Positions 1-64,000 of a stretch of DNA of 64,000 bases are shown one piece after another. A program made the translations under genes and the position numbers. Within the stretch, counting starts at the first letter, position 1. Each line of letters begins with the position of its first letter. The notes beneath the pieces are model-generated. The model was not told where the DNA came from. It saw only the letters and a program-made list of their open reading frames with translations, and made no database searches. This DNA comes from Anaspis maculata (Eukaryota > Arthropoda > Insecta > Coleoptera > Scraptiidae), in NCBI GenBank assembly GCA_949128115.1, contig OX421965.1, forward strand, positions 50,769,257-50,833,256, in the 5' to 3' direction.

Positions 1-3000
1 CGCAACCTAAACCCGAAAAATCGTTCTACACTTTTATCGGTGAAGCCGAGCGGATAACAAGAAATGATTTTGACACTAACTTCTGCAGCAAATGACCAAA
101 AAGCCAATTACCGAGAAGTTCTCCCGATTGTGAAGCAAATGACGAAGTAAACGGCGTTGGATTATTTGAATGCGCAACCTAAACCCGAAAAATCGTTCTA
201 CACTTTCATCGGTGAAGCCGAGCGGATAACAAGAAATGATTTTGACACTAACTTCTGCAGCAAATGACCAAAAAGCCAATTACCGAGAAGTTCTCCCGAT
301 TGTGAAGCAAATGACGAAGTAAACGGCGTTGGATTATTTGAATGCGCAACCTAAACCCGAAAAATCGTTCTACACTTTTATCGGTGAAGCCGAGCGGATA
401 ACAAGAAATGATTTTGACACTAACTTCTGCAGCAAATGACCAAAAAGCCAATTACCGAGAAGTTCTCCCGATTGTGAAGCAAATGACGAAGTAAACGGCG
501 TTGGATTATTTGAATGCGCAACCTAAACCCGAAAAATCGTTCTACACTTTTATCGGTGAAGCCGAGCGGATAACAAGAAATGATTTTTAAACTAACTTCT
601 GCAGCAAATGACCAAAAAGCCAATTACCGAGAAGTTCTCCCGATTGTGAAGCAAACGACGAAGTAAACGGCGTTGGATTATTTGAATGCGCAACCTAAAC
701 CCGAAAAATCGTTCTACACTTTTATCGGTGAAGCCGAGCGGATAACAAGAAATGATTTTGACACTAACTTCTGCAGCAAATGACCAAAAAGCCAATTACC
801 GAGAAGTTCTCCCGATTGTGAAGCAAATGACGAAGTAAACGGCGTTGGATTATTTGAATGCGCACCCTAAACCCGAAAAATTGTTCTACACTTTTATCGG
901 TGAAGCCGAGCGGATAACAAGAAATGATTTTTAAACTAACTTCTGCAGCAAATGACCAAAAAGCCAATTACCGAGAAGTTCTCCCGATTGTGAAGCAAAT
1001 GACGAAGTAAACGGCGTTGGATCATTTGAATGCGCAACCTAAACCCGAAAAATCGTTCTACACTTTTATCGGTGAAGCCGAGCGGATAACAAGAAATGAT
1101 TTTCAAACTAACTTCTGCAGCAAATGACCAAAAAGCCAATTACCGAGAAGTTCTCCCGATTGTGAAGCAAATGACGAAGTAAACGGCGTTGGATTATTTG
1201 AATGCGCAACCTAAACCCGAAAAATCGTTCTACACTTTTATCGGTGAAGCCGAGCGGATAACAAGAAATGATTTTTAAACTAACTTCTGCAGCAAATGAC
1301 CAAAAAGCGAATTACCGAGAAGTTCTCCCGATTGTGAAGCAAATGACGAAGTAAACGGCGTTGGATCATTTGAATGCGCAACCTAAACCCGAAAAATCGT
1401 TCTACACTTTTATCGGTGAAGCCGAGCGGATAACAAGAAATGATTTTGTCACTAACTTCTGCAGCAAATGACCAAAAAGCCAATTACCGAGAAGTTCTCC
1501 CGATTGTGAAGCAAATGACGAAGTAAACGGCGTTGGATTATTTGAATGCGCAACCTAAACCCGAAAAATCGTTCTACACTTTTATCGGTGAAGCCGAGCG
1601 GATAACAAGAAATGATTTTGACACTAACTTCTGCAGCAAATGACCAAAAAGCCAATTACCGAGAAGTTCTCCCGATTGTGAAGCAAATGACGAAGTAAAC
1701 GGCGTTGGATTATTTTAATGCGCAACCTAAACCCGAGAAATCGTTCTACACTTTTATCGGTGAAGCCGAGCGGATAACAAGAAATGATTTTTAAACTAAC
1801 TTCTGCAGCAAATGACCAAAAAGCCAATTACCGAGAAGTTCTCCCGATTGTGAAGCAAATGACGAAGTAAACGGCGTTGGATTATTTTAATGCGCAACCT
1901 AAACCCGAAAAATCGTTCTACACTTTTATCGGTGAAGCCGAGCGGATAACAAGAAATGATTTTTAAACTAACTTCTGCAGCAAATGACCAAAAAGCGAAT
2001 TACCGAGAAGTTCTCCCGATTGTGAAGCAAATGACGAAGTAAACGGCGTTGGATCATTTGAATGCGCAACCTAAACCCGAAAAATCGTTCTACACTTTTA
2101 TCGGTGAAGCCGAGCGGATAACAAGAAATGATTTTGTCACTAACTTCTGCAGCAAATGACCAAAAAGCCAATTACCGAGAAGTTCTCCCGATTGTGAAGC
2201 AAATGACGAAGTAAACGGCGTTGGATTATTTGAATGCGCAACCTAAACCCGAAAAATCGTTCTACACTTTTATCGGTGAAGCCGAGCGGATAACAAGAAA
2301 TGATTTTTAAACTAACTTCTGCAGCAAATGACCAAAAAGCCAATTACCGAGAAGTTCTCCCGATTGTGAAGCAAATGACGAAGTAAACGGCGTTGGATTA
2401 TTTGAATGCGCAACCTAAACCCGAAAAATCGTTCTACACTTTTATCGGTGAAGCCGAGCGGATAACAAGAAATGATTTTTAAACTAACTTCTGCAGCAAA
2501 TGACCAAAAAGCCAATTACCGAGAAGTTCTCCCGATTGTGAAGCAAATGACGAAGTAAACGGCGTTGGATTATTTGAATGCGCAACCTAAACCCGAAAAA
2601 TCGTTCTACACTTTTATCGGTGAAGCCGAGCGGATAACAAGAAATGATTTTTAAACTAACTTCTGCAGCAAATGACCAAAAAGCCAATTACCGAGAAGTT
2701 CTCCCGATTGTGAAGCAAATGACGAAGTAAACGGCGTTGGATTATTTGAATGCGCAACCTAAACCCGAAAAATCGTTCTACACTTTTATCGGTGAAGCCG
2801 AGCGGATAACAAGAAATGATTTTTAAACTAACTTCTGCAGCAAATGACCAAAAAGCCAATTACCGAGAAGTTCTCCCGATTGTGAAGCAAATGACGAAGT
2901 AAACGGCGTTGGATTATTTGAATGCGCAACCTAAACCCGAAAAATCGTTCTACACTTTTATCGGTGAAGCCGAGCGGATAACAAGAAATGATTTTGTCAC

Positions 3001-4988
3001 TAACTTCTGCAGCAAATGACCAAAAAGCCAATTACCGAGAAGTTCTCCCGATTGTGAAGCAAATGACGAAGTAAACGGCGTTGGATTATTTGAATGCGCA
3101 ACCTAAACCCGAAAAATCGTTCTACACTTTTATCGGTGAAGCCGAGCGGATAACAAGAAATGATTTTTAAACTAACTTCTGCAGCAAATGACCAAAAAGC
3201 CAATTACCGAGAAGTTCTCCCGATTGTGAAGCAAATGACGAAGTAAACGGCGTTGGATTATTTGAATGCGCAACCTAAACCCGAAAAATCGTTCTACACT
3301 TTTATCGGTGAAGCCGAGCGGATAACAAGAAATGATTTTTAAACTAACTTCTGCAGCAAATGACCAAAAAGCCAATTACCGAGAAGTTCTCCCGATTGTG
3401 AAGCAAATGACGAAGTTAACGGCGTTGGATTATTTGAATGCGCAACCTAAACCCGAAAAATCGTTCTACACTTTTATCGGTGAAGCCGAGCGGATAACAA
3501 GAAATGATTTTGACACTAACTTCTGCAGCAAATGACCAAAAAACCAATTACCGAGAAGTTCTCCCGATTGTGAAGCAAATGACGAAGTAAACGGCCTTGG
3601 ATTATTTGAATGCGCAACCTAAACCCGAAAAATCGTTCTACACTTTTATCGGTGAAGCCGAGCGGATAACAAGAAATGATTTTTAAACTAACTTCCGCAG
3701 CAAATGACCAAAAAGCCAATTACCGAGAAGTTCTCCCGATTGTGAAGCAAATGACGAAGTAAACGGCGTTGGATTATTTGAATGCGCAACCTAAACCCGA
3801 AAAATCGTTCTACACTTTTATCGGTGAAGCCGAGCGGATAACAAGAAATGATTTTGACACTAACTTCTGCAGCAAATGACCAAAAAGCCAATTACCGAGA
3901 AGTTCTCCCGATTATGAAGCAAATGACGAAGTAAACGGCGTTGGATTATTTGAATGCGCAACCTAAACCCGAGAAATCGTTCTACACTTTTATCGGTGAA
4001 GCCGAGCGGATAACAAGAAATGATTTTTAAACTAACTTCTGCAGCAAATGACCAAAAAGCCAATTACCGAGAAGTTCTCCCGATTGTGAAGCAAATGACG
4101 AAGTAAACGGCGTTGGATTATTTGAATGCGCAACCTAAACCCGAAAAATCGTTCTACACTTTTATCGGTGAAGCCGAGCGGATAACAAGAAATGATTTTT
4201 AAACTAACTTCTGCAGCAAATGACCAAAAAGCCAATTACCGAGAAGTTCTCCCGATTGTGAAGCAAACGACGAAGTAAACGGCGTTGGATTATTTGAATG
4301 CGCAACCTAAACCCGAAAAATCGTTCTACACTTTTATCGGTGAAGCCGAGCGGATAACAAGAAATGATTTTGACACTAACTTCTGCAGCAAATGACCAAA
4401 AAGCCAATTACCGAGAAGTTCTCCCGATTATGAAGCAAATGACGAAGTAAACGGCGTTGGATTATTTGAATGCGCAACCTAAACCCGAGAAATCGTTCTA
4501 CACTTTTATCGGTGAAGCCGAGCGGATAACAAGAAATGATTTTTAAACTAACTTCTGCAGCAAATGACCAAAAAGCCAATTACCGAGAAGTTCTCCCGAT
4601 TGTGAAGCAAATGACGAAGTAAACGGCGTTGGATTATTTGAATGCGCAACCTAAACCCGAAAAATCGTTCTACACTTTTATCGGTGAAGCCGAGCGGATA
4701 ACAAGAAATGATTTTTAAACTAACTTCTGCAGCAAATGACCAAAAAGCCAATTACCGAGAAGTTCTCCCGATTGTGAAGCAAACGACGAAGTAAACGGCG
4801 TTGGATTATTTGAATGCGCAACCTAAACCCGAAAAATCGTTCTACACTTTTATCGGTGAAGCCGAGCGGATAACAAGAAATGATTTTGACACTAACTTCT
4901 GCAGCAAATGACCAAAAAGCCAATTACCGAGAAGTTCTCCCGATTGTGAAGCAAATGACGAAGTAAACGGCGTTGGATTATTTGAATG

Positions 4989-7900
4989 CGCAACCTAAAC
5001 CCGAAAAATCGTTCTACACTTTTATCGGTGAAGCCGAGCGGATAACAAGAAATGATTTTGACACTAACTTCTGCAGCAAATGACCAAAAAGCCAATTACC
5101 GAGAAGTTCTCCCGATTGTGAAGCAAATGACGAAGTAAACGGCGTTGGATTATTTGAATGCGCAACCTAAACCCGAAAAATCGTTCTACACTTTCATCGG
5201 TGAAGCCGAGCGGATAACAAGAAATGATTTTGACACTAACTTCTGCAGCAAATGACCAAAAAGCCAATTACCGAGAAGTTCTCCCGATTGTGAAGCAAAT
5301 GACGAAGTAAACGGCGTTGGATTATTTGAATGCGCAACCTAAACCCGAAAAATCGTTCTACACTTTTATCGGTGAAGCCGAGCGGATAACAAGAAATGAT
5401 TTTGACACTAACTTCTGCAGCAAATGACCAAAAAGCCAATTACCGAGAAGTTCTCCCGATTGTGAAGCAAATGACGAAGTAAACGGCGTTGGATTATTTG
5501 AATGCGCAACCTAAACCCGAAAAATCGTTCTACACTTTTATCGGTGAAGCCGAGCGGATAACAAGAAATGATTTTTAAACTAACTTCTGCAGCAAATGAC
5601 CAAAAAGCCAATTACCGAGAAGTTCTCCCGATTGTGAAGCAAACGACGAAGTAAACGGCGTTGGATTATTTGAATGCGCAACCTAAACCCGAAAAATCGT
5701 TCTACACTTTTATCGGTGAAGCCGAGCGGATAACAAGAAATGATTTTGACACTAACTTCTGCAGCAAATGACCAAAAAGCCAATTACCGAGAAGTTCTCC
5801 CGATTGTGAAGCAAATGACGAAGTAAACGGCGTTGGATTATTTGAATGCGCACCCTAAACCCGAAAAATTGTTCTACACTTTTATCGGTGAAGCCGAGCG
5901 GATAACAAGAAATGATTTTTAAACTAACTTCTGCAGCAAATGACCAAAAAGCCAATTACCGAGAAGTTCTCCCGATTGTGAAGCAAATGACGAAGTAAAC
6001 GGCGTTGGATCATTTGAATGCGCAACCTAAACCCGAAAAATCGTTCTACACTTTTATCGGTGAAGCCGAGCGGATAACAAGAAATGATTTTCAAACTAAC
6101 TTCTGCAGCAAATGACCAAAAAGCCAATTACCGAGAAGTTCTCCCGATTGTGAAGCAAATGACGAAGTAAACGGCGTTGGATTATTTGAATGCGCAACCT
6201 AAACCCGAAAAATCGTTCTACACTTTTATCGGTGAAGCCGAGCGGATAACAAGAAATGATTTTTAAACTAACTTCTGCAGCAAATGACCAAAAAGCGAAT
6301 TACCGAGAAGTTCTCCCGATTGTGAAGCAAATGACGAAGTAAACGGCGTTGGATCATTTGAATGCGCAACCTAAACCCGAAAAATCGTTCTACACTTTTA
6401 TCGGTGAAGCCGAGCGGATAACAAGAAATGATTTTGTCACTAACTTCTGCAGCAAATGACCAAAAAGCCAATTACCGAGAAGTTCTCCCGATTGTGAAGC
6501 AAATGACGAAGTAAACGGCGTTGGATTATTTGAATGCGCAACCTAAACCCGAAAAATCGTTCTACACTTTTATCGGTGAAGCCGAGCGGATAACAAGAAA
6601 TGATTTTGACACTAACTTCTGCAGCAAATGACCAAAAAGCCAATTACCGAGAAGTTCTCCCGATTGTGAAGCAAATGACGAAGTAAACGGCGTTGGATTA
6701 TTTTAATGCGCAACCTAAACCCGAGAAATCGTTCTACACTTTTATCGGTGAAGCCGAGCGGATAACAAGAAATGATTTTTAAACTAACTTCTGCAGCAAA
6801 TGACCAAAAAGCCAATTACCGAGAAGTTCTCCCGATTGTGAAGCAAATGACGAAGTAAACGGCGTTGGATTATTTTAATGCGCAACCTAAACCCGAAAAA
6901 TCGTTCTACACTTTTATCGGTGAAGCCGAGCGGATAACAAGAAATGATTTTTAAACTAACTTCTGCAGCAAATGACCAAAAAGCGAATTACCGAGAAGTT
7001 CTCCCGATTGTGAAGCAAATGACGAAGTAAACGGCGTTGGATCATTTGAATGCGCAACCTAAACCCGAAAAATCGTTCTACACTTTTATCGGTGAAGCCG
7101 AGCGGATAACAAGAAATGATTTTGTCACTAACTTCTGCAGCAAATGACCAAAAAGCCAATTACCGAGAAGTTCTCCCGATTGTGAAGCAAATGACGAAGT
7201 AAACGGCGTTGGATTATTTGAATGCGCAACCTAAACCCGAAAAATCGTTCTACACTTTTATCGGTGAAGCCGAGCGGATAACAAGAAATGATTTTTAAAC
7301 TAACTTCTGCAGCAAATGACCAAAAAGCCAATTACCGAGAAGTTCTCCCGATTGTGAAGCAAATGACGAAGTAAACGGCGTTGGATTATTTGAATGCGCA
7401 ACCTAAACCCGAAAAATCGTTCTACACTTTTATCGGTGAAGCCGAGCGGATAACAAGAAATGATTTTTAAACTAACTTCTGCAGCAAATGACCAAAAAGC
7501 CAATTACCGAGAAGTTCTCCCGATTGTGAAGCAAATGACGAAGTAAACGGCGTTGGATTATTTGAATGCGCAACCTAAACCCGAAAAATCGTTCTACACT
7601 TTTATCGGTGAAGCCGAGCGGATAACAAGAAATGATTTTTAAACTAACTTCTGCAGCAAATGACCAAAAAGCCAATTACCGAGAAGTTCTCCCGATTGTG
7701 AAGCAAATGACGAAGTAAACGGCGTTGGATTATTTGAATGCGCAACCTAAACCCGAAAAATCGTTCTACACTTTTATCGGTGAAGCCGAGCGGATAACAA
7801 GAAATGATTTTTAAACTAACTTCTGCAGCAAATGACCAAAAAGCCAATTACCGAGAAGTTCTCCCGATTGTGAAGCAAATGACGAAGTAAACGGCGTTGG

Positions 7901-9988
7901 ATTATTTGAATGCGCAACCTAAACCCGAAAAATCGTTCTACACTTTTATCGGTGAAGCCGAGCGGATAACAAGAAATGATTTTGTCACTAACTTCTGCAG
8001 CAAATGACCAAAAAGCCAATTACCGAGAAGTTCTCCCGATTGTGAAGCAAATGACGAAGTAAACGGCGTTGGATTATTTGAATGCGCAACCTAAACCCGA
8101 AAAATCGTTCTACACTTTTATCGGTGAAGCCGAGCGGATAACAAGAAATGATTTTTAAACTAACTTCTGCAGCAAATGACCAAAAAGCCAATTACCGAGA
8201 AGTTCTCCCGATTGTGAAGCAAATGACGAAGTAAACGGCGTTGGATTATTTGAATGCGCAACCTAAACCCGAAAAATCGTTCTACACTTTTATCGGTGAA
8301 GCCGAGCGGATAACAAGAAATGATTTTTAAACTAACTTCTGCAGCAAATGACCAAAAAGCCAATTACCGAGAAGTTCTCCCGATTGTGAAGCAAATGACG
8401 AAGTTAACGGCGTTGGATTATTTGAATGCGCAACCTAAACCCGAAAAATCGTTCTACACTTTTATCGGTGAAGCCGAGCGGATAACAAGAAATGATTTTG
8501 ACACTAACTTCTGCAGCAAATGACCAAAAAACCAATTACCGAGAAGTTCTCCCGATTGTGAAGCAAATGACGAAGTAAACGGCCTTGGATTATTTGAATG
8601 CGCAACCTAAACCCGAAAAATCGTTCTACACTTTTATCGGTGAAGCCGAGCGGATAACAAGAAATGATTTTTAAACTAACTTCCGCAGCAAATGACCAAA
8701 AAGCCAATTACCGAGAAGTTCTCCCGATTGTGAAGCAAATGACGAAGTAAACGGCGTTGGATTATTTGAATGCGCAACCTAAACCCGAAAAATCGTTCTA
8801 CACTTTTATCGGTGAAGCCGAGCGGATAACAAGAAATGATTTTGACACTAACTTCTGCAGCAAATGACCAAAAAGCCAATTACCGAGAAGTTCTCCCGAT
8901 TATGAAGCAAATGACGAAGTAAACGGCGTTGGATTATTTGAATGCGCAACCTAAACCCGAGAAATCGTTCTACACTTTTATCGGTGAAGCCGAGCGGATA
9001 ACAAGAAATGATTTTTAAACTAACTTCTGCAGCAAATGACCAAAAAGCCAATTACCGAGAAGTTCTCCCGATTGTGAAGCAAATGACGAAGTAAACGGCG
9101 TTGGATTATTTGAATGCGCAACCTAAACCCGAAAAATCGTTCTACACTTTTATCGGTGAAGCCGAGCGGATAACAAGAAATGATTTTTAAACTAACTTCT
9201 GCAGCAAATGACCAAAAAGCCAATTACCGAGAAGTTCTCCCGATTGTGAAGCAAACGACGAAGTAAACGGCGTTGGATTATTTGAATGCGCAACCTAAAC
9301 CCGAAAAATCGTTCTACACTTTTATCGGTGAAGCCGAGCGGATAACAAGAAATGATTTTGACACTAACTTCTGCAGCAAATGACCAAAAAGCCAATTACC
9401 GAGAAGTTCTCCCGATTATGAAGCAAATGACGAAGTAAACGGCGTTGGATTATTTGAATGCGCAACCTAAACCCGAGAAATCGTTCTACACTTTTATCGG
9501 TGAAGCCGAGCGGATAACAAGAAATGATTTTTAAACTAACTTCTGCAGCAAATGACCAAAAAGCCAATTACCGAGAAGTTCTCCCGATTGTGAAGCAAAT
9601 GACGAAGTAAACGGCGTTGGATTATTTGAATGCGCAACCTAAACCCGAAAAATCGTTCTACACTTTTATCGGTGAAGCCGAGCGGATAACAAGAAATGAT
9701 TTTTAAACTAACTTCTGCAGCAAATGACCAAAAAGCCAATTACCGAGAAGTTCTCCCGATTGTGAAGCAAACGACGAAGTAAACGGCGTTGGATTATTTG
9801 AATGCGCAACCTAAACCCGAAAAATCGTTCTACACTTTTATCGGTGAAGCCGAGCGGATAACAAGAAATGATTTTGACACTAACTTCTGCAGCAAATGAC
9901 CAAAAAGCCAATTACCGAGAAGTTCTCCCGATTGTGAAGCAAATGACGAAGTAAACGGCGTTGGATTATTTGAATGCGCAACCTAAAC
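4989..9988. repeat. 29-monomer block, second copy of 1-5000
   Basis: Bases 1-4988 and 4989-9976 carry the same ordered series of monomer variants at an offset of 4988 bp (29 x 172). Shared rare markers include GAAGTTAACGG at about 3412 and 8400, AAAAAACCAATT with GGCCTTGG just downstream, and the pair of GGATTATTTTAATG monomers. The match ends near 5000/9988, where one copy has CCGAAAAATC and the other CCGAGAAATC. This is a tandem duplication of a large block, as expected from unequal exchange. I compared diagnostic sites, not every base. Confidence 0.9.
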
Positions 9989-12900
9989 CCGAGAAATCGT
10001 TCTACACTTTTATCGGTGAAGCCGAGCGGATAACAAGAAATGATTTTTAAACTAACTTCTGCAGCAAATGACCAAAAAGCCAATTACCGAGAAGTTCTCC
10101 CGATTGTGAAGCAAATGACGAAGTAAACGGCGTTGGATTATTTGAATGCGCAACCTAAACCCGAAAAATCGTTCTACACTTTTATCGGTGAAGCCGAGCG
10201 GATAACAAGAAATGATTTTTAAACTAACTTCTGCAGCAAATGACCAAAAAGCCAATTACCGAGAAGTTCTCCCGATTGTGAAGCAAACGACGAAGTAAAC
10301 GGCGTTGGATTATTTGAATGCGCAACCTAAACCCGAAAAATCGTTCTACACTTTTATCGGTGAAGCCGAGCGGATAACAAGAAATGATTTTGACACTAAC
10401 TTCTGCAGCAAATGACCAAAAAGCCAATTACCGAGAAGTTCTCCCGATTGTGAAGCAAATGACGAAGTAAACGGCGTTGGATTATTTGAATGCGCACCCT
10501 AAACCCGAAAAATTGTTCTACACTTTTATCGGTGAAGCCGAGCGGATAACAAGAAATGATTTTTAAACTAACTTCTGCAGCAAATGACCAAAAAGCCAAT
10601 TACCGAGAAGTTCTCCCGATTGTGAAGCAAATGACGAAGTAAACGGCGTTGGATCATTTGAATGCGCAACCTAAACCCGAAAAATCGTTCTACACTTTTA
10701 TCGGTGAAGCCGAGCGGATAACAAGAAATGATTTTCAAACTAACTTCTGCAGCAAATGACCAAAAAGCCAATTACCGAGAAGTTCTCCCGATTGTGAAGC
10801 AAATGACGAAGTAAACGGCGTTGGATTATTTGAATGCGCACCCTAAACCCGAAAAATTGTTCTACACTTTTATCGGTGAAGCCGAGCGGATAACAAGAAA
10901 TGATTTTTAAACTAACTTCTGCAGCAAATGACCAAAAAGCCAATTACCGAGAAGTTCTCCCGATTGTGAAGCAAATGACGAAGTAAACGGCGTTGGATCA
11001 TTTGAATGCGCAACCTAAACCCGAAAAATCGTTCTACACTTTTATCGGTGAAGCCGAGCGGATAACAAGAAATGATTTTCAAACTAACTTCTGCAGCAAA
11101 TGACCAAAAAGCCAATTACCGAGAAGTTCTCCCGATTGTGAAGCAAACGACGAAGTAAACGGCGTTGGATTATTTGAATGCGCAACCTAAACCCGAAAAA
11201 TCGTTCTACACTTTTATCGGTGAAGCCGAGCGGATAACAAGAAATGATTTTGACACTAACTTCTGCAGCAAATGACCAAAAAGCCAATTACCGAGAAGTT
11301 CTCCCGATTGTGAAGCAAATGACGAAGTAAACGGCGTTGGATTATTTGAATGCGCACCCTAAACCCGAAAAATTGTTCTACACTTTTATCGGTGAAGCCG
11401 AGCGGATAACAAGAAATGATTTTTAAACTAACTTCTGCAGCAAATGACCAAAAAGCCAATTACCGAGAAGTTCTCCCGATTGTGAAGCAAATGACGAAGT
11501 AAACGGCGTTGGATCATTTGAATGCGCAACCTAAACCCGAAAAATCGTTCTACACTTTTATCGGTGAAGCCGAGCGGATAACAAGAAATGATTTTGACAC
11601 TAACTTCTGCAGCAAATGACCAAAAAGCCAATTACCGAGAAGTTCTCCCGATTGTGAAGCAAATGACGAAGTAAACGGCGTTGGATTATTTGAATGCGCA
11701 CCCTAAACCCGAAAAATTGTTCTACACTTTTATCGGTGAAGCCGAGCGGATAACAAGAAATGATTTTTAAACTAACTTCTGCAGCAAATGACCAAAAAGC
11801 CAATTACCGAGAAGTTCTCCCGATTGTGAAGCAAATGACGAAGTAAACGGCGTTGGATCATTTGAATGCGCAACCTAAACCCGAAAAATCGTTCTACACT
11901 TTTATCGGTGAAGCCGAGCGGATAACAAGAAATGATTTTCAAACTAACTTCTGCAGCAAATGACCAAAAAGCCAATTACCGAGAAGTTCTCCCGATTGTG
12001 AAGCAAACGACGAAGTAAACGGCGTTGGATTATTTGAATGCGCAACCTAAACCCGAAAAATCGTTCTACACTTTTATCGGTGAAGCCGAGCGGATAACAA
12101 GAAATGATTTTGACACTAACTTCTGCAGCAAATGACCAAAAAGCCAATTACCGAGAAGTTCTCCCGATTGTGAAGCAAATGACGAAGTAAACGGCGTTGG
12201 ATTATTTGAATGCGCAACCTAAACCCGAAAAATCGTTCTACACTTTCATCGGTGAAGCCGAGCGGATAACAAGAAATGATTTTTAAACTAACTTCCGCAG
12301 CAAATGACCAAAAAGCCAATTACCGAGAAGTTCTCCCGATTGTGAAGCAAATGACGAAGTAAACGGCGTTGGATTATTTGAATGCGCAACCTAAACCCGA
12401 AAAATCGTTCTACACTTTCATCGGTGAAGCCGAGCGGATAACAAGAAATGATTTTTAAACTAACTTCTGCAGCAAATGACCAAAAAGCCAATTACCGAGA
12501 AGTTCTCCCGATTGTGAAGCAAATGACGAAGTAAACGGCGTTGGATCATTTGAATGCGCAACCTAAACCCGAAAAATCGTTCTACACTTTCATCGGTGAA
12601 GCCGAGCGGATAACAAGAAATGATTTTTAAACTAACTTCTGCAGCAAATGACCAAAAAGCCAATTACCGAGAAGTTCTCCCGATTGTGAAGCAAATGACG
12701 AAGTAAACGGCGTTGGATCATTTGAATGCGCAACCTAAACCCGAAAAATCGTTCTACACTTTTATCGGTGAAGCCGAGCGGATAACAAGAAATGATTTTG
12801 ACACTAACTTCTGCAGCAAATGACCAAAAAGCCAATTACCGAGAAGTTCTCCCGATTGTGAAGCAAATGACGAAGTAGACGGCGTTGGATTATTTGAATG

Positions 12901-15900
12901 CGCAACCCAAACCCGAAAAATCGTTCTACACTTTTATCGGTGAAGCCGAGCGGATAACAAGAAATGATTTTTAAACTAACTTCTGCAGCAAATGACCAAA
13001 AAGCCAATTACCGAGAAGTTCTCCCGATTGTGAAGCAAATGACGAAGTAAACGGCGTTGGATCATTTGAATGCGCAACCTAAACCCGAAAAATCGTTCTA
13101 CACTTTTATCGGTGAAGCCGAGCGGATAACAAGAAATGATTTTGACACTAACTTCTGCAGCAAATGACCAAAAAGCCAATTACCGAGAAGTTCTCCCGAT
13201 TGTGAAGCAAATGACGAAGTAAACGGCGTTGGATTATTTGAATGCGCAACCTAAACCCGAAAAATCGTTCTACACTTTCATCGGTGAAGCCGAGCGGATA
13301 ACAAGAAATGATTTTTAAACTAACTTCTGCAGCAAATGACCAAAAAGCCAATTACCGAGAAGTTCTCCCGATTGTGAAGCAAATGACGAAGTAAACGGCG
13401 TTGGATTATTTGAATGCGCAACCTAAACCCGAAAAATCGTTCTACACTTTTATCGGTGAAGCCGAGCGGATAACAAGAAATGATTTTTAAACTAACTTCT
13501 GCAGCAAATGACCAAAAAGCCAATTACCGAGAAGTTCTCCCGATTGTGAAGCAAATGACGAAGTAAACGGCGTTGGATTATTTGAATGCGCAACCTAAAC
13601 CCGAAAAATCGTTCTACACTTTTATCGGTGAAGCCGAGCGGATAACAAGAAATGATTTTGACACTAACTTCTGCAGCAAATGACCAAAAAACCAATTACC
13701 GAGAAGTTCTCCCGATTGTGAAGCAAATGACGAAGTAAACGGCCTTGGATTATTTGAATGCGCAACCTAAACCCGAAAAATCGTTCTACACTTTTATCGG
13801 TGAAGCCGAGCGGATAACAAGAAATGATTTTTAAACTAACTTCCGCAGCAAATGACCAAAAAGCCAATTACCGAGAAGTTCTCCCGATTGTGAAGCAAAT
13901 GACGAAGTAAACGGCGTTGGATTATTTGAATGCGCAACCTAAACCCGAAAAATCGTTCTACACTTTTATCGGTGAAGCCGAGCGGATAACAAGAAATGAT
14001 TTTGACACTAACTTCTGCAGCAAATGACCAAAAAGCCAATTACCGAGAAGTTCTCCCGATTATGAAGCAAATGACGAAGTAAACGGCGTTGGATTATTTG
14101 AATGCGCAACCTAAACCCGAGAAATCGTTCTACACTTTTATCGGTGAAGCCGAGCGGATAACAAGAAATGATTTTTAAACTAACTTCTGCAGCAAATGAC
14201 CAAAAAGCCAATTACCGAGAAGTTCTCCCGATTGTGAAGCAAATGACGAAGTAAACGGCGTTGGATTATTTGAATGCGCAACCTAAACCCGAAAAATCGT
14301 TCTACACTTTTATCGGTGAAGCCGAGCGGATAACAAGAAATGATTTTTAAACTAACTTCCGCAGCAAATGACCAAAAAGCCAATTACCGAGAAGTTCTCC
14401 CGATTGTGAAGCGAATGACGAAGTAAACGGCGTTGGATTATTTGAATGCGCAACCTAAACCCGAAAAATCGTTCTACACTTTCATCGGTGAAGCCGAGCG
14501 GATAACAAGAAATGATTTTGACACTAACTTCTGCAGCAAATGACCAAAAAGCCAATTACCGAGAAGTTCTCCCGATTGTGAAGCAAATGACGAAGTAAAC
14601 GGCGTTGGATTATTTGAATGCGCAACCTAAACCCGAAAAATCGTTCTACACTTTTATCGGTGAAGCCGAGCGGATAACAAGAAATGATTTTGACACTAAC
14701 TTCTGCAGCAAATGACCAAAAAGCCAATTACCGAGAAGTTCTCCCGATTGTGAAGCAAATGACGAAGTAAACGGCGTTGGATTATTTGAATGCGCAACCT
14801 AAACCCGAGAAATCGTTCTACACTTTTATCGGTGAAGCCGAGCGGATAACAAGAAATGATTTTTAAACTAACTTCTGCAGCAAATGACCAAAAAGCCAAT
14901 TACCGAGAAGTTCTCCCGATTGTGAAGCAAATGACGAAGTAAACGGCGTTGGATTATTTGAATGCGCAACCTAAACCCGAAAAATCGTTCTACACTTTTA
15001 TCGGTGAAGCCGAGCGGATAACAAGAAATGATTTTTAAACTAACTTCTGCAGCAAATGACCAAAAAGCCAATTACCGAGAAGTTCTCCCGATTGTGAAGC
15101 AAACGACGAAGTAAACGGCGTTGGATTATTTGAATGCGCAACCTAAACCCGAAAAATCGTTCTACACTTTTATCGGTGAAGCCGAGCGGATAACAAGAAA
15201 TGATTTTGACACTAACTTCTGCAGCAAATGACCAAAAAGCCAATTACCGAGAAGTTCTCCCGATTGTGAAGCAAATGACGAAGTAAACGGCGTTGGATTA
15301 TTTGAATGCGCACCCTAAACCCGAAAAATTGTTCTACACTTTTATCGGTGAAGCCGAGCGGATAACAAGAAATGATTTTTAAACTAACTTCTGCAGCAAA
15401 TGACCAAAAAGCCAATTACCGAGAAGTTCTCCCGATTGTGAAGCAAATGACGAAGTAAACGGCGTTGGATCATTTGAATGCGCAACCTAAACCCGAAAAA
15501 TCGTTCTACACTTTTATCGGTGAAGCCGAGCGGATAACAAGAAATGATTTTCAAACTAACTTCTGCAGCAAATGACCAAAAAGCCAATTACCGAGAAGTT
15601 CTCCCGATTGTGAAGCAAATGACGAAGTAAACGGCGTTGGATTATTTGAATGCGCAACCTAAACCCGAAAAATCGTTCTACACTTTTATCGGTGAAGCCG
15701 AGCGGATAACAAGAAATGATTTTTAAACTAACTTCTGCAGCAAATGACCAAAAAGCCAATTACCGAGAAGTTCTCCCGATTGTGAAGCAAATGACGAAGT
15801 AAACGGCGTTGGATTATTTGAATGCGCAACCTAAACCCGAAAAATCGTTCTACACTTTTATCGGTGAAGCCGAGCGGATAACAAGAAATGATTTTTAAAC

Positions 15901-17529
15901 TAACTTCTGCAGCAAATGACCAAAAAGCCAATTACCGAGAAGTTCTCCCGATTGTGAAGCAAATGACGAAGTAAACGGCGTTGGATTATTTGAATGCGCA
16001 ACCTAAACCCGAAAAATCGTTCTACACTTTTATCGGTGAAGCCGAGCGGATAACAAGAAATGATTTTGTCACTAACTTCTGCAGCAAATGACCAAAAAGC
16101 CAATTACCGAGAAGTTCTCCCGATTGTGAAGCAAATGACGAAGTAAACGGCGTTGGATTATTTGAATGCGCAACCTAAACCCGAAAAATCGTTCTACACT
16201 TTTATCGGTGAAGCCGAGCGGATAACAAGAAATGATTTTTAAACTAACTTCTGCAGCAAATGACCAAAAAGCCAATTACCGAGAAGTTCTCCCGATTGTG
16301 AAGCAAATGACGAAGTAAACGGCGTTGGATTATTTGAATGCGCAACCTAAACCCGAAAAATCGTTCTACACTTTTATCGGTGAAGCCGAGCGGATAACAA
16401 GAAATGATTTTTAAACTAACTTCTGCAGCAAATGACCAAAAAGCCAATTACCGAGAAGTTCTCCCGATTGTGAAGCAAATGACGAAGTTAACGGCGTTGG
16501 ATTATTTGAATGCGCAACCTAAACCCGAAAAATCGTTCTACACTTTTATCGGTGAAGCCGAGCGGATAACAAGAAATGATTTTGACACTAACTTCTGCAG
16601 CAAATGACCAAAAAACCAATTACCGAGAAGTTCTCCCGATTGTGAAGCAAATGACGAAGTAAACGGCCTTGGATTATTTGAATGCGCAACCTAAACCCGA
16701 AAAATCGTTCTACACTTTTATCGGTGAAGCCGAGCGGATAACAAGAAATGATTTTTAAACTAACTTCCGCAGCAAATGACCAAAAAGCCAATTACCGAGA
16801 AGTTCTCCCGATTGTGAAGCAAATGACGAAGTAAACGGCGTTGGATTATTTGAATGCGCAACCTAAACCCGAAAAATCGTTCTACACTTTTATCGGTGAA
16901 GCCGAGCGGATAACAAGAAATGATTTTGACACTAACTTCTGCAGCAAATGACCAAAAAGCCAATTACCGAGAAGTTCTCCCGATTATGAAGCAAATGACG
17001 AAGTAAACGGCGTTGGATTATTTGAATGCGCAACCTAAACCCGAGAAATCGTTCTACACTTTTATCGGTGAAGCCGAGCGGATAACAAGAAATGATTTTT
17101 AAACTAACTTCTGCAGCAAATGACCAAAAAGCCAATTACCGAGAAGTTCTCCCGATTGTGAAGCAAATGACGAAGTAAACGGCGTTGGATTATTTGAATG
17201 CGCAACCTAAACCCGAAAAATCGTTCTACACTTTTATCGGTGAAGCCGAGCGGATAACAAGAAATGATTTTTAAACTAACTTCCGCAGCAAATGACCAAA
17301 AAGCCAATTACCGAGAAGTTCTCCCGATTGTGAAGCGAATGACGAAGTAAACGGCGTTGGATTATTTGAATGCGCAACCTAAACCCGAAAAATCGTTCTA
17401 CACTTTCATCGGTGAAGCCGAGCGGATAACAAGAAATGATTTTGACACTAACTTCTGCAGCAAATGACCAAAAAGCCAATTACCGAGAAGTTCTCCCGAT
17501 TGTGAAGCAAATGACGAAGTAAACGGCAT

Positions 17530-20500
17530 TGGATTATTTGAATGCGCAACCTAAACCCGAAAAATCGTTCTACACTTTTATCGGTGAAGCCGAGCGGATA
17601 ACAAGAAATGATTTTGACACTAACTTCTGCAGCAAATGACCAAAAAGCCAATTACCGAGAAGTTCTCCCGATTGTGAAGCAAATGACGAAGTAAACGGCG
17701 TTGGATTATTTGAATGCGCAACCTAAACCCGAGAAATCGTTCTACACTTTTATCGGTGAAGCCGAGCGGATAACAAGAAATGATTTTTAAACTAACTTCT
17801 GCAGCAAATGACCAAAAAGCCAATTACCGAGAAGTTCTCCCGATTGTGAAGCAAATGACGAAGTAAACGGCGTTGGATTATTTGAATGCGCAACCTAAAC
17901 CCGAAAAATCGTTCTACACTTTTATCGGTGAAGCCGAGCGGATAACAAGAAATGATTTTTAAACTAACTTCTGCAGCAAATGACCAAAAAGCCAATTACC
18001 GAGAAGTTCTCCCGATTGTGAAGCAAACGACGAAGTAAACGGCGTTGGATTATTTGAATGCGCAACCTAAACCCGAAAAATCGTTCTACACTTTTATCGG
18101 TGAAGCCGAGCGGATAACAAGAAATGATTTTGACACTAACTTCTGCAGCAAATGACCAAAAAGCCAATTACCGAGAAGTTCTCCCGATTGTGAAGCAAAT
18201 GACGAAGTAAACGGCGTTGGATTATTTGAATGCGCACCCTAAACCCGAAAAATTGTTCTACACTTTTATCGGTGAAGCCGAGCGGATAACAAGAAATGAT
18301 TTTTAAACTAACTTCTGCAGCAAATGACCAAAAAGCCAATTACCGAGAAGTTCTCCCGATTGTGAAGCAAATGACGAAGTAAACGGCGTTGGATCATTTG
18401 AATGCGCAACCTAAACCCGAAAAATCGTTCTACACTTTTATCGGTGAAGCCGAGCGGATAACAAGAAATGATTTTCAAACTAACTTCTGCAGCAAATGAC
18501 CAAAAAGCCAATTACCGAGAAGTTCTCCCGATTGTGAAGCAAATGACGAAGTAAACGGCGTTGGATTATTTGAATGCGCACCCTAAACCCGAAAAATTGT
18601 TCTACACTTTTATCGGTGAAGCCGAGCGGATAACAAGAAATGATTTTTAAACTAACTTCTGCAGCAAATGACCAAAAAGCCAATTACCGAGAAGTTCTCC
18701 CGATTGTGAAGCAAATGACGAAGTAAACGGCGTTGGATCATTTGAATGCGCAACCTAAACCCGAAAAATCGTTCTACACTTTTATCGGTGAAGCCGAGCG
18801 GATAACAAGAAATGATTTTCAAACTAACTTCTGCAGCAAATGACCAAAAAGCCAATTACCGAGAAGTTCTCCCGATTGTGAAGCAAACGACGAAGTAAAC
18901 GGCGTTGGATTATTTGAATGCGCAACCTAAACCCGAAAAATCGTTCTACACTTTTATCGGTGAAGCCGAGCGGATAACAAGAAATGATTTTGACACTAAC
19001 TTCTGCAGCAAATGACCAAAAAGCCAATTACCGAGAAGTTCTCCCGATTGTGAAGCAAATGACGAAGTAAACGGCGTTGGATTATTTGAATGCGCACCCT
19101 AAACCCGAAAAATTGTTCTACACTTTTATCGGTGAAGCCGAGCGGATAACAAGAAATGATTTTTAAACTAACTTCTGCAGCAAATGACCAAAAAGCCAAT
19201 TACCGAGAAGTTCTCCCGATTGTGAAGCAAATGACGAAGTAAACGGCGTTGGATCATTTGAATGCGCAACCTAAACCCGAAAAATCGTTCTACACTTTTA
19301 TCGGTGAAGCCGAGCGGATAACAAGAAATGATTTTGACACTAACTTCTGCAGCAAATGACCAAAAAGCCAATTACCGAGAAGTTCTCCCGATTGTGAAGC
19401 AAATGACGAAGTAAACGGCGTTGGATTATTTGAATGCGCACCCTAAACCCGAAAAATTGTTCTACACTTTTATCGGTGAAGCCGAGCGGATAACAAGAAA
19501 TGATTTTTAAACTAACTTCTGCAGCAAATGACCAAAAAGCCAATTACCGAGAAGTTCTCCCGATTGTGAAGCAAATGACGAAGTAAACGGCGTTGGATCA
19601 TTTGAATGCGCAACCTAAACCCGAAAAATCGTTCTACACTTTTATCGGTGAAGCCGAGCGGATAACAAGAAATGATTTTCAAACTAACTTCTGCAGCAAA
19701 TGACCAAAAAGCCAATTACCGAGAAGTTCTCCCGATTGTGAAGCAAACGACGAAGTAAACGGCGTTGGATTATTTGAATGCGCAACCTAAACCCGAAAAA
19801 TCGTTCTACACTTTTATCGGTGAAGCCGAGCGGATAACAAGAAATGATTTTGACACTAACTTCTGCAGCAAATGACCAAAAAGCCAATTACCGAGAAGTT
19901 CTCCCGATTGTGAAGCAAATGACGAAGTAAACGGCGTTGGATTATTTGAATGCGCAACCTAAACCCGAAAAATCGTTCTACACTTTCATCGGTGAAGCCG
20001 AGCGGATAACAAGAAATGATTTTTAAACTAACTTCCGCAGCAAATGACCAAAAAGCCAATTACCGAGAAGTTCTCCCGATTGTGAAGCAAATGACGAAGT
20101 AAACGGCGTTGGATTATTTGAATGCGCAACCTAAACCCGAAAAATCGTTCTACACTTTCATCGGTGAAGCCGAGCGGATAACAAGAAATGATTTTTAAAC
20201 TAACTTCTGCAGCAAATGACCAAAAAGCCAATTACCGAGAAGTTCTCCCGATTGTGAAGCAAATGACGAAGTAAACGGCGTTGGATCATTTGAATGCGCA
20301 ACCTAAACCCGAAAAATCGTTCTACACTTTCATCGGTGAAGCCGAGCGGATAACAAGAAATGATTTTTAAACTAACTTCTGCAGCAAATGACCAAAAAGC
20401 CAATTACCGAGAAGTTCTCCCGATTGTGAAGCAAATGACGAAGTAAACGGCGTTGGATCATTTGAATGCGCAACCTAAACCCGAAAAATCGTTCTACACT

Positions 20501-23495
20501 TTTATCGGTGAAGCCGAGCGGATAACAAGAAATGATTTTGACACTAACTTCTGCAGCAAATGACCAAAAAGCCAATTACCGAGAAGTTCTCCCGATTGTG
20601 AAGCAAATGACGAAGTAGACGGCGTTGGATTATTTGAATGCGCAACCCAAACCCGAAAAATCGTTCTACACTTTTATCGGTGAAGCCGAGCGGATAACAA
20701 GAAATGATTTTTAAACTAACTTCTGCAGCAAATGACCAAAAAGCCAATTACCGAGAAGTTCTCCCGATTGTGAAGCAAATGACGAAGTAAACGGCGTTGG
20801 ATCATTTGAATGCGCAACCTAAACCCGAAAAATCGTTCTACACTTTTATCGGTGAAGCCGAGCGGATAACAAGAAATGATTTTGACACTAACTTCTGCAG
20901 CAAATGACCAAAAAGCCAATTACCGAGAAGTTCTCCCGATTGTGAAGCAAATGACGAAGTAAACGGCGTTGGATTATTTGAATGCGCAACCTAAACCCGA
21001 AAAATCGTTCTACACTTTCATCGGTGAAGCCGAGCGGATAACAAGAAATGATTTTTAAACTAACTTCTGCAGCAAATGACCAAAAAGCCAATTACCGAGA
21101 AGTTCTCCCGATTGTGAAGCAAATGACGAAGTAAACGGCGTTGGATTATTTGAATGCGCAACCTAAACCCGAAAAATCGTTCTACACTTTTATCGGTGAA
21201 GCCGAGCGGATAACAAGAAATGATTTTTAAACTAACTTCTGCAGCAAATGACCAAAAAGCCAATTACCGAGAAGTTCTCCCGATTGTGAAGCAAATGACG
21301 AAGTAAACGGCGTTGGATTATTTGAATGCGCAACCTAAACCCGAAAAATCGTTCTACACTTTTATCGGTGAAGCCGAGCGGATAACAAGAAATGATTTTG
21401 ACACTAACTTCTGCAGCAAATGACCAAAAAACCAATTACCGAGAAGTTCTCCCGATTGTGAAGCAAATGACGAAGTAAACGGCCTTGGATTATTTGAATG
21501 CGCAACCTAAACCCGAAAAATCGTTCTACACTTTTATCGGTGAAGCCGAGCGGATAACAAGAAATGATTTTTAAACTAACTTCCGCAGCAAATGACCAAA
21601 AAGCCAATTACCGAGAAGTTCTCCCGATTGTGAAGCAAATGACGAAGTAAACGGCGTTGGATTATTTGAATGCGCAACCTAAACCCGAAAAATCGTTCTA
21701 CACTTTTATCGGTGAAGCCGAGCGGATAACAAGAAATGATTTTGACACTAACTTCTGCAGCAAATGACCAAAAAGCCAATTACCGAGAAGTTCTCCCGAT
21801 TATGAAGCAAATGACGAAGTAAACGGCGTTGGATTATTTGAATGCGCAACCTAAACCCGAGAAATCGTTCTACACTTTTATCGGTGATGCCGAGCGGATA
21901 ACAAGAAATGATTTTTAAACTAACTTCTGCAGCAAATGACCAAAAAGCCAATTACCGAGAAGTTCTCCCGATTGTGAAGCAAATGACGAAGTAAACGGCG
22001 TTGGATTATTTGAATGCGCAACCTAAACCCGAAAAATCGTTCTACACTTTTATCGGTGAAGCCGAGCGGATAACAAGAAATGATTTTTAAACTAACTTCC
22101 GCAGCAAATGACCAAAAAGCCAATTACCGAGAAGTTCTCCCGATTGTGAAGCGAATGACGAAGTAAACGGCGTTGGATTATTTGAATGCGCAACCTAAAC
22201 CCGAAAAATCGTTCTACACTTTCATCGGTGAAGCCGAGCGGATAACAAGAAATGATTTTGACACTAACTTCTGCAGCAAATGACCAAAAAGCCAATTACC
22301 GAGAAGTTCTCCCGATTGTGAAGCAAATGACGAAGTAAACGGCGTTGGATTATTTGAATGCGCAACCTAAACCCGAAAAATCGTTCTACACTTTTATCGG
22401 TGAAGCCGAGCGGATAACAAGAAATGATTTTGACACTAACTTCTGCAGCAAATGACCAAAAAGCCAATTACCGAGAAGTTCTCCCGATTGTGAAGCAAAT
22501 GACGAAGTAAACGGCGTTGGATTATTTGAATGCGCAACCTAAACCCGAGAAATCGTTCTACACTTTTATCGGTGAAGCCGAGCGGATAACAAGAAATGAT
22601 TTTTAAACTAACTTCTGCAGCAAATGACCAAAAAGCCAATTACCGAGAAGTTCTCCCGATTGTGAAGCAAATGACGAAGTAAACGGCGTTGGATTATTTG
22701 AATGCGCAACCTAAACCCGAAAAATCGTTCTACACTTTTATCGGTGAAGCCGAGCGGATAACAAGAAATGATTTTTAAACTAACTTCTGCAGCAAATGAC
22801 CAAAAAGCCAATTACCGAGAAGTTCTCCCGATTGTGAAGCAAACGACGAAGTAAACGGCGTTGGATTATTTGAATGCGCAACCTAAACCCGAAAAATCGT
22901 TCTACACTTTTATCGGTGAAGCCGAGCGGATAACAAGAAATGATTTTGACACTAACTTCTGCAGCAAATGACCAAAAAGCCAATTACCGAGAAGTTCTCC
23001 CGATTGTGAAGCAAATGACGAAGTAAACGGCGTTGGATTATTTGAATGCGCACCCTAAACCCGAAAAATTGTTCTACACTTTTATCGGTGAAGCCGAGCG
23101 GATAACAAGAAATGATTTTTAAACTAACTTCTGCAGCAAATGACCAAAAAGCCAATTACCGAGAAGTTCTCCCGATTGTGAAGCAAATGACGAAGTAAAC
23201 GGCGTTGGATCATTTGAATGCGCAACCTAAACCCGAAAAATCGTTCTACACTTTTATCGGTGAAGCCGAGCGGATAACAAGAAATGATTTTCAAACTAAC
23301 TTCTGCAGCAAATGACCAAAAAGCCAATTACCGAGAAGTTCTCCCGATTGTGAAGCAAATGACGAAGTAAACGGCGTTGGATTATTTGAATGCGCAACCT
23401 AAACCCGAAAAATCGTTCTACACTTTTATCGGTGAAGCCGAGCGGATAACAAGAAATGATTTTTAAACTAACTTCTGCAGCAAATGACCAAAAAG
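17530..23495. repeat. About 6-kb satellite block, second copy of 9790-15755
   Basis: The monomer variant order from about 9790 to 15755 recurs at an offset of 7740 bp (45 x 172). Shared markers include the CACCCTAAACCCG/AATTGTTC monomers, the GTAGACGGCG plus CAACCCAAACC monomer (about 12876 and 20616), and GAAGCGAATGACG (about 14410 and 22150). One difference I can see is GGTGATGCC at about 21886 against GGTGAAGCC. The left limit is set by GGCATTGG at 17527, absent from the other copy; the right limit by AAAGCGAATT near 23495. Confidence 0.85.
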
Positions 23496-26396
23496 CGAAT
23501 TACCGAGAAGTTCTCCCGATTGTGAAGCAAATGACGAAGTAAACGGCGTTGGATCATTTGAATGCGCAACCTAAACCCGAAAAATCGTTCTACACTTTTA
23601 TCGGTGAAGCCGAGCGGATAACAAGAAATGATTTTGTCACTAACTTCTGCAGCAAATGACCAAAAAGCCAATTACCGAGAAGTTCTCCCGATTGTGAAGC
23701 AAATGACGAAGTAAACGGCGTTGGATTATTTGAATGCGCAACCTAAACCCGAAAAATCGTTCTACACTTTTATCGGTGAAGCCGAGCGGATAACAAGAAA
23801 TGATTTTGACACTAACTTCTGCAGCAAATGACCAAAAAGCCAATTACCGAGAAGTTCTCCCGATTGTGAAGCAAATGACGAAGTAAACGGCGTTGGATTA
23901 TTTTAATGCGCAACCTAAACCCGAGAAATCGTTCTACACTTTTATCGGTGAAGCCGAGCGGATAACAAGAAATGATTTTTAAACTAACTTCTGCAGCAAA
24001 TGACCAAAAAGCCAATTACCGAGAAGTTCTCCCGATTGTGAAGCAAATGACGAAGTAAACGGCGTTGGATTATTTTAATGCGCAACCTAAACCCGAAAAA
24101 TCGTTCTACACTTTTATCGGTGAAGCCGAGCGGATAACAAGAAATGATTTTTAAACTAACTTCTGCAGCAAATGACCAAAAAGCGAATTACCGAGAAGTT
24201 CTCCCGATTGTGAAGCAAATGACGAAGTAAACGGCGTTGGATCATTTGAATGCGCAACCTAAACCCGAAAAATCGTTCTACACTTTTATCGGTGAAGCCG
24301 AGCGGATAACAAGAAATGATTTTGTCACTAACTTCTGCAGCAAATGACCAAAAAGCCAATTACCGAGAAGTTCTCCCGATTGTGAAGCAAATGACGAAGT
24401 AAACGGCGTTGGATTATTTGAATGCGCAACCTAAACCCGAAAAATCGTTCTACACTTTTATCGGTGAAGCCGAGCGGATAACAAGAAATGATTTTTAAAC
24501 TAACTTCTGCAGCAAATGACCAAAAAGCCAATTACCGAGAAGTTCTCCCGATTGTGAAGCAAATGACGAAGTAAACGGCGTTGGATTATTTGAATGCGCA
24601 ACCTAAACCCGAAAAATCGTTCTACACTTTTATCGGTGAAGCCGAGCGGATAACAAGAAATGATTTTTAAACTAACTTCTGCAGCAAATGACCAAAAAGC
24701 CAATTACCGAGAAGTTCTCCCGATTGTGAAGCAAATGACGAAGTAAACGGCGTTGGATTATTTGAATGCGCAACCTAAACCCGAAAAATCGTTCTACACT
24801 TTTATCGGTGAAGCCGAGCGGATAACAAGAAATGATTTTTAAACTAACTTCTGCAGCAAATGACCAAAAAGCCAATTACCGAGAAGTTCTCCCGATTGTG
24901 AAGCAAATGACGAAGTAAACGGCGTTGGATTATTTGAATGCGCAACCTAAACCCGAAAAATCGTTCTACACTTTTATCGGTGAAGCCGAGCGGATAACAA
25001 GAAATGATTTTTAAACTAACTTCTGCAGCAAATGACCAAAAAGCCAATTACCGAGAAGTTCTCCCGATTGTGAAGCAAATGACGAAGTAAACGGCGTTGG
25101 ATTATTTGAATGCGCAACCTAAACCCGAAAAATCGTTCTACACTTTTATCGGTGAAGCCGAGCGGATAACAAGAAATGATTTTGTCACTAACTTCTGCAG
25201 CAAATGACCAAAAAGCCAATTACCGAGAAGTTCTCCCGATTGTGAAGCAAATGACGAAGTAAACGGCGTTGGATTATTTGAATGCGCAACCTAAACCCGA
25301 AAAATCGTTCTACACTTTTATCGGTGAAGCCGAGCGGATAACAAGAAATGATTTTTAAACTAACTTCTGCAGCAAATGACCAAAAAGCCAATTACCGAGA
25401 AGTTCTCCCGATTGTGAAGCAAATGACGAAGTAAACGGCGTTGGATTATTTGAATGCGCAACCTAAACCCGAAAAATCGTTCTACACTTTTATCGGTGAA
25501 GCCGAGCGGATAACAAGAAATGATTTTTAAACTAACTTCTGCAGCAAATGACCAAAAAGCCAATTACCGAGAAGTTCTCCCGATTGTGAAGCAAATGACG
25601 AAGTTAACGGCGTTGGATTATTTGAATGCGCAACCTAAACCCGAAAAATCGTTCTACACTTTTATCGGTGAAGCCGAGCGGATAACAAGAAATGATTTTG
25701 ACACTAACTTCTGCAGCAAATGACCAAAAAACCAATTACCGAGAAGTTCTCCCGATTGTGAAGCAAATGACGAAGTAAACGGCCTTGGATTATTTGAATG
25801 CGCAACCTAAACCCGAAAAATCGTTCTACACTTTTATCGGTGAAGCCGAGCGGATAACAAGAAATGATTTTTAAACTAACTTCCGCAGCAAATGACCAAA
25901 AAGCCAATTACCGAGAAGTTCTCCCGATTGTGAAGCAAATGACGAAGTAAACGGCGTTGGATTATTTGAATGCGCAACCTAAACCCGAAAAATCGTTCTA
26001 CACTTTTATCGGTGAAGCCGAGCGGATAACAAGAAATGATTTTGACACTAACTTCTGCAGCAAATGACCAAAAAGCCAATTACCGAGAAGTTCTCCCGAT
26101 TATGAAGCAAATGACGAAGTAAACGGCGTTGGATTATTTGAATGCGCAACCTAAACCCGAGAAATCGTTCTACACTTTTATCGGTGAAGCCGAGCGGATA
26201 ACAAGAAATGATTTTTAAACTAACTTCTGCAGCAAATGACCAAAAAGCCAATTACCGAGAAGTTCTCCCGATTGTGAAGCAAATGACGAAGTAAACGGCG
26301 TTGGATTATTTGAATGCGCAACCTAAACCCGAAAAATCGTTCTACACTTTTATCGGTGAAGCCGAGCGGATAACAAGAAATGATTTTTAAACTAAC
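22610..26396. repeat. About 3.8-kb satellite block matching 5410-9196
   Basis: Variant order matches 5410-9196 at an offset of 17200 bp (100 x 172). Shared markers are AAAGCGAATT with GATTTTGTCAC, the GGATTATTTTAATG monomers and GAAGTTAACGG at about 25600. The match ends where this copy has ACTTCCGCAGC (about 26397) and the other ACTTCTGCAGC. It overlaps the right end of the 17530-23495 block, so the blocks are nested mosaics and not one regular higher-order repeat. Confidence 0.8.
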
Positions 26397-27351
26397 TTCC
26401 GCAGCAAATGACCAAAAAGCCAATTACCGAGAAGTTCTCCCGATTGTGAAGCGAATGACGAAGTAAACGGCGTTGGATTATTTGAATGCGCAACCTAAAC
26501 CCGAAAAATCGTTCTACACTTTCATCGGTGAAGCCGAGCGGATAACAAGAAATGATTTTGACACTAACTTCTGCAGCAAATGACCAAAAAGCCAATTACC
26601 GAGAAGTTCTCCCGATTGTGAAGCAAATGACGAAGTAAACGGCATTGGATTATTTGAATGCGCAACCTAAACCCGAAAAATCGTTCTACACTTTTATCGG
26701 TGAAGCCGAGCGGATAACAAGAAATGATTTTGACACTAACTTCTGCAGCAAATGACCAAAAAGCCAATTACCGAGAAGTTCTCCCGATTGTGAAGCAAAT
26801 GACGAAGTAAACGGCGTTGGATTATTTGAATGCGCAACCTAAACCCGAGAAATCGTTCTACACTTTTATCGGTGAAGCCGAGCGGATAACAAGAAATGAT
26901 TTTTAAACTAACTTCTGCAGCAAATGACCAAAAAGCCAATTACCGAGAAGTTCTCCCGATTGTGAAGCAAATGACGAAGTAAACGGCGTTGGATTATTTG
27001 AATGCGCAACCTAAACCCGAAAAATCGTTCTACACTTTTATCGGTGAAGCCGAGCGGATAACAAGAAATGATTTTTAAACTAACTTCTGCAGCAAATGAC
27101 CAAAAAGCCAATTACCGAGAAGTTCTCCCGATTGTGAAGCAAACGACGAAGTAAACGGCGTTGGATTATTTGAATGCGCAACCTAAACCCGAAAAATCGT
27201 TCTACACTTTTATCGGTGAAGCCGAGCGGATAACAAGAAATGATTTTGACACTAACTTCTGCAGCAAATGACCAAAAAGCCAATTACCGAGAAGTTCTCC
27301 CGATTGTGAAGCAAATGACGAAGTAAACGGCGTTGGATTATTTGAATGCGC
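24672..27351. repeat. About 2.7-kb satellite block matching 15556-18235
   Basis: Variant order matches 15556-18235 at an offset of 9116 bp (53 x 172). The shared GGCATTGG variant at about 17527 and 26643 is private to these two places in the window. The GAAGTTAACGG marker (about 16488 and 25604) is also shared. The match ends where 18236 reads CACCCTAAA and 27352 reads CAACCTAAA. Confidence 0.8.
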
Positions 27352-30175
27352 AACCTAAACCCGAAAAATCGTTCTACACTTTTATCGGTGAAGCCGAGCG
27401 GATAACAAGAAATGATTTTTAAACTAACTTCTGCAGCAAATGACCAAAAAGCGAATTACCGAGAAGTTCTCCCGATTGTGAAGCAAATGACGAAGTAAAC
27501 GGCGTTGGATCATTTGAATGCGCAACCTAAACCCGAAAAATCGTTCTACACTTTTATCGGTGAAGCCGAGCGGATAACAAGAAATGATTTTGTCACTAAC
27601 TTCTGCAGCAAATGACCAAAAAGCCAATTACCGAGAAGTTCTCCCGATTGTGAAGCAAATGACGAAGTAAACGGCGTTGGATTATTTGAATGCGCAACCT
27701 AAACCCGAAAAATCGTTCTACACTTTTATCGGTGAAGCCGAGCGGATAACAAGAAATGATTTTGACACTAACTTCTGCAGCAAATGACCAAAAAGCCAAT
27801 TACCGAGAAGTTCTCCCGATTGTGAAGCAAATGACGAAGTAAACGGCGTTGGATTATTTTAATGCGCAACCTAAACCCGAGAAATCGTTCTACACTTTTA
27901 TCGGTGAAGCCGAGCGGATAACAAGAAATGATTTTTAAACTAACTTCTGCAGCAAATGACCAAAAAGCCAATTACCGAGAAGTTCTCCCGATTGTGCAGC
28001 AAATGACGAAGTAAACGGCGTTGGATTATTTGAATGCGCAACCTAAACCCGAAAAATCGTTCTACACTTTTATCGGTGAAGCCGAGCGGATAAGAAGAAA
28101 TGATTTTTAAACTAACTTCTGCAGCAAATGACCAAAAAGCCAATTACCGAGAAGTTCTCCCGATTGTGAAGCAAATGACGAAATAAACGGCGTTGGATTA
28201 TTTGAATGCGCAACCTAAACCCGAAAAATCGTTCTACACTTTTATCGGTGAAGCCGAGCGGATAACAAGAAATGATTTTTAAACTAACTTCCGCAGCAAA
28301 TGACCAAAAAGCCAATTACCGAGAAGTTCTCCCGATTGTGAAGCAAATGACGAAGTAAACGGCGTTGGATTATTTGAATGCGCAACCTAAACCCGAAAAA
28401 TCGTTCTACACTTTCATCGGTGAAGCCGAGCGGATAACAAGAAATGATTTTGACACTAACTTCTGCAGCAAATGACCAAAAAGCCAATTACCGAGAAGTT
28501 CTCCCGATTGTGAAGCAAATGACGAAGTAAACGGCGTTGGATTATTTGAATGCGCAACCTAAACCCGAAAAATTGTTCTACACTTTTATCGGTGAAGCCG
28601 AGCGGATAACAAGAAATGATTTTGACACTAACTTCTGCAGCAAATGACCAAAAAGCCAATTACCGAGAAGTTCTCCCGATTGTGAAGCAAATGACGAAGT
28701 AAACGGCGTTGGATTATTTGAATGCGCAACCTAAACCCAAAAAATCGTTCTACACTTTTATCGGTGAAGCCGAGCGGATAACAAGAAATGATTTTTAAAC
28801 TAACTTCTGCAGCAAATGACCAAAAAGCCAATTACCGAGAAGTTCTCCCGATTGTGAAGCAAATGACGAAGTAAACGGCGTTGGATTATTTGAATGCGCA
28901 ACCTAAACCCGAAAAATCGTTCTACACTTTTATCGGTGAAGCCGAGCGGATAACAAGAAATGATTTTGACACTAACTTCTGCAGCAAATGACCAAAAAGC
29001 CAATTACCGAGAAGTTCTCCCGATTGTGAAGCAAATGACGAAGTAAACGGCCTTGGATTATTTGAATGCGCAACCTAAACCCGAAAAATCGTTCTACACT
29101 TTTATCGGTGAAGCCGAGCGGATAACAAGAAATGATTTTGACACTAACTTCTGCAGCAAATGACCAAAAAGCCAATTACCGAGAAGTTCTCCCGATTGTG
29201 AAGCAAATGACGAAGTAAACGGCCTTGGATTATTTGAATGCGCAACCTAAACCCGAAAAATCGTTCTACACTTTTATCGGTGAAGCCGAGCGGATAACAA
29301 GAAATGATTTTGACACTAACTTCTGCAGCAAATGACCAAAAAGCCAATTACCGAGAAGTTCTCCCGATTGTGAAGCAAATGACGAAGTAAACGGCCTTGG
29401 ATTATTTGAATGCGCAACCTAAACCCGAAAAATCGTTCTACACTTTTATCGGTGAAGCCGAGCGGATAACAAGAAATGATTTTTAAACTAACTTCCGCAG
29501 CAAATGACCAAAAAGCCAATTACCGAGAAGTTCTCCCGATTGTGAAGCAAATGACGAAGTAAACGGCGTTGGATTATTTGAATGCGCAACCTAAACCCGA
29601 AAAATCGTTCTACACTTTCATCGGTGAAGCCGAGCGGATAACAAGAAATGATTTTGACACTAACTTCTGCAGCAAATGACCAAAAAGCCAATTACCGAGA
29701 AGTTCTCCCGATTGTGAAGCAAATGACGAAGTAAACGGCCTTGGATTATTTGAATGCGCAACCTAAACCCGAAAAATCGTTCTACACTTTTATCGGTGAA
29801 GCCGAGCGGATAACAAGAAATGATTTTGACACTAACTTCTGCAGCAAATGACCAAAAAGCCAATTACCGAGAAGTTCTCCCGATTGTGAAGCAAATGACG
29901 AAGTAAACGGCCTTGGATTATTTGAATGCGCAACCTAAACCCGAAAAATCGTTCCACACTTTTATCGGTGAAGCCGAGCGGATAACAAGAAATGATTTTG
30001 ACACTAACTTCTGCAGCAAATGACCAAAAAGCCAATTACCGAGAAGTTCTCCCGATTGTGAAGCAAATGACGAAGTAAACGGCCTTGGATTATTTGAATG
30101 CGCAACCTTAACCCGAAAAATCGTTCTACACTTTCATCGGTGAAGCCGAGCGGATAACAAGAAATGATTTTGACA

Positions 30176-30346
30176 CTAACTTCTGCAGCAAATGACCAAA
30201 AAGCCAATTACCGAGAAGTTCTCCCGATTGTGAAGCAAATGACGAAGTAAACGGCCTTGGATTATTTAATGCGCAACCTAAACCCGAAAAATCGTTCTAC
30301 ACTTTTATCGGTGAAGCCGAGCGGATAACAAGAAATGATTTTGACA
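30176..30346. repeat. 171-bp length-variant satellite monomer
   Basis: This monomer has lost one base (TTTAATGCG in place of TTTGAATGCG, about 30268), which shifts all later monomers by one. The same deletion occurs at about 36458 in the duplicated block, so it predates that duplication. Unit-length changes are rare in this array, which makes it a useful marker. Confidence 0.95.
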
Positions 30347-33300
30347 CTAACTTCTGCAGCAAATGACCAAAAAGCCAATTACCGAGAAGTTCTCCCGATT
30401 GTGAAGCAAATGACGAAGTAAACGGCCTTGGATTATTTGAATGCGCAACCTAAACCCGAAAAATCGTTCTACACTTTTATCGGTGAAGCCGAGCGGATAA
30501 CAAGAAATGATTTTGACACTAACTTCTGCAGCAAATGACCAAAAAGCCAATTACCGAGAAGTTCTCCCGATTGTGAAGCAAATGACGAAATAAACGGCCT
30601 TGGATTATTTGAATGCGCAACCTAAACCCGAAAAATCGTTCTACACTTTTATCGGTGAAGCCGAGCGGATAACAAGAAATGATTTTGACACTAACTTCTG
30701 CAGCAAATGACCAAAAAGCCAATTACCGAGAAGTTCTCCCGATTGTGAAGCAAATGACGAAGTAAACGGCGTTGGATTATTTGAATGCGCAACCTAAACC
30801 CGAAAAATCGTTCTACACTTTCATCGGTGAAGCCGAGCGGATAACAAGAAATGATTTTGACACTAACTTCTGCAGCAAATGACCAAAAAGCCAATTACCG
30901 AGAAGTTCTCCCGATTGTGAAGCAAATGACGAAGTAAACGGCGTTGGATTATTTGAATGCGCAACCTAAACCCGAAAAATCGTTCTACACTTTTATCGGT
31001 GAAGCCGAGCGGATAACAAGAAATGATTTTGACACTAACTTCTGCAGCAAATGACCAAAAAGCCAATTACCGAGAAGTTCTCCCGATTGTGAAGCAAATG
31101 ACGAAGTAAACGGCGTTGGATTATTTGAATGCGCAACCTAAACCCGAAAAATCGTTCTACACTTTTATCGGTGAAGCCGAGCGGATAACAAGAAATGATT
31201 TTTAAACTAACTTCTGCAGCAAATGACCAAAAAGCCAATTACCGAGAAGTTCTCCCGATTGTGAAGCAAATGACGAAGTAAACGGCGTTGGATTATTTGA
31301 TTGCGCAACCTAAACCCGAAAAATCGTTCTACACTTTTATCGGTGAAGCCGAGCGGATAACAAGAAATGATTTTTAAACTAACTTCTGCAGCAAATGACC
31401 AAAAAGCCAATTACCGAGAAGTTCTCCCGATTGTGAAGCAAATGACGAAGTAAACGGCGTTGGATTATTTGAATGCGCAACCTAAACCCGAAAAATCGTT
31501 CTACACTTTTATCGGTGAAGCCGAGCGGATAACAAGAAATGATTTTTAAACTAACTTCTGCAGCAAATGACCAAAAAGCCAATTACCGAGAAGTTCTCCC
31601 GATTGTGAAGCAAATGACGAAGTAAACGGCGTTGGATTATTTGAATGCGCAACCTAAACCCGAAAAATCGTTCTACACTTTTATCGGTGGAGCCGAGCGG
31701 ATAACAAGAAATGATTTTTAAACTAACTTCTGCAGCAAATGACCAAAAAGCCAATTACCGAGAAGTTCTCCCGATTGTGAAGCAAATGACGAAGTAAACG
31801 GCGTTGGATTATTTGATTGCGCAACCTAAACCCGAAAAATCGTTCTACACTTTTATCGGTGAAGCCGAGCGGATAACAAGAAATGATTTTTGAACTAACT
31901 TCTGCAGCAAATGACCAAAAAGCCAATTACCGAGAAGTTCTCCCGATTGTGAAGCAAATGACGAAGTAAACGGCGTTGGATTATTTGAATGCGCAACCTA
32001 AACCCGAAAAATCGTTCTACACTTTTATCGGTGAAGCCGAGCGGATAACAAGAAATGATTTTGACACTAACTTCTGCAGCAAATGACCAAAAAGCCAATT
32101 ACCGAGAAGTTCTCCCGATTGTGAAGCAAATGACGAAGTAAACGGCGTTGGATTATTTGAATGCGCAACCTAAACCCGAAAAATCGTTCTACACTTTTAT
32201 CGGTGAAGCCGAGCGGATAACAAGAAATGATTTTGACACTAACTTCTGCAGCAAATGACCAAAAAGCCAATTACCGAGAAGTTCTCCCGATTGTGAAGCA
32301 AATGACGAAGTAAACGGCGTTGGATTATTTGAATGCGCAACCTAAACCCGAAAAATCGTTCTACACTTTTATCGGTGAAGCCGAGCGGATAACAAGAAAT
32401 GATTTTGACACTAACTTCTGCAGCAAATGACCAAAAAGCCAATTACCGAGAAGTTCTCCCGATTGTGAAGCAAATGACGAAGTAAACGGCGTTGGATTAT
32501 TTGAATGCGCAACCTAAACCCGAAAAATCGTTCTACACTTTTATCGGTGAAGCCGAGCGGATAACAAGAAATGATTTTGACACTAACTTCTGCAGCAAAT
32601 GACCAAAAAGCCAATTACCAAGAAGTTCTCCCGATTGTGAAGCAAATGACGAAGTAAACGGCGTTGGATTATTTGAATGCGCAACCTAAACCCGAAAAAT
32701 CGTTCTACACTTTTATCGGTGAAGCCGAGCGGATAACAAGAAATGATTTTGACACTAACTTCTGCAGCAAATGACCAAAAAGCCAATTACCGAGAAGTTC
32801 TCCCGATTGTGAAGCAAATGACGAAGTAAACGGCGTTGGATTATTTGAATGCGCAACCTAAACCCGAAAAATCGTTCTACACTTTTATCGGTGAAGCCGA
32901 GCGGATAACAAGAAATGATTTTGACACTATCTTCTGCAGCAAATGACCAAAAAGCCAATTACCGAGAAGTTCTCCCGATTGTGAAGCAAATGACGAAGTA
33001 AACGGCGTTGGATTATTTGAATGCGCAACCTAAACCCGAAAAATCGTTCTACACTTTTATCGGTGAAGCCGAGCGGATAACAAGAAATGATTTTGACACT
33101 AACTTCTGCAGCAAATGACCAAAAAGCCAATTAACGAGAAGTTCTCCCGATTGTGAAGCAAATGACGAAGTAAACGGCGTTGGATTATTTGAATGCGCAA
33201 CCTAAACCCGAAACATCGTTCTACACTTTTATCGGTGAAGCCGAGCGGATAACAAGAAATGATTTTGACACTAACTTCTGCAGCAAATGACCAAAAAGCC

Positions 33301-35678
33301 AATTACCGAGGAGTTCTCCCGATTGTGAAGCAAATGACGAAGTAAACGGCGTTGGATTATTTGAATGCGCAACCTAAACCCGAAAAATCGTTCTACACTT
33401 TTATCGGTGAAGCCGAGCGGATAACAAGAAATGATTTTTAAACTAACTTCTGCAGCAAATGACCAAAAAGCCAATTACCGAGAAGTTCTCCCGATTGTGA
33501 AGCAAATGACGAAGTAAACGGCGTTGGATTATTTGAATGCGCAACCTAAACCCGAAAAATCGTTCTACACTTTTATCGGTGAAGCCGAGCGGATAACAAG
33601 AAATGATTTTGACACTAACTTCTGCAGCAAATGACCAAAAAGCCAATTACCGAGAAGTTCTCCCGATTGTGGAGCAAATGACGAAGTAAACGGCCTTGGA
33701 TTATTTGAATGCGCAACCTAAACCCGAAAAATCGTTCTACACTTTTATCGGTGAAGCCGAGCGGATAACAAGAAATGATTTTGACACTAACTTCTGCAGC
33801 AAATGACCAAAAAGCCAATTACCGAGAAGTTCTCCCGATTGTGAAGCAAATGACGAAGTAAACGGCGTTGGATTATTTGAATGCGCAACCTAAACCCGAA
33901 AAATCGTTCTACACTTTTATCGGTGAAGCCGAGCGGATAACAAGAAATGATTTTGACACTAACTTCTGCAGCAAATGACCAAAAAGCCAATTACCGAGAA
34001 GTTCTCCCGATTGTGAAGCAAATGACGAAGTAAACGGCGTTGGATTATTTGAATGCGCAACCTAAACCCGAAAAATCGTTCTACACTTTTATCGGTGAAG
34101 CCGAGCGGATAACAAGAAATGATTTTGACACTAACTTCTGCAGCAAATGACCAAAAAGCCAATTACCGAGAAGTTCTCCCGATTGTGAAGCAAATGACGA
34201 AGTAAACGGCGTTGGATTATTTGAATGCGCAACCTAAACCTGAAAAATCGTTCTACACTTTTATCGGTGAAGCCGAGCGGATAACAAGAAATGATTTTGA
34301 CACTAACTTCTGCAGCAAATGACCAAAAAGCCAATTACCGAGAAGTTCTCCCGATTGTGAAGCAAATGACGAAGTAAACGGCGTTGGATTATTTGAATGC
34401 GCAACCTAAACCCGAAAAATCGTTCTACACTTTTATCGGTGAAGCCGAGCGGATAACAAGAAATGATTTTGACACTAACTTCTGCAGCAAATGACCAAAA
34501 AGCCAATTACCGAGAAGTTCTCCCGATTGTGAAGCAAATGACGAAGTAAACGGCGTTGGATTATTTGAATGTGCAACCTAAACCCGAAAAATCGTTCTAC
34601 ACTTTTATCGGTGAATCCGAGCGGATAACAAGAAATGATTTTTAAACTAACTTCTGCAGCAAATGACCAAAAAGCCAATTACCGAGAAGCTCTCCCGATT
34701 GTGAAGCAAATGACGAAGTAAACGGCGTTGGATTATTTGAATGCGCAACCTAAACCCGAAAAATCGTTCTACACTTTTATCGGTGAAGCCGAGCGGATAA
34801 CAAGAAATGATTTTGACACTAACTTCTGCAGCAAATGACCAAAAAGCCAATTACCGAGAAGTTCTCCCGATTGTGAAGCAAATGACGAAGTAAACGGCGT
34901 TGGATTATTTGAATGCGCAACCTAAACCCGAAAAATCGTTCTACACTTTTATCGGTGAAGCCGAGCGGATAACAAGAAATGATTTTGACACTAACTTCTG
35001 CAGCAAATGACCAAAAAGCCAATTACCGAGAAGTTCTCCCGATTGTGAAGCAAATGACGAAGTAAACGGCGTTGGATTATTTGAATGTGCAACCTAAACC
35101 CGAAAAATCGTTCTACACTTTTATCGGTGAATCCGAGCGGATAACAAGAAATGATTTTTAAACTAACTTCTGCAGCAAATGACCAAAAAGCCAATTACCG
35201 AGAAGCTCTCCCGATTGTGAAGCAAATGACGAAGTAAACGGCGTTGGATTATTTGAATGCGCAACCTAAACCCGAAAAATCGTTCTACACTTTTATCGGT
35301 GAAGCCGAGCGGATAACAAGAAATGATTTTGACACTAACTTCTGCAGCAAATGACCAAAAAGCCAATTACCGAGAAGTTCTCCCGATTGTGAAGCAAATG
35401 ACGAAGTAAACGGCGTTGGATTATTTGAATGCGCAACCTAAACCCGAAAAATCGTTCTACACTTTTATCGGTGAAGCCGAGCGGATAACAAGAAATGATT
35501 TTTAAACTAACTCCCGCAGCAAATGACCAAAGAGCCAATTACCGAGAAGTTCTCCCGATTGTGAAGCAAATGACGAAGTAAACGGCGTTGGATTATTTGA
35601 ATGCGCAACCTAAACCCGAAAAATCGTTCTACACTTTTATCGGTGAAGCCGAGCGGATAACAAGAAATGATTTTTAAA

Positions 35679-38600
35679 CTAACTTCCGCAGCAAATGACC
35701 AAAAAGCCAATTACCGAGAAGTTCTCCCGATTGTGAAGCAAATGACGAAGTAAACGGCGTTGGATTATTTGAATGCGCAACCTAAACCCGAAAAATCGTT
35801 CTACACTTTCATCGGTGAAGCCGAGCGGATAACAAGAAATGATTTTGACACTAACTTCTGCAGCAAATGACCAAAAAGCCAATTACCGAGAAGTTCTCCC
35901 GATTGTGAAGCAAATGACGAAGTAAACGGCCTTGGATTATTTGAATGCGCAACCTAAACCCGAAAAATCGTTCTACACTTTTATCGGTGAAGCCGAGCGG
36001 ATAACAAGAAATGATTTTGACACTAACTTCTGCAGCAAATGACCAAAAAGCCAATTACCGAGAAGTTCTCCCGATTGTGAAGCAAATGACGAAGTAAACG
36101 GCCTTGGATTATTTGAATGCGCAACCTAAACCCGAAAAATCGTTCTACACTTTTATCGGTGAAGCCGAGCGGATAACAAGAAATGATTTTGACACTAACT
36201 TCTGCAGCAAATGACCAAAAAGCCAATTACCGAGAAGTTCTCCCGATTGTGAAGCAAATGACGAAGTAAGCGGCCTTGGATTATTTGAATGCGCAACCTA
36301 AACCCGAAAAATCGTTCTACACTTTCATCGGTGAAGCCGAGCGGATAACAAGAAATGATTTTGACACTAACTTCTGCAGCAAATGACCAAAAAGCCAATT
36401 ACCGAGAAGTTCTCCCGATTGTGAAGCAAATGACGAAGTAAACGGCCTTGGATTATTTAATGCGCAACCTAAACCCGAAAAATCGTTCTACACTTTTATC
36501 GGTGAAGCCGAGCGGATAACAAGAAATGATTTTGACACTAACTTCTGCAGCAAATGACCAAAAAGCCAATTACCGAGAAGTTCTCCCGATTGTGAAGCAA
36601 ATGACGAAGTAAACGGCCTTGGATTATTTGAATGCGCAACCTAAACCCGAAAAATCGTTCTACACTTTTATCGGTGAAGCCGAGCGGATAACAAGAAATG
36701 ATTTTGACACTAACTTCTGCAGCAAATGACCAAAAAGCCAATTACCGAGAAGTTCTCCCGATTGTGAAGCAAATGACGAAGTAAACGGCCTTGGATTATT
36801 TGAATGCGCAACCTAAACCCGAAAAATCGTTCTACACTTTTATCGGTGAAGCCGAGCGGATAACAAGAAATGATTTTGACACTAACTTCTGCAGCAAATG
36901 ACCAAAAAGCCAATTACCGAGAAGTTCACCCGATTGTGAAGCAAATGACGAAGTAAACGGCCTTGGATTATTTGAATGCGCAACCTAAACCCGAAAAATC
37001 GTTCTACACTTTTATCGGTGAAGCCGAGCGGATAACAAGAAATGATTTTTAAACTAACTTCCGCAGCAAATGACCAAAAAGCCAATTACCGAGAAGTTCT
37101 CCCGATTGTGAAGCAAATGACGAAGTAAACGGCGTTGGATTATTTGAATGCGCAACCTAAACCCGAAAAATCGTTCTACACTTTCATCGGTGAAGCCGAG
37201 CGGATAACAAGAAATGATTTTGACACTAACTTCTGCAGCAAATGACCAAAAAGCCAATTACCGAGAAGTTCTCCCGATTGTGAAGCAAATGACGAAGTAA
37301 ACGGCGTTGGATTATTTGAATGCGCAACCTAAACCCGAAAAATCGTTCTACACTTTTATCGGTGAAGCCGAGCGGATAACAAGAAATGATTTTGACACTA
37401 ACTTCTGCAGCAAATGACCAAAAAGCCAATTACCGAGAAGTTCTCCCGATTGTGAAGCAAATGACGAAGTAAACGGCGTTGGATTATTTGAATGCGCAAC
37501 CTAAACCCGAAAAATCGTTCTACACTTTTATCGGTGAAGCCGAGCGGATAACAAGAAATGATTTTTAAACTAACTTCTGCAGCAAATGACCAAAAAGCCA
37601 ATTACCGAGAAGTTCTCCCGATTGTGAAGCAAATGACGAAGTAAACGGCGTTGGATTATTTGATTGCGCAACCTAAACCCGAAAAATCGTTCTACACTTT
37701 TATCGGTGAAGCCGAGCGGATAACAAGAAATGATTTTTAAACTAACTTCTGCAGCAAATGACCAAAAAGCCAATTACCGAGAAGTTCTCCCGATTGTGAA
37801 GCAAATGACGAAGTAAACGGCGTTGGATTATTTGAATGCGCAACCTAAACCCGAAAAATCGTTCTACACTTTTATCGGTGAAGCCGAGCGGATAACAAGA
37901 AATGATTTTTAAACTAACTTCTGCAGCAAATGACCAAAAAGCCAATTACCGAGAAGTTCTCCCGATTGTGAAGCAAATGACGAAGTAAACGGCGTTGGAT
38001 TATTTGAATGCGCAACCTAAACCCGAAAAATCGTTCTACACTTTTATCGGTGAAGCCGAGCGGATAACAAGAAATGATTTTTAAACTAACTTCTGCAGCA
38101 AATGACCAAAAAGCCAATTACCGAGAAGTTCTCCCGATTGTGAAGCAAATGACGAAGTAAACGGCGTTGGATTATTTGATTGCGCAACCTAAACCCGAAA
38201 AATCGTTCTACACTTTTATCGGTGAAGCCGAGCGGATAACAAGAAATGATTTTTGAACTAACTTCTGCAGCAAATGACCAAAAAGCCAATTACCGAGAAG
38301 TTCTCCCGATTGTGAAGCAAATGACGAAGTAAACGGCGTTGGATTATTTGAATGCGCAACCTAAACCCGAAAAATCGTTCTACACTTTTATCGGTGAAGC
38401 CGAGCGGATAACAAGAAATGATTTTGACACTAACTTCTGCAGCAAATGACCAAAAAGCCAATTACCGAGAAGTTCTCCCGATTGTGAAGCAAATGACGAA
38501 GTAAACGGCGTTGGATTATTTGAATGCGCAACCTAAACCCGAAAAATCGTTCTACACTTTTATCGGTGAAGCCGAGCGGATAACAAGAAATGATTTTGAC

Positions 38601-41353
38601 ACTAACTTCTGCAGCAAATGACCAAAAAGCCAATTACCGAGAAGTTCTCCCGATTGTGAAGCAAATGACGAAGTAAACGGCGTTGGATTATTTGAATGCG
38701 CAACCTAAACCCGAAAAATCGTTCTACACTTTTATCGGTGAAGCCGAGCGGATAACAAGAAATGATTTTGACACTATCTTCTGCAGCAAATGACCAAAAA
38801 GCCAATTACCGAGAAGTTCTCCCGATTGTGAAGCAAATGACGAAGTAAACGGCGTTGGATTATTTGAATGCGCAACCTAAACCCGAAAAATCGTTCTACA
38901 CTTTTATCGGTGAAGCCGAGCGGATAACAAGAAATGATTTTGACACTAACTTCTGCAGCAAATGACCAAAAAGCCAATTAACGAGAAGTTCTCCCGATTG
39001 TGAAGCAAATGACGAAGTAAACGGCGTTGGATTATTTGAATGCGCAACCTAAACCCGAAAAATCGTTCTACACTTTTATCGGTGAAGCCGAGCGGATAAC
39101 AAGAAATGATTTTGACACTAACTTCTGCAGCAAATGACCAAAAAGCCAATTACCGAGGAGTTCTCCCGATTGTGAAGCAAATGACGAAGTAAACGGCGTT
39201 GGATTATTTGAATGCGCAACCTAAACCCGAAAAATCGTTCTACACTTTTATCGGTGAAGCCGAGCGGATAACAAGAAATGATTTTTAAACTAACTTCTGC
39301 AGCAAATGACCAAAAAGCCAATTACCGAGAAGTTCTCCCGATTGTGAAGCAAATGACGAAGTAAACGGCGTTGGATTATTTGAATGCGCAACCTAAACCC
39401 GAAAAATCGTTCTACACTTTTATCGGTGAAGCCGAGCGGATAACAAGAAATGATTTTGACACTAACTTCTGCAGCAAATGACCAAAAAGCCAATTACCGA
39501 GAAGTTCTCCCGATTGTGGAGCAAATGACGAAGTAAACGGCCTTGGATTATTTGAATGCGCAACCTAAACCCGAAAAATCGTTCTACACTTTTATCGGTG
39601 AAGCCGAGCGGATAACAAGAAATGATTTTGACACTAACTTCTGCAGCAAATGACCAAAAAGCCAATTACCGAGAAGTTCTCCCGATTGTGAAGCAAATGA
39701 CGAAGTAAACGGCGTTGGATTATTTGAATGCGCAACCTAAACCCGAAAAATCGTTCTACACTTTTATCGGTGAAGCCGAGCGGATAACAAGAAATGATTT
39801 TGACACTAACTTCTGCAGCAAATGACCAAAAAGCCAATTACCGAGAAGTTCTCCCGATTGTGAAGCAAATGACGAAGTAAACGGCGTTGGATTATTTGAA
39901 TGCGCAACCTAAACCCGAAAAATCGTTCTACACTTTTATCGGTGAAGCCGAGCGGATAACAAGAAATGATTTTGACACTAACTTCTGCAGCAAATGACCA
40001 AAAAGCCAATTACCGAGAAGTTCTCCCGATTGTGAAGCAAATGACGAAGTAAACGGCGTTGGATTATTTGAATGCGCAACCTAAACCTGAAAAATCGTTC
40101 TACACTTTTATCGGTGAAGCCGAGCGGATAACAAGAAATGATTTTGACACTAACTTCTGCAGCAAATGACCAAAAAGCCAATTACCGAGAAGTTCTCCCG
40201 ATTGTGAAGCAAATGACGAAGTAAACGGCGTTGGATTATTTGAATGCGCAACCTAAACCCGAAAAATCGTTCTACACTTTTATCGGTGAAGCCGAGCGGA
40301 TAACAAGAAATGATTTTGACACTAACTTCTGCAGCAAATGACCAAAAAGCCAATTACCGAGAAGTTCTCCCGATTGTGAAGCAAATGACGAAGTAAACGG
40401 CGTTGGATTATTTGAATGCGCAACCTAAACCCGAAAAATCGTTCTACACTTTTATCGGTGAAGCCGAGCGGATAACAAGAAATGATTTTGACACTAACTT
40501 CTGCAGCAAATGACCAAAAAGCCAATTACGGAGAAGTTCTCCCGATTGTGAAGCAAATGACGAAGTAAACGGCGTTGGATTATTTGAATGCGCAACCTAA
40601 ACCCGAAAAATCGTTCTACACTTTTATCGGTGAAGCCGAGCGGATAACAAGAAATGATTTTTAAACTAACTTCTGCAGCAAATGACCAAAAAGCCAATTA
40701 CCGAGAAGCTCTCCCGATTGTGAAGCAAATGACGAAGTAAACGGCGTTGGATTATTTGAATGCGCAACCTAAACCCGAAAAATCGTTCTACACTTTTATC
40801 GGTGAAGCCGAGCGGATAACAAGAAATGATTTTGACACTAACTTCTGCAGCAAATGACCAAAAAACCAATTACTGAGAAGTTCTCCCGATTGTGAAGCAA
40901 ATGACGAAGTAAACGGCCTTGGATTATTTGAATGCGCAACCTAAACCCGAAAAATCGTTCTACACTTTTATCGGTGAAGCCGAGCGGATAACAAGAAATG
41001 ATTTTGACACTAACTTCTGCAGCAAATGACCAAAAAGCCAATTACCGAGAAGTTCTCCCGATTGTGAAGCAAATGACGAAGTAAACGGCGTTGGATTATT
41101 TGAATGCGCAACCTAAACCCGAAAAATCGTTCTACACTTTTATCGGTGAAGCCGAGCGGATAACAAGAAATGATTTTTAAACTAACTCCCGCAGCAAATG
41201 ACCAAAGAGCCAATTACCGAGAAGTTCTCCCGATTGTGAAGCAAATGACGAAGTAAACGGCGTTGGATTATTTGAATGCGCAACCTAAACCCGAAAAATC
41301 GTTCTACACTTTTATCGGTGAAGCCGAGCGGATAACAAGAAATGATTTTGACA
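35679..41353. repeat. About 33-monomer block, second copy of 29488-35678
   Basis: A second domain of the array is a tandem pair of long blocks. Shared private markers include the one-base deletion GATTATTTAATGCG (about 30268 and 36458), GGATTATTTGATTGCG, GATTTTTGAACTAAC, GACACTATCTTC, AATTAACGAG, CCGAGGAGTTC, CCTGAAAAATCG and ACTCCCGCAGC with AAAGAGCC. The offset changes from 36 to 37, 34, 35 and then 33 monomers along the pair, so single or few monomers have been gained or lost within one copy since duplication. Confidence 0.85.
36367..36537. repeat. 171-bp length-variant satellite monomer (duplicate)
   Basis: It carries the same one-base deletion as the monomer at 30176, at about 36458, within the second copy of the long block. 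Confidence 0.95.
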
Positions 41354-43417
41354 CTAACTTCTGCAGCAAAAGACCAAAAAGCCAATTACCGAGAAGTTCT
41401 CCCGATTGTGAAGCAAATGACGAAGTAAACGGCGTTGGATTATTTGAATGCGCACCCTAAACCCGAAAAATTGTTCTACACTTTTATCGGTGAAGCCGAG
41501 CGGATAACAAGAAATGATTTTGACACTAACTTCTGCAGCAAATGACCAAAAAGCCAATTACCGAGAAGTTCTCCCGATTGTGAAGCAAATGACGAAGTAA
41601 ACGGCGTTGGATTATTTGAATGCGCAACCTAAACCCGAAAAATCGTTCTACACTTTTATCGGTGAAGCCGAGCGGATAACAAGAAATGATTTTGACACTA
41701 ACTTCTGCAGCAAATGACCAAAAAGCCAATTACCGAGAAGTTCTCCCGATTGTGAAGCAAATGACGAAGTAAACGGCGTTGGATTATTTGAATGCGCAAC
41801 CTAAACCCGAGAAATCGTTCTACACTTTTATCGGTGAAGCCGAGCGGATAACAAGAAATGATTTTTAAACTAACTTCTGCACCAAATGACCAAAAAGCCA
41901 ATTACCGAGAAGTTCTCCCGATTGTGAAGCAAATGACGAAGTAAACGGCGTTGGATTATTTGAATGCGCAACCTAAACCCGAAAAATCGTTCTACACTTT
42001 TATCGGTGAAGCCGAGCGGATAACAAGAAATGATTTTGACACTAACTTCTGCAGCAAATGACCAAAAAGCCAATTACCGAGAAGTTCTCCCGATTGTGAA
42101 GCAAATGACGAAGTAAACGGCGTTGGATTATTTGAATGCGCAACCTAAACCCGAAAAATCGTTCTACACTTTTATCGGTGAAGCCGAGCGGATAACAAGA
42201 AATGATTTTGACACTAACTTCTGCAGCAAATGACCAAAAAGCCAATTACCGAGAAGTTCTCCCGATTGTGAAGCAAATGACGAAGTAAACGGCGTTGGAT
42301 TATATGAATGCGCAACCTAAACCCGAAAAATCGTTCTACACTTTTATCGGTGAAGCCGAGCGGATAACAAGAAATGATTTTGACACTAACTTCTGCAGCA
42401 AATGACCAAAAAGCCAATTACCGAGAAGTTCTCCCGATTGTGAAGCAAATGACGAAGTAAACGGCGTTGGATTATTTGAATGCGCAACCTAAACCCGAAA
42501 AATCGTTCTACACTTTTATCGGTGAAGCCGAGCGGATAACAAGAAATGATTTTGACACTAACTTCTGCAGCAAATGACCAAAAAGCCAATTACCGAGAAG
42601 TTCTCCCGATTGTGAAGCAAATGACGAAGTAAACGGCGTTGGATTATTTGAATGCGCAACCTAAACCCGAAAAATCGTTCTACACTTTTATCGGTGAAGC
42701 CGAGCGGATAACAAGAAATGATTTTGACACTAACTTCTGCAGCAAATGACCAAAAAGCCAATTACCGAGAAGTTCTCCCGATTGTGAAGCAAATGACGAA
42801 GTAAACGGCGTTGGATTATTTGAATGCGCAACCTAAACCCGAAAAATCGTTCTACACTTTTATCGGTGAAGCCGAGCGGATAACAAGAAATGATTTTGAC
42901 ACTTACTTCTGCAGCAAATGACCAAAAAGCCAATTACCGAGAAGTTCTCCCGATTGTGAAGCAAATGACGAAGTAAACGGCGTTGGATTATTTGAATGCG
43001 CAACCTAAACCCGAAAAATCGTTCTACACTTTTATCGGTGAAGCCGAGCGGATAACAAGAAATGATTTTGACACTAACTTCTGCAGCAAATGACCAAAAA
43101 GCCAATTACCAAGAAGTTCTCCCGATTGTGAAGCAAATGACGAAGTAAACGGCGATGGATTATTTGAATGCGCAACCTAAACCCGAAAAATCGTTCTACA
43201 CTTTTATCGGTGAAGCCGAGCGGATAACAAGAAATGATTTTGACACTAACTTCTGCAGCAAATGACCAAAAAGCCAATTACCGAGAAGTTCTCCCGATTG
43301 TGAAGCAAATGACGAAGTAAACGGCGTTGGATTATTTGAATGCGCAACCTAAACCCGAAAAATCGTTCTACACTTTTATCGGTGAAGCCGAGCGGATAAC
43401 AAGAAATGATTTTGACA

Positions 43418-43588
43418 CTAACTTCTGCAGCAAATGACCAAAAAGCCAATTACCGAGAAGTTCTCCCGATTTTGAAGCAAATGACGAAGTAAACGGCGTT
43501 GGATTATTTGAATGCGCAACCTAAACCAAAAAATCGTTCTACACTTTTATCGGTGAAGCCGAGCGGATAACAAGAAATGATTTTGACT
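43418..43588. repeat. 171-bp length-variant satellite monomer
   Basis: The usual CTAAACCCGAAAAATCG reads CTAAACCAAAAAATCG at about 43521, a net loss of one base with a substitution. It is seen once in the window. Confidence 0.9.
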
Positions 43589-46340
43589 CTAACTTCTGCA
43601 GCAAATGACCAAAAAGCCAATTACCGAGAAGTTCTCCCGATTGTGAAGCAAATGACGAAGTAAACGGCGTTGGATTATTTGAATGCGCAACCTAAACCCG
43701 AAAAATCGTTCTACACTTTTATCGGTGAAGCCGAGCGGATAACAAGAAATGATTTTGACACTAACTTCTGCAGCAAATGACCAAAAAGCCAATTACCGAG
43801 AAGTTCTCCCGATTGTGAAGCAAATGACGAAGTAAACGGCGTTGGATTGTTTGAATGCGCAACCTAAACCCGAAAAATTGTTCTACACTTTTATCGGTGA
43901 AGCCGAGCGGATAACAAGAAATGATTTTGACACTAACTTCTGCAGCAAATGACCAAAAAGCCAATTACCGAGAAGTTCTCCCGATTGTGAAGCAAATGAC
44001 GAAGTAAACGGCGTTGGATTATTTGAATGCGCAACCTAAACCCGAAAAATCTATCTACACTTTTATCGGTGAAGCCGAGCGGATAACAAGAAATGATTTT
44101 GACACTAACTTCTGCAGCAAATGACCAAAAAGCCAATTACCGAGAAGTTCTCCCGATTGTGAAGCAAATGACGAAGTAAACGGCGTTGGATTATTTGAAT
44201 GCGCAACCTCAACCCGAAAAATCGTTCTACACTTTTATCGGTGAAGCCGAGCGGATAACAAGAAATGATTTTGACACTAACTCCTGCAGCAAATGACCAA
44301 AAAGCCAATTACCAAGAAGTTCTCCCGATTGTGAAGCAAATGACGAAGTAAACGGCGTTGGATTATTTGAATGCGCAACCTAAACCCGAAAAATCGTTCT
44401 ACACTTTTATCGGTGAAGCCGAGCGGATAACAAGAAATGATTTTGACACCAACTTCTGCAGCAAATGACCAAAAAGCCAATTACCGAGAAGTTCTCCCGA
44501 TTGTGAAGCAAATGACGAAGTAAACGGCGTTGGATTATTTGAATGCGCAACCTAAACCCGAAAAATCGTTCTACACTTTTATCGGTGAAGCCGAGCGGAT
44601 GACAAGAAATGATTTTGACACTAACTTCTGCAGCAAATGACCAAAAAACCAATTACCGAGAAGTTCTCCCGATTGTGAAGCAAATGACGAAGTAAACGGC
44701 CTTGGATTATTTGAATGCGCAACCTAAACCCGAAAAATCGTTCTACACTTTTATCGGTGAAGCCGAGCGGATAACAAGAAATGATTTTGACACTAACTTC
44801 TGCAGCAAATGACCAAAAAGCCAATTACCGAGAAGTTCTCCCGATTGTGAAGCAAATGACGAAGTAAACGGCGTTGGATTATTTGAATGCGCAACCTAAA
44901 CCCGAAAAATCGTTCTACACTTTTATCGGTGAAGCCGAGCGGATAACAAGAAATGATTTTTAAACTAACTTCCGCAGCAAATGACCAAAAAGCCAATTAC
45001 CGAGAAGTTCTCCCGATTGTGAAGCAAATGACGAAGTAAACGGCGTTGGATTATTTGAATGCGCAACCTAAACCCGAAAAATCGTTCTACACTTTCATCG
45101 GTGAAGCCGAGCGGATAACAAGAAATGATTTTGACACTAACTTCTGCAGCAAATGACCAAAAAGCCAATTACCGAGAAGTTCTCCCGATTGTGAAGCAAA
45201 TGACGAAGTAAACGGCCTTGGATTATTTGAATGCGCAACCTAAACCCGAAAAATCGTTCTACACTTTTATCGGTGAAGCCGAGCGGATAACAAGAAATGA
45301 TTTTGACACTAACTTCTGCAGCAAATGACCAAAAAGCCAATTACCGAGAAGTTCTCCCGATTGTGAAGCAAATGACGAAGTAAACGGCGTTGGATTATTT
45401 GAATGCGCAACCTAAACCCGAAAAATCGTTCTACACTTTTATCGGTGAAGCCGAGCGGATAACAAGAAATGATTTTGACACTAACTTCTGCAGCAAATGA
45501 CCAAAAAGCCAATTACCGAGAAGTTCTCCCGATTGTGAAGCAAATGACGAAGTAAACGGCGTTGGATTATTTGAATGCGCAACCTAAACCCGAAAAATCG
45601 TTCTACACTTTTATCGGTGAAGCCAAGCGGATAACAAGAAATGATTTTGACACTAACTTCTGCAGCAAATGACCAAAAAGCCAATTACCGAGAAGTTCTC
45701 CCGATTGTGAAGCAAATGACGAAGTAAACGGCGTTGGATTATTTGAATGCGCAACCTAAACCCGAAAAATCGTTCTACACTTTTATCGGTGAAGCCGAGC
45801 GGATAACAAGAAATGATTTTGACACTAACTCCTGCAGCAAATGACCAAAAAGCCAATTACCGAGAAGTTCTCCCGATTGTGAAGCAAATGACGAAGTAAA
45901 CGGCGTTGGATTATTTGAATGCGCAACCTAAACCCGAAAAATCGTTCTACACTTTTATCGGTGAAGCCGAGCGGATAACAAGAAATGATTTTGACACTAA
46001 CTTCTGCAGCAAATGACCAAAAAGCCAATTACCGAGAAGTTCTCCCGATTGTGAAGCAAATGACGAAGTAAACGGCGTTGGATTATTTGAATGCGCAACC
46101 TAAACCCGAAAAATCGTTCTACACTTTTATCGGTGAAGCCGAGCGGATAACAAGAAATGATTTTGACACTAACTTCTGCAGCAAATGACCAAAAAGCCAA
46201 TTACCGAGAAGTTCTCCCGATTGTGAAGCAAATGACGAAGTAAACGGCGTTGGATTATTTGAATGCGCAACCTAAACCCGAAAAATCGTTCTACACTTTT
46301 ATCGGTGAAGCCGAGCGGATAACAAGAAATGATTTTGACA

Positions 46341-47200
46341 CTAACTTCTGCAGCAAATGACCAAAAAGCCAATTACCGAGAAGTTCTCCCGATTGTGAAG
46401 CAAATGACGAAGTAAACGGCGTTGGATTATTTGAATGCGCAACCTAAACCCGAAAAATCGTTCTACACTTTTATCGGTGAAGCCAAGCGGATAACAAGAA
46501 ATGATTTTGACACTAACTTCTGCAGCAAATGACCAAAAAGCCAATTACCGAGAAGTTCTCCCGATTGTGAAGCAAATGACGAAGTAAACGGCGTTGGATT
46601 ATTTGAATGCGCAACCTAAACCCGAAAAATCGTTCTACACTTTTATCGGTGAAGCCGAGCGGATAACAAGAAATGATTTTGACACTAACTCCTGCAGCAA
46701 ATGACCAAAAAGCCAATTACCGAGAAGTTCTCCCGATTGTGAAGCAAATGACGAAGTAAACGGCGTTGGATTATTTGAATGCGCAACCTAAACCCGAAAA
46801 ATCGTTCTACACTTTTATCGGTGAAGCCGAGCGGATAACAAGAAATGATTTTGACACTAACTTCTGCAGCAAATGACCAAAAAGCCAATTACCGAGAAGT
46901 TCTCCCGATTGTGAAGCAAATGACGAAGTAAACGGCGTTGGATTATTTGAATGCGCAACCTAAACCCGAAAAATCGTTCTACACTTTTATCGGTGAAGCC
47001 GAGCGGATAACAAGAAATGATTTTGACACTAACTTCTGCAGCAAATGACCAAAAAGCCAATTACCGAGAAGTTCTCCCGATTGTGGAGCAAATGACGAAG
47101 TAAACGGCGTTGGATTATTTGAATGCGCAACCTAAACCCGAAAAATCGTTCTACACTTTTATCGGTGAAGCCGAGCGGATAACAAGAAATGATTTTGACA
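46341..47200. repeat. Five-monomer (860-bp) duplication of 45481-46340
   Basis: Two markers recur exactly 860 bp apart: GAAGCCAAGCGG (about 45620 and 46480) and ACTCCTGCAGC (about 45828 and 46688). This is a local five-monomer tandem duplication and one of the simplest recent exchange events visible in the array. Confidence 0.85.
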
Positions 47201-47544
47201 CTAACTTCAGCAGCAAATGACCAAAAAGCCAATTACCGAGAAGTTCTCCCGAATGTGAAGCAAATGACGAAGTAAACGGCGTTGGATTATTTGAATGTGC
47301 AACCTAAACCCGAAAAATCGTTCTACACTTTTATCGGTAAAGCCGAGCGGATAACAAGAAATGATTTTGACACTAACTTCTGCAGCAAATGACCAAAAAG
47401 CCAATTACCGAGAAGTTCTCCCGAATGTGAAGCAAATGACGAAGTAAACGGCGTTGGATTATTTGAATGCGCAACCTAAACCCGAAAAATCGTTCTACAC
47501 TTTTATCGGTGAAGCCGAGCGGATAACAAGAAAGGATTTTGACG

Positions 47545-47718
47545 CTAACTTCTGCAGCAAATGACCAAAAAGCCAATTACCGAGAAGTTCTCCCGATTGT
47601 GAAGCAAATGACGAAGTAAACGGCGTTGGATTATTTGAATGCGCAACCTAAACCCGAAAAATCGTTCTACACTTTTATCGGTGAAGCCGAGCGGATAACA
47701 AAAAAAAGGATTTTGACA
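47545..47718. repeat. 174-bp length-variant satellite monomer
   Basis: The usual AACAAGAAATGATTTTG reads AACAAAAAAAAGGATTTTG at about 47697, a net gain of two bases by growth of an A run. The following monomers are displaced by two. It is not shared with the related block near 49783-49955. Confidence 0.9.
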
Positions 47719-50700
47719 CTAACTTCTGCAGCAAATGACCAAAAAGCCAATTACCGAGAAGTTCTCCCGATTGTGAAGCAAATGACGAAGTAAACGGCGT
47801 TGGATTATTTGAATGCGCAACCTAAACCCGAAAAATCGTTCTACACTTTTATCGGTGAAGCCGAGCGGATAACAAGAAATGATTTTGACGCTAACTTCTG
47901 CAGCAAATGACCAAAAAGCCAATTACCGAGAAGTTCTCCCGATTGTGAAGCAAATGACGAAGTAAACGGCGTTGGATTATTTGAATGCGCAACCTAAACC
48001 CGAAAAATCGTTCTACACTTTTATCGGTGAAGCCGAGCGGATAACAAGAAATGATTTTGACACTAACTTCTGCAGCAAATGACCAAAAAGCCAATTACCG
48101 AGAAGTTCTCCCGATTGTGAAGCAAATGACGAAGTAAACGGCGTTGGATTATTTGAATGCGCAACCTAAACCCGAAAAATCGTTCTACACTTTTATCGGT
48201 GAAGCCGAGCGGATAACAAGAAATGATTTTTAAACTAACTTCTGCAGCAAATGACCAAAAAGCCAATTACCGAGAAGTTCTCCCGATTGTGAAGCAAATG
48301 ACGAAGTAAACGGCGTTGGATTATTTGAATGCGCAACCTAAACCCGAAAAATCGTTCTACACTTTTATCGGTGAAGCCGAGCGGATAACAAGAAATGATT
48401 TTGACACTAACTTCTGCAGCAAATGACCAAAAAGCCAATTACCAAGAAGTTCTCCCGAATGTGAAGCAAATGACGAAGTAAACGGCGTTGGATTATTTGA
48501 ATGCGCAACCTAAACCCGAAAAATCGTTCTACACTTTTATCGGTGAAGCCGAGCGGATAACAAAAAATGATTTTTAAACTAACTTCTGCAGCAAATGACC
48601 AAAAAGCCAATTACCGAGAAGTTCTCCCGATTGTGAAGCAAATGACGAAGTAAACGGCGTTGGATTATTTGAATGCGCAACCTAAACCCGAAAAATCGTT
48701 CTACACTTTTATCGGTGAAGCCGAGCGGATAACAAGAAATGATTTTTAAACTAACTTCTGCAGCAAATGACCAAAAAGCCAATTACCGAGAAGTTCTCCC
48801 GATTGTGAAGCAAATGACGAAGTAAACGGCGTTGGATTATTTGAATGCGCAACCTAAACCCGAAAAATCGTTCTACACTTTTATCGGTGAAGCCGAGCGG
48901 ATAACAAGAAATGATTTTGACGCTAACTTCTGCAGCAAATGACCAAAAAGCCAATTACCGAGAAGTTCTCCCGATTGTGAAGCAAATGACGAAGTAAACG
49001 GCGTTGGATTATTTGAATGCGCAACCTAAACCCGAAAAATCGTTCTACACCTTTATCGGTGAAGCCGAGCGGATAACAAGAAATGATTTTGACGCTAACT
49101 TCTGCAGCAAATGACCAAAAAGCCAATTACCGAGAAGTTCTCCCGATTGTGAAGCAAATGACGAAGTAAACGGCGTTGGATTATTTGAATGCGCAACCTA
49201 AACCCGAAAAATCGTTCTACACTTTTATCGGTGAAGCCGAGCGGATAACAAGAAATGATTTTGACGCTAACTTCTGCAGCAAATGACCAAAAAGCCAATT
49301 ACCGAGAAGTTCTCCCGATTGTGAAGCAAATGACGAAGTAAACGGCGTTGGATTATTTGAATGCGCAACCTAAACCCGAAAAATCGTTCTACACTTTTAT
49401 CGGTGAAGCCGAGCGGATAACAAGAAATGATTTTGACACTAACTTCTGCAGCAAATGACCAAAAAGCCAATTACCGAGAAGTTCTCCCGATTGTGGAGCA
49501 AATGACGAAGTAAACGGCGTTGGATTATTTGAATGCGCAACCTAAACCCGAAAAATCGTTCTACACTTTTATCGGTGAAGCCGAGCGGATAACAAGAAAT
49601 GATTTTGACACTAACTTCAGCAGCAAATGACCAAAAAGCCAATTACCGAGAAGTTCTCCCGAATGTGAAGCAAATGACGAAGTAAACGGCGTTGGATTAT
49701 TTGAATGCGCAACCTAAACCCGAAAAATCGTTCTACACTTTTATCGGTAAAGCCGAGCGGATAACAAGAAATGATTTTGACACTAACTTCTGCAGCAAAT
49801 GACCAAAAAGCCAATTACCGAGAAGTTCTCCCGATTGTGAAGCAAATGACGAAGTAAACGGCGTTGGATTATTTGAATGCGCAACCTAAACCCGAAAAAT
49901 CGTTCTACACTTTTATCGGTGAAGCCGAGCGGATAACAAGAAATGATTTTGACGCTAACTTCTGCAGCAAATGACCAAAAAGCCAATTACCGAGAAGTTC
50001 TCCCGATTGTGAAGCAAATGACGAAGTAAACGGCGTTGGATTATTTGAATGCGCAACCTAAACCCGAAAAATCGTTCTACACTTATATCGGTGAAGCCGA
50101 GCGGATAACAAGAAATGATTTTGACACTAACTTCTGCAGCAAATGACCAAAAAGCCAATTACCGAGAAGTTCTCCCGAATGTGAAGCAAATGACGAAGTA
50201 AACGGCGTTGGATTATTTGAATGCGCAACCTAAACCCGAAAAATCGTTCTACACTTTTATCGGTGAAGCCGAGCGGATAACAAGAAATGATTTTTAAACT
50301 AACTTCTGCAGCAAATGACCAAAAAGCCAATTACCAAGAAGTTCTCCCGATTGTGAAGCAAATGACGAAGTAAACGGCGTTGGATTATTTGAATGCGCAA
50401 CCTAAACCCGAAAAATCGTTCTACACTTTTATCGGTGAAGCCGAGCGGATAACAAGAAATTATTTTTAAACTAACTTCTGCAGCAAATGACTAAAAAGCC
50501 AATTACCGAGAAGTTCTCCCGATTGTGAAGCAAATGACGAAGTAAACGGCGTTGGATTATTTGAATGCGCAACCTAAACCCGAAAAATCGTTCTACACTT
50601 TTATCGGTGAAGCCGAGCGGATAACAAAAAATGATTTTTAAACTAACTTCTGCAGCAAATGACCAAAAAGCCAATTACCGAGAAGTTCTCCCGATTGTGA

Positions 50701-51330
50701 AGCAGATGACGAAGTAAACGGCGTTGGATTATTTGAATGCGCAACCTAAACCCGAAAAATCGTTCTACACTTTTATCGGTGAAGCCGAGCGGATAACAAG
50801 AAATGATTTTGACACTAACTTCTGCAGCAAATGACCAAAAAGCCAATTACCAAGAAGTTCTCCCGAATGTGAAGCAAATGACGAAGTAAACGGCGTTGGA
50901 TTATTTGAATGCGCAACCTAAACCCGAAAAATCGTTCTACACTTTTATCGGTGAAGCCGAGCGGATAACAAAAAATGATTTTTAAACTAACTTCTGCAGC
51001 AAATGACCAAAAAGCCAATTACCGAGAAGTTCTCCCGATTGTGAAGCAAATGACGAAGTAAACGGCGTTGGATTATTTGAATGCGCAACCTAAACCCGAA
51101 AAATCGTTCTACACTTTTATCGGTGAAGCCGAGCGGATAACAAGAAATGATTTTTAAACTAACTTCTGCAGCAAATGACCAAAAAGCCAATTACCGAGAA
51201 GTTCTCCCGATTGTGAAGCAAATGACGAAGTAAACGGCGTTGGATTATTTGAATGCGCAACCTAAACCCGAAAAATCGTTCTACACTTTTATCGGTGAAG
51301 CCGAGCGGATAACAAGAAATGATTTTGACA

Positions 51331-51846
51331 CTAACTTCTGCAGCAAATGACCAAAAAGCCAATTACCAAGAAGTTCTCCCGAATGTGAAGCAAATGACGA
51401 AGTAAACGGCGTTGGATTATTTGAATGCGCAACCTAAACCCGAAAAATCGTTCTACACTTTTATCGGTGAAGCCGAGCGGATAACAAAAAATGATTTTTA
51501 AACTAACTTCTGCAGCAAATGACCAAAAAGCCAATTACCGAGAAGTTCTCCCGATTGTGAAGCAAATGACGAAGTAAACGGCGTTGGATTATTTGAATGC
51601 GCAACCTAAACCCGAAAAATCGTTCTACACTTTTATCGGTGAAGCCGAGCGGATAACAAGAAATGATTTTTAAACTAACTTCTGCAGCAAATGACCAAAA
51701 AGCCAATTACCGAGAAGTTCTCCCGATTGTGAAGCAAATGACGAAGTAAACGGCGTTGGATTATTTGAATGCGCAACCTAAACCCGAAAAATCGTTCTAC
51801 ACTTTTATCGGTGAAGCCGAGCGGATAACAAGAAATGATTTTGACG
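51331..51846. repeat. Three-monomer (516-bp) duplication of 50815-51330
   Basis: The trimer marked by TTACCAAGAAG, CCCGAATGTG and ACAAAAAATGATTTTTAAAC occurs at 50815, at 51331 directly adjoining, and at 48407, 14 monomers upstream of 50815. The DNA after the second trimer (GACGCTAAC and CACCTTTATC at about 51970) also matches that after 48407 (about 49050), a 17-monomer offset. Confidence 0.8.
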
Positions 51847-52550
51847 CTAACTTCTGCAGCAAATGACCAAAAAGCCAATTACCGAGAAGTTCTCCCGATT
51901 GTGAAGCAAATGACGAAGTAAACGGCGTTGGATTATTTGAATGCGCAACCTAAACCCGAAAAATCGTTCTACACCTTTATCGGTGAAGCCGAGCGGATAA
52001 CAAGAAATGATTTTGACGCTAACTTCTGCAGCAAATGACCAAAAAGCCAATTACCGAGAAGTTCTCCCGATTGTGAAGCAAATGACGAAGTAAACGGCGT
52101 TGGATTATTTGAATGCGCAACCTAAACCCGAAAAATCGTTCTACACTTTTATCGGTGAAGCCGAGCGGATAACAAGAAATGATTTTGACGCTAACTTCTG
52201 CAGCAAATGACCAAAAAGCCAATTACCGAGAAGTTCTCCCGATTGTGAAGCAAATGACGAAGTAAACGGCGTTGGATTATTTGAATGCGCAACCTAAACC
52301 CGAAAAATCGTTCTACACTTTTATCGGTGAAGCCGAGCGGATAACAAGAAATGATTTTGACGCTAACTTCTGCAGCAAATGACCAAAAAGCCAATTACCG
52401 AGAAGTTCTCCCGATTGTGAAGCAAATGACGAAGTAAACGGCGTTGGATTATTTGAATGCGCAACCTAAACCCGAAAAATCGTTCTACACTTTTATCGGT
52501 GAAGCCGAGCGGATAACAAGAAATGATTTTGACACTAACTTCTGCAGCAA

Positions 52551-53218
52551 ATGACCAAAAAGCCAATTACCGAAAAGTTCTCCAGATTGTGAAGCAAATG
52601 ACGAAGTAAACGGCGTTGGATTATTTGAATGCGCAACCTAAGCCCGAAAAATCGTTCTACACTTTTATCGGTGAAGCCGAGCGGATAACATGAAATTATT
52701 TTGACACTAACTCCTGCAGCAAATGACCAAAAAGCCAATTACCGAAAAGTTCTCCCGATTGTGAAGCAAATGACGAAATAAACGGCGTTGGATTATTTGA
52801 ATGCGCAACCTAAGCCCGAAAAATCGTTCTACACTTTTATCGGTGAAGCCGAGCGGATAACAAGAAATGATTTTGACACTAACTTCTGCAGCAAATGACC
52901 AAAAAGCCAATTACCGAAAAGTTCTCCCGATTGTGAAGCAAATGACGAAATAAACGGCGTTGGATTATTTGAATGCGCAACCTAAGCCCGAAAAATCGTT
53001 CTACACTTTTATCGGTGAAGCCGAGCGGATAACAAGAAATTATTTTGACTCTAACTTCTGCAGCAAATGACCAAAAAGCCAATTACCGAAAAGTTCTCCC
53101 GATTGTGAAGCAAATGACGAAGTAAACAGCGTTGGATTATTTGAATGCGCAACCTAAGCCCGAAAAATCGTTCCACACTTTTATCGGTGAAGCCGAGCGG
53201 ATAACAGAAATCGATTTT
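52551..53218. repeat. Divergent edge monomers of the satellite array
   Basis: The last four monomers share substitutions rare or absent inside the array: CCGAAAAGTTC for CCGAGAAGTTC, CCTAAGCCCG for CCTAAACCCG, GAAATAAACGG for GAAGTAAACGG, and GAAATTATTTTG. The final unit is truncated at about 53218. Array edges usually escape homogenisation, and this gradient marks 53218 as the true edge. Confidence 0.9.
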
Positions 53219-53606
53219 AAATCCGGAAATTGTAAGTATTCAAATGCTGATATCTGATAACTGTTGAAGCGATACTTAATTCATATAAACCAAAATATTC
53301 GTTTTTTGATGTTTTAACTTGTGCTTCCGAAATGAAATTGATAGCTCCAACGGTCACTAAGATATAGTCAAAAAACCCAAAATTTACAACATCTCAAAAC
53401 ATTTTCCAATATGACCGCCGTAGCACAAGGTTAATTTCCGGGGACTTTCAGTATGTTCATTAGATGGCTATGTACTATCACTGCACCAAGTTTCCTTCCA
53501 TTGCGATTTTGTTTGCTTTTGCTGATTTTTTCAACTAAAATTACTGCTCTAATAATACATTTGATTTTGCTGAAAAATTGCGTTTGTAAGACGACACAAC
53601 ACCTAG

Positions 53607-53677
53607 TCTACAGTGGAAATCGAACCCGCAATCTCCACACCACAGGCAGATACTGACCGCCTGTGCTTCGGGGCCGT
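53607..53677 (-). repeat. tRNA-like segment, possible SINE head
   Basis: On the minus strand an A-box-like AAGCACAGGCGG (53657-53668) is followed about 42 bases later by a B-box-like GGGTTCGATTTCC (53615-53627). That is close to the spacing of an internal pol III promoter. The anticodon and T stems pair poorly, so this is not a working tRNA. A perfect 7-bp hairpin CACAGGC/GCCTGTG lies inside it. A tRNA-derived SINE, running leftward to an unknown end, is the best reading; a decayed tRNA pseudogene is the alternative. Confidence 0.4.
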
Positions 53678-53683
53678 CTTGAC

Positions 53684-53698
53684 CATTGACAGTCAATG
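53684..53698. repeat. Short perfect palindrome
   Basis: CATTGAC-A-GTCAATG is a 15-base perfect inverted repeat immediately beside the tRNA-like segment. A related TTGACAGATGTCAA dyad lies just downstream, near 53710. No function can be assigned. Such dyads can be remnants of small transposon ends. Confidence 0.5.
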
Positions 53699-53795
53699 AT
53701 GCATCAGTTGACAGATGTCAAAATATGAAGTGTTTTCCATATAATGTTAAGCGATGACATGTTAAGTTGAAGGACGGAAAGACAATAAACGGTTA

Positions 53796-54242
53796 TGGCC
53801 AGTCTTCTTTGATCTCAAGAAAGCGTACGACATGACGTGGAAACATGGGATAGTCATGAAGCTCAAAGAGTGGAATCTGAACGGAAATATTCTACAGAAA
53901 GAACTTTCACACCATGGAAACAAATATTCAGAGAGCCATTACAACAGTGGAAGACTGGGCCAATAACACAGGGTATAAATTATCAACAAACAAATCAAAA
54001 TGTATGCTGTTCTCAAAACAGCCCAGTCGAGCTGTACCCCAATTGAAAATCTATGGAAAATTGATTTAGGTAGGGACCTTGATGCTTAACTCAAGTGGAA
54101 CATAGGTACATCTGGAACACCTCAAACAACTCAAAAAGGATTGGGACTGCTTAAAACACTAGCTAGCCAATGATGGGGTGCCGACACTACAGTCCTCCTC
54201 CGAGTGTACAAGAGTGTAGTGTTATCTGAAATAGATTATGGA
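53796..54242 (+). pseudogene. Non-LTR retrotransposon, reverse transcriptase fragment (upstream half)
   Basis: Translated pieces match the RT of I/Jockey-type non-LTR retrotransposons. Motif A (FFDLKKAYD, about 53805-53831) is followed by TVEDWANNTGYKLS with NKSKCMLFS, and then WGAD with LLRVYKSVVLSEIDYG ending at 54242. These normally lie much further apart: the stretch with the catalytic [YF]ADD motif is missing, so there is an internal deletion near 53890-53925. Frameshifts and in-frame stops (for example at 54067) break the rest. The element is 5' truncated near 53796. Its reading continues at 61967 beyond the inserted LTR element. Confidence 0.85.
54239..54242. repeat. Target-site duplication TGGA, left copy
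   Basis: TGGA directly precedes the first LTR base and recurs at 61963-61966 after the last LTR base. Four-base duplications are usual for gypsy-group integrases. Confidence 0.85.
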
Positions 54243-54318
54243 AATTATATCCCAATTTTCCTCCGGATTTTAGCTTACATCGCTTATTATATATTATGCT
54301 TAGCTCAGCTTTTCAACA

Positions 54319-54355
54319 TTATATAGACTCCAGCGCCCTAAACGCGCGCCAGTTA
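54319..54355 (+). promoter_or_regulatory. Candidate LTR promoter (TATA box and initiator)
   Basis: TTATATAG at 54319-54326 is followed about 28 bases later by CCAGTTAC (54349-54355), which resembles the arthropod initiator TCAGT. That spacing fits pol II transcription and would put the U3/R boundary near 54350. A second AT-rich TTATATATTATG lies at about 54286. This is inferred from motif spacing only. Confidence 0.5.
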
Positions 54356-54404
54356 CGGCATAGCACGCTTAGAGCTCGCATGCATTCATCATTGTATTAT
54401 TTTG

Positions 54405-54410
54405 AATAAA
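54405..54410 (+). promoter_or_regulatory. Polyadenylation signal in the 5' LTR
   Basis: AATAAA about 55 bases downstream of the proposed start and followed by a T8 run. The functional copy is the one in the 3' LTR. Confidence 0.6.
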
Positions 54411-54449
54411 AACATTTTTTTTGAAGATTCTCGTGAACGAACATTTAAT

Positions 54450-54467
54450 TGGCGCAGTCGGTAGGAT
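54450..54467 (+). promoter_or_regulatory. Primer binding site, tRNA-Ser type
   Basis: TGGCGCAGTCGGTAGGAT starts at the LTR edge. By my recollection of insect tRNA-Ser, whose mature 3' end reads ATCCTACCGACTGCGCCA, this is an 18-base perfect complement. The 17.6 and 297 elements of Drosophila are reported to use tRNA-Ser as well, which fits the pol and env affinities. Confidence 0.9.
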
Positions 54468-54698
54468 CACTCTGTCAAAAACGTGTTCTAAAATATTGCG
54501 TTTAAGTTCCAAAAAACGCGCTAAGACACGGAGCATTTTGATGCCTTAAACCGACAGACGAACCTACAACCTACAAAGAAATAGTGACGAACTTTCGAGT
54601 GTGGATCCAATCGTAATAATTGAGGCCTTCCACACCAAAGTTCCGAACAACAAGTCCGAGAATTGAGGATCAACACGACTACAAACCAAATCGAACCG

Positions 54699-54730
54699 AT
54701 GTCCACAGCAGCGATATATCTGATCACGCT
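54699..54730 (+). CDS. Short leader ORF, probable first exon of env
   Basis: An ATG at 54699 opens ten complete codons plus two bases, with a hydrophobic second half, before the splice donor at 54731. Unspliced, the frame reads straight into TAA across the donor. If the donor is joined to the AG at 60074-60075, phase is kept and the frame enters the env frame. That would explain why the env ORF has no ATG near its start and would place a signal peptide in this exon. It lies upstream of the gag ATG (54744), so in genomic RNA it acts as a short upstream ORF. The role is inferred. Confidence 0.55.
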
Positions 54731-54738
54731 GTAAGTAT
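54731..54738 (+). promoter_or_regulatory. Splice donor for the env subgenomic RNA
   Basis: GTAAGTAT is a near-ideal 5' splice site, 13 bases before the gag start. Errantiviruses express env from a spliced RNA whose donor lies close to the start of gag. The matching acceptor candidate is at 60075/60076. Confidence 0.7.
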
Positions 54739-54743
54739 ACTTT

Positions 54744-55940
54744 ATGTCTCTAAGCGGCCGTAACTCCGGTTCAGATTCAGAGGAGAATTTAGACGCGAAG
54801 GTCGAAGACGCTATCTTGTCTTTCCGCTTGTTAGGATTAGGCAAAAGCAGAAGGTTTAGATCGCGTTCCCCTCATAGAAATAACGAAATAGAATTACGCA
54901 CAGCCGAAATTCTAGCAAACATGGCAACAGGAGCAGCTCCCACGGTACAACAAGTAATGCAGCAAGTACCCCTTGGGAACCCTCCGAATGTAGTGCCACA
55001 AATTTTTAAAGATGCCTACCTTAATATGGTCCCTGAGTTTACAGGAGACCAGGCTTTATTAGGCGATTATTTACGCCTCGCAGAAGATATAATTGTAAGT
55101 TTTTATAACAATCAAAATCCGGATGATTTTCAGAACAAATACATCCTAAATTGTTTGAAAAACAAAGTTACAGGTAAAGCGAAAAGCGATATCTCAACCT
55201 ACACAATAGATTGTTGGCTGGATTTGAAATCCGCTTTGTTAGCAACTTATGCAGATAAGCGCGACCTGCAGTCCTTAACGTTGGAGTTATGCGAACTAAG
55301 ACAAGCTCGTATGTCGGCTATTGAATTCTTTAACGCTATACAGAAAAACTTAAATTTACAAATAGCCTATTGCACAAATCATTTTCCAAACGACAAGAAA
55401 GTTCACCTGATAGAAAATGCCACAGATTTAGGGCTTAGGGTGTTCCTCAAATATTTAAATAAACCAGTCGGTGACTACATCACCACGCGCAATCCGGCGA
55501 CGCTTCGAGAAGCGCTAAGTATTTTAACCAATGATTTTCAAATAAATCAAAAGACAAACCCCGTCGTGCCAGCGGCCCCCTATCAAGCACGATACCCGCC
55601 AAGGTTCGGGAAAAATCCCCAATTTCAGTACCCAAATAAACAATTTCAAAATTATCAGACAACGCGAAGGCAACAATATCAAAATCCGAAACCATATAAC
55701 GCGTTTCAACCAAACCCAAATTACGTACCGGCAAACAAACCGGTACCCATGTCAACAACAACGATAAATAATAACAATTTTCAAAAATATAAAAATAAGC
55801 CATTTATAACTCACCACAATATAGAAGAAGGAAATCCTCCAGAGAATGTAATCGAGCCCTCTGCCGAAAATACAGTGCAGGACGGACGAAACCATTTTTT
55901 AGAGGAACAAGCCTCGAATCACCAATCGTTGAATTATTGA
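54744..55940 (+). CDS. gag: Gag protein of the LTR retrotransposon
   Basis: An open frame of 398 residues from ATG. Residues 1-50 are polar with a basic RRFRSRSPHR patch. About 75-270 is the alpha-helical, capsid-like part, containing FTGDQALLGDYLRLAE, WLDLKSALLATYADKRDLQSL and LRQARMSAIEFFNAIQ. The last third is rich in Q, N, P and Y with scattered R/K, and there is no CCHC zinc knuckle; errantivirus Gags typically lack one and use basic regions to bind RNA. It should assemble the particle. The ATG is the first in frame, just after the splice donor. The end overlaps pol, which is read in the -1 frame after the slippery site at 55895. This is the only undamaged coding frame of the element. 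Confidence 0.9.
   Translation: MSLSGRNSGSDSEENLDAKVEDAILSFRLLGLGKSRRFRSRSPHRNNEIELRTAEILANMATGAAPTVQQVMQQVPLGNPPNVVPQIFKDAYLNMVPEFTGDQALLGDYLRLAEDIIVSFYNNQNPDDFQNKYILNCLKNKVTGKAKSDISTYTIDCWLDLKSALLATYADKRDLQSLTLELCELRQARMSAIEFFNAIQKNLNLQIAYCTNHFPNDKKVHLIENATDLGLRVFLKYLNKPVGDYITTRNPATLREALSILTNDFQINQKTNPVVPAAPYQARYPPRFGKNPQFQYPNKQFQNYQTTRRQQYQNPKPYNAFQPNPNYVPANKPVPMSTTTINNNNFQKYKNKPFITHHNIEEGNPPENVIEPSAENTVQDGRNHFLEEQASNHQSLNY
55895..55901 (+). promoter_or_regulatory. -1 ribosomal frameshift site TTTTTTA
   Basis: T TTT TTA lies in gag phase (codons CAT-TTT-TTA), 37 bases before the gag stop, and fits the X XXY YYZ rule; it is the same heptamer as the HIV-1 site. The pol frame is -1 relative to gag and is open across the site. 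A short GAGG/CCTC pairing follows but is too close and weak to be a convincing stimulator. Confidence 0.75.
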
Positions 55941-58087
55941 CATTGAACCACGAAAAATCTTCCTTACCCTATATCCTTATACCCTATAAAAATTTTACTT
56001 TGCGATGTCTAGTCGATACTGGGGCCACGAAGAGCTTCGTAAGCCCCGAAATTGCGAAAAAACACTTCCGCAGAAACATTAAAAAGGACCCACTAAAAAT
56101 AAAAACCGCCCATGGCACGACGCAGGAAAATTTCAGCATGATAATCAAAACTCCTGAAATTTTTAAATCGGACACAACCGTCAAATTTTATTTATTTAAA
56201 TTTCATCAATATTTCGACTGTCTCCTAGGATGGGACATCCTCAAAGCATTAGGAGCAGTTATTTACGCGAGCAAAGGGGAGCTCACGACTCCCAAAACAA
56301 AAATTAAATTGCATCACGAAAATATTGTGAACGAGTGTAATAATTTTCATACGATTGAACCACGTACACAGAAAATTGTTAAACTCAACATAAAAAATAT
56401 CTCCAATGGTATTGGAATTTTGCCATACCAAAAATTTTCAAATCTAGAAATCCCTGAGAGCTTGGTTAAAATTAAGAATTACGAAACCATCTGTTCCGTT
56501 TTGAATGCGACAAAAAGCGAAATTTCTTTCAACCAATCACAAGCTTTTGAAGCCATTGAGGTCTCGGAATCTGAAACCGATGATTTCAAAAATCTAAACA
56601 GCTTTGATTGCGAGAAGTTTAGCTTCGACTTGTCCAAAGTCAGAACCGAACACATGAATGAAGAAGAGAAAAGGGAGATAACCAAACTCTTAGTGGGATA
56701 TAAAGACATTTTTCATTTCCCAGATCAGAAATTGACTTTCACAAATTCCGCCAAGCATACAATAAAACTGAAAGACGATAAACCCATATACACGAAGAGT
56801 TATCGCTACGCTTACGTGCATAAGGAGGAAGTTAATAAACAAATTTCAGACATGCTTGACCAAGGAATTATTGAATATTCAAATTCACCCTTCAGTGCAC
56901 CAATTTGCGTCGTTCCAAAAAAATTGGATGCAACAAACAAACGAAAATGGCGTTTAGTCATAGATTACAGGAAATTAAATGATAATACTGTAGACGATCG
57001 GTACCCTTTGCCAAATATTTCTGATATACTGGACAAATTGGGCCGAAGTCAATATTTTTCATGTATCGACCTGGCTAGTGGATTTCACCAGCTCGAAATG
57101 GACCCTAGCGACGTCGAAAAAACTGCTTTTAGCGTGGACAATGGCCATTACCAATTTAGACGCATGCCCTTCGGGTTAAAAAACGCGCCCTCATCGTTCC
57201 AGCGCGCTATGGACAACATTTTGAGAGGTATTCAGAATGAAACCTGCTTTGTTTATCTGGACGACATAATAATATTCAGTACTTCACTCCCAGAGCATAT
57301 TGTCAGACTCCGGGAAGTCTTCGAAAGGCTCAGAAGGGCCCATTTGAAAATCCAGCTGGACAAATCAGAGTTTCTCAAAAAAGAGGTCCAATACCTAGGA
57401 CATGTCGTCACTCCACAAGGTATTAAACCAAATCCAGACAAAATTTCGGCAATTGAAAATTTTCCAATTCCAACAACCAAAAAACAACTAAAGGGATTTT
57501 TGGGACTAGTTGGATATTACCGGAAATTTATCAAAGGCTTTGCAAAAATTACAAAACCACTTACGTCACGATTAAAAAAAGATACAGAAATCAACGTCAA
57601 GGACGAAGATTACTCCAAATGTTTTAACCTATGTAAAACACTTTTAACAAATGAACCATTGCTCCAATACCCAAATTTTGAATCCCCATTCTTACTTTCC
57701 TGCGATGCAAGCAACTACGCTATAGGCGCAGTTTTATCCCAAGGTCCAATAGGGTCGGACCTACCAATTGCATACGCATCAAGAACCCTTAATGCCCACG
57801 AAATCAATTATTCGACCATAGAAAAAGAGCTACTTGCCGTAGTCAATGGAACCAAAATGTTCAGGCATTACTTATTTGGTCGAAAATTTAAGGTCATCGG
57901 CGACCACAAGCCCCTTCAGAGGATAATGTCACTCAAAGAGCCTAATTCAAAATTAGTGCGTTGGCGACTGAAGCTGGAGGAATACGACTACGAAGAAGTC
58001 TATAAAAAAGGGAAATTGAATTCCAACGCTGATGCCATTTCGCGGGTTCCCAACCTAAATCTGTTGACGGAAACAGAATTCGGCAAT

Positions 58088-58504
58088 GTCCACATACTAA
58101 ATGCCGATTTATTTGAAGCCCCAGAGGACTTCTCCCTGGCGCACTGTGTCTCAGAAGACTTAATCGTGAATTCTGGCATAGCCAGGACTTTTAAAGAAAA
58201 ATTCGGCAACGTCCTAACACTTGTCAGTCAGCATAAAACAATAGGAGATGTGGCTTCCCTGAAATTATTGGACAGATACATCTACTATTTATTAACAAAG
58301 AAAAACTTTTATGACAAGCCCACTTACGAAGACCTAAAAAATTCCTTAATTGCTTTAAAACAAATTTGTTTGAGACATGGTGTCAGAAATTTAGCCATAC
58401 CAAAGTTAGGATGCGGTTTGGATGGACTAAATTGGGAAGAAGTGTTCCCAATGATTATATCAGTTTTCAAAGGCGCAAAAATGGACGTCTTTATTTACAT
58501 TTTG
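58088..58504 (+). other. TARG1/OARD1-like macrodomain embedded in Pol
   Basis: Pol residues 718-856 match cellular TARG1 (OARD1/C6orf130), a macrodomain enzyme that removes ADP-ribose from acidic side chains. Shared landmarks in order are ADLFEAP, SLAHCVSED, GIARTFKEKFG, DRYIYYLLTKK, KPTYEDL, IPKLGCGLDGLNWE and a terminal beta strand VFIYIL. The two residues reported as catalytic in human TARG1, K84 and D125, correspond to K788 and D829, both present and 41 residues apart in both proteins. The domain is full length with no break. It lies between RNase H and the pre-integrase region. Capture of a host gene is the likely origin. Whether it is cleaved out or acts within Pol cannot be seen here. 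Confidence 0.92.
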
Positions 58505-59049
58505 AATAATGAGATTCCCGAAGAAACCGAAGAAAATAACCCTTTCTTCGAGTTTATGGAAGATTTAAACACAAAACCACCAATCGACAGTCAGTCACTG
58601 ATTGTCGAGCTCGGTGACAACAGGACCGATATTCCTGACGATCCCATTGACGATCCCCCTGACGACGTAACCGTGCACTCCAATTTTGAAAACCCAGTCG
58701 CTGAAATTCCGATTTCAGAAGACCCCATAAATTTTGAGAAAAACCAAATCGAATTCATTTCAGTTAAAATGAACCCATTACCCCCGACAGTGATCAGATT
58801 ATTTGAGAATTCAAAAATCAGATACACAGTCCAAATTTCAGAAAAGGATCACGAAGAGGAAATCAAAGAATTCCTAAAAGAATATATTGTCCCCAATGTC
58901 AATTACAGTGTCACCTTTTCAAACGATAAAATGTACGAACAATTTAGTAATGTCGTACAGCTTCATTTCAATGATTCCTTCAAATTCAAGAAAAGCACTA
59001 AAACTTTGATAGACATCGAAACCCTCGATGAACAGATAAACATTTTAAA

Positions 59050-60095
59050 AGGCTACCACGAAGGTAAAACCAATCATCGTGGCATGACCGAAACCCATTC
59101 AAAACTATCCAAAAAATACTATTCGCCAAATCAAATGAAAACTATTCAAAATTTCATTAATCAATGTGAAATCTGTAAAGTCGTCAAGTATGACAGAAAA
59201 CCCTTGAAAATAAAATACAACATTACTCCCACGCCGGTGAAACCATTCGAGATTATTCACATCGACGTTCTAACTTATAATACTTCCAAATTTTTGACAA
59301 TCATTGACGCCTTCAGCAAATACGCTCAGGCATACATGCTATCTAGCACCCAAGCTTCAGAAATTGCCGAAAATCTGTTGCAATACTTTTCACACCACTC
59401 GGTACCCGAAATATTGATCACCGATAACGGTTCAGGATTTGACAACGGTCTAGTGAAAGATTTCCTAAATCTTCACAAAATCAAAGTCCATTTTTGTTCA
59501 CCTCATCACCCGGAAAGTAACGGAATAATTGAGAGATTTCATTCCACTATTTTAGAACACGTCAACTTGATAAATAATCAACCTGATTTCAAAAGGGATG
59601 AAATCAACACTAAATTCAAATATGCCCTGATAGCATAAAATAACTCTACTCATTCAGTCACTAAGATCAAGATGACCCCATTCGAAATTTTAAACGGTCA
59701 CCCGGATCCAAAGCAAACCATTGATCTAGACATAGAAAAACAAATGGCAAACAACTACGTTCAAAACCACAAAAACAAATTGTCAGTTTTGTATAAAATC
59801 GTCAATGCTAATATTTCAAATAAAAAAGAGAAAGTCATTTCTAAAGCGAACGAAAATAGAGAAGAAATTCCTACTTTACCAAAAGAAGTTTTCGTAAAAA
59901 GCAATTTCAGATCAAAACTTCGTAATCGATTTAAACCAGGAAAAAATCATCAGTGTAAATCCCATTAGGAAAACCATAAAACCCAGAGTTTTGTCCAATA
60001 AAACTGGACGTAAATTTCACAAACTACATATTTCTAATATCAAACGCCCTACTAAAACAACACCTCCTATTCCAGGTCCATCCATTTCGGACTAG
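59050..60095 (+). other. Integrase region of Pol with nonsense and frameshift lesions
   Basis: The N-terminal zinc finger starts at YHEGKTNHRG (about 59055) and ends at CEIC (59165-59176). The core carries D at 59264, D at 59423 and E at 59531. The stop TAA at 59636 follows KYALIA, and the same frame resumes with TKIKMTPFEILNGH, usual for gypsy integrases, so it is a point nonsense mutation. The A6-run frame change at 59941 separates the core from its C-terminal basic motif. The last codons overlap the env splice acceptor. Confidence 0.9.
60051..60076 (+). promoter_or_regulatory. Candidate env splice acceptor and branch site
   Basis: CCTACTAAAAC (branch-like, about 60048-60058) is followed by ACACCTCCTATTCCAG, with AG at 60074-60075, about 20 bases downstream. 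Joining the donor at 54731 to base 60076 keeps the phase from the leader ORF into the env frame. It lies inside the last codons of pol. Confidence 0.55.
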
Positions 60096-61721
60096 GACAA
60101 TGTTACAAAGATTTGACAAACAACCCCGGAATACTACCAATAAAAACGGGACCCGCAAGACTTCAAACCTCTACTCACACGTTCATACATTATTACGACT
60201 TAACTAACCTAATCAACGAATACGAAAGACTAAAAAATCAATACCTCACGGTATCAAACTTGACTAAAACAAATCAAGTGTACGAACGCGAATTAGGAAA
60301 TTACAATAATATTGTCCAATATTACAAAAATCTAATAGACGAAAAATTAAGACCATTTCAAAAACTACCAAGAAATAAACGAGGACTAATCGATGGATTA
60401 GGTTCTATCATTAAGCAAATTTCAGGCAATTCAGATGCCGAAGATGGCAAACATTTTGATGCAGTCATTAATGACTTACAACAAAATCAAAATTCGATTA
60501 TAAACCAAATCAACCAACAATATTCTATCAATAAGGAAATTATAGAAAATTTCAATAAAACTATACAGGACATCGAACATAACGAACTACTTATGGTCTC
60601 TCGAATAAAACAATTAGAATCACTAATGACGACAACCATAACCCATACTGACATACTGTTCGCAAAAGACATAATCAATCAATTAATAAACCTTTTTAAT
60701 ATAATTCTACATATCCTTCAAGATACAGAGAATTCAATAACATTTTGCAAGTTGAATATTTCACACCCCAGCATAGTAAAAAGTGAAGAACTTTTAAAAG
60801 AACTCAATAGAATTTCCGAATTTTATGGAAACCAATTACCTTTTCCAGTAACTTTGTCTCAAATTCATAACTACGAAACCCTAATAAAGCCTAGGTGTGC
60901 CATTAAAGGAAAACAAATAATTTTCTTTATGCCAATCCCCTTGCTGAATCCAAATTATTACGAATTATACTACCTACTTTCTGCCTTTGCCTAACGAACA
61001 CTCGTATACGATTATACCTTTTTCGAAATTCGGTCTAAAAAAGGGATCAGAGTTATTGCCCTTAGTAGACAACTGTGTCTTGCTGAACGGTATCTATCAA
61101 TGCCAACGGAGCCTGATATCGCTCGCCAACAACACTTGCGAACGCAACATTCTACTCGAAAACGACTTTTCGACTTGTTCCTACCAAAAACTACACCTCG
61201 AAGAAAACGCCTTAGAGTTCATACCCGAACTACAAAGCTACCTCGGGACCTTCGTCAAAGAAGAGCTCGTCAGAGAACATTGTGCCGAGTCTTGGAACAC
61301 CCGCAAGAAGACCGGAACATTCCTGTTCGAGAATTCGTCTTGTACCATCTTCATTCAAGGGAGACCCTTGATTTTCAACGATGAAAGCAGTGGCCAACCA
61401 CTCCACCTACAAGACTTCGACTTCGACTTCAACAAACAAGAACAGTCAAAACTACCCGAGCTGAAGATCAAGCATTTGACCCTCAAGAAACTGGAGACCA
61501 ACATCCAGCCGCTGACCCCCGTCCAGGCTGTACCCACGACATCACATTTCCACACGTCATCTATTATCATAGTCTATCTGATAATAATAACTGAAGCCTG
61601 CATAATCACATATCGTGTGATTAAGAAGAGACAGAAGAAGATGACAACGTCAGATGCACCGACAGCAGAACAAGAACGCGTCCCTGAAGACCAGCATTTC
61701 CCGAATATGGCGAAATTCTGA
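60076..61721 (+). pseudogene. env: Env glycoprotein (errantivirus/baculovirus F-like), frameshifted
   Basis: The frame is open from the acceptor to TAA at 60992, and the rest lies in another frame from about 60978 to 61721, so one small insertion or deletion near 60975-60986 splits it. Landmarks: a furin-type RNKR site at 60371-60382 directly followed by a GLIDGLGSI fusion-peptide-like segment, the hallmark of gypsy Env and baculovirus F proteins; a long Q/N-rich helical region after it; a Cys-rich C-terminal ectodomain in the second frame; a membrane segment of about 20 residues (about 61558-61615); and a charged tail. There is no ATG near the start, consistent with the initiation codon lying in the leader exon. 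It is not functional as it stands. Confidence 0.92.
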
Positions 61722-61750
61722 AAAGTTCGTCGGAGCCTCACACTCGCCCT

Positions 61751-61755
61751 GGAGG
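61751..61755 (+). promoter_or_regulatory. Short polypurine tract before the 3' LTR
   Basis: GGAGG directly abuts the AATTATAT start of the 3' LTR, where plus-strand priming would begin. It is shorter than in most gypsy-group elements, with pyrimidines at once upstream (CGCCCT). Confidence 0.6.
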
Positions 61756-61962
61756 AATTATATCCCAATTTTCCTCCGGATTTTAGCTTACATCGCTTAT
61801 TATATATTATGCTTAGCTTAGCTTTTTAACATTATATAGACTCCAGCGCCCTAAACGCGCGCCAGTTACGGCATAGCACGCTTAGAGCTCGCATGCATTT
61901 ATCATTGTATTATTTTGAATAAAAACTTTTTTTTTAAGATTCTCGTGAACGAACATTCAATT
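61756..61962 (+). repeat. 3' long terminal repeat
   Basis: 207 bp, about 97% identical to 54243-54450, beginning AATTATATCCC and ending CATTCAATT. TGGA follows at 61963. Confidence 0.95.
61918..61923 (+). terminator. Polyadenylation signal in the 3' LTR
   Basis: AATAAA followed by a T9 run. It is the expected 3' processing signal of the element's transcripts. Confidence 0.65.
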
Positions 61963-61966
61963 TGGA
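61963..61966. repeat. Target-site duplication TGGA, right copy
   Basis: Matches 54239-54242. Removing the element and one TGGA lets the interrupted RT reading frame continue in phase (DYG on the left, SIVSDSASK on the right). Confidence 0.85.
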
Positions 61967-63309
61967 TCGATTGTGTCTGACTCTGCCAGCAAAACCCTAT
62001 TGAAGACAAAAGACACAATCCATTCTACAGCCTTCAGAATCTGCACTGCGACTTTTCGAACCAGCCCAGTCATAAGCATCATCAATATAACAGGAGAACT
62101 ACCACTTAAGTACAGACGACAACAACAGTCCCTTTCATATGCAGCCCGCATTCAGTCAAATGCAATCAACCCAACCCACAGATTTAGCTTTGCAAGAAGT
62201 TTTCAAAGAACCTTCATGAAGAGCAATGCAAAACCCTTCTACATAAAACTCGACGATCTTCTACAAAACCTGAACTTCACCGTTCCAAAGACGATAACAG
62301 CACCTCAAATGACTCTCTCACCCTGACTTTTCCGCCACCCACGTACCATACTTGATCTTGAAAAATTTCCTCAATCTGAAGTGAGCCCTCTAACTATCCA
62401 AAACAAATTTGAAAATATATGTGAGCAGTTACAAACACCAATGCGAATTATATACACAGACGCGTCTAAAAGTGAAACGGGAGTCGGGTGTGCAGTGAAT
62501 GTAGACTTGACAGACCCAGTGACCTTGACCATCCAACTATCAAGAATGTGGACTACCTTCAGTGCGGAACTTTTACGCAATACTGCAATCTATGAATAAA
62601 ACACCTCGCCAACATCACTGGTGCTCGGGAAGTAGCGGGCGCACCAGCCACCGTCCAAGGATGCCGCAACGCCATCATCTGTACGGACTCTCTGAGTTCA
62701 ATCCGGCAAATCAATCAGCTATACCCGATGAATCCCATAGTCCAAGAAATCCAACAACACATCACGACGCTGCAGAACCCTGGCACAGAGACTACCCTCT
62801 TCTGGACTGGACAGCATCCCATGTCGGAATAATTGGAAATGAGCTTGCGGACCATTAAGCATCCATCGCAGCAAACACCCCTCTGGCTCCGATAGAAAAT
62901 AAAGCCACCGGTCAAGACATTGTAAGGTACTTGAGAACACTCGTTGGCGCACAATGGGAGCAGAGTTGGCAAAGGCAGCACACAATGTTCAACAGGGTAA
63001 AATCAAAAGTAAAGACATGGATCGATGGATCCCAAGAATACCGTCCAGAAAAATGCCAAGTGGTCCTTACTCGACTCAGGTTTATTAGGACATACCAGAT
63101 TCACACACCAACACCTTATTTGTCGATCAGACCCACCGGTATGTGAGAGCTGTCAGGGACCGTTGTCGGTGGCGCACATCCTGGTGAGATGTATACTCGA
63201 GGACCAAATTAGTGCCGAAAATCTTAAGGTAGCATTGAGTGGAAGCCTCGAAGAAGATGAAGAACTCATTACACTACTACAGCAAAGAGGACTGTTTGAC
63301 CTGATTTAG
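61967..63309 (+). pseudogene. Non-LTR retrotransposon, RT C-terminus, RNase H and zinc knuckle (downstream half)
   Basis: This continues the reading interrupted at 54242. Landmarks in order: the RT thumb-like FRTSPVISI and LPLKYRRQQQSLSYAARI; RNase H with IYTDASKSETGVG (about 62452), FSAEL, ICTDSLSS and SHVGIIGNELAD (about 62820); then GHTRFTHQHLICRSDPP and a C-terminal CX2CX7HX4C knuckle (CESC at 63142). The ORF ends at TAG 63307. The RNase H plus this knuckle suggests the I/Jockey superfamily. Decay: TGA at 62324 (Trp expected), TAA at 62856, and frame changes near 62570-62605, 62810 and 63085. It encodes no working protein. Confidence 0.88.
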
Positions 63310-63390
63310 TTTACTCACAAGCTATCGAATGTAATTTTTTGTTGAATGCTAATAGCCTTTTGGGTTGATGCAAAATGAAGGAAAAAAAAA
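63310..63390 (+). other. Probable 3' UTR and A-tail of the non-LTR element
   Basis: AT-rich sequence after the ORF stop ends in an A9 run (63382-63390), a plausible remnant of the retrotransposition tail. No matching target-site duplication was identified, so the end is provisional. Confidence 0.4.
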
Positions 63391-64000
63391 CGTAAATTTT
63401 CTACACGAATAAAAGAACATATCACTCTCCTCAACCAGGATAATTGGGATGTACCATTCGTACATTTGCACGCAAGTACATCGACACTGTGAAGTTTCCT
63501 GCATCATTGAAGTTCCTTCCTTAGATAAGTAGTTCTTGAGCAAATAATTGAAAACTCTGTTTTTACATTGTATTTTTGAGGGTCTGTAACTTCCTTAGGA
63601 AGCACTTGAGGAACACATGAAGAGAAACTCACTTTTCGACTTATATTTTGAGAGGAATCACCTCTCAAAGTTTTATGCAAGGTCATCACTTCACATTTTG
63701 AAAGCCATCAAAACTGATGCTATATTGTGTCTGAATGGTCAGGTCGAATTCCGGAATTTCAGGGTCTCTACGTCTGTTCTTAGTTCTATTGACGATCAGC
63801 CTTTTGTTTGACCATTTTTTACCACTTCAGTTGATTATCACCGACATACCCAATTCGACTAATCAGAACAACGGAGTAAGACCCACACCCAGAATCAGTT
63901 TAAACTATTGATTATTGCACACTAGCAGGTGATAAATGCACACTAGGTAAATAAGCACCGGATTGAAATATTTTCGGGCCCACGACTAATATGAAATTGA
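63391..64000. other. Unassigned AT-rich sequence at the right edge
   Basis: No supported coding region, RNA gene or known transposon. The short open frames here (for example the one ending at 63811) have no recognisable motifs. The only structure is the hairpin at 63647-63669. Confidence 0.6.
63647..63669. repeat. Perfect 9-bp hairpin
   Basis: TTTGAGAGG and CCTCTCAAA are separated by AATCA. It is isolated, and nothing around it identifies a function. Confidence 0.6.

What the first reader, a model, noticed from the sequence alone, without database searches (positions are those of the whole stretch)
58088..58504. ADP-ribose hydrolase-type macrodomain inside a gypsy-group Pol
A full-length domain resembling cellular TARG1/OARD1 sits in frame between RNase H and integrase. 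The residues reported as catalytic in TARG1 (K84, D125) align with K788 and D829 at identical 41-residue spacing. Macrodomains in RNA viruses counter host ADP-ribosylation. An insect retroelement carrying one suggests removal of ADP-ribose marks from Gag, integrase or host chromatin factors during infection or integration. I do not know whether this arrangement has been described.
Basis: partly seen in the sequence, partly recalled or inferred. Interest (0 to 1): 0.9.

Follow-up and report, generated by a model that had tools for sequence, protein, structure and literature searches.

The report
ADP-ribose-removing domain in insect retroelements
A retrovirus-like element in a genome that is probably a beetle's carries, inside its replication polyprotein, an intact relative of the animal enzyme TARG1 that strips ADP-ribose marks, and the same kind of domain recurs in several distantly related mobile elements, which hints that hosts fight such elements with ADP-ribose marks.

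Summary
Window 58088-58504 encodes a full TARG1/OARD1-type macrodomain, in frame between RNase H and integrase of a Ty3/gypsy provirus (54243-61962). It matches human TARG1 at 2.7e-40; the AlphaFold model lies 0.8 A from TARG1; the K84/D125 pair is kept.

It is not a one-off. Of 77 family matches found from the integrase side, 71 have the domain abutting and 4 more within 2 kb. In 76 copies, variants shared between copies look purified (ratio 0.27) and singletons less so (0.69; Fisher p 0.002); K is kept in 75, D in 76.

TARG1-type domains also sit in other elements: RNase H-integrase linkers at other junctions, before protease, between protease and RT, after integrase, and in a LINE. Nearest Pol relatives mostly lack it (116 of 120 listed), so insertions are repeated; donors are unresolved.

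Most likely (inferred): an active hydrolase carried with RT and integrase that removes ADP-ribose from the element's DNA or proteins. Eight paper searches gave no insect case; macro-domain ORFs in fish endogenous retroviruses are on record.

The parts
54239..54242 (.). target-site duplication TGGA (left)
54243..54450 (+). 5' LTR (208 bp)
54450..54470 (+). putative primer binding site beginning TGGCGCAGTCGG (its first T is also counted as the last LTR base)
   Evidence: which tRNA it pairs with was not tested
54744..55940 (+). gag
   Evidence: Retrotrans_gag below its cut-off, 0.0086
55895..55901 (+). T TTT TTA heptamer in gag phase, likely -1 frameshift site into pol
   Evidence: read; inference
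55937..59638 (+). pol open frame (1233 codons to a stop inside integrase; same frame open again 59672-59968)
55997..56245 (+). aspartic protease
   Evidence: PF13975 4.2e-8
56918..57406 (+). reverse transcriptase core
   Evidence: PF00078 2e-39
57674..57985 (+). RNase H
   Evidence: PF17917 3.5e-36
58088..58504 (+). TARG1-type macrodomain
58298..58300 (+). codon of the lysine equivalent to TARG1 K84
58421..58423 (+). codon of the aspartate equivalent to TARG1 D125
59036..59188 (+). integrase zinc-binding domain
   Evidence: PF17921 2.7e-10
59240..59512 (+). integrase core
   Evidence: PF00665 1.2e-11
60113..60994 (+). putative env, first open frame
   Evidence: no convincing Pfam hit; called env from position and a furin-like plus fusion-like stretch (recalled)
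60987..61721 (+). putative env, second open frame
   Evidence: as above
61756..61962 (+). 3' LTR (207 bp)
61963..61966 (.). target-site duplication TGGA (right)

Best explanation
The domain is a working TARG1-class ADP-ribosyl hydrolase made as part of Gag-Pol and so carried in the particle with RT, RNase H and integrase. Shown here: fold, intact catalytic pair, near-fixation in the family, purifying selection in one family, presence in several distantly related retroelements. Inferred: it removes ADP-ribose that host PARP-type enzymes place on the element's reverse-transcription and integration complex, most likely on nascent cDNA or its ends and/or on acidic residues of Pol and Gag proteins, and so protects new copies until they are integrated.
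For: TARG1 is the best match by sequence and fold. K in 31 of 31 and D in 30 of 30 domains with that column: the window, 8 domains of other Ty3 Pol proteins, two pieces of P0063 (origin unclear) and 20 of Molorchus. K 75 of 76 and D 76 of 76 copies of the window's family. Family 2 (four copies), family 3, family 4, L099, L102 and the LINE (one copy each) keep both, read by eye from the sequences printed. Columns conserved in the 120 listed domains (named OARD1 plus unnamed proteins) are kept more often than the rest in 11 of 11 domains tested, P0022 and P0026 included (window 42 of 48 against 26 of 88). Shared variants 34 synonymous to 35 other, singletons 42 to 110. TARG1 reverses thymidine-linked ADP-ribose on DNA and needs K84, and with other enzymes also reverses marks on DNA end phosphates (PMC8501950, passages). 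In Drosophila parp-1 mutants most affected mobile elements were up, several of the gypsy superfamily (PMC7712786, passages). What the retroelement carriers, LTR and LINE, share is reverse transcription.
Against: No assay. No ADP-ribosylation of retroelement DNA or protein in insects is known to me, and I did not search for it specifically. The domain evolves faster than RT and integrase (63% against 78% and 87%, window to P0003), and RT shows much stronger constraint in the same test (shared 30:1). Six of 48 conserved TARG1 columns differ in the window; two of them, M27V and G28N, lie in what I take to be an ADP-ribose-contacting loop (inference). Most sister families do without the domain (116 of 120 listed). 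In PMC7712786 most of the gypsy-superfamily rises were not significant after correction, and the authors do not exclude an indirect effect.
Confidence: 0.6

Rival explanations
1. Reader, not eraser: the domain binds mono- or poly-ADP-ribose on host chromatin and tethers the integration complex, as chromodomains do in other Ty3 elements.
For: Macrodomains bind ADP-ribose (recalled); placement near integrase in this family and after integrase in P0004 and P0025.
Against: The catalytic K and D are kept nearly without exception; in other families the domain lies before protease, between protease and RT, or in a LINE, away from integrase.
Confidence: 0.15
2. Removal of ADP-ribose from host antiviral or chromatin proteins rather than from the element itself, as in coronavirus and alphavirus macrodomains.
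For: RNA-virus macrodomains act on host ADP-ribosylation (recalled); several insect RNA virus proteins match by fold.
Against: Delivery as a Gag-Pol part in the particle suits a local substrate better (inference).
Confidence: 0.15
3. Neutral passenger: host TARG1 sequence picked up by template switching and tolerated in a permissive linker.
For: The linker is variable; sister families lack the domain.
Against: Shared variants are depleted in amino-acid changes; conservation pattern; several carriers and positions.
Confidence: 0.05
4. Assembly or annotation artefact.
For: None found.
Against: 96 family entries in the own genome, 71 of 77 integrase-side matches with the domain abutting; P0003 from another data set has the same layout.
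Confidence: 0.01

Closest known systems
TARG1/OARD1 (C6orf130), cellular ADP-ribose glycohydrolase
   Same: Fold (TM 0.97, 0.8 A, 50% identity in that alignment), K and D
   Different: Here part of a retroelement Pol; the host genome also holds a separate TARG1 gene with an intron (L103)
dUTPase of dUTPase-expressing lentiviruses
   Same: An enzyme of about 130 residues between RNase H and integrase, a proteolytic product of Gag-Pol (PMC4531489, passage)
   Different: Different enzyme and chemistry
Macro-domain ORFs of epsilon-like endogenous retroviruses of ray-finned fish (Basta et al. 2009, seen only as cited in PMC4977317, passage)
   Same: Macrodomain in an endogenous retrovirus
   Different: Vertebrate Retroviridae, described there as additional open reading frames; class of macrodomain not seen by me; not Ty3 elements
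m6A demethylase domain in orchid Ty3/gypsy elements (PMC9289625, passages)
   Same: Captured modification-erasing enzyme in a Ty3/gypsy element
   Different: Separate ORF, plant, 2-ODD fold
Viral macrodomains, nearest Kadipiro virus VP8
   Same: TARG1-like fold, 47% identity, 0.8 A
   Different: RNA virus protein (recalled); none of the 50 BFVD rows listed is named as a retroelement, though many are unnamed
DarG antitoxin macrodomain
   Same: Next PDB fold after TARG1; reverses DNA ADP-ribosylation (PMC8501950, passages)
   Different: 26-27% identity, bacterial

Membership tests
TARG1-type macrodomain | Macro fold with TARG1 as best match | tested here: met
TARG1-type macrodomain | Catalytic lysine and aspartate | tested here: met
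TARG1-type macrodomain | ADP-ribose hydrolase activity | not testable with these tools
   needs an enzyme assay
Ty3/gypsy LTR element | PR-RT-RH-IN order, LTRs, target duplication | tested here: met
Errantivirus (insect gypsy-type, with env) | Third open frame in env position | tested here: inconclusive
   two overlapping frames in place of one; no convincing Pfam env hit
Errantivirus (insect gypsy-type, with env) | LTR ends AGT...AnT and palindromic target (PMC5408687, passages, stated for Drosophila) | tested here: not met
   LTRs here AATT...AATT, target TGGA
Errantivirus (insect gypsy-type, with env) | Nearest Pol relatives are insect gypsy-type elements | tested here: met
   named rows include Tribolium castaneum P0155 'from transposon 297'; most rows are unnamed and one (P0149) is a plant's
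One capture inherited by descent in the RNase H-integrase linker | Carriers form one clade in the RT-RNase H tree | tested here: not met
   5 carriers as one clade: p-AU 0.0052, 94.5 log units; 21 losses under one gain (quick tree, 122 rows)
One capture inherited by descent in the RNase H-integrase linker | Same insertion point | tested here: not met
   window/P0003 before, P0152 and family 2 after a conserved linker motif
One capture inherited by descent in the RNase H-integrase linker | Macrodomains form one clade | tested here: inconclusive
   not rejected: p 0.439 for 14 rows, p 0.144 for six linker rows; 11 rows p 0.584

The most novel reading that the evidence does not exclude
Insects mark reverse-transcribed nucleic acid or its protein complex with ADP-ribose as a defence against retroelements, and retroelements of several classes (Ty3 lineages at four kinds of site in Pol, and a LINE) have repeatedly acquired, and passed among themselves, a TARG1-type eraser to undo it: a portable counter-defence module.
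Probability: 0.35. Interest if true: 0.93.

Novelty: new variant of a known kind. Interest (0 to 1): 0.82.

Why it matters
Viral macrodomains are known as erasers of host ADP-ribose marks, but ADP-ribosylation is not, to my knowledge, an established defence against retroelements in insects. A TARG1-type domain kept under selection in a large proviral family, and found in other retroelement lineages at different Pol sites and in a LINE of the same genome, is evolutionary evidence that such marks matter to reverse-transcribing elements, and gives a direct way to look for the mark, the writer enzyme and the substrate.

Tried and rejected
One-off insertion: rejected. Single inherited capture in the RNase H-integrase linker: rejected on the RT-RNase H tree and by differing junctions. 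Naming the donor of each capture: failed; long branches and 137 columns leave one origin of 11 or 14 retroelement macrodomains unrejected, and the pairing of P0245 with the host TARG1 (95/84) involves a long branch. dN/dS between families: synonymous changes saturated (pS 0.83, pN 0.31, window against family 2), so only shared against private variants were compared. The first version of that test (60 copies) favoured well-kept copies, because copies were ranked by protein match; adding 16 more raised the shared ratio from about 0.14 (pooled by me) to 0.27, and I report the latter; 2 of 18 further copies were dropped as out of register. Viral contigs (11 loci, 26-41% identity) and phage records (37 records, all under 60%, 5 listed) hold only distant relatives and were not pursued. 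Rows left out of trees: P0149 (plant) by choice and P0004 (no RT); most unnamed proteins.

Full report
WHAT IS THERE. Window 1-53218 is a satellite array of 172-bp units, 309 copies. About 1 kb after it lies a Ty3/gypsy provirus, 54243-61962, with LTRs alike in 202 of 208 columns and a TGGA duplication. Gag (54744-55940) and pol (55937-59638) are in different frames; a T TTT TTA heptamer in gag phase at 55895-55901 (read) is a likely -1 frameshift site, so pol products would be made only as Gag-Pol. Pfam finds protease, RT, RNase H, Macro, integrase zinc finger and integrase core in that order. This copy is damaged in the integrase C-terminal part and in env.

THE DOMAIN. 58088-58504 encodes 139 residues without a stop. 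Human TARG1 is the best solved structure by sequence (140.7 bits, 2.7e-40). The model (pLDDT 94.7, on the 32-row alignment) matches the TARG1-ADP-ribose complex 4j5s with TM 0.97 and 0.8 A; DarG follows. Lysine 71 and aspartate 112 match TARG1 K84 and D125.

NOT A ONE-OFF. A search with the domain scored 150 of 466 candidates, and all 150 matched at E 0.001 or better. I assign 96 of these entries (82% identity or more; two of them are pieces of one copy) to the window's family (list). From the integrase side, 93 matches came back; 77 of them reach residue 1 or 2 of the linker. Of these 77, 71 have the domain abutting, 4 more have one within 2 kb, and 2 have none within 2 kb. In 76 copies (78 fetched near full length, 2 dropped) shared variants are 34 synonymous, 34 non-synonymous and 1 nonsense; singletons 42, 103 and 7; rate ratios 0.27 and 0.69, Fisher p 0.002; K 75 of 76 (one R), D 76 of 76; 8 copies have a stop in the domain. 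Controls, 60 copies offered: RT, 46 usable, shared 30:1 and singletons 48:135; RNase H, 51 usable, shared 32:17 and singletons 38:92 (synonymous to other). So the macrodomain is constrained, less than RT. P0003, from an unnamed assembly, is the nearest relative elsewhere: same order, identities protease 70, RT 78, RNase H 79, macro 63, linker 71, integrase 87 percent.

SISTERS WITHOUT IT. Among the 120 Pol proteins listed as nearest by RT-RNase H (of 7266 hits), 4 carry the domain after RNase H: P0003, P0152, P0245 and P0255. P0245 and P0255 are named Rhynchophorus ferrugineus, a weevil; P0255 ends inside the domain. The RNase H-integrase distance is 326, 337 and 381 residues in P0003, P0152 and P0245, and 109 to 246 in the macro-less rows where it could be measured, the plant P0149 (67) apart. 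In the RT-RNase H tree (122 rows) the carriers sit in three places; holding them together is rejected (p-AU 0.0052), and one gain at their common ancestor, which holds 103 of 122 rows, would need 21 losses.

DIFFERENT JUNCTIONS. In the window and P0003 the domain lies before a conserved linker motif like PIFxYMxxFN; in P0152 it lies after it. Family 2 of the same genome (RT about 68% to the window) has it after that motif and after the next one; its RT sits in a supported set of 5 rows (97), its nearest rows outside the family being macro-less P0168 and P0220. Yet its macrodomain groups with those of the window and P0003 (100/93; 97/98). So one macrodomain lineage sits in two RT lineages at two junctions: the module moved between elements, or was taken twice from close donors.

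MORE CARRIERS. One search gave 27 hits of 152 candidates: 4 Ty3 Pol proteins, 20 Molorchus minor proteins (a longhorn beetle; 19 of 20 have retroelement Pfam domains listed), two DNA ligase 3-like fusions, one unassigned. In P0004 and P0025 the domain is after integrase; in P0002 two lie in tandem after integrase. In P0012, the one Molorchus protein I scanned, it follows the integrase C-terminal domain. In the own genome: family 3 (RT 42-43%) between RNase H and integrase (L047-L049; L050 shows no integrase); family 4 before protease, with RT, RNase H and integrase downstream; L099 and L102 between protease and RT (in L099 the protease is in another frame); L100 and L101 in a 661-residue frame, and right downstream L104 and L105 hold endonuclease and RT, that is a LINE. 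All of these match Culicoides TARG1 at 1e-34 or better. In L104 the LINE ends in a run of 27 T/A joined to 348 ACCTG units, the complement of rotated TCAGG, the Tribolium telomere repeat (recalled). The host's own TARG1, L103, has two exons with GT-AG borders.

CATALYTIC PAIR ELSEWHERE. K in 31 of 31 domains and D in 30 of 30 with that column: the window, 10 others outside Molorchus (two of them pieces of P0063, origin unclear) and 20 of Molorchus. TARG1 S35 is A in 19 Molorchus domains (one gap), P0025, P0245 and P0255. Families 2, 3, 4, L099, L102 and the LINE keep both K and D (read by eye).

MECHANISM. Shown: a TARG1-type fold with its catalytic pair, under selection, inside Pol. Inferred: a particle-borne eraser. 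[quoted passage not shown] Reverse transcription exposes single-stranded DNA where RNase H works, and integration exposes ends; the LINE shares with the rest little but reverse transcription. In Drosophila lacking PARP-1, 5 of 8 significantly changed mobile elements were up, and ten more rose, nine of them gypsy-superfamily, without passing correction (PMC7712786, passages). That fits PARP as an opponent but may be indirect, as its authors say.

AGAINST. The domain evolves faster than RT and integrase; most listed sisters lack it; no activity is measured; the number of captures from host genes is unresolved; the selection test rests on one family, its copies ranked in the first place by protein match, and shared variants can arise by parallel mutation; the conservation test uses a list that includes unnamed proteins.

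KNOWN OR NOT. Ten paper searches were run; eight asked about macrodomains and retroelements, and none of the listings showed one in an insect or Ty3/gypsy element. The library holds open-licence PubMed Central papers only, and one search listed 20 of 58. Searches asked about PARP and about errantiviruses. Prior cases: macro-domain ORFs in fish endogenous retroviruses, cited in PMC4977317 (passage; original not held); dUTPase in the same Pol slot in lentiviruses (PMC4531489, passage); an RNA demethylase in orchid Ty3/gypsy (PMC9289625, passages); Burro elements with other captured domains, the word macro absent from the main text (PMC6431247, passages). Hence: new variant of a known kind.

Noticed in passing
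window 1-53218: Continuous satellite array, 172-bp unit, 309 copies, 98% matches, ending about 1 kb before the provirus.
   Followed up: partly
L100, L101, L104, L105: A LINE with a TARG1-type macrodomain in the frame before endonuclease-RT; one copy joins an ACCTG (TCAGG-type) repeat array.
   Followed up: partly
proteins P0022, P0023: DNA ligase 3-like proteins with a TARG1-type macrodomain; in P0022 it lies between ligase and BRCT: a natural link of TARG1 to strand-break repair.
   Followed up: partly
protein P0002: Ty3 Pol of 2077 residues with two tandem TARG1-type macrodomains after integrase.
   Followed up: partly
protein P0026: 1538-residue protein with a macrodomain near residues 1080-1226; Pfam finds nothing else at 0.01.
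   Followed up: no
protein P0063: Leptinotarsa decemlineata protein of 226 residues with two near-identical macrodomain pieces; origin (retroelement or host) unclear.
   Followed up: no
BFVD A0A8E0KJF2: Kadipiro virus VP8 is the closest viral protein by fold, 47% identity, 0.8 A.
   Followed up: no
window 61973-63309: Short open frames right of the provirus; one reads like a LINE RNase H stretch (recalled), Pfam finds nothing.
   Followed up: partly
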